Shown one piece after another: positions 1-64,000 of a stretch of DNA of 64,000 bases. Below the pieces are notes generated by a model that was not told the DNA's origin, did no database searches, and saw only the letters and a program-made list of their open reading frames with translations. This DNA comes from Prolixibacteraceae bacterium (lineage in GTDB: Bacteria > Bacteroidota > Bacteroidia > Bacteroidales > Prolixibacteraceae), in the NCBI GenBank assembly GCA_018648265.1, contig JABGRN010000002.1, positions 109,223-173,222 of the forward strand. The letters run 5' to 3'. The stretch's first letter is position 1, and each line of letters begins with the position of its first letter. A program made the position numbers and the translations under genes.

Positions 1-52
1 ACTGCGACTGAATACTGCGACTGAATACTGCGACTGAATACTGCGACTGAAT
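1..52. repeat. 13-bp tandem repeat (ACTGCGACTGAAT) x4, possibly continuing left of the window
   Basis: Four exact consecutive copies of actgcgactgaat from base 1, just beyond the recQ stop codon. Confidence 0.95.
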
Positions 53-65
53 ACTATAACCTTCT

Positions 66-1973
66 TCACCCCTCTCCCATCCATTCCAGTTTATTATCAA
101 TTCGGTAAACTATTTTCTTATTATCGAGCAACCACTTTACAACCTGTCTCATTTTCTCCTGATTACCTTTTAATTTAAACAATAATTGTTCGTATGTACA
201 AGGTGTATCTAAGATTTTCTTTACCAAATTACTAATTCTATCAAACTCAAAAGTGCTGATTTCCAACTTTTCCATCGAAGTACAAACATCGCATTGCCCA
301 CATCGGTTTGAACCGGTTTCGCCAAAATATTTCAATAAAATCTGGCTACGGCAAGTAGTAGAATTTGTGGCATAGTTAATAACCGAATTAATCCGGTTTA
401 AAAATTCCAGCTTTCGAGTGTCATAATTTTCTTTTGAAATTTTTAACCGCTCGATTTTGATCCTCTCTTTATTAAAATAAATAAATGGTTTCTGGTTTCG
501 TGGCACATAATCAATAATTTTAGACTTTCGCAAATGTTTTAAAAAGTTATAAACCTGGTCTGATTCCAACGATGCCCTTTTTGCCAACAGTTCTTCGTCG
601 ATATAAACGTACCCTGTAAAAAGTCCGGTGTAAGAGCGCAAAATCAATTTTATAAAACTATCGAGATTTGAATTTGCCACCTGAAATTTGTACAAATCAT
701 CGCGCGAAACAGTGAAATAAATACGCGACGGACTATCGACTTCTGCTGTATATTCAAGATAACCTTCGCGCTGTAAAATTTTTAGGCTATTGTAAACCAT
801 TGCCTGTTGAAACTTAAATGCCTGCGAAAAATTTTGCAAATTAAACTCAAAAATCTGCGATTTACCAAAGCCTTCAGCAATTTGTAAATGGTTACAAAGC
901 GCCTGGTAAATTCTTTTAATTGAAGGGATTTCAGGAAAAGTAACAACAACATGTTTTTTAAGTTTTGTTTTATCGGTGTTATTAAACAATAAAACGGCAG
1001 CAGCTTTTTTTCCGTCACGGCCAGCCCGGCCAGCCTCCTGGAAATATGCTTCCAGCGAATCTGGCGAATCAACATGAATAACAAACCTTACATCGGGTTT
1101 ATCAATTCCCATCCCAAAAGCATTTGTAGCAACAATAATACGTGTTTTTCCAGTTTGCCACTGGTCTTGTTTTTTATTTCGAACACGGCTGCTCAAACCT
1201 GCATGGTAAAAATCGGCTGATATTTTATTTGTCCTCAATTCGTCAGATATTTCCCGGGTTCCCCTTCTGCTCCGCACATAAATAATCCCCGATCCTGAAA
1301 CCTTTTTTAATGCTTGCAACAAGTACCCTAATTTATTTTCAACATGCCTGACCAGATATTTTAGGTTTTCCCTTTGAAACGACACTTTCAGGATATTCTT
1401 TTCTTTAAATGCAAGTTTTTCCTGAATATCATCGGCTACTTTTAATGTTGCTGTTGCTGTTAATGCCAGGAATTTGGCATCGGGCAAAATCTCTTTTATT
1501 TGAATAATATTTATATAACTGGGCCTGAAATCGTAGCCCCATTGCGAAATACAGTGAGCTTCGTCAATCGTTACAAGATTTACGTCCATTTGTGCCAACC
1601 GTTCTTTAAACCTTTCCGAATTTAAGCGTTCGGGAGAAATGTAAAGAAATTTATAATCGCCCCAAACTGCATTATCGAGTGTTATTTTTATTTCAAACGA
1701 TGACATTCCACTATGAATAGCCAGCGCTTTAATTCCCCTTTTATTCAAATTCTCAACCTGATCCCTCATCAGGGCAATTAAAGGGGTAATTACAATGCAA
1801 ATTCCTTTTTGAGAAAGCGAATATACCTGGAATGTAATAGATTTTCCACCTCCCGTCGGCATCAAGCCCAGAGTATCCTTTCCACTGGCAACCGATTGTA
1901 TAATTTCAAGCTGCAAGGGCCGAAAATCTGAAAATCCCCAATGCCGGGTTAATATTTGCTTGAAATTTTCCAT
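66..1973 (-). CDS. recQ: RecQ family ATP-dependent DNA helicase
   Basis: Walker A MPTGGGKS, DEAH box, SGIIYVRSRRGTREIS, AGRAGRDG, Cys cluster CRSQILLKYFGE..CGQCDVC. Confidence 0.95.
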   Translation of the reverse strand: MENFKQILTRHWGFSDFRPLQLEIIQSVASGKDTLGLMPTGGGKSITFQVYSLSQKGICIVITPLIALMRDQVENLNKRGIKALAIHSGMSSFEIKITLDNAVWGDYKFLYISPERLNSERFKERLAQMDVNLVTIDEAHCISQWGYDFRPSYINIIQIKEILPDAKFLALTATATLKVADDIQEKLAFKEKNILKVSFQRENLKYLVRHVENKLGYLLQALKKVSGSGIIYVRSRRGTREISDELRTNKISADFYHAGLSSRVRNKKQDQWQTGKTRIIVATNAFGMGIDKPDVRFVIHVDSPDSLEAYFQEAGRAGRDGKKAAAVLLFNNTDKTKLKKHVVVTFPEIPSIKRIYQALCNHLQIAEGFGKSQIFEFNLQNFSQAFKFQQAMVYNSLKILQREGYLEYTAEVDSPSRIYFTVSRDDLYKFQVANSNLDSFIKLILRSYTGLFTGYVYIDEELLAKRASLESDQVYNFLKHLRKSKIIDYVPRNQKPFIYFNKERIKIERLKISKENYDTRKLEFLNRINSVINYATNSTTCRSQILLKYFGETGSNRCGQCDVCTSMEKLEISTFEFDRISNLVKKILDTPCTYEQLLFKLKGNQEKMRQVVKWLLDNKKIVYRIDNKLEWMGEG

Positions 1974-2070
1974 TAATACAAATTAAGAAATCATTTTAAA
2001 GTTTAACAATTTTTATTGCCCTAATCGTTGTCAGCACTAAAAATATCAATAGGGATATGCTATTTTTTTG

Positions 2071-2078
2071 TAGTTTTG
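2071..2078 (+). promoter_or_regulatory. Putative Bacteroidota -7 box TAGTTTTG (TAnnTTTG) upstream of guaB
   Basis: Matches the TAnnTTTG consensus about 32 bp before the guaB ATG. Confidence 0.5.
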
Positions 2079-2109
2079 CGCATTAATAAAAATATTAAAA
2101 AAGTATCAT

Positions 2110-3585
2110 ATGTCGTTTATTTCTGAAAAAGTAGTTTTTGAAGGTTTAACTTTCGATGATGTCCTTTTAATTCCTTCATATTCAGAAGTTTTGCCACGCG
2201 AAGTAAATCTTGCTTCCAAATTCTCTCGCTCGATTACTTTAAATACCCCGATTGTTTCTGCAGCAATGGATACGGTTACCGAATATAAAATGGCAATTGC
2301 AATTGCACGGGAAGGTGGAATTGGTGTTATTCATAAAAACATGGGGATTGAAGAACAAGCCCATCAGGTAACAACAGTTAAACGGGCGGAAAACGGAATG
2401 ATTTACGATCCGATTACAATTACCCGTGAAAAAAAGGTAGCCGATGCTTTGAAATTAATGTCGAAATACAAAATTGGTGGAATCCCCGTTGTTGATGATG
2501 CAGGGTATTTAGTGGGAATTGTAACTAACCGGGATTTGCGTTTCGAGAGAAATATGAATCGCCCGATTGAACAGGTTATGACTAAAGATAATTTGGTTTC
2601 AACCAAAGAATCGACCGACCTTGAAAGTGCAGCGGATATTCTTCAGAAATACAAAATCGAAAAATTACCTGTTCTTGATCAAAATAACAAATTAATTGGC
2701 CTGGTTACCTATAAAGATATTACAAAAGCGAAAGATAAACCGCTGGCCTGCAAAGATGAAAAGGGCCGTTTACGGGTTGCAGCAGGAATTGGGATTGCCG
2801 CAGATACAATGGATCGGGTTGACGAACTGGTTAAAGCCCAGGTTGATGCACTGGTCATCGATACGGCTCATGGCCATTCGAAAGGTGTGCTTGAGCTATT
2901 AAAACAAATAAAAACAAAATACCCTGAAAAAGATATTGTTGTTGGGAACATTGGAACTGCGGAAGCTGCCACTGCTTTGGTAGGGGCAGGTGCCGATGCC
3001 GTAAAAGTTGGGATCGGCCCGGGCTCCATTTGCACTACCCGCGTAATTGCCGGTGTTGGAATTCCTCAACTTTCGGCGGTTTACAGTGTTTCAGAAGCAA
3101 TTAAAGGGTCGGGGGTGCCGGTAATTGCCGATGGTGGGATACGTTATTCTGGCGATATTGTTAAAGGAATTGCAGCCGGGGCATATTCAATAATGGCAGG
3201 CGGTTTGTTTGCCGGTGTGGAAGAATCACCAGGCGAAACAATTCTTTATCAGGGTAGAAAATTTAAATCTTACCGCGGGATGGGATCTATCGAAGCAATG
3301 CAAAAAGGTTCGAAAGATCGTTATTTCCAGGATATGGAAGAAGATATTAAAAAACTTGTGCCAGAAGGGATAGCAGCCAGGGTTCCTTACAAAGGAACAC
3401 TTGAAGAGGTGCTGTACCAGTTAATTGGTGGTTTGCGTGCCGGAATGGGATACTGTGGAGCAGGTAACATTGAGATGTTGCAAAAAGCAAAATTTACCAG
3501 AATTTCATCGGCAGGTGTCCAGGAAAGTCATCCTCACGATGTTAGTATTACCCGTGAAGCACCCAATTACAGCATTCGTCAATAA
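2110..3585 (+). CDS. guaB: IMP dehydrogenase
   Basis: CBS-domain region, GIGPGSICTTRVIAGVG catalytic loop, ADGGIRYSGDIVKGIAAGA. Confidence 0.97.
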   Translation: MSFISEKVVFEGLTFDDVLLIPSYSEVLPREVNLASKFSRSITLNTPIVSAAMDTVTEYKMAIAIAREGGIGVIHKNMGIEEQAHQVTTVKRAENGMIYDPITITREKKVADALKLMSKYKIGGIPVVDDAGYLVGIVTNRDLRFERNMNRPIEQVMTKDNLVSTKESTDLESAADILQKYKIEKLPVLDQNNKLIGLVTYKDITKAKDKPLACKDEKGRLRVAAGIGIAADTMDRVDELVKAQVDALVIDTAHGHSKGVLELLKQIKTKYPEKDIVVGNIGTAEAATALVGAGADAVKVGIGPGSICTTRVIAGVGIPQLSAVYSVSEAIKGSGVPVIADGGIRYSGDIVKGIAAGAYSIMAGGLFAGVEESPGETILYQGRKFKSYRGMGSIEAMQKGSKDRYFQDMEEDIKKLVPEGIAARVPYKGTLEEVLYQLIGGLRAGMGYCGAGNIEMLQKAKFTRISSAGVQESHPHDVSITREAPNYSIRQ

Positions 3586-3701
3586 AAAATTAAACAATAC
3601 CGTAACCATTATTAACTGACAAAACTATTATTTTGAGTAGTAATTTTTAAAAAAAAACTATTCAGGTTAAAATGTTGATATAAATAAATATAAAAAATAC
3701 G

Positions 3702-5597
3702 ATGAATCGAATTATCCTTTTAATAGTCGTTTTATTAAATTCAATTTTAAACGTTTCGGCCCAGGAAAATGAAACGCTGCTTTCAATTAGAAAAACTAAA
3801 GTTGACAGAGCTGAATTTGAACGCATTTACAAAAAAAACAACCAGAACCTTTTTAACGAATCAGACAGGAAATCGCCAAAAGAGTACCTTGAACTTTTTA
3901 TAAATTTTAAACTTAAAGTAATAGAAGCCGAGAGTTTAAAAATGGACAGAGATACTGTTTTTATAAATGAATTGGCAGGCTATCGAAAAGAATTGGCTGT
4001 TCCTTATTTAACCAATATCAAGTTCAACGAAGAAATGGTACACGAAGTGTACGACAGGATGTTGAAAGAGGTAAACGCAAGTCACATTCTTTTTAAGCTC
4101 GATAAAAGTGCCGGAATCGAAGAGGAACAAGCAGTATTGGAAAAAACAATAAAGATCAGGGAAGAATTGCTTGCAGGGAAAGATTTCAACGAAGCGGCAA
4201 AAGAATATTCAGACGATCCGTCGGCAAAATCGAATGGTGGAAGCCTGGGGTATTTTACAGCTTTTCAAATGGTTTTCCCCTTCGAAGAAGCTGCATTTAA
4301 CACAGCGGTTAATGAAATATCTGAGCCGATCAGAAGTTCATTCGGGTACCATTTAATTAAAGTACACGACATTCGAAAAAACCGCGGAGAAATAAAAGTA
4401 GCCCATATTATGAAAATGTTCCCGCAAGGAATAACCGCCCCTGGAAAAGCAAAACTAAAAACTGAAATCGATTCAATTTATTCAGCACTGGAAAATGGTG
4501 CCGATTTTACAGAAATGGTAAAACAATTCTCCGACGACAAACGTTCGAGCGAGCAAGATGGCGAAATGCCATGGTTTTCGTCAAGCAGGATGGTTCCTGA
4601 ATTTGCCGGGCCGGCATTCAACATAAAAAATAAAGGAGATTTTACAAAACCTGTGGAAACCCAATTTGGTTACCACATCATAAAAAAACTCGACGAGCGG
4701 CAAGTGGCATCTTTTGAAGATTCGAAAGCTGAAATTGAAAACAAAATCAAAAAAGATCCGGCAAGGAGTACTTATAGCAAACAAGCCTTCATCGATAATT
4801 TAAAATCGGAATACAATTTTGTTGAAAATGTGAAAAATATAGAAATATTAAAAAATAAAAATATTGGCGATGACCTTGAAAACAAACATTTAAAGCTTTT
4901 TATAATAGATAATAAAAATTTCAATATTGCGGATTTTAATTCATTCCTTCAAAATGAAAAAATTCAAACCGGGACTTATGCCGGCAATTTCAATAAATGG
5001 GTTGATTATGAAATCACTAAACTCGAAGATTCTAAATTGGAGGATAAATATCCCGATTTCAGGTATTTAATGCAGGAATACCACGACGGGATTTTACTTT
5101 TTAATATTTCAGAAGATAAAATTTGGAATTTTGCTTCTCAAGATTCAGCCGGACTTAAAAAATTCTACGATAAAAATAAGGGTGAATATTTGTGGGAAGA
5201 ACGGTTTAAAGGCAGCATCGTTATTTGTAAAGATACGTTATTAAGGGAAACCGCCGAAAAGTATTATGCTGCCGGGATGTCAAGCGATGAAGTGATCGAC
5301 CAGTTAAACAAAGAAGGCGAAATGGTGGTTATTAACGAAAATGCGTGGGAAAAAGGCAGCCACCCAATTGTTGACTATTTTGTTTGGAATGGCCCCGAAC
5401 CAGAACATTTTAACGGTAAAGTCACTTTTATCCGCGGCGACAAAATCCCACCCGAAGCAAAAAACCTAAATGAAGCACGCGGATTATATATTTCTGATTA
5501 TCAAAACTATCTGGAAAAAATATGGCTAAAAAAATTACGCAGAAAGTACCGCGTTAAAGTGAATAAAAAATTGCTGAATTTAATACCCGATGCATAA
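3702..5597 (+). CDS. Peptidylprolyl isomerase (SurA/PpiC-like, two parvulin domains)
   Basis: Signal peptide; HILFKLDK...FNEAAKEYSDDPSAKSNGGSLGYF and a second copy DFTEMVKQFSDDKRSSEQDGEMPWF. Confidence 0.9.
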   Translation: MNRIILLIVVLLNSILNVSAQENETLLSIRKTKVDRAEFERIYKKNNQNLFNESDRKSPKEYLELFINFKLKVIEAESLKMDRDTVFINELAGYRKELAVPYLTNIKFNEEMVHEVYDRMLKEVNASHILFKLDKSAGIEEEQAVLEKTIKIREELLAGKDFNEAAKEYSDDPSAKSNGGSLGYFTAFQMVFPFEEAAFNTAVNEISEPIRSSFGYHLIKVHDIRKNRGEIKVAHIMKMFPQGITAPGKAKLKTEIDSIYSALENGADFTEMVKQFSDDKRSSEQDGEMPWFSSSRMVPEFAGPAFNIKNKGDFTKPVETQFGYHIIKKLDERQVASFEDSKAEIENKIKKDPARSTYSKQAFIDNLKSEYNFVENVKNIEILKNKNIGDDLENKHLKLFIIDNKNFNIADFNSFLQNEKIQTGTYAGNFNKWVDYEITKLEDSKLEDKYPDFRYLMQEYHDGILLFNISEDKIWNFASQDSAGLKKFYDKNKGEYLWEERFKGSIVICKDTLLRETAEKYYAAGMSSDEVIDQLNKEGEMVVINENAWEKGSHPIVDYFVWNGPEPEHFNGKVTFIRGDKIPPEAKNLNEARGLYISDYQNYLEKIWLKKLRRKYRVKVNKKLLNLIPDA

Positions 5598-6468
5598 AAT
5601 TATATTAAAATATGGGTTCTTCGTAACTATTTGTTGCATAATGTTAAGTTGTTCAAACTCGATAAATACAGGGCAAATTTCGGTGGCCGAAGTGGGTACC
5701 AAAACTTTATATTTAACAGACCTTAAAGAAATTATACCAAACGGGCTTAATAAAAACGACAGCACTTTAATGGCTGATGACTATATTAAAAGATGGATTA
5801 AACAACAATTGCTGATTCAAAAAGCTGAAGAAAACCTTTCGCTCGACCAAAAAAACGTAACACTTGAATTAGAGGAATATAAAAATTCAATAATCATTTA
5901 CAAATATAAAAACGAACTTTTGAAACAAAGGATGGATACTGTGGTAAACGAAGAACAAATCGGGGAATATTACAGGGCCAATGTTAAAAATTTCAATCTG
6001 AATAAAAACATAGTAAAAGCGATTTTAGTAAAAGTTCCTATTGAATTAGCCGATCCAGGGCAATTAAAACTTTATTGCAGCAATTCATCTGAAGAAGGAA
6101 TAAGCGAGCTTCGTGAATATTGCCTGCAATATGCCAAGGGATTCGACATTTTTATGGACACATGGGTTGATTTTGAAATGGTAATGAAAAATATCCCACA
6201 GGATTTTGAAGATCCCGGGCAATTTTTAATCAGGAATAATACGATTGAATTGAATGATTCAAATTATTATTACCTTGCCTGCATTCACGAATATAAATTG
6301 AAGAATGAAACAGCCCCGATGGAATATGTGGCTGAAAACATAAAAAATTTAATTTTAAACCGAAGGAAAATTGAGTTCCTGAAACAAATAGATGACAATG
6401 TTTATAGAGAAGGAATCAGAAAAAATAAATTTAAAATTCATAATCTGGAATCAAATGAAATTAAATAA
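5590..6468 (+). CDS. Putative lipoprotein, SurA-N/PPIase-associated, no obvious parvulin motif
   Basis: Lipoprotein-type signal (CCIMLSCSNS); lies between two parvulin-type genes with overlapping start and stop codons. Confidence 0.6.
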   Translation: MHKIILKYGFFVTICCIMLSCSNSINTGQISVAEVGTKTLYLTDLKEIIPNGLNKNDSTLMADDYIKRWIKQQLLIQKAEENLSLDQKNVTLELEEYKNSIIIYKYKNELLKQRMDTVVNEEQIGEYYRANVKNFNLNKNIVKAILVKVPIELADPGQLKLYCSNSSEEGISELREYCLQYAKGFDIFMDTWVDFEMVMKNIPQDFEDPGQFLIRNNTIELNDSNYYYLACIHEYKLKNETAPMEYVAENIKNLILNRRKIEFLKQIDDNVYREGIRKNKFKIHNLESNEIK

Positions 6469-7816
6469 ATCAGTAAAATTATTAGGAATATTGTTGCTGG
6501 CAGTTTGTACTTCGACAATGGCTTTTGCACAAGATAAAATTGTGGATCAAATTGTTGCAATTGTAGGTAGCAACATTATCCTGAAATCGGATGTTGAACG
6601 GATGCACATCGACCAGCAAGCACAGGGAATAACCTCCGATGGCGATATGAAATGCGAAATCCTTGAAAACTTTCTGATCGACAAATTGTTGATTGCCGAA
6701 GCTGAACTGGATACTTTAATTGAAGTAACCGACAATCAGGTAAATCAACAAATGGATGCGCAGCTGCAATCGTATATTGCTCATTTTGGCACCGAAAAAG
6801 CCGTTGAAGATTATTTCAAAAAATCAATTGCCCTGATAAAATCAGAAATGCAGGAGGCAATACGCAACCAGTTATTTAGCTCGCAAATGCGAAATAAAAT
6901 TGTGGAAAATGTTAATGTAACCCCTTCAGAAGTTAGGTTTCATTTTCGTAGTTTAAAACAGGAGGAAATACCGACCATCCCTACACAATACGAATACGCG
7001 CAAATTACATTCCCCCCAAAAATTGAATTGGAAGAAGAGAACCGGGTAAAAGCAACGCTACGCGAATACAAAAAAAGAATTGAAGACGGAACGAGTTTTG
7101 CCATGTTGGCGGTTATGTATTCACAAGATCCATCTGCTGCCCGTGCTGGTGGAGAAATAGGTTATTTGGGACGAGCTGAGTTAGATCCAACTTATGCCAC
7201 AGCAGCTTTTAACTTAAAAGGAGATAAAGTTTCGAATGTAGTAAAAAGTTCGTTTGGCTATCACATTGTTCAACTAATAGATAAAAGAGACGATAAAGTA
7301 AATACGCGTCATATTCTAATGAAGCCCACAGTTACGGTTGAGGCCAAAGAAAAAGCTTTCGAACAATTAGATAGCCTTTCAAACATTATCCGTAAAAATG
7401 AAATCCCATTTAATGAGGCAGCCATGAGGTTTTCTTTTGATAAAAACACAAGAAATAATGGAGGGGTCGCAATTAACGGGGCAACAATGTCGTCGAAATT
7501 TACCGTTGAAGAATTAGATAGCGACGCAAGCAAAATACTGACTACCATGAATGTTAATGAAATTTCAAACCCATTTGTAACGGTAGATCCGGAAAATCAG
7601 CAAACTATTTATAAAACGGTGAAACTGATCAATAAAATTGAAAGTCATAAAGCAAACATGCAAAACGATTACCAACAATTAGCAGCCATGTACCTTGCCA
7701 CAAAAAAAGAAGAAGTTTTACAGAATTGGATTTCTGAGCGGCAGGCAGAAACGTACATCCGGATTGATGATACCTATGCCCGGTGCAATTTCAATTTTGA
7801 TAATTGGGTCAAATAA
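6455..7816 (+). CDS. surA: Peptidylprolyl isomerase SurA-like
   Basis: MKLNKSVKLLGILLLAVCTSTMAFAQ signal peptide (start moved from 6392 to 6455); parvulin motifs FAMLAVMYSQDPSAARAGGEIGYLGR and VNTRHILMKP. Confidence 0.85.
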   Translation: MKLNKSVKLLGILLLAVCTSTMAFAQDKIVDQIVAIVGSNIILKSDVERMHIDQQAQGITSDGDMKCEILENFLIDKLLIAEAELDTLIEVTDNQVNQQMDAQLQSYIAHFGTEKAVEDYFKKSIALIKSEMQEAIRNQLFSSQMRNKIVENVNVTPSEVRFHFRSLKQEEIPTIPTQYEYAQITFPPKIELEEENRVKATLREYKKRIEDGTSFAMLAVMYSQDPSAARAGGEIGYLGRAELDPTYATAAFNLKGDKVSNVVKSSFGYHIVQLIDKRDDKVNTRHILMKPTVTVEAKEKAFEQLDSLSNIIRKNEIPFNEAAMRFSFDKNTRNNGGVAINGATMSSKFTVEELDSDASKILTTMNVNEISNPFVTVDPENQQTIYKTVKLINKIESHKANMQNDYQQLAAMYLATKKEEVLQNWISERQAETYIRIDDTYARCNFNFDNWVK

Positions 7817-7850
7817 TTTATCCCTTTTCGCAAGCTAAAAATAAATACAG

Positions 7851-8813
7851 ATGGACTATAAAAACGATGTGGAAGCGTTAGACGCGCTCCGTGCCAAATT
7901 CGATGAATTAAAAAGTGAAATTACCAAAGTTATTTACGGGCAGGATGAAGTAATTACCCAGGTATTAATCTCACTGTTTAGTCGTGGGCATGTATTATTG
8001 ATTGGGGTCCCCGGCCTGGCAAAAACACTGCTTGTTACAACTATTGCAAAAATTTTAGGGCTAAAATACAACCGCATTCAGTTTACACCCGATTTGATGC
8101 CATCCGATATTATTGGCACACAAATCCTGGACAAAGACCGCCAGTTTAAATTTATTCAAGGCCCGCTTTTTTCGAATATTATTTTGGCCGACGAAATTAA
8201 CCGGACTCCACCAAAAACCCAATCGGCTTTGCTGGAAGCTATGCAGGAAAGGGCAATTACAGCTGCCGGGCAAAGATACAAACTCGATAAACCATTTTTT
8301 GTGCTGGCAACCCAAAACCCAATTGAACAGGAAGGGACTTATCCTTTACCCGAAGCACAACTCGACCGATTTATGTTTTCGGTTTGGTTAGATTATCCGA
8401 AATTTGAAGATGAACTTATTATCGTAAAAAATACTACATCAACCCTCGAAATAGAATTAAACCCGGTAATTTCGGGAAAGGAGATTATCTATTATCAGGA
8501 CTTAATCAGAAAAATACCAATTAACGACAATGTTCTAAAATATGCTGTTAACCTGGCAGCTAAAACAAGACCTGGAAATGGCATGGCCGCTGACATTTCA
8601 GACCAATACCTTAAGTGGGGGGCAGGACCAAGGGCATCGCAATATCTCGTTTTGGGGGCAAAAACACATGCCGCGCTTCACGGGAAATACTCGCCCGACA
8701 TTGAAGATGTACAAGCCGTATCTTCATCAATTTTAAGGCACCGGATTATTAAAAATTACAAGGCTGAAGCTGAAAATATTTCGGTTGACGAAATTATAGA
8801 AAAATTGCTTTAA
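7851..8813 (+). CDS. moxR: MoxR family AAA+ ATPase
   Basis: GVPGLAKTLL Walker A, ILADEINRTPPKTQSALLEAMQE, ATQNPIEQEGTYPLPEAQLDRF. Confidence 0.95.
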   Translation: MDYKNDVEALDALRAKFDELKSEITKVIYGQDEVITQVLISLFSRGHVLLIGVPGLAKTLLVTTIAKILGLKYNRIQFTPDLMPSDIIGTQILDKDRQFKFIQGPLFSNIILADEINRTPPKTQSALLEAMQERAITAAGQRYKLDKPFFVLATQNPIEQEGTYPLPEAQLDRFMFSVWLDYPKFEDELIIVKNTTSTLEIELNPVISGKEIIYYQDLIRKIPINDNVLKYAVNLAAKTRPGNGMAADISDQYLKWGAGPRASQYLVLGAKTHAALHGKYSPDIEDVQAVSSSILRHRIIKNYKAEAENISVDEIIEKLL

Positions 8814-10396
8814 TGCATTCAAGCTTTTTCAATATTAGGCGGATCCTCGGTTTTTTAAAATTGAAAATCTTTTTTGTTCTGATTTTAATCTCTTCAATTT
8901 CGTTTTCGCAGGAAAAGAAAAAAATTGAGATTCTCAGGGCTGGTTCGCTTGAGGCAGATGAAAAAATTGCAGCAAATGCACAAAGATTAATTGATACTGT
9001 TTTAATTCGCCATAACGATATTTTATTGTATTGCGACAGTGCCTACACATACACCGGTACAAACAGGGTTGACGCTTTCGGGAATGTGCATGTTAATCAG
9101 GGGGACACAATGCATTTGTACGCAAACAAAGTATTTTACAACGGCGATATCAGTTTTGCCCGTGCAATAAAAAATGTACGTTTAGAAAGTAAAACAACCA
9201 CACTTTTTACCGACACACTGGACTACGACCTTGAAGCAAAAATTGGATATTACAATACCAGCGGAACAATTGTGGACAGTACAAACACCTTAACCAGCAC
9301 TGTCGGGAAATACTTTGTTGACGATAATCTGGTTCATTTTTATACAGATGTTGAAGGGTTTAATGAAAATTACACACTTCACAGCGACACACTATTTTAT
9401 AATACTGAAACCAGCCGGATGTTTATCGTTGGACCAACCACAATACGCGATTCAGCAAATACAATTTATGCCGAAGATGGCTGGTACGACACAAAAACGG
9501 GTGAAGCAGAATTAAAAGAAAATGCATCGGTGTTTAACGACAAACAACTTCTAAAAGCAAATTATATAAAATACAACGAAGAAGATGGTAATGGAAACGC
9601 GGTCGGATCAGTTCAAATTGAAGATTTTGAAAACAAAATAATTGTAAAAGGAATTAATGCGATCTACAATGAGTCGATTGAAATGGCAACTGTTTCCGAT
9701 TCAGCAGTGTTAATAATGTATTCTGAAAAAGATACACTATTTATGCATGCCGACACTTTACGATCTGCCCCGGACACCATTGAGGGTGAAAAAATAATAA
9801 CTGCATTTTATGGAGTCCGTTTTTATCGCTCCGATTTTCAAGGTGTTTGCGACTCGTTGGCGTACTTTACAAAAGATTCAGTCATTCAATTTCATTATAA
9901 TCCGGTAATCTGGTCCGAAATTCACCAGCTAAGTGCAGATCTTATTGCAATGAAACAAAATTCTGACACACCTGACGAATTGCACTTAACAAACAATAGT
10001 TTTATTATCTCAAACCAGGATTCAGGAAAATTCGACCAGATTAAAGGGAAGAACATGATTGGTTACATTGTTGAAAACGAAATAAATAATATTACTGTTG
10101 ATGGAAACGGGCAAACTTTGTACTATGCCAGGGAAGAAGAAAATATTATTGGATTAAACCGCTCCGAAAGCAGTAAAATATCCATTCAGTTTAAAGAAGG
10201 GAAGATACACAGAATTGTTTTTTTTAAAGCACCACAGGGTCAGTTAAAACCTATTTTAGAGTTAACTGAGAAAGATAAAAAACTTAGTGATTTTGACTGG
10301 AAAATAAAATTACGGCCAATTTCAAAACACGACATATTTAAACGTGAACCTGCTGAAAGTGAAGAAGAAAAAGAATTAGAAGCTATCGAGAACTAA
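8813..10396 (+). CDS. OstA/LptA-like protein
   Basis: Repeated OstA-type strands (DAFGNVHVNQGDTMHLYANKVFYNG), signal peptide; start overlaps moxR stop (TAATG). Confidence 0.85.
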   Translation: MHSSFFNIRRILGFLKLKIFFVLILISSISFSQEKKKIEILRAGSLEADEKIAANAQRLIDTVLIRHNDILLYCDSAYTYTGTNRVDAFGNVHVNQGDTMHLYANKVFYNGDISFARAIKNVRLESKTTTLFTDTLDYDLEAKIGYYNTSGTIVDSTNTLTSTVGKYFVDDNLVHFYTDVEGFNENYTLHSDTLFYNTETSRMFIVGPTTIRDSANTIYAEDGWYDTKTGEAELKENASVFNDKQLLKANYIKYNEEDGNGNAVGSVQIEDFENKIIVKGINAIYNESIEMATVSDSAVLIMYSEKDTLFMHADTLRSAPDTIEGEKIITAFYGVRFYRSDFQGVCDSLAYFTKDSVIQFHYNPVIWSEIHQLSADLIAMKQNSDTPDELHLTNNSFIISNQDSGKFDQIKGKNMIGYIVENEINNITVDGNGQTLYYAREEENIIGLNRSESSKISIQFKEGKIHRIVFFKAPQGQLKPILELTEKDKKLSDFDWKIKLRPISKHDIFKREPAESEEEKELEAIEN

Positions 10397-12081
10397 AGTC
10401 CAAGTTGACCACCGGGATTCATAATATTATTCGGGTCGAAATGTTTTTTTAATGCCCGTAAAACTTCCATCTGTTTTTTGCCCAAATGTTTTTCCATTAA
10501 ATAACCGGCCATCTTCCCCACCCCATGATGATGCGATAATGTACCACCACTTTCCTCAATTTTTTCAATAACCGATTTTTGAAACTTTCGATACGCTTTT
10601 AAATCGCTTTCTTTTATTATAAAAATGAAATACAAATTTGTTCCCTGTACATAAAAATGAGAAGCATGAGTCAGGCAAATGGTTTGTGGTCGCGATTTAA
10701 TAAATTCACGAACTTTTTGATGAACTTCATGCAGATTGTCCCATTTCACGCTTGTTTCAAGTGTATCGATCAGAATTCCAAAATCCATTAAATCCTCCTT
10801 TAAATATGGATCGCGATACCGACCGGGTTCCCATTTTTTTGCAGGAAAAGAAGTCAAATACATTCCACCATTTTTTCGGGCAACTTTTTTCACTTGCTGT
10901 TTTACATTTTTGGTAAAACTTGCAGCACCATCAGAAGTGCCAATAAAAAGGCAACGTTCCATTGGTTTGTAACCACGAAATTTCATTAATTTATCAAATG
11001 CGGTTCCTTCAATTCCATACAATTTTAAACCATGATGTGTTTCTTCGGGATCTGAAATTCGAAATACTGCCGGCAGCCCAAATTCGCCCTGGCTAATTTC
11101 ACGACTTGCATTCACCGCCGATTCCCAATTTTTAAAAATAAATCCAAAATATTTCCGGTTTTCTGGCATAAAACGGTAAATCTTCCAGATAACTTCTATA
11201 ACTATTCCAAATGTTCCCTCACTTCCTTTAAATACATCCAGAACTTTTGGTCCGGTCGCTGTAGCAGGAAAATCATACGTTTTTATTATCCCGGTCGGAG
11301 TAACAACTTCCACTCCTAAAACCAAATCGGCAGCATCGCCGTAATATGACGATTGCTGTCCACTACCAAGCGTAACAATCCAGCCTCCAACTGTGGAATA
11401 CTCAAACGATTGCGGAAAATGGCCGCAAGTAAAATTCTTCGAAGTATCAAAATTAGATTTCGCGTTGTTCAATATATTTTCAAGATGAGGTCCCATAATT
11501 CCGGCTTCAACCCTAACTGTCTGGTTGGTTTCGTTTACTTCAATTACTTTGTTCATGTGCGTTGAAAGCACCAAAGTTACGCCGCCTTTTTCGGGGTAAA
11601 CACCAAAATTTACCGATGAACCTCCTCCATAAACATAAACCGGTATTTTATTTACGTTACAATAATTTACAATTTCCTGAACCTCCGATTTTTTTCTGGG
11701 ATGAACCACTAAATCAGAAATCGTACCAACCAACTGCCGACGCAATTTCATATGTTCTTCCAGGGTTTGTCCGCTTGAGAATTTTAACCTGTCGTATTCT
11801 TTTAATGAAATATTTTCTTCTCCAACTATTTTTTTAAACTCAAGGATTTGATCCGTTGATAAATTCGAATCTATTTTTACATCGACCAACTCATCGCCCG
11901 TAGTTTCCTTTTTTCGAAAATCTTCATCAGTTAAATTAAATGTGCTTTTTAACTCCTCAAACAAACGTCGGTTCGGGTGTTTAAATCCTTTTGGATCGCC
12001 GTATTTAAAAATCGATCTAAACGAACCTCGTTTGGGTTCAGTTTCTCTCCATTTTGGTTGAAATTCATTTTTGTCTGTCAT
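10393..12081 (-). CDS. FAD-binding oxidase, alkyldihydroxyacetonephosphate synthase-like
   Basis: FAD-PCMH motif VYVYGGGSSVNFGVYPEKGG; C-terminus SHHHGVGKMAGYLMEKHLG...FDPNNIMNPGGQLGL typical of AGPS-like proteins. Confidence 0.85.
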   Translation of the reverse strand: MTDKNEFQPKWRETEPKRGSFRSIFKYGDPKGFKHPNRRLFEELKSTFNLTDEDFRKKETTGDELVDVKIDSNLSTDQILEFKKIVGEENISLKEYDRLKFSSGQTLEEHMKLRRQLVGTISDLVVHPRKKSEVQEIVNYCNVNKIPVYVYGGGSSVNFGVYPEKGGVTLVLSTHMNKVIEVNETNQTVRVEAGIMGPHLENILNNAKSNFDTSKNFTCGHFPQSFEYSTVGGWIVTLGSGQQSSYYGDAADLVLGVEVVTPTGIIKTYDFPATATGPKVLDVFKGSEGTFGIVIEVIWKIYRFMPENRKYFGFIFKNWESAVNASREISQGEFGLPAVFRISDPEETHHGLKLYGIEGTAFDKLMKFRGYKPMERCLFIGTSDGAASFTKNVKQQVKKVARKNGGMYLTSFPAKKWEPGRYRDPYLKEDLMDFGILIDTLETSVKWDNLHEVHQKVREFIKSRPQTICLTHASHFYVQGTNLYFIFIIKESDLKAYRKFQKSVIEKIEESGGTLSHHHGVGKMAGYLMEKHLGKKQMEVLRALKKHFDPNNIMNPGGQLGL

Positions 12082-12112
12082 TCAATATCTTGTGTCTTAA
12101 TACTTCATCCCA

Positions 12113-13750
12113 TCACGGAATTCTGAATATTTCCTCCATCTCTGTTATCTCATCAACCAGTTTTTCTTTTGTCCATTTTAATTCTTTAGCTGCTAAATTA
12201 GCAACCTTTGTTAAAACTTTATCTCCGGGATGCCCTAAAGTCCCCAACCCTGTCCGACGCATAAAAATATCTGATAATTTTACCGCCATTTCGTTTTGAA
12301 TGGCATAACTTACCTGAGCTTCTATTTCGCCATCATTATTTAATTTTTGCATCCGGTTTTTCTGCTCTCCAATTTGTAAAACGGTATCCATTTCAGTGCC
12401 ATACATTTTTGCCAGAAATTCAATTTGATATTTATCCAAACCAGGATATTTTTTGGATTTTTCGCTTATAAAATCCTTACAATTTTCAATTTCAGAACCT
12501 ACCAGAAATTGTTTTGCAGAAAGGGAAGGAACTTTTTTAGCACCTGTTTTTTCAAACAAAATATTTACAACATTTTCAGCCAAACTACGGCTCGTTGTAT
12601 ATTTTCCACCTTCAACTGTTATCAATCCTGAAATCCCATTTTTTACATGATCTACAATTTCGTATTTCCGAGACGATTCGTAAACATCTTCTGTTTGATC
12701 TTCGACAAGTGGACGCAAACCACCATAAACAAATTTAACATCAGAATAATTCAGTTTTTCTTCATTCCCAAAAACCTCATTCACCTCTGCCAAAAATTCT
12801 TCAACAGCATTTTTTGAAACACGATAATCATCAGGGTTACCGATAAATTCTTTGTCGGTTGTACCTATTAAAGTGTAATTCCGCCAAGGCACAACAAAAC
12901 AATGCCTGCCCGATTTTGTAGTTGCAGTAACGATATGCTTATTTACCACTTTTTTTGTAATTAAATGAATTCCTTCCGAACGGCGTAATTCTATCGTCGA
13001 CATTTTTCCCAGCACCTTATTGATAATAATATCGGCCCATGGCCCTGTACAGTTTATTACCTGTTTTCCGAAAACATTAAATTCATTTGCTGTAACTTTA
13101 TCAAAAACTTTTACACCGGTTATTTTCTTTTTATCCTTATTTTTTTCAAATATGAAATCTTTGATATCAGCATAATTTAACACTTTCGCGCCATATTTAA
13201 CTGCCGATTTTACAAATGCGAGGGTTAACCGTTCGGGGCAACAACTGAAACAATCGAAGTACATTTGAGATTGCTGCAATCCGTCTGATTTTACATTTGG
13301 TTCCAACTCTAAAACCGTATCTCTTCTCATACTTTTATGCAGGGGCATCTTTTTACTTGTATCCCACAGCCGGTTTTTATCGAACGACAAAAAATCGTAT
13401 AAAACCATTGCAACTTTTAACATCCAGGCCGTGGTTTTCCCTTTTTTATAAGTTGTTAAAATGAATTTCGACGGATGAACAAAATTGGGTGCAATGTTGG
13501 TTAAAACCCTTCTTTCCCTTAGCGATTCACGTACCAATCCAAATTCCATTTTTGCAAGATAACGTAAACCGCCGTGAATCATTTTTGAAGTAGCGGCTGA
13601 AGTTGCCCCCCCAAAGTCATTTTTTTCGAAAAGAGCAACAGAAAAACCACGACTTGCTACTTCGTAGGCAATTGCGGCCCCAGTAATTCCACCACCAATT
13701 ACTAAGATATCGAAATGTTGTTCTGAGATTTTAGAAACTTCTCTTTTCAC
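12113..13750 (-). CDS. glpD: Glycerol-3-phosphate dehydrogenase (FAD-dependent)
   Basis: DILVIGGGITGAAIAYEVASRG, GATSAATSKMIHGGLRYL, WRNYTLIGTTDKEF, C-terminal DAO_C domain. Confidence 0.93.
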   Translation of the reverse strand: MKREVSKISEQHFDILVIGGGITGAAIAYEVASRGFSVALFEKNDFGGATSAATSKMIHGGLRYLAKMEFGLVRESLRERRVLTNIAPNFVHPSKFILTTYKKGKTTAWMLKVAMVLYDFLSFDKNRLWDTSKKMPLHKSMRRDTVLELEPNVKSDGLQQSQMYFDCFSCCPERLTLAFVKSAVKYGAKVLNYADIKDFIFEKNKDKKKITGVKVFDKVTANEFNVFGKQVINCTGPWADIIINKVLGKMSTIELRRSEGIHLITKKVVNKHIVTATTKSGRHCFVVPWRNYTLIGTTDKEFIGNPDDYRVSKNAVEEFLAEVNEVFGNEEKLNYSDVKFVYGGLRPLVEDQTEDVYESSRKYEIVDHVKNGISGLITVEGGKYTTSRSLAENVVNILFEKTGAKKVPSLSAKQFLVGSEIENCKDFISEKSKKYPGLDKYQIEFLAKMYGTEMDTVLQIGEQKNRMQKLNNDGEIEAQVSYAIQNEMAVKLSDIFMRRTGLGTLGHPGDKVLTKVANLAAKELKWTKEKLVDEITEMEEIFRIP

Positions 13751-14019
13751 AATGTAAATTCGTTTTGCTAAAATTACTGATTATTGGTTTGAAAAAAAAG
13801 AATTCTATCTTTTTGTGTGGTAGATTCCAAAGGCGAAATGCCCATTCTGGTTCGTAAATATAAAAAAACCTTTCAAGAATTAGCGAATCGTAATTTTTAT
13901 CAAAAGCTACAATATTCAGACAATCTTATCTTATATTAAAATATTATTAATAAAAACATCATTTTATTTTCATTTTAAAAAAATATCTTCATATTTGCAT
14001 GAAATCGTAAGTAAACAAA

Positions 14020-14091
14020 GTGAAATTAAAAATTAACATATCAATTCTTAGCCTTCTTCTAGGTATTATTCTTCTAATCCAGAAGAAATGA
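14020..14091 (+). CDS. Putative leu operon leader peptide (V/M)KLKINISILSLLLGIILLIQKK
   Basis: GTG-initiated 23-codon ORF with 7 Leu and 6 Ile; stop codon overlaps the 5' arm of an antiterminator; followed by an intrinsic terminator before leuA. Confidence 0.75.
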   Translation: MKLKINISILSLLLGIILLIQKK

Positions 14092-14158
14092 GAATGGTGT
14101 GTAATTAAAAGATATTTGTAAAATATAAAGCCATTCTCATAAAGAGGGTGGCTTTTTT
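14088..14158 (+). promoter_or_regulatory. Transcription attenuator: antiterminator (14088-14098 with 14130-14140) versus terminator (14127-14138 with 14144-14155 plus U-run)
   Basis: ATGAGAATGGT pairs with GCCATTCTCAT; alternatively GCCATTCTC pairs with GAGGGTGGC, loop ATAAA, followed by TTTTTT. Confidence 0.82.
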
Positions 14159-14245
14159 CATGCAGGAGAAGTTAGAAGGCAGAAGCTGAAAATTGAATTT
14201 TAATGACAAAAATAGATAATAATAAATAACTAATAATAAATCAAA

Positions 14246-15751
14246 ATGAGTGACAGGCTTTACATTTTCGACACAACTTTAAGGGACGGGGAACAAGTTC
14301 CGGGTTGCCAGTTGAACACAGTAGAAAAAATTGAGGTTGCCAAAGCATTGCAGGATTTGGGAGTTGATGTAATTGAAGCAGGATTCCCAATTTCGAGCCC
14401 CGGCGATTTTGAATCGGTGGTTGAGATTTCGAAAGCGGTTACATGGCCAACTATTTGTTCGTTGACCCGCGCAGTACAAAAAGATATTGACGTTGCTGCC
14501 GAATCGCTAAAATATGCTAAAAAAGGACGAATACACACTGGCATTGGAACTTCGTATTTTCATATTCATCATAAATTAAATTCTAACCCCGATGCAATTC
14601 TTGAACGTGCTGTTGAAGCCGTCAAATATGCAAAAAAGTATGTTGAGGATATTGAGTTTTATGCCGAAGATGCAGGTCGAACTGAGAATGAATATTTAGC
14701 ACGCGTTATTGAAGCTGTAATAAAAGCTGGTGCAACCGTAGTAAATATTCCCGACACAACAGGTTATTGTTTGCCCGAAGAATATGGTGAAAAAATAAAA
14801 TACCTGGTCGATAATGTAAAAGGGATTCATAAAGCGGCTATTTCAACCCACTGCCACAACGATTTAGGAATGGCAACGGCAAACACACTTGCCGGTGTAA
14901 TTAATGGTGCGCGACAAGTGGAAGTTACACTTAATGGAATTGGAGAACGAGCCGGAAACACCTCTTTGGAAGAAATTGTAATGATATTAAAAAGTCGGTA
15001 TGCCGTGTTAAATATCGATACAGGAATAAACACTAAAAAGATTTATGGAACCAGCCGATTGGTTTCTACTTTAATGAATATGCCGGTTCAGCCAAACAAA
15101 GCTATTGTTGGAAGAAATGCATTTGCACACTCATCGGGAATTCATCAGGATGGCGTTTTAAAGAACCGCGAGAATTACGAAATCATGGATCCAACAGATG
15201 TTGGAATCAACGAATCGGCTATTTTACTTACCGCCCGAAGTGGTCGTGCGGCTTTGAAACACCGCTTAGAATTACTTGGATTTGAATTATCAAAAGAGAA
15301 ACTGGACGAAGTTTATGAAGAATTTCTGAATCTGGCCGACAAGAAAAAAGATATCCGCGACGACGATATTGCTTTGCTCGTTGGCGATGCAACTCAGCAG
15401 GAACGTCGTATTAAACTCGATTTTTTGCAAGTAGTTACCGGTAAAAAACTTATGCCCATGGCAACTGTAAGATTGGATATTGCCGGCGAAAAATTTGATG
15501 CAACTTCATCGGGTAACGGACCTGTGGATGCAGCAATAAAAGCTGTGAAGCAGATCATCCACCGCCAGGTTATAATCGAAGAATTTTTGGTGCAGGCTAT
15601 TACACGTGGGAGCGATGACATTGGCAAAGTACACATGCAGGTAGATTACAATAATACAATATTCCATGGTTTTGGCGCAAATACCGATATTATTACCGCC
15701 GCAGTGGAAGCATTTTTAGATGCAATAAATAAATTGCCGGTGGCAAATTGA
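14246..15751 (+). CDS. leuA: 2-isopropylmalate synthase
   Basis: [47 protein letters not shown]-terminal LeuA regulatory domain. Confidence 0.95.
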
Positions 15752-15796
15752 GTTAATAGTTTTTAATTAAAAGTTTAAAGTAAGTTTCATTAAAAT

Positions 15797-17197
15797 ATGG
15801 AAGCAAAAACATTATTTGATAAGATTTGGGATGCTCACGTTGTAGAAAAGGTTGAAGGCGGCCCAAATGTTTTATATATCGACAGGCATCTGATTCACGA
15901 AGTAACAAGTCCGGTTGCATTTCTGGGATTAAAAAACCGTGGATTGAAAGTTTTTCGCCCCGATAAAACAACAGCAACTCCAGATCATAATGTGCCAACA
16001 ATCAACCAGCACCTTTCAATAAAAGACGAACTTTCTCGTCATCAGCTTGAAATGCTGAAAAATAATTGTGCTGAACACGGAATTGTACATCACGATTTAG
16101 GAACAGAAGGACACGGTGTTGTTCATATAATTGGACCAGAAATGGGCCTGACCCAACCGGGAATGACAATTGTTTGTGGCGACAGTCATACTTCTACTCA
16201 CGGTGCTTTTGGCGCTATTGCTTTTGGAATTGGAACCAGCGAAGTAGAAATGGTTTTGGCAAGTCAGTGCATTATGCAGCCAAAACCCAAAAAAATGAAA
16301 ATTACGGTTAATGGCCAGTTAGAAAAAGGGGTAACTGCAAAAGACATTGCGTTGTACATAATTTCAAAAATTTCGACCAGTGGTGGAACCGGGCATTTTA
16401 TAGAGTATGCTGGTTCGGCAATAACAAATCTTTCGATGGAAGGACGAATGACACTTTGCAACCTGAGTATTGAAAGTGGTGCCCGTGGTGGAATGATTGC
16501 TCCTGACGAAACAACCTTCGAATATATTAAAGGGCGACAGTTTGCTCCAAAAGGAGAAGATTGGGAAAAAGCTGTTTCCAGTTGGACCAATTTAAAAACA
16601 GATGAAGGTGCAGTATTTGATACTGAACTTGTTTTCGATGCAGCCGATATTGAACCGATGATTACTTATGGAACAAATCCGGGAATGGGAATTGGAGTTA
16701 CCCAAAATATTCCAACAACTGAAGGAATGGAAGGAAGCGATAAAACAACTTTCGAAAAGTCACTTCAATACATGGGATATTCGGCAGGTGATTTAATGAC
16801 AGGGAAAAAAGTTGATTATGTTTTTCTGGGAAGTTGCACAAACGGAAGAATTGAAGATTTTAGAGAATTTACAAATTTTGTAAAGGGAAAGAAAAAAGCG
16901 ACAAACGTAACTGCATGGTTAGTTCCCGGTTCAAAACAGGTGGAAAACCAGATTCGTGCAGAAGGACTTGTTGAAATTTTGGAAGAAGCAGATTTTGCCT
17001 TGCGTCAACCTGGGTGTTCAGCTTGTTTGGCAATGAACGATGACAAAATTCCAGAAGGCAAATATTCAGTTTCTACATCAAACCGAAATTTTGAAGGCAG
17101 ACAAGGTCCGGGAGCGAGAACATTATTGGCCAGCCCGTTAACTGCGGCAGCGGCGGCTATCTCGGGCGTTATCAGCGATCCAAGAAGAATGTTTTAA
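15797..17197 (+). CDS. leuC: 3-isopropylmalate dehydratase large subunit
   Basis: [52 protein letters not shown]. Confidence 0.97.
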
Positions 17198-17228
17198 TTT
17201 ATTAGTTATAAATGATTATTGATGAATT

Positions 17229-17585
17229 ATGGACAAGTATGAGTTAAAAAGAAGAACTAAAATTTTTGCACATAAATGTGTAAAAGTTGCAATTTCTCTT
17301 CCTAAAAATAAATTAGGTTCACATATTGAAGGCCAGCTAATAAGATGTTCAACGTCGGTAGCAGCAAACTACAGGGCTGTAAACTTAGCTCATTCAACAG
17401 CTTCTTTTGCTGCAAAATTATCAATAGTTATTGAAGAGGTAGATGAATGTGATTTTTGGATAGAATTTGGGTTAGATGAGAAAATCATTTCAGATGAAAT
17501 TGCAAATCCCTTAATGAAAGAAGCAAAAGAACTCACTGCAATTTTCATTTCATCAAGAAAAACAATACAATCAAGAAAAAAGTAA
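17229..17585 (+). CDS. Four helix bundle protein (23S rRNA-intervening-sequence-protein family)
   Basis: IGGQLIRCSTSVAANYRAV-type motif (HIEGQLIRCSTSVAANYRAVNLAHS) and KLSIVIEEVDECDFWIEF. Confidence 0.88.
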   Translation: MDKYELKRRTKIFAHKCVKVAISLPKNKLGSHIEGQLIRCSTSVAANYRAVNLAHSTASFAAKLSIVIEEVDECDFWIEFGLDEKIISDEIANPLMKEAKELTAIFISSRKTIQSRKK

Positions 17586-17651
17586 AAACTATCTCAAATA
17601 ATAATTCAACAATAATAATAATTCAACAATAATAAATAATCAATCATAAAG

Positions 17652-18239
17652 ATGGCATACGATAAATTTTCAATTATAACATCATCAGCGGTTCCTTTAC
17701 CAATAGAAAATGTAGATACGGATCAAATAATTCCGGCTCGTTTTCTTAAAGCGGTAGAAAGAAAAGGATTTGGTGATAACCTTTTTCGCGATTGGCGTTA
17801 CGAAAAAGATGGAAGTGAAAAAGCAAATTTCCCGTTAAACAATAAAACATATTCTGGTAAAATATTGGTGGGTGCTAAAAATTTCGGAAGTGGTTCGAGC
17901 CGCGAACACGCTGCCTGGGCAATTTACGATTATGGTTTCCGAGTAGTAGTTTCAAGTTTTTTTGCCGATATTTTTAAAGGAAATGCTTTGAACAATGGTC
18001 TTTTACCGGTTGTTGTTACACCTGAATTCCTTCAAAAAATATTTGATGCGATTGAAAACGATTCAAATACAAATTTTGTTGTGGATCTGGAAAAACAGAC
18101 TTTCTCCATTTCAGCAACTGGTGAAATCGTTGATTTTGAAATAAATCAGTATAAAAAACATTGTTTGCAAAACGGGCTCGACGACATTGATTACCTCGTT
18201 GAAATCAAAGATAAGATTGCTGCATTTGAAACAGAATAA
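17652..18239 (+). CDS. leuD: 3-isopropylmalate dehydratase small subunit
   Basis: [37 protein letters not shown]. Confidence 0.96.
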
Positions 18240-18354
18240 AGCGTAAGTTATCAAATTACAAATACCAAAAAGCAATAAACAAAAAACATGAACAACCTTT
18301 TGAAAATTGAATTTTGAAAATTATTTGAGATTTGGAAATTGAGATTTGGGATTT

Positions 18355-18407
18355 TTGCCATTTCAATTGTTAACTAATAAATGATTTTTTGCGAAATGGC
18401 AATTTTT
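18355..18407 (+). terminator. Inverted repeat plus U-run between leuD and the cimA-like gene
   Basis: TTGCCATTTC (18355-18364) and GAAATGGCAA (18393-18402), perfect 10 bp, followed by TTTTT; the 28-nt loop is long. Confidence 0.45.
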
Positions 18408-18430
18408 AACAGACAGACTGAAAAATTATT

Positions 18431-20014
18431 ATGACAGGAAAAACAGTAGAAATAAATGGAAAACAGCTAACGATTATGGACACCACGCTTCGCGATGGTG
18501 AACAAACATCGGGAGTTTCATTTAGTGAGGGTGAAAAACTCAGTGTGGCAAAAGTGTTGCTTGAAGATGTGAAAATTGACCGGATTGAAATTGCATCGGC
18601 ACGAGTTTCGGAAGGTGAATTTAAAGGTACTCAGCGTGTTATGAAATGGGCAGCCGAAAAAGGCCATCTTGAAAAAGTTGAAGTTTTAGGTTTTGTTGAC
18701 GATAAAATTTCGTTGCAATGGATAGAAGACGCTGGCGGAAAAGTAATAAATCTACTTTGCAAAGGTTCGCATAAACACGTTACCGAACAGTTACGTAAAA
18801 CACCTGATCAGCATGTTGCAGATATTAAAACAGTAATTGCCAATGCCAACGAAATGGGAATTGTAGTTAATATTTATCTTGAAGATTGGTCGAATGGAAT
18901 GCGCAATTCAAAAGATTACGTTCATTTTATGATCTCTAATTTAAAGGATGAAAATATTAAACGAATTATGTTACCCGATACTTTGGGAATTCTCGACCCC
19001 GATGAAGCTTACGATTTCTGTAAAGAGATGATTGAATCGTTTCCTGACGTAGATTTTGATTTTCATGCACACAACGATTACGACCTTGCTATTGCAAATG
19101 TTTTTCATGCAATAAAAGCAGGGATGCGCTGTGTTCACACCACCGTAAATGGTCTTGGCGAACGAGCCGGCAATGCCCCACTTTCGAGTGTAATTGCCAC
19201 CATAAAAGACCATTTGAAAATGAAAACCAACGTAAACGAAAATCAATTAAACAAGGTTTCACGCCTGGTTGAATCCTTTTCAGGAATCAGGATTCCAACA
19301 AATAAACCTCTTGTAGGCGAATTTGTATTTACCCAGTGCAGCGGTATTCATGCCGACGGCGACAGTAAAAATAATCTCTATTTTAATGAATTAATTCCTG
19401 AACGTTTTGGAAGAATAAGGGAATATGCGCTGGGTAAAACATCGGGAAAAGCAAATATTAAAAAGAACCTGGAAGATTTGGGAATTGAATTGGATGCCGA
19501 ATCGTTAAAAAAAGTTACCCAACGAATTATTAATCTTGGAGACAAAAAAGAGACTGTCACAAACGATGATTTACCGTACATAGTTGCTGACGTTTTAGAA
19601 AATGACTTTTTCGAAAATAAAATCAAAGTAATTAACTACTCGGTAAATCATACCATGGGTTTGAGGCCGGTTGCAAATGTCTCTCTCGAAATTGATGGAA
19701 AAAGATATGAAGAGTTCTGCGATGGCGACGGGCAATATAATGCATTTGTAAAGGCACTTCGAAAAATCTACAAAAAGCTGGGTAAACAGTTCCCAAAACT
19801 TATCGATTATGTTGTGACAATTCCACCAGGCGGAAGAACGGATGCTTTAGCTGAAACAGTAATTACATGGAAAAACAGCCGCGAGTTTAAAACAAGGGGC
19901 TTAGATCTAGACCAAAATGCTGCGGCTATTAAAGCTACAATCAGAATGTTAAATATTATTGAAATGGAACATAAACCGGGGTTTTTGGATAAAATATTAA
20001 GTAATATTTCGTGA
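18431..20014 (+). CDS. Alpha-isopropylmalate synthase / citramalate synthase family protein
   Basis: [57 protein letters not shown]; regulatory domain at C-terminus. Confidence 0.88.
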   Translation: MTGKTVEINGKQLTIMDTTLRDGEQTSGVSFSEGEKLSVAKVLLEDVKIDRIEIASARVSEGEFKGTQRVMKWAAEKGHLEKVEVLGFVDDKISLQWIEDAGGKVINLLCKGSHKHVTEQLRKTPDQHVADIKTVIANANEMGIVVNIYLEDWSNGMRNSKDYVHFMISNLKDENIKRIMLPDTLGILDPDEAYDFCKEMIESFPDVDFDFHAHNDYDLAIANVFHAIKAGMRCVHTTVNGLGERAGNAPLSSVIATIKDHLKMKTNVNENQLNKVSRLVESFSGIRIPTNKPLVGEFVFTQCSGIHADGDSKNNLYFNELIPERFGRIREYALGKTSGKANIKKNLEDLGIELDAESLKKVTQRIINLGDKKETVTNDDLPYIVADVLENDFFENKIKVINYSVNHTMGLRPVANVSLEIDGKRYEEFCDGDGQYNAFVKALRKIYKKLGKQFPKLIDYVVTIPPGGRTDALAETVITWKNSREFKTRGLDLDQNAAAIKATIRMLNIIEMEHKPGFLDKILSNIS

Positions 20015-20069
20015 AAATAATATGTTGCTCGATTAATTAAATTGACGTAATTTTGAACAAACTTTCCAA

Positions 20070-20312
20070 ATGAAAGCTATTGAAATTAATACAAAAACGA
20101 ATAATAAAGGCCAGTTAAAGATTGATATACCTTTAAAAAAAAGAAATAAAAATGTAAGGGTATTGATCCTTTTCAGCGATGAAGAAGATTTAATTGATGA
20201 TGATAAAATCTGGCTTTATTCCAACTCTCAAAACCCTTCGTTTAATTTTTTAAGTGAACCGGAAGAAAACATCTATTCGTTAAATGATGGTGAACCATTA
20301 AAAAATGATTAA
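20070..20312 (+). CDS. Small acidic protein, putative antitoxin of a PemK/MazF-like module
   Basis: MKAIEINTKTNNKGQLKID...SFNFLSEPEENIYSLNDGEPLKND; overlaps the start of the PemK-like frame at 20305. Confidence 0.65.
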   Translation: MKAIEINTKTNNKGQLKIDIPLKKRNKNVRVLILFSDEEDLIDDDKIWLYSNSQNPSFNFLSEPEENIYSLNDGEPLKND

Positions 20313-20658
20313 AAATAGTATTGTTCTTGTTCCATTTCCATTTGATGATTTTTCATCATCTAAAGTTAGACCGGTAATTTGTTTAACTCCCGAAATCGGA
20401 AAATTTAAACATATTATTGTTGCTTTTATTTCTAGCAATGTTAAAAATTAGGATGAGTTATTTGATATTCTTATTGAAAAGGAAACAGAGTCATTTGATA
20501 AAACAGGGCTTATTACTGATTCAATCATTAAGTTACATAGGTTAACTACAATACCAAAAAAATTGATAAAAAGAAAACTAGGCGAGGCAAATCCTATCCT
20601 CGTAAAAAAAATAAAATCGAATTTAGTACAACTTTTTGAACTTGATAAAAATATATAA
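20305..20658 (+). pseudogene. PemK/MazF-like toxin interrupted by an in-frame TAG at codon 49 (20449-20451)
   Basis: MIKNSIVLVPFPFDDFSSSKVRPVICLT...VAFISSNVKN*DELFDILIEKETESFDKTGLITDSIIKLHRLTTIPKKLIKRKLGEAN...: same frame continues 68 codons after the TAG to a TAA abutting leuB. Confidence 0.85.
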
Positions 20659-21723
20659 ATGAAACTTAAAATTGCAATCTTACCAGGCGACGGCATTGGA
20701 CCTGAAATAGTTGAACAGGCCATGAAATGTGTCAAAGCTGTTGCCAAAAAATTTAATCACGACATAGAATACGAATACGCGTTAACCGGTGCCACAGCCA
20801 TCGATCAGGTGGGTGATCCCTACCCCGACACAACCCACGAATTATGCATGAAATCGGATGCAGTACTTTTTGGTGCCATTGGCGACCCAAAATTCGATAA
20901 TAATCCAAAGGCTACAGTACGCCCCGAACAAGGTTTGCTTGCAATGCGGAAGAAGCTTGGACTGTATGCAAACATACGCCCGGTTGAAACTTTTGAATCG
21001 TTATTACACAAATCGCCACTTAGACGCGAACTGGTTGAAGGAGCTGATTTTGTTTGTATCCGCGAGTTGACAGGTGGTATTTATTTTGGCGAAAAAGGCA
21101 GAAAAGACAACGGGAATACTGCATTTGATACATGTACCTACGCTCGGGTAGAAATCGAACGTATTCTGAAACTGGCATACGAATTTGCAGGAGAACGCAA
21201 TAAAAAATTAACTGTAGTTGACAAAGCAAACGTATTAGAAAGCTCTCGGCTCTGGAGAGAAGTGGCGCAAGAAATGGAACCCAATTATCCGGATATTAAA
21301 ACAGAATATATGTTTGTTGATAATGCAGCCATGCAAATTATTCAGTGGCCAAAAAATTTCGATGTGATGGTTACCGAAAATATGTTTGGCGATATTTTAA
21401 CCGACGAAGCCAGTGTAATTACAGGTTCACTTGGACTTTTACCATCAGCTTCAATGGGAATTCACACTTCTGTTTTTGAACCTATCCACGGTTCGTACCC
21501 ACAAGCTGCCGGAAAAGACATTGCCAACCCAATTGCAACTATTCTTTCAGCTGCCATGATGTTTGAATATGCCTTCGATTTAAAAGAAGAAGGAAAACTT
21601 ATCCGCGATGCTGTGGCAGCTTCAATGGCCGAAGGTTTTGTTACCGAGGATATTGCTGAAGAGCAAGCTTATAAAACTTCAGAGGTTGGGGATTGGATCG
21701 CAAATTGGATTGAAAAAAATTAA
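20659..21723 (+). CDS. leuB: 3-isopropylmalate dehydrogenase
   Basis: [55 protein letters not shown]. Confidence 0.97.
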
Positions 21724-21729
21724 TGGGTG

Positions 21730-21915
21730 ATGCGAATTCCGATTCGCATTTTCTGTATTAGCAATTTTGGAAATAATTCCGATTTGGAAATTTTAATGGC
21801 GATTTGTAAATTGCCAAACCAAAAGAAAAGAACCGTTCTTTTTACAGAGAATGGTTCTTTTTTAAGATGCGAATTCCAACTCGCATTATTTGAATTGGCG
21901 ATATGGAAATCGCCA
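21730..21915. repeat. REP/BIME-like composite: two copies each of two hairpin types flanking the leu terminator
   Basis: ATGCGAATTCCGATTCGCAT (21730) and ATGCGAATTCCAACTCGCAT (21867); TGGCGATTTGTAAATTGCCA (21797) and TGGCGATATGGAAATCGCCA (21896). Confidence 0.75.
21828..21863 (+). terminator. Intrinsic terminator downstream of leuB
   Basis: AAGAACCGTTCT / AGAATGGTTCTT stem (12 bp, one G-U), 8-nt loop, followed by a T-run. Confidence 0.8.
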
Positions 21916-21920
21916 CACCC

Positions 21921-23279
21921 TTAAATTCTATAAGGTTCCCGCATTTCCCTCACAAACAATTTATTTGCTTCTGCATCACCAACAACTTCACCTTTAACCG
22001 GATCCCAGGTAATTTTTCTGTTTGTGCGAATCGCAATATTACCCATGTGGCTTACACAGTCAGAAAGAATGGCCTCCTCCAAAGGACAAGCCTCAGGTAC
22101 ATTTCCTTTAACGACATCGACAAAAAGTTGCCCCATCGTATTTTCTTCGCTCAAAATCGACCCATTATTATTTTTTGGAAAATCGTTTAATTTTTGGTCT
22201 ATTTCAGAAATATTTGATTGTGCCGAAGATCTGCTCAACGAAATCCAACCTTTTGAACCATAAAATGTTGTTCCATTACTATCTTTTATTGTTCGATAAT
22301 GAAGCACATCATTTTGCATTGCAAAATCGGTATCTACAAAGTGTAATTTTACGCCTGAATTGTATTCAATATTTACATTCCAGTCCCTAATATTATTATA
22401 CATTCCTCCGGGCTTCCAAAACCCGCCGGTACCTTCGCAAGTATATTTCCCACTCATTTGTTCTTTCATTCCCCAAATCATTATATCTAAAGGATGCGCA
22501 CCCCAGCCACCTAAAAATCCAATAGAATAATCCCACTGAAACCAGGAACTGTTGTTGGTAACACGTTCCGGGCAATAAGAATTTAATGGGGCCGGTCCCG
22601 TCCATTTATCAAAATCAAAATCGTCGGGAACAGGAACTTCGTTGCAAACCGGCGATTCAACAGGATTATAACCAGGTGCCCAAACTTCTATATTCTCAAC
22701 TTCACCAATTAATCCATCTTTAATCATATTAATTCCCAATTGCATATGTTTCATTGTACGCTGTTGAGTGCCATAATGAAATTTTACATTATTGCTTATC
22801 AATTCTTTTTCAAGAATTTTATAATGCGGATAACTTAATCCGAGTGGTTTTGCCAGCATGATATGTTTGCCTGCCCGGGCTGCTTTTATAGCCCCAACAA
22901 CATGCCAGTGGTCGGGTGTTGTAATATGAACGGCGTCAATATCATCACGTTCCAGAATCTCTTCAAAATAGTTGTAAGCCATGCAATCAGGAGCTTGCAC
23001 GCCTTTTTCCTTATATGTTTTAGTTATATAATCCGCCGATTCATTTCGTCTCTGTTCGAAAGGATCGCAAGTAGCAACTGAATAGGAAGTTTCCAGAGGG
23101 ACAAAATAATTTCTCATTTCCGACTGACCACGCGATCCCATCCCGATATGAGCAATTAAAATACGATCGTTGGCTCCTTTGTAAGTTCCGCACGATGGTA
23201 AAATTGTTGGAATTACTATTGCACCGGCAACTCCAGTCATTGTTTTTCCGATAAAATTTCTTCTGCTTATTTTTTTCAT
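21921..23279 (-). CDS. Gfo/Idh/MocA family oxidoreductase with twin-arginine-type signal
   Basis: SRRNFIGKTMTGVAGAIVIPTILPSC, LIAHIGMGSRGQ, HITTPDHWHVVGAIKAARAGKHIMLAKPLG. Confidence 0.92.
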   Translation of the reverse strand: MKKISRRNFIGKTMTGVAGAIVIPTILPSCGTYKGANDRILIAHIGMGSRGQSEMRNYFVPLETSYSVATCDPFEQRRNESADYITKTYKEKGVQAPDCMAYNYFEEILERDDIDAVHITTPDHWHVVGAIKAARAGKHIMLAKPLGLSYPHYKILEKELISNNVKFHYGTQQRTMKHMQLGINMIKDGLIGEVENIEVWAPGYNPVESPVCNEVPVPDDFDFDKWTGPAPLNSYCPERVTNNSSWFQWDYSIGFLGGWGAHPLDIMIWGMKEQMSGKYTCEGTGGFWKPGGMYNNIRDWNVNIEYNSGVKLHFVDTDFAMQNDVLHYRTIKDSNGTTFYGSKGWISLSRSSAQSNISEIDQKLNDFPKNNNGSILSEENTMGQLFVDVVKGNVPEACPLEEAILSDCVSHMGNIAIRTNRKITWDPVKGEVVGDAEANKLFVREMREPYRI

Positions 23280-23309
23280 TATTATTGAGTTAGATAGTTT
23301 TTCACCTGT

Positions 23310-24056
23310 TTATTCAAAGGTCACCTTTCCGATGGCGGCCCATTCTGTTCCACGTAATAACAATTTTTTAAATCCATCGTTATTCATCGCCTCAATATCG
23401 TGCCCAAGAATCGTATGAAAAATCTTACCATCTCCCACCTCTTTTACAAAAATAGCCGGCTGGTTTTTACTACCCGCTGCTTTTTGCGTTTTATCTGTAG
23501 CAGTTCCAAGCACTGTAAAACTTTCATTTTCACGGGCATTTATCCACAATTCATCAAAAATTTTAAAATCAGTTATTCCTTTCGTTATTGGATGGGTTTT
23601 GTTTTCTATAAAAACTTCAATAGTATCGTTTTTTCCATGACCGGTTTTTTCTTCCCACGAAGCAGTTGTTATTTCCCTGAATTCCGGCCACTTGTAAAAC
23701 ACCGAAGTTGAAGCATGAAAAAATACCAAGCCACCACCTTCATTCAAATATCTTAAAATCCCTGATTCCAATTCCGGGTTCCAACGAAGATCATTTTCAG
23801 GCCACGAATTCCAATTGTTCAAAATAACATCGTAATTTTTAATGATATTGTAATTTAATGTATCAGGTTTATTTGTTAGATCTGTTTTAAAATTCCCATT
23901 TACTTCAAACATTTCTACTAAAAAAGGCGTAGTTTCCTTCCACTCGTGATTGTTACTTCCACTTAAAATCAAAATGTTAATTGGTTTATTTGTATTACAT
24001 CCAAATAATAAAAAAAGTAATAATGAAATAAAAATAAAGCTTCTCATGGGATTCAA
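23310..24056 (-). CDS. ThuA domain-containing lipoprotein
   Basis: ILILSGSNNHEWKETTPFL, GGGLVFFHASTSVFYKWPEF, GKIFHTILGHD. Confidence 0.9.
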   Translation of the reverse strand: MNPMRSFIFISLLLFLLFGCNTNKPINILILSGSNNHEWKETTPFLVEMFEVNGNFKTDLTNKPDTLNYNIIKNYDVILNNWNSWPENDLRWNPELESGILRYLNEGGGLVFFHASTSVFYKWPEFREITTASWEEKTGHGKNDTIEVFIENKTHPITKGITDFKIFDELWINARENESFTVLGTATDKTQKAAGSKNQPAIFVKEVGDGKIFHTILGHDIEAMNNDGFKKLLLRGTEWAAIGKVTFE

Positions 24057-24184
24057 TTTTCAGGTTGAAATTACACATTATTAAACAATAAACTCTATTA
24101 CTGCACAAAAATTGGCATAAGGAATTTAATCTCGTTACAATAAAAAAAAGTAATCTTTCTTGGAAATTACACTTTTATTATTTT

Positions 24185-24210
24185 ACTTTGTATTTCAAAG
24201 TACTTTTAAT
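24185..24210 (+). promoter_or_regulatory. Operator-like palindrome, copy 1 (ACTTTGTATTTCAAAGTACTTTTAAT)
   Basis: Inverted repeat ACTTTG..CAAAGT shared with 25151, immediately 5' of the 24211 start codon. Confidence 0.65.
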
Positions 24211-24837
24211 ATGAATGAACAAGATAAGCTTTTAGGAGAACTAAAAAATATCCGCGAAATAATGGAACGCTCAAGCCGGTTCCTTTCGTTGAGTGGATTA
24301 TCGGGAATCTTAGTTGGGATTTATGCTTTAATCGGGGCTTTTTTTGCATCCCTGATTATCGATACACAAATTCCTGCAAGTGGTCAACCCGAAAATGTAA
24401 ACGATAAAATCATTTTGCTTTCCATTCTGGGATTATCGGTTTTAACACTTTCACTATTAACAATATTTCTATTAACAATTAAAAAGGCCCGTAAACAACA
24501 AAAGCAGATTTGGGGCCCCGGATCAAAACTACTTCTGTTTAACCTTTTAATTCCACTCGTTACCGGGGGAGTTATGATATTAACATTAACCGTTCGGGGA
24601 TACTACGATATTATTATCCCATGTTTTTTAATATTCTACGGCCTCGCTCTTGTAAACGCGGCAAAATATACCCGCCCGGAAATCCTTGGTTTAGGAATCA
24701 TTGAAATTGTTATTGGGCTGATTGCAGTGATTTTCTCAGACTTTGGTTTGTATTTATGGGCAACTGGATTTGGAATTGTCCATATTGTTTATGGTTTCAT
24801 TTTCCTACAAAAAGAGACTAAAAATCAGGTAAAGTGA
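24211..24837 (+). CDS. Multi-pass membrane protein of unknown function
   Basis: Several hydrophobic segments; start adjusted from 24160 to 24211 (MNEQDKLLGELKNIREIMERSSRF); stop overlaps next gene's GTG (GTGA). Confidence 0.75.
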   Translation: MNEQDKLLGELKNIREIMERSSRFLSLSGLSGILVGIYALIGAFFASLIIDTQIPASGQPENVNDKIILLSILGLSVLTLSLLTIFLLTIKKARKQQKQIWGPGSKLLLFNLLIPLVTGGVMILTLTVRGYYDIIIPCFLIFYGLALVNAAKYTRPEILGLGIIEIVIGLIAVIFSDFGLYLWATGFGIVHIVYGFIFLQKETKNQVK

Positions 24838-25136
24838 AAAACATTATCCAACAATTAAATAAAGCTTTCGACAATAAAGTGAGGCTTGGGGTAATGGCTG
24901 CATTAATGGTAAACTCAAATCTAAGTTTTAACAATTTAAAAGAGCTGCTCGAACTTACCGATGGAAACCTCGCAAGCCATTTAAAAGCACTGGAAAAATC
25001 GGGGTATATTTCAGTTAATAAATCTTTTATCGGAAGGAAACCGAATACAAAGTATAAAATAACATCAGCAGGAAAAGAAGCTTTTAATATACACTTAAAA
25101 GCACTTGAAAGTATAATTAACAAAAACAAACAATAA
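24834..25136 (+). CDS. Winged-helix transcriptional regulator
   Basis: VRLGVMAALMVNSNLSFNNLKELLELTDGNLASHLKALEKSGYISVNKSFIGRKPNTKYKITSAGKEAF. Confidence 0.9.
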   Translation: MKNIIQQLNKAFDNKVRLGVMAALMVNSNLSFNNLKELLELTDGNLASHLKALEKSGYISVNKSFIGRKPNTKYKITSAGKEAFNIHLKALESIINKNKQ

Positions 25137-25150
25137 TTTTTTATCTATCG

Positions 25151-25176
25151 ACTTTGAAATTCAAAGTACTTTTTAA
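25151..25176 (+). promoter_or_regulatory. Operator-like palindrome, copy 2 (ACTTTGAAATTCAAAGTACTTTTTAA)
   Basis: 17-nt palindrome around a central base, between the wHTH gene and creD; shares its arrangement with 24185. Confidence 0.7.
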
Positions 25177-25192
25177 CAGAAAAATATAAATC

Positions 25193-26545
25193 ATGGAAAA
25201 AGAAAATCAGGGAAACATTTTAGACCGTATGGGATTAAACTTCCACCGCAAACTATCTTTCAAACTTTTTACAATCGGGTTTTTAGTGCTTGTTCTGATG
25301 ATACCGAAATTGATGATTCTGTCGTTAATTAGCGAACGTAGTTTAACTGCGGATGAAGCGAGCAGTGAGGTCATGTCGAAATGGTCAGACAACCAGGAAA
25401 TTACAGGACCGGTTTTAACCGTTCCGTACACAAAAAGTGTTTATAACGAACGGAATAAAGAATACAAGGAAGTTATTCACACGGCTACTTTTCTTCCAAA
25501 AGAATTAAATATTAATGGTAAAATAAATCCCAAAAAACTTTACCGGAGTATTTACGATGTAATTGTTTACGAGTCGGATATTAATTTATCAGGGAATTTC
25601 GAACTCCCCGATTTTAGTGATTTTAATATCGATGAGAAGGACATTCAATGGAAAGATGCACAAATACTTCTGGCAATAAACGATTTACGCGGAATTAACG
25701 AAGAAGTTATACTAAAGTGGAACAATTCGGGAACTACATTTGCGCCGGGAATAAATAAGTCGGTAATCGGTGAAAGTGGAATTTCAGTTTCGCTACCCAA
25801 TATTTCGGCTGACAATTTCCGTGGTAATTTTCAAATCTCGTTAAAATTAAAAGGAAGTCAGAGTTTAATGTTTACACCGGTTGGTGAAAAAACAGAAGTT
25901 CACCTTGAATCTCCATGGAACGATCCTGGGTTTGTTGGAAATTTCCTGCCTAAAAACCGGGAAATAAATGACACAGGATTTTCGGCCGATTGGACAGTAC
26001 TGCATTTCAACCGGAATTTTCCCCAACGGTGGTCGAACGGTGAAAGTCTGTCGGGTACTAACAATTCTGAAATTCATAGTGCCGATTTTGGAGTGGAGCT
26101 GGTAACCCTTGCAGATAACTACCAAAAAAACACACGAAGCGCAAAATATGCGGTCCTCATAATTATTATCACTTTTATCGTTTTCTTTATGTACGAAGTT
26201 TTTTCGAAACAAAGGATTCATCCCTTTCAATACATTATGGTTGGCAGTGCAATCACTATTTTTTATTTGCTGTTACTTTCCATTTCAGAACAACTCGGAT
26301 TTAACCTTGCCTACATTATCGCAACATCTGCGGTTTTAATACTGGTGTTTCTATATTCAAGGAGTTTTATGTTGAAATTAAAAAACTCAATTGCTATTGC
26401 ACTGGCCCTTGCAGCGAGTTATTCGTTTATATTTATTTTGCTTCAACTCGAATCGTACGCACTCCTTGCCGGAAGTGTTGGATTATTCGTGTTATTGGCT
26501 TTGCTAATGTTTTTTACCCGAAAAATTAATTGGTACAAAGAATAG
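25193..26545 (+). CDS. creD: Cell envelope integrity protein CreD
   Basis: GPVLTVPY, FSADWTVLHFNRNFPQ, FGVELVTLADNYQKNTRSAKYAVLIIIITFIVFF..EVFSKQRIHPFQYIMVGSAI. Confidence 0.93.
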   Translation: MEKENQGNILDRMGLNFHRKLSFKLFTIGFLVLVLMIPKLMILSLISERSLTADEASSEVMSKWSDNQEITGPVLTVPYTKSVYNERNKEYKEVIHTATFLPKELNINGKINPKKLYRSIYDVIVYESDINLSGNFELPDFSDFNIDEKDIQWKDAQILLAINDLRGINEEVILKWNNSGTTFAPGINKSVIGESGISVSLPNISADNFRGNFQISLKLKGSQSLMFTPVGEKTEVHLESPWNDPGFVGNFLPKNREINDTGFSADWTVLHFNRNFPQRWSNGESLSGTNNSEIHSADFGVELVTLADNYQKNTRSAKYAVLIIIITFIVFFMYEVFSKQRIHPFQYIMVGSAITIFYLLLLSISEQLGFNLAYIIATSAVLILVFLYSRSFMLKLKNSIAIALALAASYSFIFILLQLESYALLAGSVGLFVLLALLMFFTRKINWYKE

Positions 26546-26566
26546 CAGAAATTTTACAGCGCTCTG

Positions 26567-26597
26567 TTCACCCGTTGACTTTCCGTCACCGGGTGAA
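26567..26597. repeat. Twin hairpin copy 1: TTCACCCG-T-TGAC-TTTCC-GTCA-C-CGGGTGAA
   Basis: 12 base pairs plus a single internal mismatch; conserved pentaloop; second copy at 26665. Confidence 0.85.
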
Positions 26598-26664
26598 TTT
26601 ATTTAGATAAGCGACCTAACAATTTCTATTCTGCACATACCAATTCGATTATTTCTTTACAACT

Positions 26665-26695
26665 TTTACCCGATGACTTTCCGTCACCGGGTAAA
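26665..26695. repeat. Twin hairpin copy 2: TTTACCCG-A-TGAC-TTTCC-GTCA-C-CGGGTAAA
   Basis: Same architecture as 26567 with a compensatory C-G to T-A change in the outer stem. Confidence 0.85.
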
Positions 26696-26733
26696 TATTG
26701 AAATTTAACCCAAAATGAACCAACAATATTGAA

Positions 26734-26762
26734 TTTGCCTCTACCAAGAAAGATTATCTTTG
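26734..26762 (+). promoter_or_regulatory. Putative promoter of ilvA (TTTG-N17-TATCTTTG)
   Basis: Matches the Bacteroidota TTTG / TAnnTTTG pattern (short spacer) 13 bp before the ilvA ATG. Confidence 0.55.
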
Positions 26763-26775
26763 CAAAAAAGTTAAT

Positions 26776-28038
26776 ATGAATTCGACGGTCAAATATTTCC
26801 CACAACTCCAGGATATCACAAAGGCAAAAATTAATTTGAATGATGTTATTCTTCAAACTCCTTTGCAAAAAAACTTAAATCTTTCGGATGAATTTCAAGC
26901 AAATATTCTTTTAAAACGAGAAGATTTACAAATAGTACGATCGTATAAATTAAGGGGAGCTTTTAATAAAATTGCACATCTTTCTACCGAAGAGTTGAAG
27001 AACGGGGTTGTATGCGCCAGTGCCGGAAACCATGCTCAGGGTGTTGCCTACTCGTGCCAAAAACTCAAAATAAAGGGCAAAATATATATGCCTGCAACCA
27101 CTCCAAAACAAAAAATAAAGCAAGTAAAAATGTTTGGGAAGGAGTTTATTGAAATTATTTTAACAGGCGATACTTACGACGATGCACATATTTCTGCCCT
27201 GCAAGACAGCAAAAAAACAGGAATGGCTTTTATTCATCCGTTCGACGATCGACAAATTATTGAAGGGCAGGCAACTGTTGGACTGGAAATTTTGCAAGAC
27301 ACCAAAGAAAGTATCGACTTTATATTTATTCCGGTTGGCGGTGGCGGTCTGGCTGCAGGAGTTGGTGCATATTTCAAACAAATAAGTCCGCAAACTAAAA
27401 TTATTGGGGTTGAACCGGCCGGGGCACCGTCGATGCAAAAATCGATTGAAGCCGGGAAAGTTGTTGAGTTGCAAAAAATTGACAAGTTTGTTGATGGGGC
27501 TGCCGTTCAGAAAGTAGGTGAGATTACTTTTGAAATTTGCAAACAAGTTGTCGATGATATTATTACAGTTCCTGAAGGTAAAATCTGCACAAAAATATTA
27601 CAACTTTACAACAGGGATGCAATTGTAATTGAACCAGCCGGGGCGCTTTCAATTACAGCACTCGATTTTTACCGGGAAGAAATTAAAGGCAAAAACGTAG
27701 TTTGTATTGTTAGCGGCAGTAACAACGACATTACCCGCACTGAAGAAATAAAAGAACGTTCGTTACTTTACGAAGGACTGAAACACTATTTTATTGTAAG
27801 GTTTCCACAACGTGCCGGAGCACTGCGTACTTTTGTCGATATTGTACTTGGCCCAAGCGACGATATTACTCATTTTGAATATTCAAAAAAAAACAACCGC
27901 GAAAAAGGGCCAGCAGTTATTGGCATTGAAGTTCAGAAAAAAGAGGACTACAACGGGCTTGTTGAAAGAATGGAAGAGAATGGTTTTATTTATGAATATT
28001 TGAATGAAAAACGAGATTTGTTCCAGTTTTTGGTGTAA
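26776..28038 (+). CDS. ilvA: Threonine ammonia-lyase (biosynthetic type)
   Basis: LKREDLQIVRSYKLRGAFNKI, CASAGNHAQGVAYSC, VGGGGLAAGVGAYFK, C-terminal ACT-like domain. Confidence 0.95.
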   Translation: MNSTVKYFPQLQDITKAKINLNDVILQTPLQKNLNLSDEFQANILLKREDLQIVRSYKLRGAFNKIAHLSTEELKNGVVCASAGNHAQGVAYSCQKLKIKGKIYMPATTPKQKIKQVKMFGKEFIEIILTGDTYDDAHISALQDSKKTGMAFIHPFDDRQIIEGQATVGLEILQDTKESIDFIFIPVGGGGLAAGVGAYFKQISPQTKIIGVEPAGAPSMQKSIEAGKVVELQKIDKFVDGAAVQKVGEITFEICKQVVDDIITVPEGKICTKILQLYNRDAIVIEPAGALSITALDFYREEIKGKNVVCIVSGSNNDITRTEEIKERSLLYEGLKHYFIVRFPQRAGALRTFVDIVLGPSDDITHFEYSKKNNREKGPAVIGIEVQKKEDYNGLVERMEENGFIYEYLNEKRDLFQFLV

Positions 28039-28070
28039 CTAACATTAAATAAATTTTGTAAACAATAAAA

Positions 28071-30131
28071 TCAAAGTAAATTTTTCTCTTTCAATGAAGC
28101 CTTAATTTGATTATGGTTTTTCCAGAATTTGGTTTCTATATCGTTAAGTATTTCCGTAGTCTCTGGCAGATCTCTAATATTATCGATTAAAGGATCATTT
28201 CTTAAAAACAAAATTACCCAATAATGATAATTGTCTTGCTGTGAAAACAATTTCAATTGTTCGATAGCATTTATCGTGTCGCCCTTATACGAATAATACA
28301 CTGCTAAACTTACATGTTTATAAATCGATTTATCTCCATCAGCATAATCCTTATAATCATTAAAACATTTATCAGATTTCTCAATCAGTCCCATTTCTGA
28401 TAATACAACACCGATTTTTGCATTTTCCCCTCTAAAAATATTCAGATTTTGAGCTTCCTTTATCGCTATAATTTTATTAAAATATTTATAAGAACTTTCA
28501 TAATCTCTCATGTAATAACAAATTTTTCCAACTTCCAATATTACATCCAATCTTGTTGAATCTTTATTAAGTGTTTTAATTAAAGATTCTTTGATTTGAT
28601 CGAGATCTTTGTTTCGCGCAAACAGAATATAGGCTTTTACATACTCCGAAAACAAATTTTCCGGATCATAATCCAACGACTTGTTAATGTACATTTCAGC
28701 CTCGTCTGTAAAACCTGTCTGAATAAAGGCATTACTTACATGCAAATAGATAAAACTTGCAGTAATTGAATCATTTGCTGCAATATCCAATCTGATTCCT
28801 TTCAAAGCATATTCCAGGTATTTTTCTGTATTAGGAATATGACTCGTATAAAAATCGGCCAGGATATTAATAACTAAGGCTGAATTCGGATTGTATTCCA
28901 ATGCTTTTTCAAGATAAGAAACAGCCTGTTCGTATTCAGAATTATTGATGTAAAATAATGCTTTTGCAATCAAACTTTGGGGCAACTGCGAATCGAGTAA
29001 TAGTGCTTTATCAGCATAATTATTAATTAGTTGAGAATATTTTTTTTCAGTTCGTGTCGCATCCAGAAAATAATATGTAATGGCAATTCCGGCGTGTGCC
29101 CGGGCAAATTCCTTGTCCTGTTCAATCGCTTTTTGAAAATATTCGATGGCCTCTTCCAAATTTTCCCGATCTCCTTTATACATTAAATCGAGCCCTTTTA
29201 AGAGATAATCATATGCTACAAGATCGTCAGTAGGAGTTTTGTTAATTTGCTGTTCTTCTTCAGGCGTAATTATGGCCTCAATTTTATCTGCAATATTTTT
29301 TGCAACTTCTTTTTGCAAGTTAAAAATATCTTTTGCATCCCGGTTATATTGTTCTGCCCAAAGATGCCTATCGGTTGGAGCTTCGATCAATTGAATATTT
29401 AGTAAAATCTGATCACCAATTTTCTGGCCGCTTCCTTCAACAAAATAATTTGCATTTAACTCTTTTGAAATTTCAGAAATAGTTTTAGGATTGTTACGGT
29501 ACTTTTCAACCGAGGTCCGGCTGATTACCCTCAAATCTTCAATTTTTTGGAGATTATTAAGAACAGATTCCATTAATCCATTTATTATATGAACATTGCT
29601 AGAATCATTGCTATCGTTTATAAACGGTAAAACCGCAATCGATTTTTCGAGATCATTTTGTTTAAATGCAAACGGGTTAATTAAAATAAAAAAGATAGTT
29701 GCCAGCAAAACAATACTAAAAATTACTCCAAGAATTACAATCCAATTTTTTCTTTTTGACTCATCGGTTTGAACCGGTTCATTTTCTTGCACAATTTTTT
29801 TTCCGGCTTCACCGGGAGGGTATCCATAATTTTCGCCAAAACATTTAATAAAATAAGAGACACTGCTATAACCAACTTGATAAGATACTTCCGAAACATT
29901 CAAAGTGGTTTGTTTCAACATTTCCATTGCCCGCTGCAAACGTACCTGCCGGATAAATTTGCTAACCGACAAACCTGTTAATTTTTTAATTTTTCGAAGC
30001 AGGTTCGAACGGCTCATTCCAATTTCATTTGCCAGCTCAGAAACCCCAAACTGCTCACTTGAAATATTCTCCTCAACAATCCCGGTAACTTTGTTTAAAA
30101 AATCGTTTTCTATGAAACTTGATTCCTGCAT
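28071..30131 (-). CDS. AraC-type HTH regulator with transmembrane segment, TolB-N/cyclase-associated-like segment and TPRs
   Basis: N-terminal GMSRSNLLRKIKKLTGLSVSKFIRQVRLQRAMEMLKQTTLNVSEVSYQVGYSSVSYFIKCF; TM helix; IAVLPFINDSNDSSNVHIINGLMESV; multiple TPR-like repeats. Confidence 0.88.
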   Translation of the reverse strand: MQESSFIENDFLNKVTGIVEENISSEQFGVSELANEIGMSRSNLLRKIKKLTGLSVSKFIRQVRLQRAMEMLKQTTLNVSEVSYQVGYSSVSYFIKCFGENYGYPPGEAGKKIVQENEPVQTDESKRKNWIVILGVIFSIVLLATIFFILINPFAFKQNDLEKSIAVLPFINDSNDSSNVHIINGLMESVLNNLQKIEDLRVISRTSVEKYRNNPKTISEISKELNANYFVEGSGQKIGDQILLNIQLIEAPTDRHLWAEQYNRDAKDIFNLQKEVAKNIADKIEAIITPEEEQQINKTPTDDLVAYDYLLKGLDLMYKGDRENLEEAIEYFQKAIEQDKEFARAHAGIAITYYFLDATRTEKKYSQLINNYADKALLLDSQLPQSLIAKALFYINNSEYEQAVSYLEKALEYNPNSALVINILADFYTSHIPNTEKYLEYALKGIRLDIAANDSITASFIYLHVSNAFIQTGFTDEAEMYINKSLDYDPENLFSEYVKAYILFARNKDLDQIKESLIKTLNKDSTRLDVILEVGKICYYMRDYESSYKYFNKIIAIKEAQNLNIFRGENAKIGVVLSEMGLIEKSDKCFNDYKDYADGDKSIYKHVSLAVYYSYKGDTINAIEQLKLFSQQDNYHYWVILFLRNDPLIDNIRDLPETTEILNDIETKFWKNHNQIKASLKEKNLL

Positions 30132-30220
30132 CGTTTTAAAAATATAATCGAAATACGGAATATTTCTCTGAAAAGATACAAATAACTTTTAACACTTTTT
30201 TCTCTCCGTCATTTCATCAT

Positions 30221-30253
30221 TTGCGTCATAATTTATACACTTGCGTCATAATT
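30221..30253. promoter_or_regulatory. Direct repeat TTGCGTCATAATT x2, 20-bp spacing, in a divergent intergenic region
   Basis: Exact 13-bp copies at 30221-30233 and 30241-30253; weaker TCCGTCAT at 30205. Confidence 0.7.
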
Positions 30254-30367
30254 ACAACCGCTTCACCAAAGTTTATCAAATTGAAAGCATAAATTATTAG
30301 CTCTGCATCATTGTTTAAGGGAACTTTACACCAACAAATTAGTGAAGAAATATTAAAGAAAATTGTA

Positions 30368-32092
30368 ATGAAAACACGAATTTATTTTTTAGACAACCTT
30401 AGAACATTTTTAATTTTTTTGGTAGTTGTATTACACGCCGGACTTGTTTACGAATCGGTTTTAGAAAACACATGGATTGTGTGTGACCCGATGAAAAACA
30501 ATTCAATAGGTTTAATAAGAATGTATTTAGACCTTTTTGTGATGTTTATAATATTCTTCATCTCGGGATATTTTGTTCCGTATTCAGTAAAAAACAAATC
30601 CAGCCTTGACTTTTTAAAAACCAAGTTTATAAGAATATTTGTACCCTGGATAATTGCAGTATTTACGCTTATTCCTGCTTACAAAGCAATTTTTCTGTTT
30701 TCAAGGGGATTACCACAGGAAGAATGGTTTACCTATTTCCATCTATTTAAAAGAGCAGGAACAGACTTAAGTTTTTTTGCCAATAATCCAAGTCAAAACT
30801 GGTTGTGGTTTCTGCCTGTGTTATTTATATTTCAGGTGATTTATCTGATTTTATATAAAACGAATTTATTGTCAATAAAAATCTCATTAAAAACAGGAGT
30901 GGTTTTGGTTTTTATAATTGGGGTTATTTATAGTATGATTATTTCTGTTATCGGTTTGAAAGGATGGACACTTTCGCCACTTCTCGATTTTCAGAATGAG
31001 AGATTACTGGTATATTTTCTTGCTTTTCTTTTGGGATCGTTGTGTAATAAACTCAATGTTTTCGAATCGCAGAAGAAAAACAAAAAGCTTTATATAATAT
31101 CTAATGTGGTTCTGACATTTTCTTTAACCGGTTTTACAATTGTAGCCTTAAACCTATTCTATAATTTAGTTGATGTCAATCGTAATTACTATTTTATCTC
31201 AGAACATGCAGATAGATTGGCTTACTACATTTTATCGATGCTGGCCATGTTAAGCTTCCTGCACATTTTTATTTACGCGTTCCAATTTAGTTTGAACAAG
31301 AACTTTAAAATTATGGAACACCTGAATAAAAATTCGTACCAGGTTTACATTATTCACATTATCGTTTTGGGAATTCTTGCACTGTCCCTGGTAAATATAC
31401 AAATCCCCGTTTATGTGAAATATCTTATTCTAACAATATTAACTTTTATAGTCAGCAACATAATTGTTTATGCATACAAAAGCATATTTCAAAAAACCAT
31501 TTCAATGAAACTGGCGTCAACAGTATTTGTTCTGGCTACAATACTTTCCATTGTTGTTTTCGCAAAACAGGCAGATTACCGACAAGGGGGACAATCTGCA
31601 GGTTGGCAATCAACTCAATATAACATCAACATTGATCTTCACCAGGCAGCTTTGCAGGGAAACATTGAAGTTGTCAGGCAAAATATTTTAGCTGGTTCCG
31701 ATCTAAATAAAAAAGAACCGGATGGTGGAGGCAGTCCATTAAGTACGGCAGCAACATTTGGTAAAACAGAGGTGGCCCGGGCATTAATAGAAGCTGGCGC
31801 CGAAATAAATTTTGTAAAGAACGACGGGGCAACCCCGCTTCATGTTGCTGCATTCTTTTGCCACACCGAAATGGTTAAATTATTACTTGAAAAAGGTGCC
31901 GATAAAAGTATTTTGGACAACAACGGATCGACAGCCCTGGAATCGCTTCTAATTCCTTTTGAAGATGTAAAAGGAATTTACGAATATTTTGCTGGGATTT
32001 TAGATCCTTTGGGATTGGATCTTGACCTGGAAAAGATAAAAACTAAACGACCAATTATTGCTGAGATGTTGCGAAACAGTACAAGCGAATAA
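30368..32092 (+). CDS. Acyltransferase family membrane protein fused to C-terminal ankyrin repeats
   Basis: RIYFLDNLRTFLIFLVVVLHAGLVYE (acyltransferase-3-like) and ankyrin repeats GGSPLSTAATFGKTEVARALIEAGAEIN / DGATPLHVAAFFCHTEMVKLLLEKGADKS; start adjusted to 30368. Confidence 0.88.
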   Translation: MKTRIYFLDNLRTFLIFLVVVLHAGLVYESVLENTWIVCDPMKNNSIGLIRMYLDLFVMFIIFFISGYFVPYSVKNKSSLDFLKTKFIRIFVPWIIAVFTLIPAYKAIFLFSRGLPQEEWFTYFHLFKRAGTDLSFFANNPSQNWLWFLPVLFIFQVIYLILYKTNLLSIKISLKTGVVLVFIIGVIYSMIISVIGLKGWTLSPLLDFQNERLLVYFLAFLLGSLCNKLNVFESQKKNKKLYIISNVVLTFSLTGFTIVALNLFYNLVDVNRNYYFISEHADRLAYYILSMLAMLSFLHIFIYAFQFSLNKNFKIMEHLNKNSYQVYIIHIIVLGILALSLVNIQIPVYVKYLILTILTFIVSNIIVYAYKSIFQKTISMKLASTVFVLATILSIVVFAKQADYRQGGQSAGWQSTQYNINIDLHQAALQGNIEVVRQNILAGSDLNKKEPDGGGSPLSTAATFGKTEVARALIEAGAEINFVKNDGATPLHVAAFFCHTEMVKLLLEKGADKSILDNNGSTALESLLIPFEDVKGIYEYFAGILDPLGLDLDLEKIKTKRPIIAEMLRNSTSE

Positions 32093-32180
32093 TGTTACGA
32101 TTTCAAAAATTAATTAAAATTCAGAGTAGTGCTTCGAACAATAATATTCATAATAAGTTACCGTTTTGGTAATTTTGGTA

Positions 32181-32188
32181 TATCTTTG
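32181..32188 (+). promoter_or_regulatory. Putative -7 box TATCTTTG upstream of higBA
   Basis: Matches TAnnTTTG, 17 bp before the higB ATG. Confidence 0.45.
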
Positions 32189-32204
32189 TCAAAAGATGTT
32201 TTGA

Positions 32205-32499
32205 ATGAGGGTTGTCGCAAAAAAGATTCTTAGAGAATTTTGGGGAAAACACAATAATTCTGAACACCAACTTAAAACCTGGTATAAGGAAGCTTCAAAG
32301 GCAACCTGGAATAATCCTTCAGAAATTAAATCTGAGTATCCAAAAGCAAGCATTTTAAAAGCGGGCAGGGTAGTTTTTAATATTTGTGGAAATTTGTACA
32401 GATTGGTAGTTGACATTAATTATGAGCGGCATTGGGTATTTCATCAGGTTTATCGGAACTCATTCAGAATATAATAAAATTGACGCAAATAAAATTTAA
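32205..32499 (+). pseudogene. higB: HigB-family mRNA interferase toxin, C-terminus disrupted by a +1 frameshift near 32442
   Basis: Frame 1 reads ...INYERHWVFHQVYRNSFRI*. Skipping one base at 32442 gives WVF-IRFIGTHSEYNKIDANKI*, the family C-terminus, ending 5 bp before higA. Confidence 0.88.
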
Positions 32500-32504
32500 G
32501 TGCT

Positions 32505-32861
32505 ATGGACATAAAAATAATAAAAACTGAAACAGAATATGCAAAATACTTAAAAAGACTTGAGGAAATATTTCATGCACCTATTGATTCTGTTGAAGGC
32601 GACGAAGCAGAACTGTTAACTATCCTTATCGAAAAATATGAGAACGACCATTACGCCATTGAAGCACCAGATCCTATTGAAGCAATTAAATTTAGAATGG
32701 AACAATTGGGCATGACTAAAAAGGAATTAGCTGAGATTATCGGGTATAAAAGCCGGGTTTCAGAAATTTTTAGCCGGAAAAGAAAATTGACTTTAAAAAT
32801 GATTAGAAATCTTCACGATAAAATGAAAATACCGTATGATTCACTGATAAGCAATTATTAA
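32505..32861 (+). CDS. higA: HigA-type HTH antitoxin
   Basis: IKFRMEQLGMTKKELAEIIGYKSRVSEIFSRKRKLTLKMIRNLHDKMKIP. Confidence 0.92.
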   Translation: MDIKIIKTETEYAKYLKRLEEIFHAPIDSVEGDEAELLTILIEKYENDHYAIEAPDPIEAIKFRMEQLGMTKKELAEIIGYKSRVSEIFSRKRKLTLKMIRNLHDKMKIPYDSLISNY

Positions 32862-33099
32862 GGTTAATAATGTTGGCGTCACTCAATAGTAAAATCAGAT
32901 ACTAAGTTTAAAACGTAAAGATTAAGTTTTATGAACTCTAAATTGGCAGTTCTTTCCATTCCTGTCATAAATTTATTTAATTCCTAAGCTTTCAAAAATA
33001 GATTTTTACATTGAACTACAACTTTCTTCTCTTTTCTAAAACTACTAAATTCTGCCATATTTTTTGTTTTTTTACATTTTATTACTCAATTGATATAAA

Positions 33100-33834
33100 A
33101 TGAAGATTGTACTTTCTTATTTGTTATCGCCGGTATATTTACTGTTTTTTGGATTACTGCTTGTCGTATTTCATCCAATTCAGATTGTTTGCCGCTTTTT
33201 TGGAGGTTATGAACTTCGCAAAAAATCGGTTGATATTATGAATTTTTTTATTGTGTACGGCTTTATTATTTTAGGTTCCCGGATTCGGTTTATCGGCTTC
33301 GGACAATTACCAAAAAACCGCCCCTTAATAATAGTTTCCAATCATCAGAATACATTCGACATTCCCCCCATCGTTTGGGGGTTTCGAAAACATCATCCAA
33401 AGTTTGTCTCGAAAAAGGAGTTGGGGAAAGGAATTCCGAGCATTTCTTATAATCTGCGTCATGGTGGGTCGGCCCTTATCGATCGTAAAAATCCGAGACA
33501 ATCGATTACTGAAATTATGAAATTGGGCAAACATATCGAAAAGGAAAATTACAGTGCAAGTATTTTCCCCGAAGGCACACGTAGCAAAAACGGAAAAATG
33601 AAACGTTTTCAGAGTGCAGGAATTACATCTTTGCTGCGCTATTCACCATCAGCCTTAATTGTTCCGTTAGTAATCGATGGCAATAGTCAACTAAAGAAAA
33701 AAGGTTATTTTCCACTATCTTTTGGAGTCAGGTTATCACTCACTGTTTTACCAATAATTGATCCGGCTGGTCGCGATCCGAAAGAGCTGACCGAGGAAAT
33801 TGAATTGAAAATCAAAAAGGAACTGGGACAGTAA
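33100..33834 (+). CDS. plsC: 1-acyl-sn-glycerol-3-phosphate acyltransferase
   Basis: IVSNHQNTFDI (HX4D-like NHQNTFD), FPEGTRSKNGKMKRFQSAG. Confidence 0.92.
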   Translation: MKIVLSYLLSPVYLLFFGLLLVVFHPIQIVCRFFGGYELRKKSVDIMNFFIVYGFIILGSRIRFIGFGQLPKNRPLIIVSNHQNTFDIPPIVWGFRKHHPKFVSKKELGKGIPSISYNLRHGGSALIDRKNPRQSITEIMKLGKHIEKENYSASIFPEGTRSKNGKMKRFQSAGITSLLRYSPSALIVPLVIDGNSQLKKKGYFPLSFGVRLSLTVLPIIDPAGRDPKELTEEIELKIKKELGQ

Positions 33835-33899
33835 AATTTTTCATGACGATACAAACATTAAAATTAACTGTCAATTTAATTCTGGTTTAAACATAATCC

Positions 33900-35018
33900 A
33901 TGAAAATAAAACCATTCGAACTTGAACGCTATTTTGCCAAACACGAATTTTCAGCTAAATATTTATTAAGCAGTTCAGACTGCGAGCCACTTTTGTTATC
34001 CGATATTTTAGAAATGGCTGATACAGAATCGTTGGAATTGTGGCAAAACCTTAAGCTGGCATACACTGAGTCAACCGGTCACCCACTTTTAAAACATGAA
34101 ATTGCAAAGCTTCACTCTTCTATAACTCCAGATCAAATAAATGTAATGGTTCCGGAAGAGGCAATTTTTGTTGCCATGAATTGTATTCTCGAAAAAGGGG
34201 ATCATGTTGTAACTACTTTTCCAGGTTACCAATCACTTTATGAAATTGCAAATTCATTGGGTTGCGAAATTTCAAAATGGCAACCCGAAATTAGAGATGG
34301 CTGGCATTTCGATTTACAGAAACTTAAAAGTTTAATAAGAAAAGAGACAAAACTTGTAGTTATAAATTTCCCACACAATCCGACCGGCGCAACAGTTTCA
34401 GCAAAAGAATTTAAAGAGATTATTGAGTTATGCCGAAAAAATAATACCCTTCTTTTTTCTGACGAGATGTACCGTTTTCTTGAATATAATTCTGATATCC
34501 GACTTCCATCCGCCTCTGATTTATACGAAAATGCAATTTCACTTTTTGGAATGTCTAAAAGTTTCGCACTGCCGGGCTTACGAATTGGCTGGCTCAGTTC
34601 AAAAAACAAAAATTTGATGCAAAAAATTTCAGAATTTAAAGATTATACAACTATTTGCAACAATGCACCCGGCGAAATTCTTTCAATAATTGCCCTTCAA
34701 AATAAAGAGAAAATAATTAAACGAAACCTTCAAATTATTTCTAACAACTTGCAACTACTTGACTTATTTTTCAAAAGACGGAAAGAGTTGTTCGAATGGA
34801 AACCGCCAGTTGCAGGAACAATTTCTTTCACAAAACTAAAAGTAGATATTCCTGTTTCACGATTTTGCAAAGATCTTGTTGAACAACAAAAAACAATGTT
34901 ACTTCCTGCTACAGTTTATGGTTTTGAAGGTAATTATTTCAGGATTGGTTTTGCAAGAAAAAATTTAAACGATGGAATTGGTCAACTGGAAAAATTTCTT
35001 GCGTCGAATAAATTGTAA
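33900..35018 (+). CDS. PLP-dependent aminotransferase class I/II
   Basis: NFPHNPTGATVSAKEFKEI, SDEMYRFLEY, LFGMSKSFALPGLRIGWL. Confidence 0.93.
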   Translation: MKIKPFELERYFAKHEFSAKYLLSSSDCEPLLLSDILEMADTESLELWQNLKLAYTESTGHPLLKHEIAKLHSSITPDQINVMVPEEAIFVAMNCILEKGDHVVTTFPGYQSLYEIANSLGCEISKWQPEIRDGWHFDLQKLKSLIRKETKLVVINFPHNPTGATVSAKEFKEIIELCRKNNTLLFSDEMYRFLEYNSDIRLPSASDLYENAISLFGMSKSFALPGLRIGWLSSKNKNLMQKISEFKDYTTICNNAPGEILSIIALQNKEKIIKRNLQIISNNLQLLDLFFKRRKELFEWKPPVAGTISFTKLKVDIPVSRFCKDLVEQQKTMLLPATVYGFEGNYFRIGFARKNLNDGIGQLEKFLASNKL

Positions 35019-35090
35019 AACGGAAAACAACAACAACAGAAAAACGACAAAAGATTACTAAATTTACATTTCCACAAATCAACCTGAAAA

Positions 35091-36665
35091 ATGAAAAAAG
35101 TATATATTTATTTCGCGGCAATAGTTGTTGCTATTTTTGCTGTTTATTTCACTTTCATCCAGTTACAAACCGGACCTGAAATACAACCCAACATAATTGT
35201 GATTTTGGGCGACGATATTGGCTACTCCGATATTGGTCCGTTTGGCTCGGAAATTAAAACACCCAATCTTGATCGGCTTGCTGACGAAGGGATTCGTTTT
35301 TCTAATTTTTACAACATGTCGAAATGCGAACCTTCGCGTTCATCGCTTTTTACCGGTTTATACGAAGGTGGAAAAAATTCCATAAACTTCGCTCAAATTC
35401 TCAAAAACCAGGGATATTACGTAATCCATTCCGGTAAAGAACACTTTATGAAATGGGTGCCTAAAAATGTTTACGCTAAAAATATTTTCGACCAGTCGCT
35501 CACATTTAAAGCAATGAACGAGTTTTTTGAACCTCCTTCAAAACAATTTGTAAATCCGTTTTTTTTAAATGGTGATTCAGTTGGTGTCGATGAAATTTAT
35601 TACGAAAAAAAACCATTCTTTAAAACTGATGCACTTACTACAAATGCTTTAAAATGGATGGACGAACCGGTTGGAAAGGAACAACCTTTTTTCCTTTTTT
35701 TGGGTTATGGAGCCGCGCATTATCCTTTGCAGGCCCGACCTGAAGATATTGCAAAATACCGTGGTTTATACAAAAAAGGCTGGGATAAAATAAGGGAAGA
35801 ACGAACTTCAAAATTAAAGAATCAAGGATTGATTGCTGAGAATATTCAATTAAGTCCGCCAAGTGCCAACATCAATAAATTTCGGGGGCATCCTGCTGGA
35901 GATGACGAAATCAGGGCAAAAATTCCGTTATACCGCCCCTGGGAAATTTTAGATGAAACAGAAAAAGATGAACTTGATTTGGAAATGGCAGTTTTTGCGG
36001 CAATGGTCGATTGTATGGATCAAAATATTGGCCGCGTATTAAACTACTTAGATGAAAAAGGAATTGCCGACAATACAATTGTAATTTATCTTTCCGATAA
36101 TGGATCTTGCCCTTACGACAGCAACCGCGATTTTGATTACCCACCGGGCGTTACTGAAGGTTTCCGTACTTTGTGTGCTGCCTGGGCAAATGCTGGTAAT
36201 ACACCATTTCGCTATTTTAAACAATACGGACACGAAGGCGGAACACACACACATTTTATTTTGCGCTGGCCCGAAAAAGTTAACCCAGGTTTAATTACAC
36301 ACAAACAAGGGCACGTTGTTGACATTGCCCCTACCCTTTTGGAAGCTGCTAAAACAAATTATCCAGATAAATTAGGTGAAATAAATCCACAACCATTGCA
36401 CGGAAGTTCCCTGATGCCAATACTTAAGGGTGGAGAACGAGAAGAACCTGAATTCTTTTTATCGGGCTGGACTGATCGTTTTCGGATGTTCCGGCAAAAA
36501 GAATGGAAGATTGTAAAAGCAAATAACGAAGATTGGGAGTTGTATAACCTGGATAACGATCCTACTGAGATAACAAATCTGGCTGATAAAAATCCAGAAA
36601 AAGTGGAAGAATTGTTTGAAGCCTATCAACAAAAACAGCAGGATTTTCAGGAAGAAGCAGAGTAA
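35091..36665 (+). CDS. Sulfatase (arylsulfatase family)
   Basis: IVILGDDIGYSDIGPFGSEIKTPNLDRLADEG, formylglycine motif CEPSR, HEGGTHTHFILRWP. Confidence 0.93.
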   Translation: MKKVYIYFAAIVVAIFAVYFTFIQLQTGPEIQPNIIVILGDDIGYSDIGPFGSEIKTPNLDRLADEGIRFSNFYNMSKCEPSRSSLFTGLYEGGKNSINFAQILKNQGYYVIHSGKEHFMKWVPKNVYAKNIFDQSLTFKAMNEFFEPPSKQFVNPFFLNGDSVGVDEIYYEKKPFFKTDALTTNALKWMDEPVGKEQPFFLFLGYGAAHYPLQARPEDIAKYRGLYKKGWDKIREERTSKLKNQGLIAENIQLSPPSANINKFRGHPAGDDEIRAKIPLYRPWEILDETEKDELDLEMAVFAAMVDCMDQNIGRVLNYLDEKGIADNTIVIYLSDNGSCPYDSNRDFDYPPGVTEGFRTLCAAWANAGNTPFRYFKQYGHEGGTHTHFILRWPEKVNPGLITHKQGHVVDIAPTLLEAAKTNYPDKLGEINPQPLHGSSLMPILKGGEREEPEFFLSGWTDRFRMFRQKEWKIVKANNEDWELYNLDNDPTEITNLADKNPEKVEELFEAYQQKQQDFQEEAE

Positions 36666-36770
36666 AAACTATTGTATAAAACTTTGGTTTGGACGATCTG
36701 GAAAGAGAAATCTTTGGCAATTACAACTAAAACCCTTGTTAGATATAGCTTTTTGGAGGCTGTTTTTTTG

Positions 36771-37790
36771 TCATTTCTGGATTTCAAACAATAAATCAAT
36801 AATTTCATCCAAGTTTTTATTATCAGTAATTTCAATCTTTGCGCAAGGTCCATTATAAAATTTCTGAACACTTTCAGTGAGTGTTGTTACTTCATGCTTT
36901 TTAATTTTCTCTCGTATTTTTTCTTCTTTTAACATTGCAATAATTCCAATCTTCTTTTTTCGAATTTTCAAGAATGCAAAATTCCTTTTCTTACGAAGTG
37001 AAATGTAATACCTTTGAGAATTAAAATTCAATAATGGCATTTTCCCTAATAGTTTTGCCTTTAATTCATTATAAATCGCTAATGTATCGTCATTGATATC
37101 TTCTATGTGAAATTGTTCTGAATAGGCAGATTTTTCTTTCTTTTCGCCCTGATTTTCAAAAACAAGATCAAAATTCTCAATATTTTCAAAGTCTGGAGAT
37201 AAAGTAAAAATTGAGTTACTTTTACTTCTGTTTGTTTTGTACTCTTTTAAAATAGCAACTTTGACCATTTTCCCCCAAGTGTCAGTATATGTTTCTGTAA
37301 TTTCAGGTAATTCTCTCTTCTCTCCATCAATTATTAACAAAATATTTTGACTATTTTCAATTGTGTCTTTTAGAAATTTAAAAATCTCCTTCTTCCCTAA
37401 TTTAATTTTCAATTCTTGTAGTAATCCATCATCATTGTCAAATATTGAATATAATTTCTCAATTAACTTCCCTTGACTTGAGGGGTTTTTAAAAAACGCA
37501 AAAAACTTAGTGATTTGGGGAAATATATGTCCAAAAAAACTATGTTTTGCTAATTCAACTTCAACCAGATAAAACTCGGGATTTTTTCTATCAGAAAAAT
37601 CAAATAAAAAGCCGTCTGGAATAACTCCACCTAGCGAATTATTATCAATCTTCTTTTTTGCATCTATATAAATCGTTTTCTCCCCGAAAAATGTCTTAGA
37701 ATTATTGACAACTAATTTTTCAAATTCAACTTCCAATTTATACTCCTTTTCCGAATATCTAAGTCCATTTTGATATATTACTGTTTCCAT
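36771..37790 (-). CDS. DUF5655-like C-terminal domain with a putative PD-(D/E)XK-like N-terminal domain
   Basis: IPDGFLFDF..NPEFYLVEVELAKH, and C-terminal AIYNELKAKLLG...YYISLRKKRNFAFLKIRKKKIGIIAML. Confidence 0.6.
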   Translation of the reverse strand: METVIYQNGLRYSEKEYKLEVEFEKLVVNNSKTFFGEKTIYIDAKKKIDNNSLGGVIPDGFLFDFSDRKNPEFYLVEVELAKHSFFGHIFPQITKFFAFFKNPSSQGKLIEKLYSIFDNDDGLLQELKIKLGKKEIFKFLKDTIENSQNILLIIDGEKRELPEITETYTDTWGKMVKVAILKEYKTNRSKSNSIFTLSPDFENIENFDLVFENQGEKKEKSAYSEQFHIEDINDDTLAIYNELKAKLLGKMPLLNFNSQRYYISLRKKRNFAFLKIRKKKIGIIAMLKEEKIREKIKKHEVTTLTESVQKFYNGPCAKIEITDNKNLDEIIDLLFEIQK

Positions 37791-37834
37791 ATTTTTTTCT
37801 CTTCTTTATTTGTCCAAACAACAAAATAAAACCT

Positions 37835-39913
37835 CTAAAAACTAACCAATCCCTTTAATTTCAGCAACTCCAGATAATTCAATATACTTTGTAAATCCGA
37901 CTCATTTTTGTATTGTGTATCCAACATTTTTTTCATATCCAAGGCACTGTTTTTCCCATTTATTAGTGCACACAATTCTGTTGAATTTGCAATATTCCGA
38001 TATGGATATTTCACTGTTGTTTCTTCTGGCAATTCACGAATAGAACGTTCAACCCTAAAACCACTTTGTTTTAGTTCATTGGTTGTTATGGGAATTAATT
38101 CGTTGGCCTGTTTTTCCAATTGAGTAAGTTTAAAGGAAGGAATTTCTACACCAAGTTTTGCAGCCGTCATTTCCATTTGTCCATCCAAAACCGCTTTATT
38201 TGAATTAAAAATTTGTTTTAAAGAAGTTGTTAATACATCCAACTGATTTTGAAGTTTTTCACTTTCAGGAGTCAATTCAGAAATTGACAAAACAGTTGCT
38301 AATTCATTATTATAAGTTGTTTCAAGGTAACCCAAAACCTTTTTACACTCAGTATTAAAGTTCTCTTTATCTGATTTTTTTAGTTCACCCAAAGCACGGG
38401 CTATTTCTATTCCCATTCTTTTTGAGGCGTACGAAAAAGTAGTATTTGCTATGGAAACTGCCATTTCTTCATCGGCTGAGGCAACTGTATAAGCACCGGC
38501 TGCGGCAATTATTGCAGCACGCTTCATTTGTGTAGGATCCAGTTTATTGGGGATATCTTCCGAAGTATGATAATATAAATCAGGCCAGGTTATGAACATT
38601 ACTCCAGGGACATGCGTTGACCAATGGTTAAAAACTTCGTGGTCGGAAGCACCGTAATGTTGTTCAATCTGATAATAAAACGGATCGTCAGATCCACTGG
38701 GTGCAATTATTTGGTTTGCAATTTTTTCAGCACTACGATTTGCCAGAATCTCCCTATTTACTTCACCCATATACACGAAATAATTTTCCATTACATCATT
38801 AATATAATGTGGATTTCCGAAAGTAGTTCTCATCAAACTAAAAAATGAATTATTACTTTTAAGGTGCAATCCAACCATATCAAGATTGATATTACATAAA
38901 GTCTGTTCCATTAAATCTTTGTGGGCATTTACCCACGGAGCAGTTCCAGAATATTCAGGGACCCAGATAAAACGGATTCCACGTTTGGGGCGCTGCAACC
39001 TGCCATCTTCAAACATCTGATTTAATGCCCGGACAACTTCTAAAATTACTGCACTTCCCGAAACATTGTCGTTGGCGCCCTGTTTTGTATATCCTTCGTA
39101 AATATGGGCCGAGAGAATTATTTCTCCGGCATTTGGATCGGTTCCTGGGAGCACACAAGTTGGAATCTGTAAGTCGTAAGGCAACATTTCTGATTCAACA
39201 ACAGCATGAACTTTTATAATCTCACCACGTATTAAGCGGTCGCGAAGTTTGTACCCTTCGCGTGGGGTAAGGTAAAAACCAAAAGTTGCATTTGCCCCTC
39301 TTATTCCACTCGAAGGAATTGCAAGCGGAGCTTTAAGTTCACGGCTCGAACCAAAACCAACAACTCCAACTGCTCCTTTTTGAACCGCTAAATTATGTAC
39401 CCGGCTTACAAAACCCGAAGTAACAATAATCTTTCCTTCAATATCCAAACCTTCAAAATCTTTTTCAGCACCTTCTTCTACCCAAATAAGTTCAGCTTCG
39501 ACATCTGCCGGTTTACTTCCCTGGGCAAGCGACAATGCAATATCATCGTAATCAGCCAGTTTCTTTTTGTTCGGACTTCTTTCCCACAATTCACCTTTTA
39601 TACCATCCCAGGTTTGACCACCTTCAAAACGCTCAATCTGCGCTCCGTTAATTCCATATTCAATCAATTTTTCGAGAACATATTTTCCTTCCCTGAATGT
39701 ACCTTTTCCATACTCACTTGCCGGGCGATTACGCTGATAACCTACCATTTCGATAGCATGATGCAAAGAAGTTTCACCCGAAGTTTCACCAACTATTTCA
39801 TCCATCTGATTTTGAGGAAGCAGTGTCCATTGATAAAATGGAGTGTATTGTGAAAAAACAGTTGTAACTGATATTACAAAAATTACTAATATCAAATAAA
39901 ATTTCTTATTCAT
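37835..39913 (-). CDS. M28 family metallopeptidase with PA domain
   Basis: EIILSAHIYEGYTKQGANDNVSGSAVILEVVRAL, GSDDPFYYQIEQHYGASDHEVFNHWSTHVPGVMFITWPDLYYHTSED. Confidence 0.88.
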   Translation of the reverse strand: MNKKFYLILVIFVISVTTVFSQYTPFYQWTLLPQNQMDEIVGETSGETSLHHAIEMVGYQRNRPASEYGKGTFREGKYVLEKLIEYGINGAQIERFEGGQTWDGIKGELWERSPNKKKLADYDDIALSLAQGSKPADVEAELIWVEEGAEKDFEGLDIEGKIIVTSGFVSRVHNLAVQKGAVGVVGFGSSRELKAPLAIPSSGIRGANATFGFYLTPREGYKLRDRLIRGEIIKVHAVVESEMLPYDLQIPTCVLPGTDPNAGEIILSAHIYEGYTKQGANDNVSGSAVILEVVRALNQMFEDGRLQRPKRGIRFIWVPEYSGTAPWVNAHKDLMEQTLCNINLDMVGLHLKSNNSFFSLMRTTFGNPHYINDVMENYFVYMGEVNREILANRSAEKIANQIIAPSGSDDPFYYQIEQHYGASDHEVFNHWSTHVPGVMFITWPDLYYHTSEDIPNKLDPTQMKRAAIIAAAGAYTVASADEEMAVSIANTTFSYASKRMGIEIARALGELKKSDKENFNTECKKVLGYLETTYNNELATVLSISELTPESEKLQNQLDVLTTSLKQIFNSNKAVLDGQMEMTAAKLGVEIPSFKLTQLEKQANELIPITTNELKQSGFRVERSIRELPEETTVKYPYRNIANSTELCALINGKNSALDMKKMLDTQYKNESDLQSILNYLELLKLKGLVSF

Positions 39914-40005
39914 TTGGTTGAATTTAAATTTAATTAGTCCTACAATGGAAGCAAGTTAAAGATAATAGCTTTTATATTTTATACAATAACCAATATCGGT
40001 AAAAT

Positions 40006-40557
40006 TCAATGTTCAGTTGTAAATTGTCCCGGGAAACGGCCCTGAATTCCCTTTTCGCGATAAAAATCCTTCATACGTTTTATGTCTTCTTTCGAATCTT
40101 CTGTAATTTCGAATTTTACCCCGAGAGTAACCACCTTTTTCCCCCAATCGTAACTTCCCAGATAAATAGGAACTTTCGTTTCGCTTGCAATGATATGAAA
40201 ACCAGCTTTCCAATTTTTTGTTCGTTTACGACTCCCCTCTGGTGAAATAGCGAGATGTAAATATTCCGATTCATTAAATAACTTTATGGTTTGTCGGATA
40301 GCATTTGCACCTTTTGAACGATCGATAGGAATTCCACCCATTGAACGAATTACACCACCAATTGGCCAAAAGAAAAGTTCTTTTTTAACGAGTACATTTG
40401 CAACTCCACCAACAGCGCGATAGTATAACGAGGAAATTACAAAGTCCCAGGAACTGGTATGAGGAGCTCCTATAATTATGCATTTATTTTCGGGAGCCAC
40501 TCCACCAACAGTCTTCCAACCAAATATTTTAAGCAAAAATTTACTGAGTTGCTTCAT
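40006..40557 (-). CDS. 1-acyl-sn-glycerol-3-phosphate acyltransferase family protein
   Basis: CIIIGAPHTSSWDFVISSLY, SMGGIPIDRSKG, AISPEGSRKRTKNWKAGF; start adjusted to 40557. Confidence 0.88.
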   Translation of the reverse strand: MKQLSKFLLKIFGWKTVGGVAPENKCIIIGAPHTSSWDFVISSLYYRAVGGVANVLVKKELFFWPIGGVIRSMGGIPIDRSKGANAIRQTIKLFNESEYLHLAISPEGSRKRTKNWKAGFHIIASETKVPIYLGSYDWGKKVVTLGVKFEITEDSKEDIKRMKDFYREKGIQGRFPGQFTTEH

Positions 40558-40558
40558 T

Positions 40559-41221
40559 TTATTTAACGCTATATAATTCAAAATTTGTGGCATTTGCATA
40601 CTTTTCCAATAAACCGCTTGCCAACTCAGTTGCTTTTTTTAATTGAGAAGAAGATGAATAATCAATGATTATCATGCAAAATCTTTTAGTTTGTTTTGAA
40701 ACAGACGTTCTCACAGAATCACTTGTTGGGCTACCAAAAGCACCCAAATTATCGCGAAAAACCGGGAGGAATTCAATATTTAATTCTCCCCTTCCAATTC
40801 CCGAATAGGGCTCTTCTTTCTCTCCAATCCCAAAAACTACATCTCCATTAATTTTCTCAACATCGTAACCTCCAATTGAAAACCCGGTTGAAATTGAAAC
40901 CAGATTTAATAAATCAACCACATTATTTACCTGGTAAAGTTCTTTACGTTTTATTACCCTTCTTAAAAGTGCCTCTGCCGATAGACGATACCGTGCAGGA
41001 TCTTTCCCACAAGCTTTATAAGCTTTTCGTGAAGCAGAAATTGTTGAAATCTTGCTGATTTGTTCAATCTTTATATTCGCAGAAATTTCAACAATTTTTT
41101 GCTGAATTTCACTCCAAAGAACTTCATTTTTTTGTTGAAATTGAACATCGCATTCTATACAGGAAAGTTCCAAACCAGGAACCTTGTTTTTTAATTCCAA
41201 TGAAATTGTAATATTTTGCAT
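40559..41221 (-). CDS. B3/B4 domain protein (phenylalanyl-tRNA synthetase beta-related)
   Basis: RKAYKACGKDPARYRLSAEALLRRVIKRKELYQVNNVVDLLNLVSISTGFSIGGYD. Confidence 0.9.
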   Translation of the reverse strand: MQNITISLELKNKVPGLELSCIECDVQFQQKNEVLWSEIQQKIVEISANIKIEQISKISTISASRKAYKACGKDPARYRLSAEALLRRVIKRKELYQVNNVVDLLNLVSISTGFSIGGYDVEKINGDVVFGIGEKEEPYSGIGRGELNIEFLPVFRDNLGAFGSPTSDSVRTSVSKQTKRFCMIIIDYSSSSQLKKATELASGLLEKYANATNFELYSVK

Positions 41222-41600
41222 TTAATTACTTTATATTTTCAACTTAAGTTTCAAAATTTTAATAATGTGCAAAAAAAATAAAATCCAAAACTACAAAAAT
41301 GAGATAAAAACTAAGAGACTGCTTAAGTTTTATTTTTTAGAGTAATTCATGATGTATTTTTTACTAAGACAACTTATCCCGAAGTAATCGGGAAGACGGA
41401 TTTGCGAGAAATGACCGAAGGGAATTCGTGAAATTCAATTAAAATAAACGATATAATGAACAATAAGACCAACTCTTTAAGGAAAATTCAACTAAGTATA
41501 AGTGAAAAAGACCATTAATTAAATGAACGGTTAATTTTTAAACAGTTTCCAAAACTGTTCATTTTTATTAAAATGAACTTAGCTTAACTTTTTTTCTTGA

Positions 41601-41726
41601 AATATTTCAGAACAAAATGACTTAGAAAAGCTATCCGAAAATATTAATGAAATAAAAAAGAGATTTATTACGCAACAAATTGAAATGGTAAATACAGAAC
41701 CACAGGGGCCGTTTAAAGATTATTAA
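41601..41726 (+). pseudogene. Possible gene remnant (3' fragment, no start codon)
   Basis: Open frame NISEQNDLEKLSENINEIKKRFITQQIEMVNTEPQGPFKDY* without a 5' start; protein-like composition. Confidence 0.35.
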
Positions 41727-41730
41727 AAAT

Positions 41731-41766
41731 CAAAAAAAAAGGATTCCACAAAAAGTAGAATCCTTC
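41731..41766 (-). terminator. Intrinsic terminator of the RRM-csp pair
   Basis: Minus strand AAGGATTC...GAATCCTT followed by a T-run (plus-strand A-run 41732-41740). Confidence 0.8.
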
Positions 41767-41787
41767 TAATCTAAGACTATCTTTTAC

Positions 41788-41982
41788 TTAAATGTTTTCA
41801 ACATTAAAAGCTACAGTACCACGCTCGCTTTCTTTAGTTTCAAACTCAACTTTTTGGCCTGTTTCCAAACCCAGATGAGCATCTTTAATTCCTGAACGAT
41901 GCACAAAAACGTCTTGGTCTTCGCTGGTTTGGATAAATCCGAAACCTTTAACAGCATCGTACCACTTAACAGTTCCTTGCAT
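41788..41982 (-). CDS. Cold shock protein
   Basis: MQGTVKWYDAVKGFGFIQTSEDQDVFVHRSGIK; the ORF-track start at 42048 runs through the upstream Gly-rich coding sequence out of frame and is rejected. Confidence 0.95.
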   Translation of the reverse strand: MQGTVKWYDAVKGFGFIQTSEDQDVFVHRSGIKDAHLGLETGQKVEFETKESERGTVAFNVENI

Positions 41983-41989
41983 AAAACTA

Positions 41990-42295
41990 TTAATAACGAT
42001 CCCTACGGTTATAACCACCGCCACCGCCACCGCGACGATCACCACCATCGTTTGAACGTGGGCGTGATTCGTTTACCTTGATGTTCCTGCCACCAACTTC
42101 GGCATTGTTTAGTTCTTCAATGGCGTTTTTGGCATCGTCGTCACTATCCATTTCAACAAAACCAAAACCTTTACCTCTACCTGTAAATTTATCAGTGATA
42201 ATTTTAGCAGAAGCTACTTCACCATACTCTTCGAAAATCTTTTTTAAATCTTCCTCGCCAATACTGAATGGAAGATTTCCAACATAAATGTTCAT
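41990..42295 (-). CDS. Glycine-rich RRM RNA-binding protein
   Basis: MNIYVGNLPFSIGEEDLKKIFEEYGEV..GKGFGFVEM (RNP2/RNP1), Gly-rich tail GGDRRGGGGGGYNRRDRY. Confidence 0.96.
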   Translation of the reverse strand: MNIYVGNLPFSIGEEDLKKIFEEYGEVASAKIITDKFTGRGKGFGFVEMDSDDDAKNAIEELNNAEVGGRNIKVNESRPRSNDGGDRRGGGGGGYNRRDRY

Positions 42296-42649
42296 TTGTA
42301 ATTATTTAAAAAATTAATAAATTCTTTTTCCTATTTGCACAAAAAACCGAAAAACCTTTGCATTGTTTGCATCCGGGATTTACTTAATAAAAAATTTTTT
42401 GGAATTTTGAATCACCAATAAAAACCTCGAAAAAACAAGAAGGAAAAACTGTATCCTGATTGTTAAAAGCCAATAAAAAAAAGACCAACTTTCTAATTCT
42501 AAAACCAAAAAATAAATATTTTCTTAACTATCTTAAAATTAGCGATACAAAGTTAATCTAAAATTGTAATAATCAAACCGAAAGCCAACAATTTCTTTTT
42601 TCGAAAATACAATCCCTTTTTATTATGCCGATTAATTACATGCAACGCC

Positions 42650-43375
42650 TTAGTTTTTTAATTTAATTTGAATTAAATCCTGAATTACTACACTGCTTAA
42701 AAAGCAACCGAAAATAGCTGGCATGTATGAAATGGTTCCTACAGTTGATTTTTTGTTCTGCCCCTCTTCCAAACGAACAGCTTTTTCATTTACTTTTTCA
42801 GTAGAGAAAACGACCTGAACACCTGTTTTAATGTCAAACTTCCCCAATCGTTTTCGTAGCATTCTGGCCAGTTTACAATTGTACGATTTTGAAATATCCG
42901 ACACCCGAATGCAAGATGGATCTAATTTTCCTCCGGCACCCATTGAACTCACCACTTTTAGTTCCAGTTGTAACGCATGTTGAATAAGAAAAATCTTTGG
43001 AGTTAAGGTATCAATTGCGTCAACCACATAATCAAAGGGTTGACTTTTTAAAAGTTCCAATATTTCTTCATCATGAATATAATCCTTTACAACTATTAAT
43101 TTCAGTTCTGGATTTATATCCAAAAACCGTTGAGCCAAAACATCTGCCTTGGGTTTATTCATAGTACTTATAAGTGCAGATAATTGCCTGTTTCTGTTTG
43201 AATTTTCCACAACATCGCTATCAACAATGGTCATTTTCCCAACTCCCGATCTGCACAATTGTTCTGCTGCGTAGGCCCCAACACCGCCAAGTCCGACAAC
43301 CAAAATATTTGATTTTTTCAATCTATTTAACTTCTCTTCTCCCAAAAGTAATTCGGTGCGTACTAACCAATCCAT
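42650..43375 (-). CDS. tcdA: tRNA threonylcarbamoyladenosine dehydratase
   Basis: ILVVGLGGVGAYAAEQLCRSGVGKMTIVDSDVVENSNRNRQL, VVSSMGAGGKLDP. Confidence 0.93.
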   Translation of the reverse strand: MDWLVRTELLLGEEKLNRLKKSNILVVGLGGVGAYAAEQLCRSGVGKMTIVDSDVVENSNRNRQLSALISTMNKPKADVLAQRFLDINPELKLIVVKDYIHDEEILELLKSQPFDYVVDAIDTLTPKIFLIQHALQLELKVVSSMGAGGKLDPSCIRVSDISKSYNCKLARMLRKRLGKFDIKTGVQVVFSTEKVNEKAVRLEEGQNKKSTVGTISYMPAIFGCFLSSVVIQDLIQIKLKN

Positions 43376-43420
43376 AAAATCATCGACTTAAAATATATTC
43401 TCATTTTATTCATCTTTTTC

Positions 43421-44110
43421 TCACGATCGTCCAACCCACCTTTTTTCAATTCGGTTAAAATTTTCCCAAACAGCCATTTTCAAATCCCCAATTGGTATTT
43501 CTCTAATTTCTGCCGCTTTTTGATACATTTTTTCTACTTCACCATCAAATTCATCAGTTTCAAAAAAGATAGTATTCAAGGGTAGAAATTGAAATAATTC
43601 AACCGTTTTTGGGTTTGATTTAAACAAGTTTTCTCCAAACGAGAATAAAAATCCTTTGTTTAATATTTGTTGAGTGATTTGAATATTCCCGTTATAAGAA
43701 TGCATAATCCACGACATTGCCGGTTTTAGTTTTTTATGCAATTCCAAGACCTCATTATACGCTTTTACGCAATGTATAATTAGAGGATATTCAAACTCCT
43801 CAGCCATAATTGCCTGCGCTTCAAACACTCTTTTTTGTTCCTCGAAATTTGTAATTGCCTTTTTATCCAAACCACATTCCCCAACAAAAATTACATGGTT
43901 AAAGTCAAGTGCTTCTTTCACCATAATCAGTTTTTCGTTATTTTCATCGGGCGATTTAATATGCCAGGGATGCAATCCAACCGAATAAAAATTACGCCCT
44001 GAAAAAGCTGCAAATCCATCACCAGGAAATAAGTTTTGCACAGTAACTGTCTCCGTTTCATTTCGAAAAGGATGTGTGTGAATATCTATAAATGGAATCG
44101 GGTTCATCAT
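43421..44110 (-). CDS. TatD family hydrolase
   Basis: FIDIHTHPF, FVGECGLDKKA, PLIIHCVKAYNEV, FFETDEFD. Confidence 0.9.
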   Translation of the reverse strand: MMNPIPFIDIHTHPFRNETETVTVQNLFPGDGFAAFSGRNFYSVGLHPWHIKSPDENNEKLIMVKEALDFNHVIFVGECGLDKKAITNFEEQKRVFEAQAIMAEEFEYPLIIHCVKAYNEVLELHKKLKPAMSWIMHSYNGNIQITQQILNKGFLFSFGENLFKSNPKTVELFQFLPLNTIFFETDEFDGEVEKMYQKAAEIREIPIGDLKMAVWENFNRIEKRWVGRS

Positions 44111-44433
44111 CCTACATTTTGATTAAAATTATGCAATTTCATTGCAGCTACTTTAATTCTTCACATTTCTGAAATAACAAATATCAATCAACAAATCACA
44201 AATAAATTTCAAACTGTAATATTCAAATTTCAAAACTTACACCTAATTAATCGATTATATTTTTTATATACTAATTTGGGTTTTAGTATTTTGAACATTG
44301 AGTATTAATTGATATTTGTAGTTTGTTTTTTGGTGCTTACTAACGAATTTCATTTATAATCCTAACCCATGTAATTTTCAAACCGTAATAAACATCTTAG
44401 TTAAACTAAGCACAGAACAATTTAAAACTGCAA

Positions 44434-45081
44434 TTAAACTAATTTCAGAATTTTCTGAATCACTTTTTCAGCACCATCAGCAATTTGGTCGATACTTGCG
44501 TCGAGCATGTAACATGGAGTTGTTACCACTTTGTATTTCTCGTCGTAAACAATTTCGCCATGATTGGTATTTACATGAGTACCACCTAAAGTTTCAACGG
44601 CATTGGCAGTACCTTCATCATTGCCAATTGTGACTTCTACATCGCCCAAAACCTTAGCAATTAAAACGGGCGAAATACAAAGTGCCCCAACCGGTTTTTC
44701 AGCAACTACCGTTTCCCTGATTGCCTTTTCAACATCTTTATTTACGGTACATTCAACACCGTCGAAGGCAAAAGTGCAAAGATTTTTTGCTGCTCCGAAT
44801 CCACCTGGAAAAACAATCGCATCAAAATCTTTGGCTTTATATTCTGCCAGCGACTTTATGTTTCCACGTGCAATGCGCGCTGCCTCCACTAAAACATTTC
44901 GGGTTTCCGGCATTTCTTCACCCGTTAAATGATTTATTACATGCGCCTGATTAATGTCAGGTGCAAAACATTGATATTGTGCACCCTGCTTTGCAATGGC
45001 GAGTAAAGTTAATGTAGCTTCATGAATTTCTGCCCCATCATAAACACCGTTTCCGGCTAAAACAACTGCTATTTTTTTCAT
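44434..45081 (-). CDS. elbB: Isoprenoid biosynthesis glyoxalase ElbB (DJ-1/PfpI family)
   Basis: VLAGNGVYDGAEIHEATLTLLAI, DAIVFPGGFGAAKNLC, VGALCISPVLIAKVLG. Confidence 0.95.
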   Translation of the reverse strand: MKKIAVVLAGNGVYDGAEIHEATLTLLAIAKQGAQYQCFAPDINQAHVINHLTGEEMPETRNVLVEAARIARGNIKSLAEYKAKDFDAIVFPGGFGAAKNLCTFAFDGVECTVNKDVEKAIRETVVAEKPVGALCISPVLIAKVLGDVEVTIGNDEGTANAVETLGGTHVNTNHGEIVYDEKYKVVTTPCYMLDASIDQIADGAEKVIQKILKLV

Positions 45082-45145
45082 GGATTTTTATTTTTTGATT
45101 TCTATTTCAAAATTAAGGTTTATATGATAAAGGAAAAAGTAAAGG

Positions 45146-45180
45146 GCACAAAAAAATCCGGACTTGAATTAAGACCGGAC
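45146..45180 (-). terminator. Putative intrinsic terminator
   Basis: Minus strand AAGTCCGGTCTTAATTCAAGTCCGGATTTTTTT hairpin with one mismatch plus T-run. Confidence 0.65.
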
Positions 45181-45206
45181 TTATATTTTTATTGAACAGT
45201 ATTTTT

Positions 45207-45683
45207 TTAGCGATAATTCAAAAACTTTTCAACCGTAAAAAATGTAGTTTTTTCAGTTGATTCTTCCATTTTTGAACGAAGATCTGCTATTTTTTCTTTG
45301 TCGTCGATGTATTTTAAAACCACTTTTGCACCATCAAAACCATCCTCTGTTTTATCGGGAAGAATTAAAAGCATAACTGCCTGTTTGCGTTCCAGAATAT
45401 TAATTTTCGTGGTTTTGGTATCTGCCATCGATCCCGCTGCAATAATATTATCGCCTAAACTTTCAACGTGAATGTAAACAGCAACGTTTGGCGTTCCATC
45501 AGCATTTACAGTACTGAACACTGTTTTGCTTTCTAATTTTAAAGCCTCTGAAAATTGCTCAAAAGTCATGTTTTTTCCATCTGCTTTTTGGGTGGCCCCG
45601 GAAACTGAATCATAATTTTGGGCATTTAAATTTCCACCTGCCAAAATAAATGCAGCAATTACAATAACAATAATTTGTTTCAT
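45207..45683 (-). CDS. Pyridoxamine 5'-phosphate oxidase-like (split-barrel) protein with signal peptide
   Basis: MKQIIVIVIAAFILAGGNLNAQ signal; VFSTVNADGTPNVAVYIHVESLGDNIIAAGSMADTKTTKINILERKQAVMLL. Confidence 0.8.
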   Translation of the reverse strand: MKQIIVIVIAAFILAGGNLNAQNYDSVSGATQKADGKNMTFEQFSEALKLESKTVFSTVNADGTPNVAVYIHVESLGDNIIAAGSMADTKTTKINILERKQAVMLLILPDKTEDGFDGAKVVLKYIDDKEKIADLRSKMEESTEKTTFFTVEKFLNYR

Positions 45684-45690
45684 TCTTATT

Positions 45691-46092
45691 TTATTTAGGT
45701 TTATAAATTAGTGACACTACAATACCAGCCACCAAGAATTCAATTAATCCAAATATAATCCATTTTATGGTTAAGTCGCTCGGAATGGGATAAACAATGT
45801 ACTGGTTTAAAATTCCGATAACTGAAACAATAAATCCAAAAATCAATCCGAATCGGATGCCTTCCATAATTCCTTTTCCCGAATATCCTTTTGCAAAAAC
45901 ATACACAAAAACGATGGATAACAAAGCACTTGTTATGTACATTAACCACATTAAATCCATCATATTTGGGCGCCATAATTCCATGCTCGCCTCGTAATCG
46001 GCTGACAAAATTAAATTGTGAATTACAAAATCGAGCACCTGAAAAGTAACAAATACTGCCAAAGCAGCTAAAAGTAGTTTTTTAACATTCAT
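45691..46092 (-). CDS. Small integral membrane protein of unknown function
   Basis: Four predicted hydrophobic segments; adjacent to the PNPOx-like gene. Confidence 0.7.
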   Translation of the reverse strand: MNVKKLLLAALAVFVTFQVLDFVIHNLILSADYEASMELWRPNMMDLMWLMYITSALLSIVFVYVFAKGYSGKGIMEGIRFGLIFGFIVSVIGILNQYIVYPIPSDLTIKWIIFGLIEFLVAGIVVSLIYKPK

Positions 46093-46441
46093 AATTTTTC
46101 CTCCTGATAGTTTTAGTTTTTAAACGAATTGACATGAATCTCGTAATTATTAATTGTATCAATCTACAAAACAAAAAGGAATATTAAAAGTTTCCAGAAA
46201 ATATCATGTTTTATTTCTACTTAAAAAACCACTTGCTTTACTGGTCATGTTCTTTTGGTTTTGCCGGAATTCGCTATCTTAAAATGAATGATGAATATCG
46301 ATTAACGAATGATGATTTCTGATTTTATCCAAATATTTCGTTATTCAAAAATCGTGAATCGGTGTTCGATATTAAAATACGAAAATGATTAAAAGCTCTT
46401 TTGCGAGAAATACAAAGCCACCAACACAGAACTTGTGATTT

Positions 46442-47359
46442 TTACTGTATTTCTTCCAGATTGTAAGGAGTTTCCTGATAAACGTAATAGTTTAACCAAT
46501 TTGAGAACAATAAATTTGCGGTTGATTTCCAACGCATTAATGGTGCATTTTCAGGAATGTTTTCAGGATAATAGTTACGGGGAATTTCTATGGGCAGATT
46601 TTTTGATTTGTCGCGTTTATATTCGGTATCAATTGTATTTCGTGAATATTCAGAATGCCCAGTTATAAAAAGCTGCTTTCCACTTTTTGCTTTTACAATT
46701 GTTACACCGGCTTCTTCAGAAATCGCAATTATTTGAAGTGCGTCAACCTTTTCAATATCCTCGGCTCTAACCTCGGTGTGGCGCGAGTGTGGAACGAAAA
46801 ACAGATCGTCAAATCCCCTGAAAATAGGTAATTTTGGGTTAGAAAGTGTATGTTCAAAAACACCGAACATCTTTTTCTTGAGCGGATATTTCGGGATTCC
46901 GTAATGGTGATACAATCCTGCCTGAGCTGCCCAGCAAATAAACAATGTAGAAGTTACATGTTGTTCTGCCCAATCGAGAATCTGTTTCATTTCGTCCCAG
47001 TAAGTCACCTCCTCAAATTCCAATTGTTCAACCGGTGCGCCGGTAATTATCATTCCATCGTACCTTCTACCATTCAATTCATCAAAGTTCCTGTAAAACG
47101 ATTTCATGTGCGACGAAGGTGTATTTTTGGGAGTGTGCCCTTTTATTTTCATAAAATCGATTTCAATTTGAAGTGGCGAATTTGAAAGCAAACGCAACAA
47201 ATCAGTTTCAGTTGAAATTTTCAGGGGCATTAAATTCAGAATAATAATTTTAAGCGGACGAATATCCTGATGCGCAGCGCGAGATTCATTCATCACAAAA
47301 ATGTTTTCTTGCTGAAGTAAATCAATGGCTGGTAATTGATCTGGTATTTTTAAAGGCAT
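46442..47359 (-). CDS. metA: Homoserine O-acyltransferase MetA (likely acetyl-CoA dependent)
   Basis: MPLKIPDQLPAIDLLQQENIFVM, MIITGAPVEQLEFEEVTYWDEM, STLFICWAAQAGLYHHYGIPKYPL. Confidence 0.95.
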   Translation of the reverse strand: MPLKIPDQLPAIDLLQQENIFVMNESRAAHQDIRPLKIIILNLMPLKISTETDLLRLLSNSPLQIEIDFMKIKGHTPKNTPSSHMKSFYRNFDELNGRRYDGMIITGAPVEQLEFEEVTYWDEMKQILDWAEQHVTSTLFICWAAQAGLYHHYGIPKYPLKKKMFGVFEHTLSNPKLPIFRGFDDLFFVPHSRHTEVRAEDIEKVDALQIIAISEEAGVTIVKAKSGKQLFITGHSEYSRNTIDTEYKRDKSKNLPIEIPRNYYPENIPENAPLMRWKSTANLLFSNWLNYYVYQETPYNLEEIQ

Positions 47360-47370
47360 ATCTTTTATTT

Positions 47371-47410
47371 AGAAGCCCCCACCTAACCTCCCCCAAAAGG
47401 GGAGGAAAGA
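47371..47410. repeat. Intergenic hairpin repeat (CCCACCTAACCTCCCCC-AAAA-GGGGAGGAA)
   Basis: CCTCCCC / GGGGAGG stem between metY and metA; resembles recurrent Bacteroidota intergenic repeats. Confidence 0.7.
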
Positions 47411-47465
47411 GAAGAACCGATTAATATATTTCTATCCAATTTAAAACATTTTTGGTGAGTCTTTT

Positions 47466-48785
<1,320 letters not shown>

Positions 48786-48835
48786 TTATGAATAATCAAT
48801 TTATAGTTTTATTGGCTGGTAGTCTTTCACCCCTC

Positions 48836-48869
48836 TGTCCAACTAGTTGGACATCTCCCCTAGGGGAGA
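48836..48869. repeat. Two abutting perfect palindromes: TGTCCAACTAGTTGGACA + TCTCCCCTAGGGGAGA
   Basis: 18-bp palindrome 48836-48853 directly followed by 16-bp palindrome 48854-48869. Confidence 0.9.
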
Positions 48870-48884
48870 ATGAAAGAAAAAGAA

Positions 48885-50210
48885 TTAATAGAATACATTA
48901 TATATTTCACGAACACTTTTTTCTTTATCTGAGCTTTTTACAACTAGGTAACTTACCAGGTCGGAAGCTCCTGATCCACTTAACAAAACATTGATTTTAT
49001 TGTTGGCAACAGCACCAAATATTTTCGCAGAAACGCCATAATTATTTTGCATCCCATGGCCAACAATTCCAATAAGCGAAACTTCTTTTTCAATAGAAAT
49101 TTCTTTCACTGCGGAAAAGCCAAGTTGTTGAATAAAAGCCAAAGCTTTATTGCCGGTTTGTTCTGCCAATACCAGATTTATTGATGTTTGCGAAGTAATC
49201 ACCGATTTTATATTTATTCCGGCGTCATTTAATTTAGTTGTAACTTTTGCCAAAATACCAGGCTTTAAACCCACTCCGGGACCATTTAATTTCAACAATG
49301 AAATATCGTCGGAACAAGCCACACTTTTTACAATCTGGTCTTCAATAAAAGTCTCAGTATTAATAATTGTTTTTACCAAGCCATCCGAGGTCGATGAATT
49401 AATTACCTGAATTGGAATGTGTTTATGCTCCAGCGGTTCAACGGCTCGTGGGTGAAAAGAGTAATGTTCAAAATATGCCAATTCACTGGCTTCAGAATAA
49501 GTTAGTCTTTTAATATTTGGAGGATTGGAAACAATTTTTGGGTCGGCTCGTTGAAAATCATTATCCAAGTCCCAAAGTTCCAGTTTTTCTACACCCAGTT
49601 CATGGGTTAAAAAAGCTGCGGTGTAATCTGCTGCCGATTTTCCGGTTCTTGCAATTTTCCCATTTTCAGCAATTCCATAAGAACCCGGGACAATAAAAAC
49701 AGATTCAGAAAGTTCATCGATTTTCTCTTTGTTAACGGAAAGAAAAGTTGCATTTCCAAAATCGGAGGTGCTTGAAAGTTCTATTTCTTTTAGACAAATT
49801 ATCTTAACTTCTGGTGCAATCAAATTCCATTGTGTTTTCAGAATTTCTACCGAAAGTTTTTCGCTAAAACTTATTACCTGATCTTTTAGCGATGGTGAAT
49901 AATCGCCAATTAACGCAATTCCTTTTAATAAATTGGTGAGCTGTTCTACCAAATTTTGGTAGTCTTCCGAAATTTCTATCCTTGTTCTTTCAGTAAAAAA
50001 TGAATTAAGTTTTGCCAATAACTTGTCGATATTTATATTTTGCTGAAAAACATTTAAAATGCTTGCTTCAATTTCGTTTAATAACTCGGGAATTGCAGAA
50101 ACCACAACGAATTTCCGTTCGTTACTTTTTGCCAAAAACTGAATTAAATTATGTACTGATTTTGAGTTGCCAATATGACTTCCACCCAAACGAATAACTC
50201 TATTCGCCAT
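48885..50210 (-). CDS. Aspartate kinase family protein with ACT domains, divergent active-site motif
   Basis: ELWDLDNDFQRADPKIVSNPPNIKRLTYSEASELAYFEHYSFHPRAVEPLEHKHIPIQVINSS; N-terminus VIRLGGSHIG in place of KFGGTSVG. Confidence 0.85.
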   Translation of the reverse strand: MANRVIRLGGSHIGNSKSVHNLIQFLAKSNERKFVVVSAIPELLNEIEASILNVFQQNINIDKLLAKLNSFFTERTRIEISEDYQNLVEQLTNLLKGIALIGDYSPSLKDQVISFSEKLSVEILKTQWNLIAPEVKIICLKEIELSSTSDFGNATFLSVNKEKIDELSESVFIVPGSYGIAENGKIARTGKSAADYTAAFLTHELGVEKLELWDLDNDFQRADPKIVSNPPNIKRLTYSEASELAYFEHYSFHPRAVEPLEHKHIPIQVINSSTSDGLVKTIINTETFIEDQIVKSVACSDDISLLKLNGPGVGLKPGILAKVTTKLNDAGINIKSVITSQTSINLVLAEQTGNKALAFIQQLGFSAVKEISIEKEVSLIGIVGHGMQNNYGVSAKIFGAVANNKINVLLSGSGASDLVSYLVVKSSDKEKSVREIYNVFY

Positions 50211-50294
50211 AAAATTATGTTTTAAAAAAATTGATAATGAAAAAAATGTTTGTGATAAATGTGCCTTCTGCCAACAGAAACTATTGAAAGAAGG

Positions 50295-50390
50295 CTAGCG
50301 CATACGCATAGAAAAAAACGACAACATGAATTGAGCGCAAAAGCTGATTGCTATTGCTTTTAAAGAAGTATTTCTAAATTCTAAATTCAT
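50295..50390 (-). CDS. Putative leader peptide MNLEFRNTSLKAIAISFCAQFMLSFFSMRMR
   Basis: 31-codon ORF starting about 14 nt after the predicted TSS, ending MRMR*, stop codon overlapping a stem (50289-50295 / 50263-50269). Confidence 0.6.
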   Translation of the reverse strand: MNLEFRNTSLKAIAISFCAQFMLSFFSMRMR

Positions 50391-50410
50391 TTTATCGACT
50401 TTGCTTGAGG

Positions 50411-50441
50411 CAAATATAGATTGATTTTTTAAAAAAGCAAA
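50411..50441 (-). promoter_or_regulatory. Promoter TTTG-N19-TATATTTG driving the leader/aspartokinase-like/met cluster
   Basis: Minus strand TTTGcttttttaaaaaatcaatcTATATTTG, matching the Bacteroidota -33/-7 consensus and spacing. Confidence 0.75.
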
Positions 50442-50595
50442 TTTATTTGGAATGAGTTTAGATAAAGATAACATTGATTGTGATTTTTATATCCATTAAT
50501 TCCGTTGGTTTCAACCATCGGCAAAGGATAAAATAAGACAAATTTAAATTTTAGTAATTTCCTTTACCGTCAGTTTTAACTGCCTGAACATGAAA

Positions 50596-53352
50596 TTATC
50601 TTTTCATTTTAATATCTATTCCGCCAGACTCTTTTCCAAATTTGTTTAAACGGTACGTAAACGAAAGCATAAGAAAACGGCCGATACTATTTGAGCGAAT
50701 CTCACGTAAGTAATTTAGCTCGCCAAAACGTTGTATAATTTGATTCTGATTAAGCAAATCGAAACCTTTTAAAGCCAAAGTACCTCGCTTATTTTTTAAG
50801 AAATAATGACTGATTTCTGCTCCCAGCAACGGAACACTTAGCGATTCGCCAAAACTTTTATCGGTATAATTGGTAATGTCGGAGCTAACTTCAAAATTCC
50901 AGCTATCGTTGGGTGTAAACCGTATTTCGCCAAACCACGACATATCGAAATAAGTGTTATCCAATGAATTTTGAATTGAATATTTTGAATCGGTTATTGT
51001 GACGGCTACTCCAGTATTTAAATCCCATTTTTCTTTTTTACGGTTATCGATACTAAACGACGCCCGATGACTTAAACTGGTGTACTCATTTTCAACTTTG
51101 TTAATTAAGTTCAAACCTTTGTTCCAACTCTCCTCAACATTCAAATGAACTTTCATTCCTAAACGGCGAATTGGAGTTGAAAAATCAACATTTCCCCGCA
51201 CATTATAATCGTAATCGAAATTTTGCAAAGTGTTTACCATTGCCAGTTGTTCGTCAACTGTTCTGTCCCAGTTTATTTTATCGTTGGTGTATGTTGCACT
51301 TAAATTTGCCATTATCGATGTAAATGAAAACTGGTCGAATAAAATATAATGTGTATTAAGTCGATGTGCAACTTCCGGCTTTAAATCAGGATTTCCATAA
51401 AAAATAGAAAGCGGATTTATGTTGTTTTCAATTGGGAGAAGTTGTGTAATACCTGGAGTGTTTACGCTTGAACCATAACGCACCATAATTCTACGACCAG
51501 TTTGAAACTGGTACTCGTACCAAACGGTTGGCAGCAAATAGAAATAACTATTGTCCGATTCAGTAGTTTCGTTTAAAGTATTTACCATATTTCCGCTCTC
51601 AGCTTGCAGCGTTAGTGAAACAGTAGTTTTCTTTGCAACCTTTTTCAAACTTAATTTTGGTCGAAACCAACTGTATTTTTTTTGAAAAATATTGTCATAC
51701 GGAATAATTCTAACCTTATTTGGACCCGGTAAAATCACATCTGTCCTAAATAAATCTTCGATGGATCTACCTGCACTTAATTCAGGAGTTAAATAAATTC
51801 CTGTTCCAATTTTTTGAGTGAACGAAGTGTTTACAGAATAGCGCAAACTCTCATTTTCATTGTCCTGAATAATATTTCTTTCTATTAAATTTTGGGGTTC
51901 AATATAATTTGTTTCTGTAAAAATTTGGTTTTCGGCTAAACTTTTCGACAGCGAAAGATCACCTCCAACATTAAAATTCGATTTTCCGTGATTCAATTTT
52001 TTTGTATAAGAACCCCTCGCACTTCCCGAAATCTGGTCCGAAATATTTGTGCTCTGGTTGAGTAAAGTATTTATTAAAACCTCATCTGAAGAACTTTCCG
52101 AAAAAGCCAGCCGATTGTTATCACCATTTGTTAATGAGAAATTTCCATCGACTAAAATATTTTGGGTGGTATCTAATCTTTGTCGCAATCCAAAATTAAA
52201 ACGGTGTGCTCCATTTTTATCAGTTTCATCCAGATTTTGTTCCTGAAAATAATCTTTATCACCTGTATAATTCCACGTTTTTGTGGTTTCATCCAACTCC
52301 TTTTTTGAGCCATTTCCCAGGTAACTAATAAAAACCCGATCGTTCGGACTGGTTGAATATGAAAAATTTGCACCGCCTGCTCCCGAAGTATTTAATCCGG
52401 AAATTGCTTCCCCAAAATTAATCGGGAAACTGCCATCGCTATTGATACTAATTTTGGCAGAACCACCACCATGAATCATTTTCCCAACACCGCCACTAAA
52501 ATTCATAAAATCGTTAAACGAAAAACCATATTGGTTTACATTGTTCGCCATTCCCAACGCCGCCACCTGAATTTTGTCGGTAAAACGATACGCTTTTGCA
52601 CTCCCCTGCCAACGTTCTCCTGTTCCTCCACCAGCCATAACATCGCCAAAAAATGCATTCTTTTTATCCTCCTTTAGTTTTAAATTAATAGCCTTTTCGC
52701 GGCTTCCATCGTCAATTCCGGTAAACATTGCATTTTCCGATTTACGGTCGTAAACCTGCACTTTATCAACAGCGTCGGCAGGAACATTTTTTGTAGCTAC
52801 TTTCGGATCGTTGCCAAAAAATTCTTTACCATCAACAAACAACTTCTCTACATCTTCGCCCATTGCTTTAATATTCCCTGCACGATCGACTTCAACTCCG
52901 GGCAATTTTTTCAGCAAATCTTCAGTAACCGCATCGGGCTTTAACCTAAAAGCAGCGGCATTGTATTCAACCGTGTCACCTTTAATCGCCAAGGGAACAT
53001 ATTCGCCAGTTACTTTCACTTCATCAACATCAACCGATTTTGTTTTTAAAACTACGGTTACCAGTTTATTTCCTTGTACCGGAATGGAAATGTTTTTGTA
53101 TAGAGTTTCAAATCCCAGAAAAGCAACCTGCATCAAATAGTCACCCTTTTTAATATTTTTAATATCGTACTCTCCAGATTTGTTGGTAATCCCAAAAGCC
53201 TGCATTGTTGAATCGGCAGGATCTAATAAAACCACTGAACTGTAAATCATTGGTGAACCATCGTCGCCAAAAACGTCGCCGGTTAAAGAGAACGATTGGG
53301 CAAATCCTACCCAGGCAAAACTTAAAAAGATTGCTGTAAATAAAAATTTCAT
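50596..53352 (-). CDS. TonB-dependent-receptor-like outer membrane beta-barrel protein
   Basis: N-terminal carboxypeptidase-regulatory-like domain, plug-like region with LLKKLPGVEVDRAGNIKAMGEDVEKLFVDGKEFFGNDPKVATKNVPADAVDKVQV. Confidence 0.92.
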   Translation of the reverse strand: MKFLFTAIFLSFAWVGFAQSFSLTGDVFGDDGSPMIYSSVVLLDPADSTMQAFGITNKSGEYDIKNIKKGDYLMQVAFLGFETLYKNISIPVQGNKLVTVVLKTKSVDVDEVKVTGEYVPLAIKGDTVEYNAAAFRLKPDAVTEDLLKKLPGVEVDRAGNIKAMGEDVEKLFVDGKEFFGNDPKVATKNVPADAVDKVQVYDRKSENAMFTGIDDGSREKAINLKLKEDKKNAFFGDVMAGGGTGERWQGSAKAYRFTDKIQVAALGMANNVNQYGFSFNDFMNFSGGVGKMIHGGGSAKISINSDGSFPINFGEAISGLNTSGAGGANFSYSTSPNDRVFISYLGNGSKKELDETTKTWNYTGDKDYFQEQNLDETDKNGAHRFNFGLRQRLDTTQNILVDGNFSLTNGDNNRLAFSESSSDEVLINTLLNQSTNISDQISGSARGSYTKKLNHGKSNFNVGGDLSLSKSLAENQIFTETNYIEPQNLIERNIIQDNENESLRYSVNTSFTQKIGTGIYLTPELSAGRSIEDLFRTDVILPGPNKVRIIPYDNIFQKKYSWFRPKLSLKKVAKKTTVSLTLQAESGNMVNTLNETTESDNSYFYLLPTVWYEYQFQTGRRIMVRYGSSVNTPGITQLLPIENNINPLSIFYGNPDLKPEVAHRLNTHYILFDQFSFTSIMANLSATYTNDKINWDRTVDEQLAMVNTLQNFDYDYNVRGNVDFSTPIRRLGMKVHLNVEESWNKGLNLINKVENEYTSLSHRASFSIDNRKKEKWDLNTGVAVTITDSKYSIQNSLDNTYFDMSWFGEIRFTPNDSWNFEVSSDITNYTDKSFGESLSVPLLGAEISHYFLKNKRGTLALKGFDLLNQNQIIQRFGELNYLREIRSNSIGRFLMLSFTYRLNKFGKESGGIDIKMKR

Positions 53353-53402
53353 ACAAATTGGTTTTTTTTGTGTCAGTAAGAAAACTACCTTTTTTTTTAA
53401 GA

Positions 53403-54149
53403 CTATCTATGAATCCGAATCATCATTTGGCGACCTTCACCCTGTTCGCCACCCATCTCTTTCATTTTTTCTTCCACCACTTTGTCAAATTCATCGCGGG
53501 TAACTTTTTTCCCTTTTTTAGGTTTTTGCAGAATATCGTCTGCCAAAGGAGAAAAATCTACCGAGGTAGCCAAAGTTGTCTGTTTTCCATCTTCAGATTC
53601 TACAGCTAAAACTAATCCGGGCAAACCACCATAATTTGATGGGCCTGCAGAAATCGGAATTGCCGGAGTGAACCATGCGATCATTTTTGTGCTGTCCTTT
53701 TCCATAACGGCTTCTTGACATGGAAAATCCAAAATCATTTTCTGATTGCCGGTAATTTTCCATTGATTTGCAACTTCACCTTCAATTAAAAAAACACGTG
53801 TCATAAATTCGCGTTGCTCAATTTGTTTATTATTTGACAAATCTGTAAAGACTTTATTTTCAGGCTCTTCCATTTTAATCATTACATTTGCCCCGCCCGA
53901 ATGCATCGACACATCTTCGTCTTCAGCTGATTTACCATTTTCAAACAGAGTTGCTTCCGCGTTGAAGTATAGAACTTTATTCGATTTTCTCTCTTTTGGC
54001 ATCATGTGTGCAAACTGCGCTGCATCGCCATCCAGTTTTATGTCCAATTTCATTACTTGTTCGTAAACAACGGTACCGGAAGTATTTTCCTGGGCATTTA
54101 AATTCAATCCCAAAATTATTGCTGAAATTAAAAGTAAAGATTTCTTCAT
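53403..54149 (-). CDS. GLPGLI family protein
   Basis: Signature YGGLPGLVLAVE; upstream partner of the beta-barrel gene. Confidence 0.93.
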   Translation of the reverse strand: MKKSLLLISAIILGLNLNAQENTSGTVVYEQVMKLDIKLDGDAAQFAHMMPKERKSNKVLYFNAEATLFENGKSAEDEDVSMHSGGANVMIKMEEPENKVFTDLSNNKQIEQREFMTRVFLIEGEVANQWKITGNQKMILDFPCQEAVMEKDSTKMIAWFTPAIPISAGPSNYGGLPGLVLAVESEDGKQTTLATSVDFSPLADDILQKPKKGKKVTRDEFDKVVEEKMKEMGGEQGEGRQMMIRIHR

Positions 54150-54242
54150 TTTTATGATTTTTTTAATTTGATGTAAAAGTAATTTTCTCTTTTCAGAAAG
54201 AGTGTTAAAGCTTTGTTAAAATGTTTATTATGAAAAGTTAAT

Positions 54243-55613
54243 CTACAAATCATATTTATCAATAAGGTAAATAAAAGATGCAATTGCGGCACTTCCCATC
54301 TGAAACTCACGAAAATTCACCTGCTCGAAAGTATCGTTTCCCGAATGGTGAAAATCGAAATAACGCTGCATATCGGGAACAAAAGATGAAAGTGGAGTCC
54401 CGAATTGTTTAAGTGGGCCAATGTCAACACCACCGCCGCCTTTTTTAAAATGGGTAATTCCGTAAGGTTCAAAATATTCTTTTAAAGCCAAAATCTTTTC
54501 CAATCTTTCATCCGGAGCTGAAACACCAAATCCTCTTGGCATCAACGCACCACGATCGGCCTCCAAAGCAAAATAGTGATTCTCTTTTTTCAAGGCTGCC
54601 TGCCGGGCATACTCTTTCCCTCCACGTTGTGCAACTTCTTCGTCCATAAACACTACTGCCCGGATTGTTCTTTTCGGCTGAATCCCCAATTTTTGAAACA
54701 ACCTTAAAACTTCAATACTTTGCATACAACCTGCACCGTCGTCGTGAGCACCCTCACCGGGTTCCCAGGCATCGAGATGTCCGCCAATTGTAATAATTTC
54801 TTCCGGTAATTCTGAGCCTCTTATTTCGCCAATTACATTATGTGAAGTTACTTCCGGTAATTCATAACTGGTAGTACGAAAATTAAAATTCAGATCCGGA
54901 TCATTTTTTAGCCAATCGCTTAACAAATTAGCTCCGTTTGTACTTATAGCAACAGCCGGAATTTGTTGAACAGTATCGTTGTAACGCATTACCCCGGTGT
55001 GTGGAAAATCGTCCTGCGAAGTGGTTAACGATCGAACAAGAACTCCGACAGCTCCAAAAGCTCCCGCCCGCGCTGCACCTCGTGTCCGCTGGTCGGCAGC
55101 ACCGCCATACGCACCAAAAGTATTTATCATTGTTGGATCCATGGCACGGTTAAAGAAAACAATCTTACCATCAATATTTTCTTTACCCAACTCTTCCAGT
55201 TGTTTGAAATTTTGAACTTCAATAACTTTTGCAGAAAGACCGTTTTTTCCAGTTCCAATCGACATTCCCAAAGCAGTTACAGGAACATCCTTAAATCCAA
55301 ATTTTGCCGATTGAATTGAAGCAGTTTCATCTTCGCCGCGCACCCAGCGAGGAACCTGAACCGGTTGTTTTTCAACTCTGTCCAAATTCATATCATTCAT
55401 TAGTTGAAAAGTAAATTCAACTGCTGCTTCAGCTTGTGGCGAGCCGGTAATTCTACCATTATAATTTTTACACAAATAACGTAGATTTTCATACGCCGTT
55501 TGATCAGTTAAAGCTTCGTCGAAAAAAGCTTTTAAAACTTTTGTTTCATCCTGTGCATTTATTTTTGGCAGAAAATTCAATACGAGAACTAAAATGAACA
55601 TTGTTCGTTTCAT
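54243..55613 (-). CDS. M28 family metallopeptidase
   Basis: ITIGGHLDAWEPGEGAHDDGAGCMQSIEVLRLF, VFMDEEVAQRGGKEYA, PA-like domain. Confidence 0.92.
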   Translation of the reverse strand: MKRTMFILVLVLNFLPKINAQDETKVLKAFFDEALTDQTAYENLRYLCKNYNGRITGSPQAEAAVEFTFQLMNDMNLDRVEKQPVQVPRWVRGEDETASIQSAKFGFKDVPVTALGMSIGTGKNGLSAKVIEVQNFKQLEELGKENIDGKIVFFNRAMDPTMINTFGAYGGAADQRTRGAARAGAFGAVGVLVRSLTTSQDDFPHTGVMRYNDTVQQIPAVAISTNGANLLSDWLKNDPDLNFNFRTTSYELPEVTSHNVIGEIRGSELPEEIITIGGHLDAWEPGEGAHDDGAGCMQSIEVLRLFQKLGIQPKRTIRAVVFMDEEVAQRGGKEYARQAALKKENHYFALEADRGALMPRGFGVSAPDERLEKILALKEYFEPYGITHFKKGGGGVDIGPLKQFGTPLSSFVPDMQRYFDFHHSGNDTFEQVNFREFQMGSAAIASFIYLIDKYDL

Positions 55614-55789
55614 ATAATATTTTTAAAAACGCTGAATTTACAAACTTCTAAAACTTTGGCAAGGGTTTTTTGATGATATTCCACAAGCTATTTTTTGAAC
55701 TAAAATGAACAATATTCAAGTTTGAAAGTTAAAAAAGAATGTTATCCGTTAGATTTATTCGGATACCTTTTAGTTTTATTTAAATCAAT

Positions 55790-55797
55790 TAACTTTG
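55790..55797 (+). promoter_or_regulatory. Putative -7 box TAACTTTG upstream of fabI
   Basis: Matches TAnnTTTG, 27 bp before the fabI ATG. Confidence 0.5.
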
Positions 55798-55824
55798 CAC
55801 TCGAAAAAAATTTTTAATTAAAGC

Positions 55825-56673
55825 ATGGGTAATAATTTACTTCAAGGAAAAAAAGGGATAATTTTTGGAGCCTTAAATCCCGATTCAATAGCCTGGAAAG
55901 TGGCAGAACGTGCACATGAAGAAGGTGCAACTTTGACTTTAACCAATACTCCGGTTGCTTTGAGAATGGGTGAAACCAAATCGCTTGCAGATAAACTAAA
56001 CACCATTGTAATTGGGGCAGACGCTACAAAAGTCGAAGACCTCAACAATTTGTTTATTGAGTCGATGGAAGTTTTAGGCGGTAAAATAGATTTTGTTTTA
56101 CACTCCATTGGAATGTCGCCAAATGTTAGAAAAGAACGTCATTACAGCGATTTAGATTATAACTATCTTGATAAAACGCTCGACGTTTCGGCAGTTTCGT
56201 TTCATAAAGTTTTACAAACTGCGAAAAAATTAGATGCCATTAACGAATGGGGTTCTGTAGTTGCACTTTCGTATGTGGCTGCCCAACGTACATTTTTTGG
56301 TTACAACGACATGGCCGATGCCAAATCGTTACTTGAATCGATTGCACGTAGCTTTGGTTATATTTACGGGAGAGAAAGACATGTTCGGATTAATACCATT
56401 TCGCAATCGCCAACTTTAACCACTGCCGGAAGCGGAGTTAAAGGATTTGACCGCTTACTTGATTTTTCAGAAAGAATGTCGCCACTTGGAAATGCTTCGG
56501 CTGAAGAATGTGCGGATTATACAATTACCTTGTTTTCGGATTTAACAAAAAAAGTAACCATGCAAAACCTTTTCCACGACGGTGGTTTCTCGAATATGGG
56601 AATGAGTTTACGTGCATTGCAACAATACGAAAAAGGTTTGGGGCTTGATGAAGATGAACATAAATTTGATTGA
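55825..56673 (+). CDS. fabI: Enoyl-[acyl-carrier-protein] reductase (NADH)
   Basis: LLQGKKGIIFGALNPDSIAWKVAERAHEEGA, VLHSIGMSP, Y..A..AKSLLESIARSFGY. Confidence 0.94.
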   Translation: MGNNLLQGKKGIIFGALNPDSIAWKVAERAHEEGATLTLTNTPVALRMGETKSLADKLNTIVIGADATKVEDLNNLFIESMEVLGGKIDFVLHSIGMSPNVRKERHYSDLDYNYLDKTLDVSAVSFHKVLQTAKKLDAINEWGSVVALSYVAAQRTFFGYNDMADAKSLLESIARSFGYIYGRERHVRINTISQSPTLTTAGSGVKGFDRLLDFSERMSPLGNASAEECADYTITLFSDLTKKVTMQNLFHDGGFSNMGMSLRALQQYEKGLGLDEDEHKFD

Positions 56674-56687
56674 AATATTTCTTCTAA

Positions 56688-57034
56688 AATAGAGAATTTG
56701 CTTTTCCAAACCATTTTGATATTTATCCATCCGGTGAAGAAAATTTTAACTACTACTTTTCTGATTCTATACTAATGAATTATTTCAGTGTTAAAATGGA
56801 CTCAATAAATGATTATCAGAATAAATTTGAATTTCCTGACATAAAAGAAATAGAGGAACAAATTCAACAAAAACTTTTGAATTTTGATTTTCCTGTTCAA
56901 CCAATTCCCAATGGATTAAATGAAAAACAAAAAAGAAGTTAGAAGAATTGAAGAAAAAATTGGAAAAGATTGAAGATTTAAAAAAGCATTTAATAAAAAC
57001 GGGTTGCCAAAATGACAACCCGTTTTTTATGTAT
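56688..57034 (+). pseudogene. Possible frameshifted gene remnant
   Basis: NREFAFPNHFDIYPSGEENFNYYFSDSILMNYFSVKMDSINDYQNKFEFPDIKEIEEQIQQKLLNFDFPVQPIPNGLNEKQKRS*, and in a different frame ...KLEELKKKLEKIEDLKKHLIKTG. Confidence 0.4.
56995..57028. terminator. Bidirectional intrinsic terminator 3' of the susD-like gene
   Basis: AAAAACGGGTTG-ccaaaatga-CAACCCGTTTTTT. Confidence 0.8.
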
Positions 57035-57046
57035 TAAAAATAATTT

Positions 57047-58426
57047 CTAATAACCAGTGTTTTGAACCATACTTGCATTTGCATCCATTTCCCCAACCGG
57101 AATTGGGAAAGCAAAATTATAAGATCCCCAAGCCGGGCCACCATGAATTTGTAAAAATGCATCAACTAAAGGAATATCCCTTCCAGTACGAGCAAGGTCG
57201 TGAAACCTTAAACCTTCGAAACAAAGCTCCCTCCTTCTTTCAAGAAGGACTGTATTCTCGTCAGCTACTGTATGTGCAACAGCATTTCTTTCAGCTGTTA
57301 TTAAATTAAGCTGTGTTAAGGCATTTCCTGCATCTCCCGTTTTTAACAATGCTTCAGCATAGTTAAGGACTACCTCTTCGTAACGGAAAATTGGAATATT
57401 ATCGGAATAATCGTATGAAGGATATTTACCAAGATTTGTATATAACCTTGTAGCAACATCCGGGTCAACGCCAATCATATCCGGGGCAGCCCTGACATCA
57501 CCAACATCAAAGGCATTATACAAATCTGCAAGCCCTTCTACGTCGCCATAAGCACCACCCCTGTAAATTTGCTGCAAACCGTTTATGTTTGCATTGTCGG
57601 TAGAACTAAAAGCAAGTTCAAGAATTGAGTTAGCGGCACCATCCACAAACCATGAAGCAGCATAATCATCACCAGGAATAATATCATAATTACCCGAACC
57701 GATAATAACACCACATGCAGATTTTACATCATCCCAATCGCCAAAATAAGTAGCTACCCTGGCTTTTAATGCCTGCGCACCATAACTTGTAAACAATTCT
57801 TTTGAATTGTCATCCTGAGCAGGGTTCATCATAGAAATGGCTGTTGCAATATCTGCCATAATTTTAGCCTTATTTTCAGCAACAGTACCCCTTGCAGGAT
57901 AAAGCTCATCTCCTTTATATTCCTCAATATAAGGAATACCCAAAGTCCCGCCGGTATTCATTTGCCCGTAATAAATCAAGAGGTCGTAATGAGCTAATGC
58001 CCTTATTGCATACGCTTGTCCCTGATAATGCTGAATTACTGCAAGATCACCTTCAAGTTCAGCAGGATCAAGGGCAATTACAATATTTGCAGAAGCAATT
58101 ACCGTATAAGCTTCAGACCAATGCCCACCAAAATTATCGGTATAATCCATTTTGGCATCAGTAACAAATCTACCTGAGTTTCCGTTTGAGTAACAGTTAT
58201 CGCTCCTAACTTCACCCCAGATAATAAAATCCCTTCCGTAATATCCACTACCGGTCATTCGGTTATATGCACCGTATAATATACCTAGAACATCTTCCTG
58301 GGTATTAAGACTTCCTTCAACTGCTTTTGATTGAGCAAGAGTTGGCTCCAGGGCTTCATCTTTACACGAAGAAAAAATACCGGCCAGTAGTACAACTGTA
58401 ATAAATAAATATATTGTCTTTTTCAT
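57047..58426 (-). CDS. susD: RagB/SusD family nutrient uptake lipoprotein
   Basis: Lipoprotein signal AGIFSSCKDEALEP; ALAHYDLLIYYG; NYAEALLKTGDAGNALTQLNLI; RRRELCFEGLRFHDLAR. Confidence 0.95.
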   Translation of the reverse strand: MKKTIYLFITVVLLAGIFSSCKDEALEPTLAQSKAVEGSLNTQEDVLGILYGAYNRMTGSGYYGRDFIIWGEVRSDNCYSNGNSGRFVTDAKMDYTDNFGGHWSEAYTVIASANIVIALDPAELEGDLAVIQHYQGQAYAIRALAHYDLLIYYGQMNTGGTLGIPYIEEYKGDELYPARGTVAENKAKIMADIATAISMMNPAQDDNSKELFTSYGAQALKARVATYFGDWDDVKSACGVIIGSGNYDIIPGDDYAASWFVDGAANSILELAFSSTDNANINGLQQIYRGGAYGDVEGLADLYNAFDVGDVRAAPDMIGVDPDVATRLYTNLGKYPSYDYSDNIPIFRYEEVVLNYAEALLKTGDAGNALTQLNLITAERNAVAHTVADENTVLLERRRELCFEGLRFHDLARTGRDIPLVDAFLQIHGGPAWGSYNFAFPIPVGEMDANASMVQNTGY

Positions 58427-58430
58427 TATA

Positions 58431-61400
58431 TTAGAAATTTAAATTTACACCAAAAACTATAGATTGTATCGGCGGCGTTTCAAGCCCTGTGAAACCGTCA
58501 GCATTAGTTTCAGGGTCAAAACCTCTTCTCATGTCTGGGTCAAATGCATAAGTGAAAAGATTGGTTCCCCTGACATAAATTGAAGCCCTGTCCAATTTTG
58601 CCAAATCGGTAATTGAAGATGGTATGTTATAACCTAAAACCAAATCTTTAAGCCTAAAGTAGTCACCATCAAACAAGTTTCTTGTTGAAGTATTAACAGC
58701 AAGTTGCGGACGGTAAGCATGTTGTATTTTAGGAACATTGGTTACGTCACCCGGATTCTGCCATCTGGTCATAAGCTCGGCAACACCATTAAAGTAATCT
58801 GTTGCATAACGTCCATTATCCCAGGTATAGTGATCCCAACTTTCCATTATCTGATTTCCCATGGCAACATAAGCATTGGCATCGATATAAACACCTTTAA
58901 AGTCGATGTGGATTCCACCACCTCCGGTAAAGGTAGGAATTGCACTTTTCCCTGTATAAGCTCTTTCAGCATCATTAATATTCCCGGTTTTTGTTTCCGA
59001 ATCGATTATATTTCCATCGTCATCTGTTTCGTTAATAAACCACTCAGGAAGTCCTGTTGCGGGATCAACACCAGCCCATTCTCTTAAAAACCATTCGTTG
59101 TATGTATGTCCAACTTCCACTTTTGTAGATCCGCCAGTAATATTAAGATCTTCGCCGGCCGCGTCATTAGCTAACTCAGTAACTTCATTATTAAGTGTAG
59201 CAAAATTAACTGACAGGCTCACATTCAGGTCATTTGAACGGACAACATCAAAGTTCAATATACCCTCAAATCCCTTATTTACCATACTACCAACATTTTG
59301 GGTTATACTTCCATGCCCTGAAGTCCGGGTAAGTGGAACCGCCTGTAATAGGTCGTAAGTATTTTTATTGTAATAAGATAATTGACCATCAATTCTTCCA
59401 TTAAAAACGGCAAAATCAATACCAATATCATAATTCTTATTTTTCTCCCAAGTAAGGTTCGGGTTTCCATATCCACTTGGGAATGCAGCACCTAATCCAC
59501 CATAATCAGCACCAAACGATAAAAGTGCCTGGTATACATTAAGACCTACGCCAGAGTTACCACTGACACCATAAGATCCCCTTATTCTTAGGTTATCAAT
59601 TTTTGAGAAGCCATCCATAAAATCCTCTTCACTAATATTCCATGCCGCACCAACGGCACCAAAATTACCAAACCTCTTGTCCATGGCAAATCTTGATGAT
59701 CCTTCCCTACGGAAAGTAACATCAACAATATATTTGCTCATATAATTATAGTTTGCCATACCAAGATATGATAAATTTGCCCAGTCGGAAAAGTTCGAAG
59801 CAGCATCCCAATTACCACCAGTAGAAGAAACGTTGGTAAGCCCGTCGGTTACAAAACCTTCGCCATAAGCATCGAGATACCATGATTTAAATTTCTGGTA
59901 TTCAACCAAAGCTTTAAAATCAACCCGGTGATTATCAAGGAAAGTTATACTATAATCGAGAGAGTTTTGGAATACCATATTAAAATCCTGGTCAATACTC
60001 GCAAAAGAAGAACCACCTTCTTGATAAGCATCGCCATGAATCCTATTGGAATAATTCTTATAATGGCCAAGAATAAAGTCAAATGCGACAACAGATTTAA
60101 ATTTCAGGTCTTCAATTATCTCATACTCAATAAAACTGTTCGACATACCACGTAACATGTGATTCCAGGTTACATCATTTTCCTGAAGAAACAAGATATT
60201 ATACAATGAAGAATTATAGTCAGTAGCAATACTACCGTCGGCGTTGTATGGTTCTATTGTTGGTGGCATAAAATATTTAAGGATATGCGGATTTGCAAAA
60301 TATGCCGAAGTTTCTAAGAAAATTTTATCCTGGTTTGTATAAGAAACTGTATTAGTTGTCGAAAATTTTAATTTCTTGCTCATTTTCCTTGTATAATTCA
60401 ACTGAGCAGTTGTCCTTTCAAATAAGTTTCCAATAACCACAGCTTCATTATTCATATAACCTAATGAAACATAAAACGAAGATACATCATCTCCACCTGA
60501 TGCCGAAAGGTTAACGTTATAAGTAGGTGCATTCGCATTCAAAACTGCATTGCCCCAGTCTCCCTCAGGTCTTCCGGCATCGCGCCAATCCTGTAATTTG
60601 CCAGCTCCGCCAAAACCATTTTCAAGACCCCATGCAAAAGCTCCGTCTGGTGTTGAAAATCCCTCGTCAGCACCATAAGAATTAATCAATCCTTCCAAAT
60701 AAAGTTCTTCGCGTTGGGCTGCGGTTAAAACTTCGCGTCCATCAACAGCTTTATTCTGAAAACCATAATTGGCAGAAAAATTGAATTTAGTATCACCAAC
60801 TTTACCTTTGGTGGTGGTAATTACAATAACACCATTAGAACCCCTTGCCCCATAAGCCGATGTAGCAGAAGCATCTTTTAAAACGGTTATTGATTCAATA
60901 TCCTGACTATTGATTGCTGCAAGCGAACTTAATGAAGACCTAGCTGTTGAACCGGAAATGTTACCTTGAATAACAGGAACCCCGTCAATAACAATAAGTG
61001 GATCGTTGCTTGCAGAAATAGAACTGATACCCCTAATCCTGATTTGTTGAGTAGCACCCGGGGTACCTGATGTAGTATTGATTGTCATACCTGCAACTTT
61101 TCCCTGAAGTGCCTGGTCAATTGAAGTAACCGGAACATCTTTTAGTTGGTCGCCTGAAACCTGAACAGTAGAACCGGTAATTTCGTTTTTACCACGGGTT
61201 GCATAACCCGTTACAATCACTTCATCTAAACCTATATAATCAGGTTCTAATGTTGCATTAACCGAAGTACCAACAATTGGTGCCTCAATTGTTTTCATCC
61301 CTACAAAAGAGAAAACAAGGGTTTGAGCATCATTCGGGACATCCAACTGGTAAACACCATCGATATTGGTGATTGTACCAATTGTAGTACCCTTTACAAC

Positions 61401-61532
61401 TATTGAAACCCCAGGTATCGAAGTACCATCTTCAGAACTTGTTACAGTCCCCGAAATACTTTTTACCTGTGCTTCAACCAAAAGCACGCCTAAAAAGGCA
61501 ATGCCAAAAAGCATTAGCGCAATTTTTTTCAT
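58431..61532 (-). CDS. susC: SusC/RagA family TonB-linked outer membrane protein
   Basis: [114 protein letters not shown]-type motif. Confidence 0.97.
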   Translation of the reverse strand: [1033 protein letters not shown]

Positions 61533-61772
61533 AGATTAAATTTTAATAATTAATAACTCACTCGTAAATTTCAATTCGATAACGAAATTATAAAAAATTA
61601 ATGCGAATTAACATTTTTTCACAAAAAATATATTTCTATTGATTCATTATCTATTTCAAAATTGTCCTTATAAATTCTTTAATATCTAAACCAATTAACA
61701 ACAGTTTAAATAATTACAAAATTAAACAGGGACAAAAATAAGTTGCTCAACATTTATTTATATGACTTATGT

Positions 61773-61784
61773 CACATTTCTTAT
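61773..61784. promoter_or_regulatory. Possible Crp/Fnr-type half-palindrome TGAC-TTAT-GTCA
   Basis: Dyad in the divergent susC/PIG-L intergenic region. Confidence 0.3.
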
Positions 61785-61896
61785 AATAATTCAATAATCT
61801 ACCTTATTTTTTTAAAATAAATTAACAACTGAGTATATAATCAACCTTTTACTTTTTAAATTTTTATTTTGAAAAATCATTTCTTTTTTTTTCAAA

Positions 61897-62814
61897 ATGA
61901 AACCTTACTTTTATCGAAATATTTTATTTGAAACAATCACTATGAAAAAGTACATTTTCCTATCGTTCCTTTTTGGACTTATGGTTATTTTCGCTATTGC
62001 ACAAGAAAAAATAAATGTTGTAGTTATTGGGGCACACCCAGACGATTGCGATATTGACGCAGGAGGGACTGCAATTCAGTTTTCAGAATCAGGGCACAAT
62101 GTACTTTTTGTCTCTGTTACAAACGGTGACGCCGGGCACCATAAAAAAGGTGGTGGAGCATTGGCAAAAATAAGAACCGCAGAAGCACAGGAGGCAGGAA
62201 AAAGGTTTGGCGTAAAATATATTGTTTTAGATAATCACGACGGAGAATTAATGCCAACATTAGAAATCAGGTTAAATTTAATCAGGTTAATCCGCGAATG
62301 GAATGCTGATATTGTTATTGGGCCTCGCCCAAACGATTATCATCCCGACCACCGAAATACGGCTATTCTAATTCAGGATGCGGCCTACATGGTAATCGTG
62401 CCTAACATCGCACCCGACACTCCCCCATTAAAAAGAAATCCAGTATTTTTATATACTGAAGACCGTTTTCAAAAACCAACCCCGTTTCAAGCAGATATTG
62501 CAGTTGATATTTCTGAGGTTTTAGACCAGAAAATATATGCCATGTCGGCACACAAATCACAATTTTTTGAGTGGCTGCCCTGGACTTCCGGGAGGTTGGA
62601 TGAAGTCCCGGAAACCGAGGAAGCCCGAATTGATTGGTTAAAGAACTGGCGAAAACCACGGTTAAACGACAAAATTAAACAGTCGCTGGCAAAATGGTAT
62701 GGAGAAGAAAAAACAAAATCAATTGAATATGCCGAGGCCTTTGAAATTTGTGAATATGGAAGAAGGCCATCAGAAGAAGAAATAAGAAAACTTTTCCCGA
62801 TGATAAACCAGTGA
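61897..62814 (+). CDS. PIG-L family deacetylase, secreted
   Basis: VVVIGAHPDDCDIDAGGTAIQFSESGHNVLFVSVTNGDAGHH, RPNDYHPDHRNTAILIQDAAY; start may be the downstream ATG at 61942. Confidence 0.93.
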   Translation: MKPYFYRNILFETITMKKYIFLSFLFGLMVIFAIAQEKINVVVIGAHPDDCDIDAGGTAIQFSESGHNVLFVSVTNGDAGHHKKGGGALAKIRTAEAQEAGKRFGVKYIVLDNHDGELMPTLEIRLNLIRLIREWNADIVIGPRPNDYHPDHRNTAILIQDAAYMVIVPNIAPDTPPLKRNPVFLYTEDRFQKPTPFQADIAVDISEVLDQKIYAMSAHKSQFFEWLPWTSGRLDEVPETEEARIDWLKNWRKPRLNDKIKQSLAKWYGEEKTKSIEYAEAFEICEYGRRPSEEEIRKLFPMINQ

Positions 62815-62818
62815 TCTT

Positions 62819-64000
62819 TTAATCTGTTTTTTCAAATTTCAAATAATCAATCCCAACCATATTTCCGGGCTTGGCAAGTTTGTCGGTTCCTAGAATTTTA
62901 ATTGAAAAAATATTTTCACCTTCACTTAAAATCATTGTTCCTAATTCAACTTCGAAGGGTGTAACTTCAGTTTCATTAAAGCAATTCAATTTTTTACCCA
63001 CCGGAATACCATTAATAGATAACTGAATAATTCCGTAATCAACGGCTTTGGTTAATTGTGTACTTATTAGAAATTTACCTGTTTCATTTAATAGAAATTT
63101 AGCGATCAATTCATCACCAATTTCTGCATTTCGCCACCAAAGCTGACTTTCACCACTCCATCCAAAATTCCCCGATTGAGTGTTCGCTATTACTGAATCA
63201 AAAGAAATTACTTCCAAATGTTCGCCTTCAATTTTACCGGTTTCATCAACAATAGGTTCATAAATATCGGAGCGTTTTAAAGCAACAGGAAGTTTTACAT
63301 TTTCAATATCAGGTTTTACGTTAATTTGAAATCCCGGTTTTGCATACCAAAAAGCGGTCATTGCAAAGTTCATTTTCGTTTTTACCCAGTGCCACAATTC
63401 AATATTCGAACTTAGCTCATTTTGAAATGGCATTGCATCAAGCGAACGGTAGCGCAAATTCACTGTCATTCCGGGATGGAAATTCCCCGCTCCTGAAGGC
63501 TGTGCAATAAACGGGTGTGTAAATTTTTCGGGCCGGCACCAGGCGTAACCATAATAATCTTCGGTTCCTGTTCCTATGCAGGAAGGGAAACTTTCGCCAT
63601 CGACAAAAATCTTTTCATCGCCCTCGCCCCACCAGGCATCAACAGTATTAAAAACAGTAAGCGCATCGCCAACATACACACCCTGCCCTTTTACATCCAC
63701 ATAATTAACATCGAAATGCCACTCATGATTTTCTAAAGCCGGATCTTTTGCAGTATGTATTTGATTATGTTCATGCCACGATGCCCCAAAATACATACTA
63801 GAATTTCTCCATTTATAATCTTCAAAACTCACTTTGGCATCAATTTTTACTTCATCGTTGCCGTAATTTGCAAACTTAATTTTAACATCATTTTTGAAAG
63901 GCATTAACCAAAACGACTCCATCAACCCATTTTCCTCAACTTTTGTGTACCATGTTTTTGACGGAAAAATCTGATAACCCGTTCCAAAAAATTCACCAAC
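62819..64000 (-). CDS. DUF2961 (GH172-type) protein, 5' end truncated by window edge
   Basis: WWGEGDEKIFVDGESFPSCIGTGTEDYYGYAWCRPEKFTHPF; frame stays open to base 64000 (...VGEFFGTGYQIFPSKTWYTKVEENGLMESF), so the ORF-track start at 63925 is not the true start. Confidence 0.9.
   Translation of the reverse strand, partial: VGEFFGTGYQIFPSKTWYTKVEENGLMESFWLMPFKNDVKIKFANYGNDEVKIDAKVSFEDYKWRNSSMYFGASWHEHNQIHTAKDPALENHEWHFDVNYVDVKGQGVYVGDALTVFNTVDAWWGEGDEKIFVDGESFPSCIGTGTEDYYGYAWCRPEKFTHPFIAQPSGAGNFHPGMTVNLRYRSLDAMPFQNELSSNIELWHWVKTKMNFAMTAFWYAKPGFQINVKPDIENVKLPVALKRSDIYEPIVDETGKIEGEHLEVISFDSVIANTQSGNFGWSGESQLWWRNAEIGDELIAKFLLNETGKFLISTQLTKAVDYGIIQLSINGIPVGKKLNCFNETEVTPFEVELGTMILSEGENIFSIKILGTDKLAKPGNMVGIDYLKFEKTD

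Follow-up and report, generated by a model that had tools for sequence, protein, structure and literature searches.

A predicted leader-peptide attenuator with leucine and isoleucine codons ahead of leuA in Prolixibacteraceae, and similar leaders before other amino-acid operons of Bacteroidales

Main finding

The leu operon found in the window, by which we mean the whole 64,000-nucleotide stretch of Prolixibacteraceae DNA analysed here, is very probably preceded by a ribosome-mediated transcription attenuator that would sense charged Leu- and Ile-tRNA ahead of leuA. The mechanism itself is classical and belongs to the textbooks; the leu attenuator is real and well supported as a prediction, and the wider family to which it points is the more interesting part, since the trick is barely documented in this bacterial group and is re-used there before other amino-acid genes. 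In the gut and in many waters Bacteroidota are the dominant group; they mostly initiate translation without Shine-Dalgarno sequences, and their control of amino-acid synthesis has been little studied. A Leu/Ile attenuator needs a ribosome close behind the polymerase, and its presence would therefore imply coupling of transcription and translation in Bacteroidota.

A leader ORF and two competing helices lie between a probable promoter and leuA

The features on which the argument rests are as follows, with genes named from their best protein-family matches.

13990..13997, forward strand: probable promoter -7 element CATATTTG, of the Bacteroidota type TAnnTTTG with the first base off
14020..14091, forward strand: ORF of the leader peptide, opening with GTG, 23 codons and a TGA stop (14089-14091), peptide VKLKINISILSLLLGIILLIQKK
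14044..14079, forward strand: regulatory codon run ILSLLLGIILLI; with a stall up to CTA 14074 the antiterminator is preferred in the full-leader fold
14054..14087, forward strand: segment 1:2 hairpin (TTCTTCT...AGAAGAA) inside the leader ORF, from minimum-energy folds
14088..14098, forward strand: segment 2, ATGAGAATGGT, 5' arm of the antiterminator, overlapping the TGA stop
14130..14140, forward strand: segment 3, GCCATTCTCAT, the arm shared by the two helices, 3' in the antiterminator and 5' in the terminator
14127..14158, forward strand: intrinsic terminator, stem AAAGCCATTCTC/GAGGGTGGCTTT followed by a U tract to 14158
14246..15751, forward strand: leuA, 2-isopropylmalate synthase (NF002086, 751 bits; TIGR00973, 694 bits; both above cut-off)
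15797..17197, forward strand: leuC (TIGR00170, 658 bits, above cut-off)
17652..18239, forward strand: leuD (TIGR00171, 191 bits, above cut-off)
18431..20014, forward strand: cimA-like, citramalate synthase-like (best match NF042433 CimA, 659 bits, below its cut-off of 950)
20659..21723, forward strand: leuB (TIGR00169, 458 bits, above cut-off)

An earlier, sequence-only reading of this DNA had described a GTG-started ORF of 23 codons with seven Leu and six Ile, and we found it at exactly those coordinates; Val is absent from the peptide save for the GTG start codon. When the leader ORF was shuffled, at least 13 Leu and Ile codons were reached in 5 of 20,000 shuffles. Most relatives start the leader with ATG, GTG being common only to the window and locus L010. 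The same reading had called the missing Shine-Dalgarno sequence notable, a remark that we do not follow, as Bacteroidota normally lack such sequences and its absence is unremarkable.

Segments 2 and 3 pair over 11 bp, one of them G-U, with a predicted energy of -12.7 kcal/mol, and the pairing of 14088-14098 with 14130-14140 that had been proposed is thereby exact to the base. In the competing arrangement segment 3 pairs with 14144-14155 (segment 4) at -15.9 kcal/mol, and T's occupy 14153-14158, so that the terminator stem and the six Ts claimed for it are confirmed. The region 14010-14165 folds at -41.8 kcal/mol, compared with -22.8 +/- 3.0 kcal/mol for 200 shuffles (z -6.3). The window terminator is missing from the list of a terminator-consensus tool, probably because its stem extends into the T tract; both the hairpin and the T tract can be seen clearly in the sequence as well as in the predicted structure. 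Folded at full length and without a ribosome, the window leader forms the terminator together with the segment 1:2 hairpin, which is a possible protector or pause hairpin on evidence from folding that is weaker than for the other parts.

From the position of the -7 element, the transcript would be expected to start near 14003-14007. A motif of the form NAnnTTTG lies 24-33 nt 5' of the leader start in 22 of the 24 loci of the relatives' set described below. The sequence-only reading had named a leuA start downstream of 14158 as an observation that would speak against it; scanning by consensus only, we found no -7-like element between terminator and leuA (14159-14245), and the conserved one lies upstream of the leader. 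The attenuator sits between this consensus-predicted promoter and the first gene of the matching operon, with 87 nt from the U tract to leuA. Gene order leuACD-cimA-leuB is identical in 10 of 10 relatives examined, and the attenuator probably controls all of leuA-leuC-leuD-cimA-like-leuB, across gaps of 454 nt and 644 nt. The first gap, between leuC and leuD, holds a gene for a 23S rRNA-intervening sequence protein (PF05635, window 17229-17585). The space between cimA and leuB contains a remnant of two ORFs (window 20070-20451), the second of which has a weak PemK/MazF match (18.4 bits, below cut-off) and is shortened by a stop; judged from its sequence, the remnant looks like a decayed toxin-antitoxin pair.

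Ribosome position is predicted to select the fold

We infer the following course of events, from transcription start through stalling and a kinetic choice of fold to termination. RNA polymerase would start near 14005 and a ribosome would start translating the leader at GTG 14020. A shortage of Leu- or Ile-tRNA would make the ribosome stall within 14044-14079 and leave segment 2 free, which could then pair with segment 3 before segment 4 is made, and polymerase would read through into leuA-leuC-leuD-cimA-like-leuB. If Leu and Ile were plentiful, the ribosome would reach the stop and cover segment 2, and segments 3 and 4 would form the terminator. Codon identity, rare-codon use, footprint geometry and the match between codons and downstream pathway argue for ribosome stalling, and on these grounds the ribosome-mediated attenuation put forward in the sequence-only reading holds up as a prediction.

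For the geometry, we used a footprint model in which the edge of the ribosome was assumed to lie 13-14 nt past the first base of the A-site codon. In the window, modelled stalls at selected codons from 14059 up to CTA 14074 made the antiterminator the preferred structure of the whole leader, if by only about 1 kcal/mol, and a modelled ribosome at ATC 14077 or at the stop gave the terminator. The Leu/Ile run ends, in this model, where a stalled ribosome would start covering the antiterminator. Ribosome position is accordingly modelled as the deciding factor, a stall being predicted to free segment 2 and a ribosome at the stop to cover it.

At full length and at equilibrium the terminator was still favoured in most relatives with a stalled ribosome in place, which implies that the choice of fold would have to be kinetic, made during transcription, as it is in the trp operon. 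Full-length equilibrium folding with a masked ribosome did not discriminate and was replaced by folding up to segment 3. With this procedure regulatory codons occupied 173 of 222 permissive positions in leuA leaders, as against 5 of the remaining 66, and in the ilvD leaders introduced below the corresponding figures were 355/387 and 7/153. The ilvD leaders of the window's genus have a displaced stop, and in them the switch point and the last regulatory codon shift together. When no ribosome was placed on the RNA and folding ended with segment 3, the antiterminator formed in 11 of 24 leuA leaders, the window's among them, so that an untranslated leader would not be clearly shut off; a modelled ribosome at the stop left the antiterminator free in 2 of the 24.

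The leader ORF and both helices are conserved in relatives

A scan with the LeuA protein yielded 80 named loci, the nearest of them in Draconibacterium, Mariniphaga, Maribellus and other Prolixibacteraceae. Our leuA leader set (n = 24) consists of the window and 23 loci of Prolixibacteraceae and near relatives, which all have an ORF of 20-23 codons ending at a TGA within segment 2 and whose peptides resemble the pattern MKLNINISILSLILGILLLLRKD. In locus L004 the elements are present but the ORF finishes in a different frame; locus L013 is incomplete. In more distant Bacteroidales (Bacteroides, Prevotella, Tannerella, Parabacteroides and others) we found the same arrangement in a different sequence, here called type B, with segment 2 GGAAGTGAG, segment 3 CTCACTTCC and terminator CCTTTCTCAC/GTGTGAAAGG. 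Some leuA loci are without a leader, and in several of those leuA follows a gene that, read from its sequence, is ilvC-like.

The coding signal is strong. In 15 leaders of equal length, synonymous codon differences amount to 49.6% in frame and to 7.1% and 2.8% in the other frames, and mismatch rates at the three codon positions of codons 7-19 are 0.28, 0.05 and 0.47; 90% of leader codon differences are synonymous or stay within L/I/V/M. By these comparisons the leader ORF is conserved as protein.

Pairing was examined in an alignment of 52 leuA and ilvD sequences, which are related, so that the counts are not independent of shared descent. In the antiterminator 97.5% of cells are paired with 16 double changes, and in the terminator 98.6% with 34; for either helix 0 of 500 shuffles reached that level, and slid controls scored far lower than both true helices. 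The double changes of the antiterminator all fall in one pair, for which the third partner in segment 4 varies too: the states of the three-segment column are T-A-T in 34 sequences, A-T-A/G in 13, G-T-A in three and broken in two. As read from this alignment, antiterminator and terminator are mutually exclusive, share one arm and are both kept by compensatory change. The check in relatives that had been suggested alongside the original claim, for a leader ORF and alternating stems, thus found both, and covariation in the type B sequences of other Bacteroidales adds to the support for the helices.

Codon content favours sensing of leucine and isoleucine

Leu makes up 25.6% and Ile 26.6% of the codons of the 24 leuA leaders, Val only about 1.0-1.4%, and VV never occurs. 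Nearly 90% of the Leu codons are CTN, and CTA alone accounts for 24% of Leu codons in the leaders but for 3% in the leuA genes that these leaders precede (chi2 181, p 3e-37). This strong shift of the Leu codons to the otherwise rare CTA and CTC, set beside Ile codons that are mostly the common ATT, is what one would expect if the leader answered to leucine only and the Ile codons were spacers, served the RNA fold or simply made a hydrophobic nascent peptide. We consider this unlikely, though deserving of attention: Ile is as frequent as Leu and occupies the same permissive positions, a cimA-like gene is in the operon of each of the ten relatives, and Val, which a purely hydrophobic filler could equally contain, hardly occurs.

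Sensing of both amino acids, the reading that we prefer, also agrees with what the operon makes. LeuB, LeuC and LeuD act in the citramalate route to isoleucine as well, so the leu unit would feed both leucine and isoleucine. Ile sensing would fit the cimA-like gene, which all ten operons contain and which hence offers no contrast case; because the cimA-like protein scores below the CimA cut-off, its part in Ile sensing is one that we only infer. Judged by codon usage, we are less sure that Ile is sensed than that Leu is, since rare codons are not used for Ile.

Not only the codon class but also the sequence of the peptide is conserved, as would also be seen if the leader arrested its own ribosome on sensing free amino acid inside it and not on starvation for charged tRNA. 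We regard this as very improbable, given that Leu/Ile swaps are common, that codon differences so largely remain synonymous or within L/I/V/M, and that the rare-codon bias points to decoding speed.

Relation to known leaders

Rfam covariance models gave no match to the element at the gathering threshold and nothing credible at E-values up to 10; the best leader family was Phe_leader, with 15.9 bits against a gathering threshold of 55. Among its closest analogues is the enterobacterial leu operon leader leuL, which we take to be the Leu_leader of Rfam (RF00512). Both place a Leu-rich leader peptide with rare CTA codons before leuA and set an antiterminator against a terminator, rare regulatory codons being a hallmark of the enterobacterial leader. 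The window element differs in lacking an Rfam match, in its RNA sequence, in its occurrence in Bacteroidota, in having Ile as frequent as Leu and in a stop that lies inside segment 2.

Bacteroid-trp RNA is, to judge from its name and general knowledge, presumably linked to trp genes. It has been described as a candidate cis-regulatory leader in Bacteroidetes (RF01692; Weinberg 2010, PMC2864571) and does not match the window element. In Flavobacterium psychrophilum, the main text of one study gives clues for leader-peptide attenuation before amino-acid operons and conserved 5' elements of hisG and pheA (PMC9723704), and for B. thetaiotaomicron that of another mentions sORFs reminiscent of leader peptides (PMC7366714); those passages contain no mention of this leu element, of its alternative helices or of a relation to ilvD. 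The ilv-leu operon of Staphylococcus aureus is reported to have a leucine-rich attenuator peptide before branched-chain genes (PMC5794164); by this description, on which the comparison rests, it differs in belonging to Firmicutes and in being combined with CodY control. The ilvGMEDA and ilvB leaders of enterobacteria and the ilvBNC leader of Corynebacterium (PMC11857589, PMC10272879) encode multivalent branched-chain peptides, which the ilvD attenuators described below resemble in logic; here, by contrast, leuA and ilvD leaders are similar in segments 2-3-4 and different in codons, and the window-type leuA leader omits Val. In the openly readable main texts, we found no account of a leu attenuator of this kind in Bacteroidota.

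Look-alike attenuators carry codons that match the downstream pathway

With a loose cut-off, E-values up to 0.05, a covariance model of the switch (R1) matched 114 of 120 family genomes; at 0.001 it matched 30 of 198 genomes of the order. Second matches within genomes are similar attenuators ahead of other genes. Those before ilvD carry Val/Ile/Leu codons, with Val at 18.3% and VV in 39 of 44 leaders, mostly as GTC and GTG, two codons that the window's ORFs seldom use; such an attenuator is also present in the window's own genome, at G000:C23:4395-4466 on the reverse strand (locus L139), with the leader MKLFSTYILVVLVVILGFSGKG (Val/Leu/Ile). Before hisG, His leaders of the HYGHHH type with antiterminator and terminator occur in 10 of 10 genomes (L192-L201, the own genome being L193), and thrA, checked as a further member, has no leader in 8 of 8 genomes. 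Order-wide matches before leuA and ilvD follow the same codon-to-pathway rule. Taken together, leaders that lack Val (leuA), contain it (ilvD) or carry His (hisG) amount to a natural codon-swap experiment, and from these sequence comparisons we consider pathway-matched codons the best evidence that the signal resides in the peptide's codons and not in a ligand of the RNA.

This bears on two further explanations. A riboswitch or a protein-bound leader that controls the terminator, with an incidental ORF, would share the layout of a structured leader plus terminator; it is exceedingly improbable in view of the strong coding selection in the leader ORF, codon identities that track the downstream pathway, and a search that revealed neither a conserved aptamer-like domain nor an Rfam match near threshold. 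That there is no switch, only a constitutive terminator or small RNA preceded by an ORF that is hydrophobic by chance, is scarcely credible: GCC...GGC terminators are common in the genome and give weak matches, yet segment 2 shows compensatory change as well as the terminator, and coding selection and pathway-matched codons are found at related loci.

Returning to attenuation by a translating ribosome, we tentatively propose as quite possible, if somewhat short of likely, that the leader-peptide attenuators of Bacteroidales form a modular family, with a similar switch (TGAG..TGG / GCC.TTCTC / GAG..GGC-U) before leuA, ilvD, ilvB, an aminotransferase gene and perhaps hisG and gltB, which would have spread by duplication, been re-tuned by codon exchange and sometimes come to stand in tandem; the leuA version would read Leu and Ile and omit Val as its operon feeds the leucine and citramalate-isoleucine routes. 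The related attenuators may have a common ancestor or may have converged on one terminator type, GCC...GGC terminators being frequent in this genome.

A weak E-value by itself was not counted as evidence of an attenuator: among the weak matches that R1 and R2 gave in the window's genome (L085, L140, L141, L143 and others), most look like ordinary terminators without a leader ORF. Attenuator-like elements also stand before a gene that, read from sequence, is gltB-like (glutamate synthase; L235, L241, L249), where the short ORFs (e.g. MKTKHTSFANKHAYKHNKIVQ) are not Glu- or Gln-rich. In other genera, Ala/Val-rich leaders such as MTAKTFHIILVEAAAAIACS precede a PLP aminotransferase (L126, L134, L135, L136, L182), and no close copy was found in the window's genome; each of the four loci that were read completely has them in tandem. 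Their codons suggest that the enzyme forms alanine or valine, and Ala/Val for the L126 aminotransferase illustrates how leader codons could let the product of a poorly annotated operon be read. Tandem attenuators, each with its own leader peptide, are likewise present before ilvD at L128:476-710, L133:3886-4099 and L137:445-659, one example being MKNLAIIINVILLVVVINPAK followed by MKHISTYILVVVIVVLLGFC.
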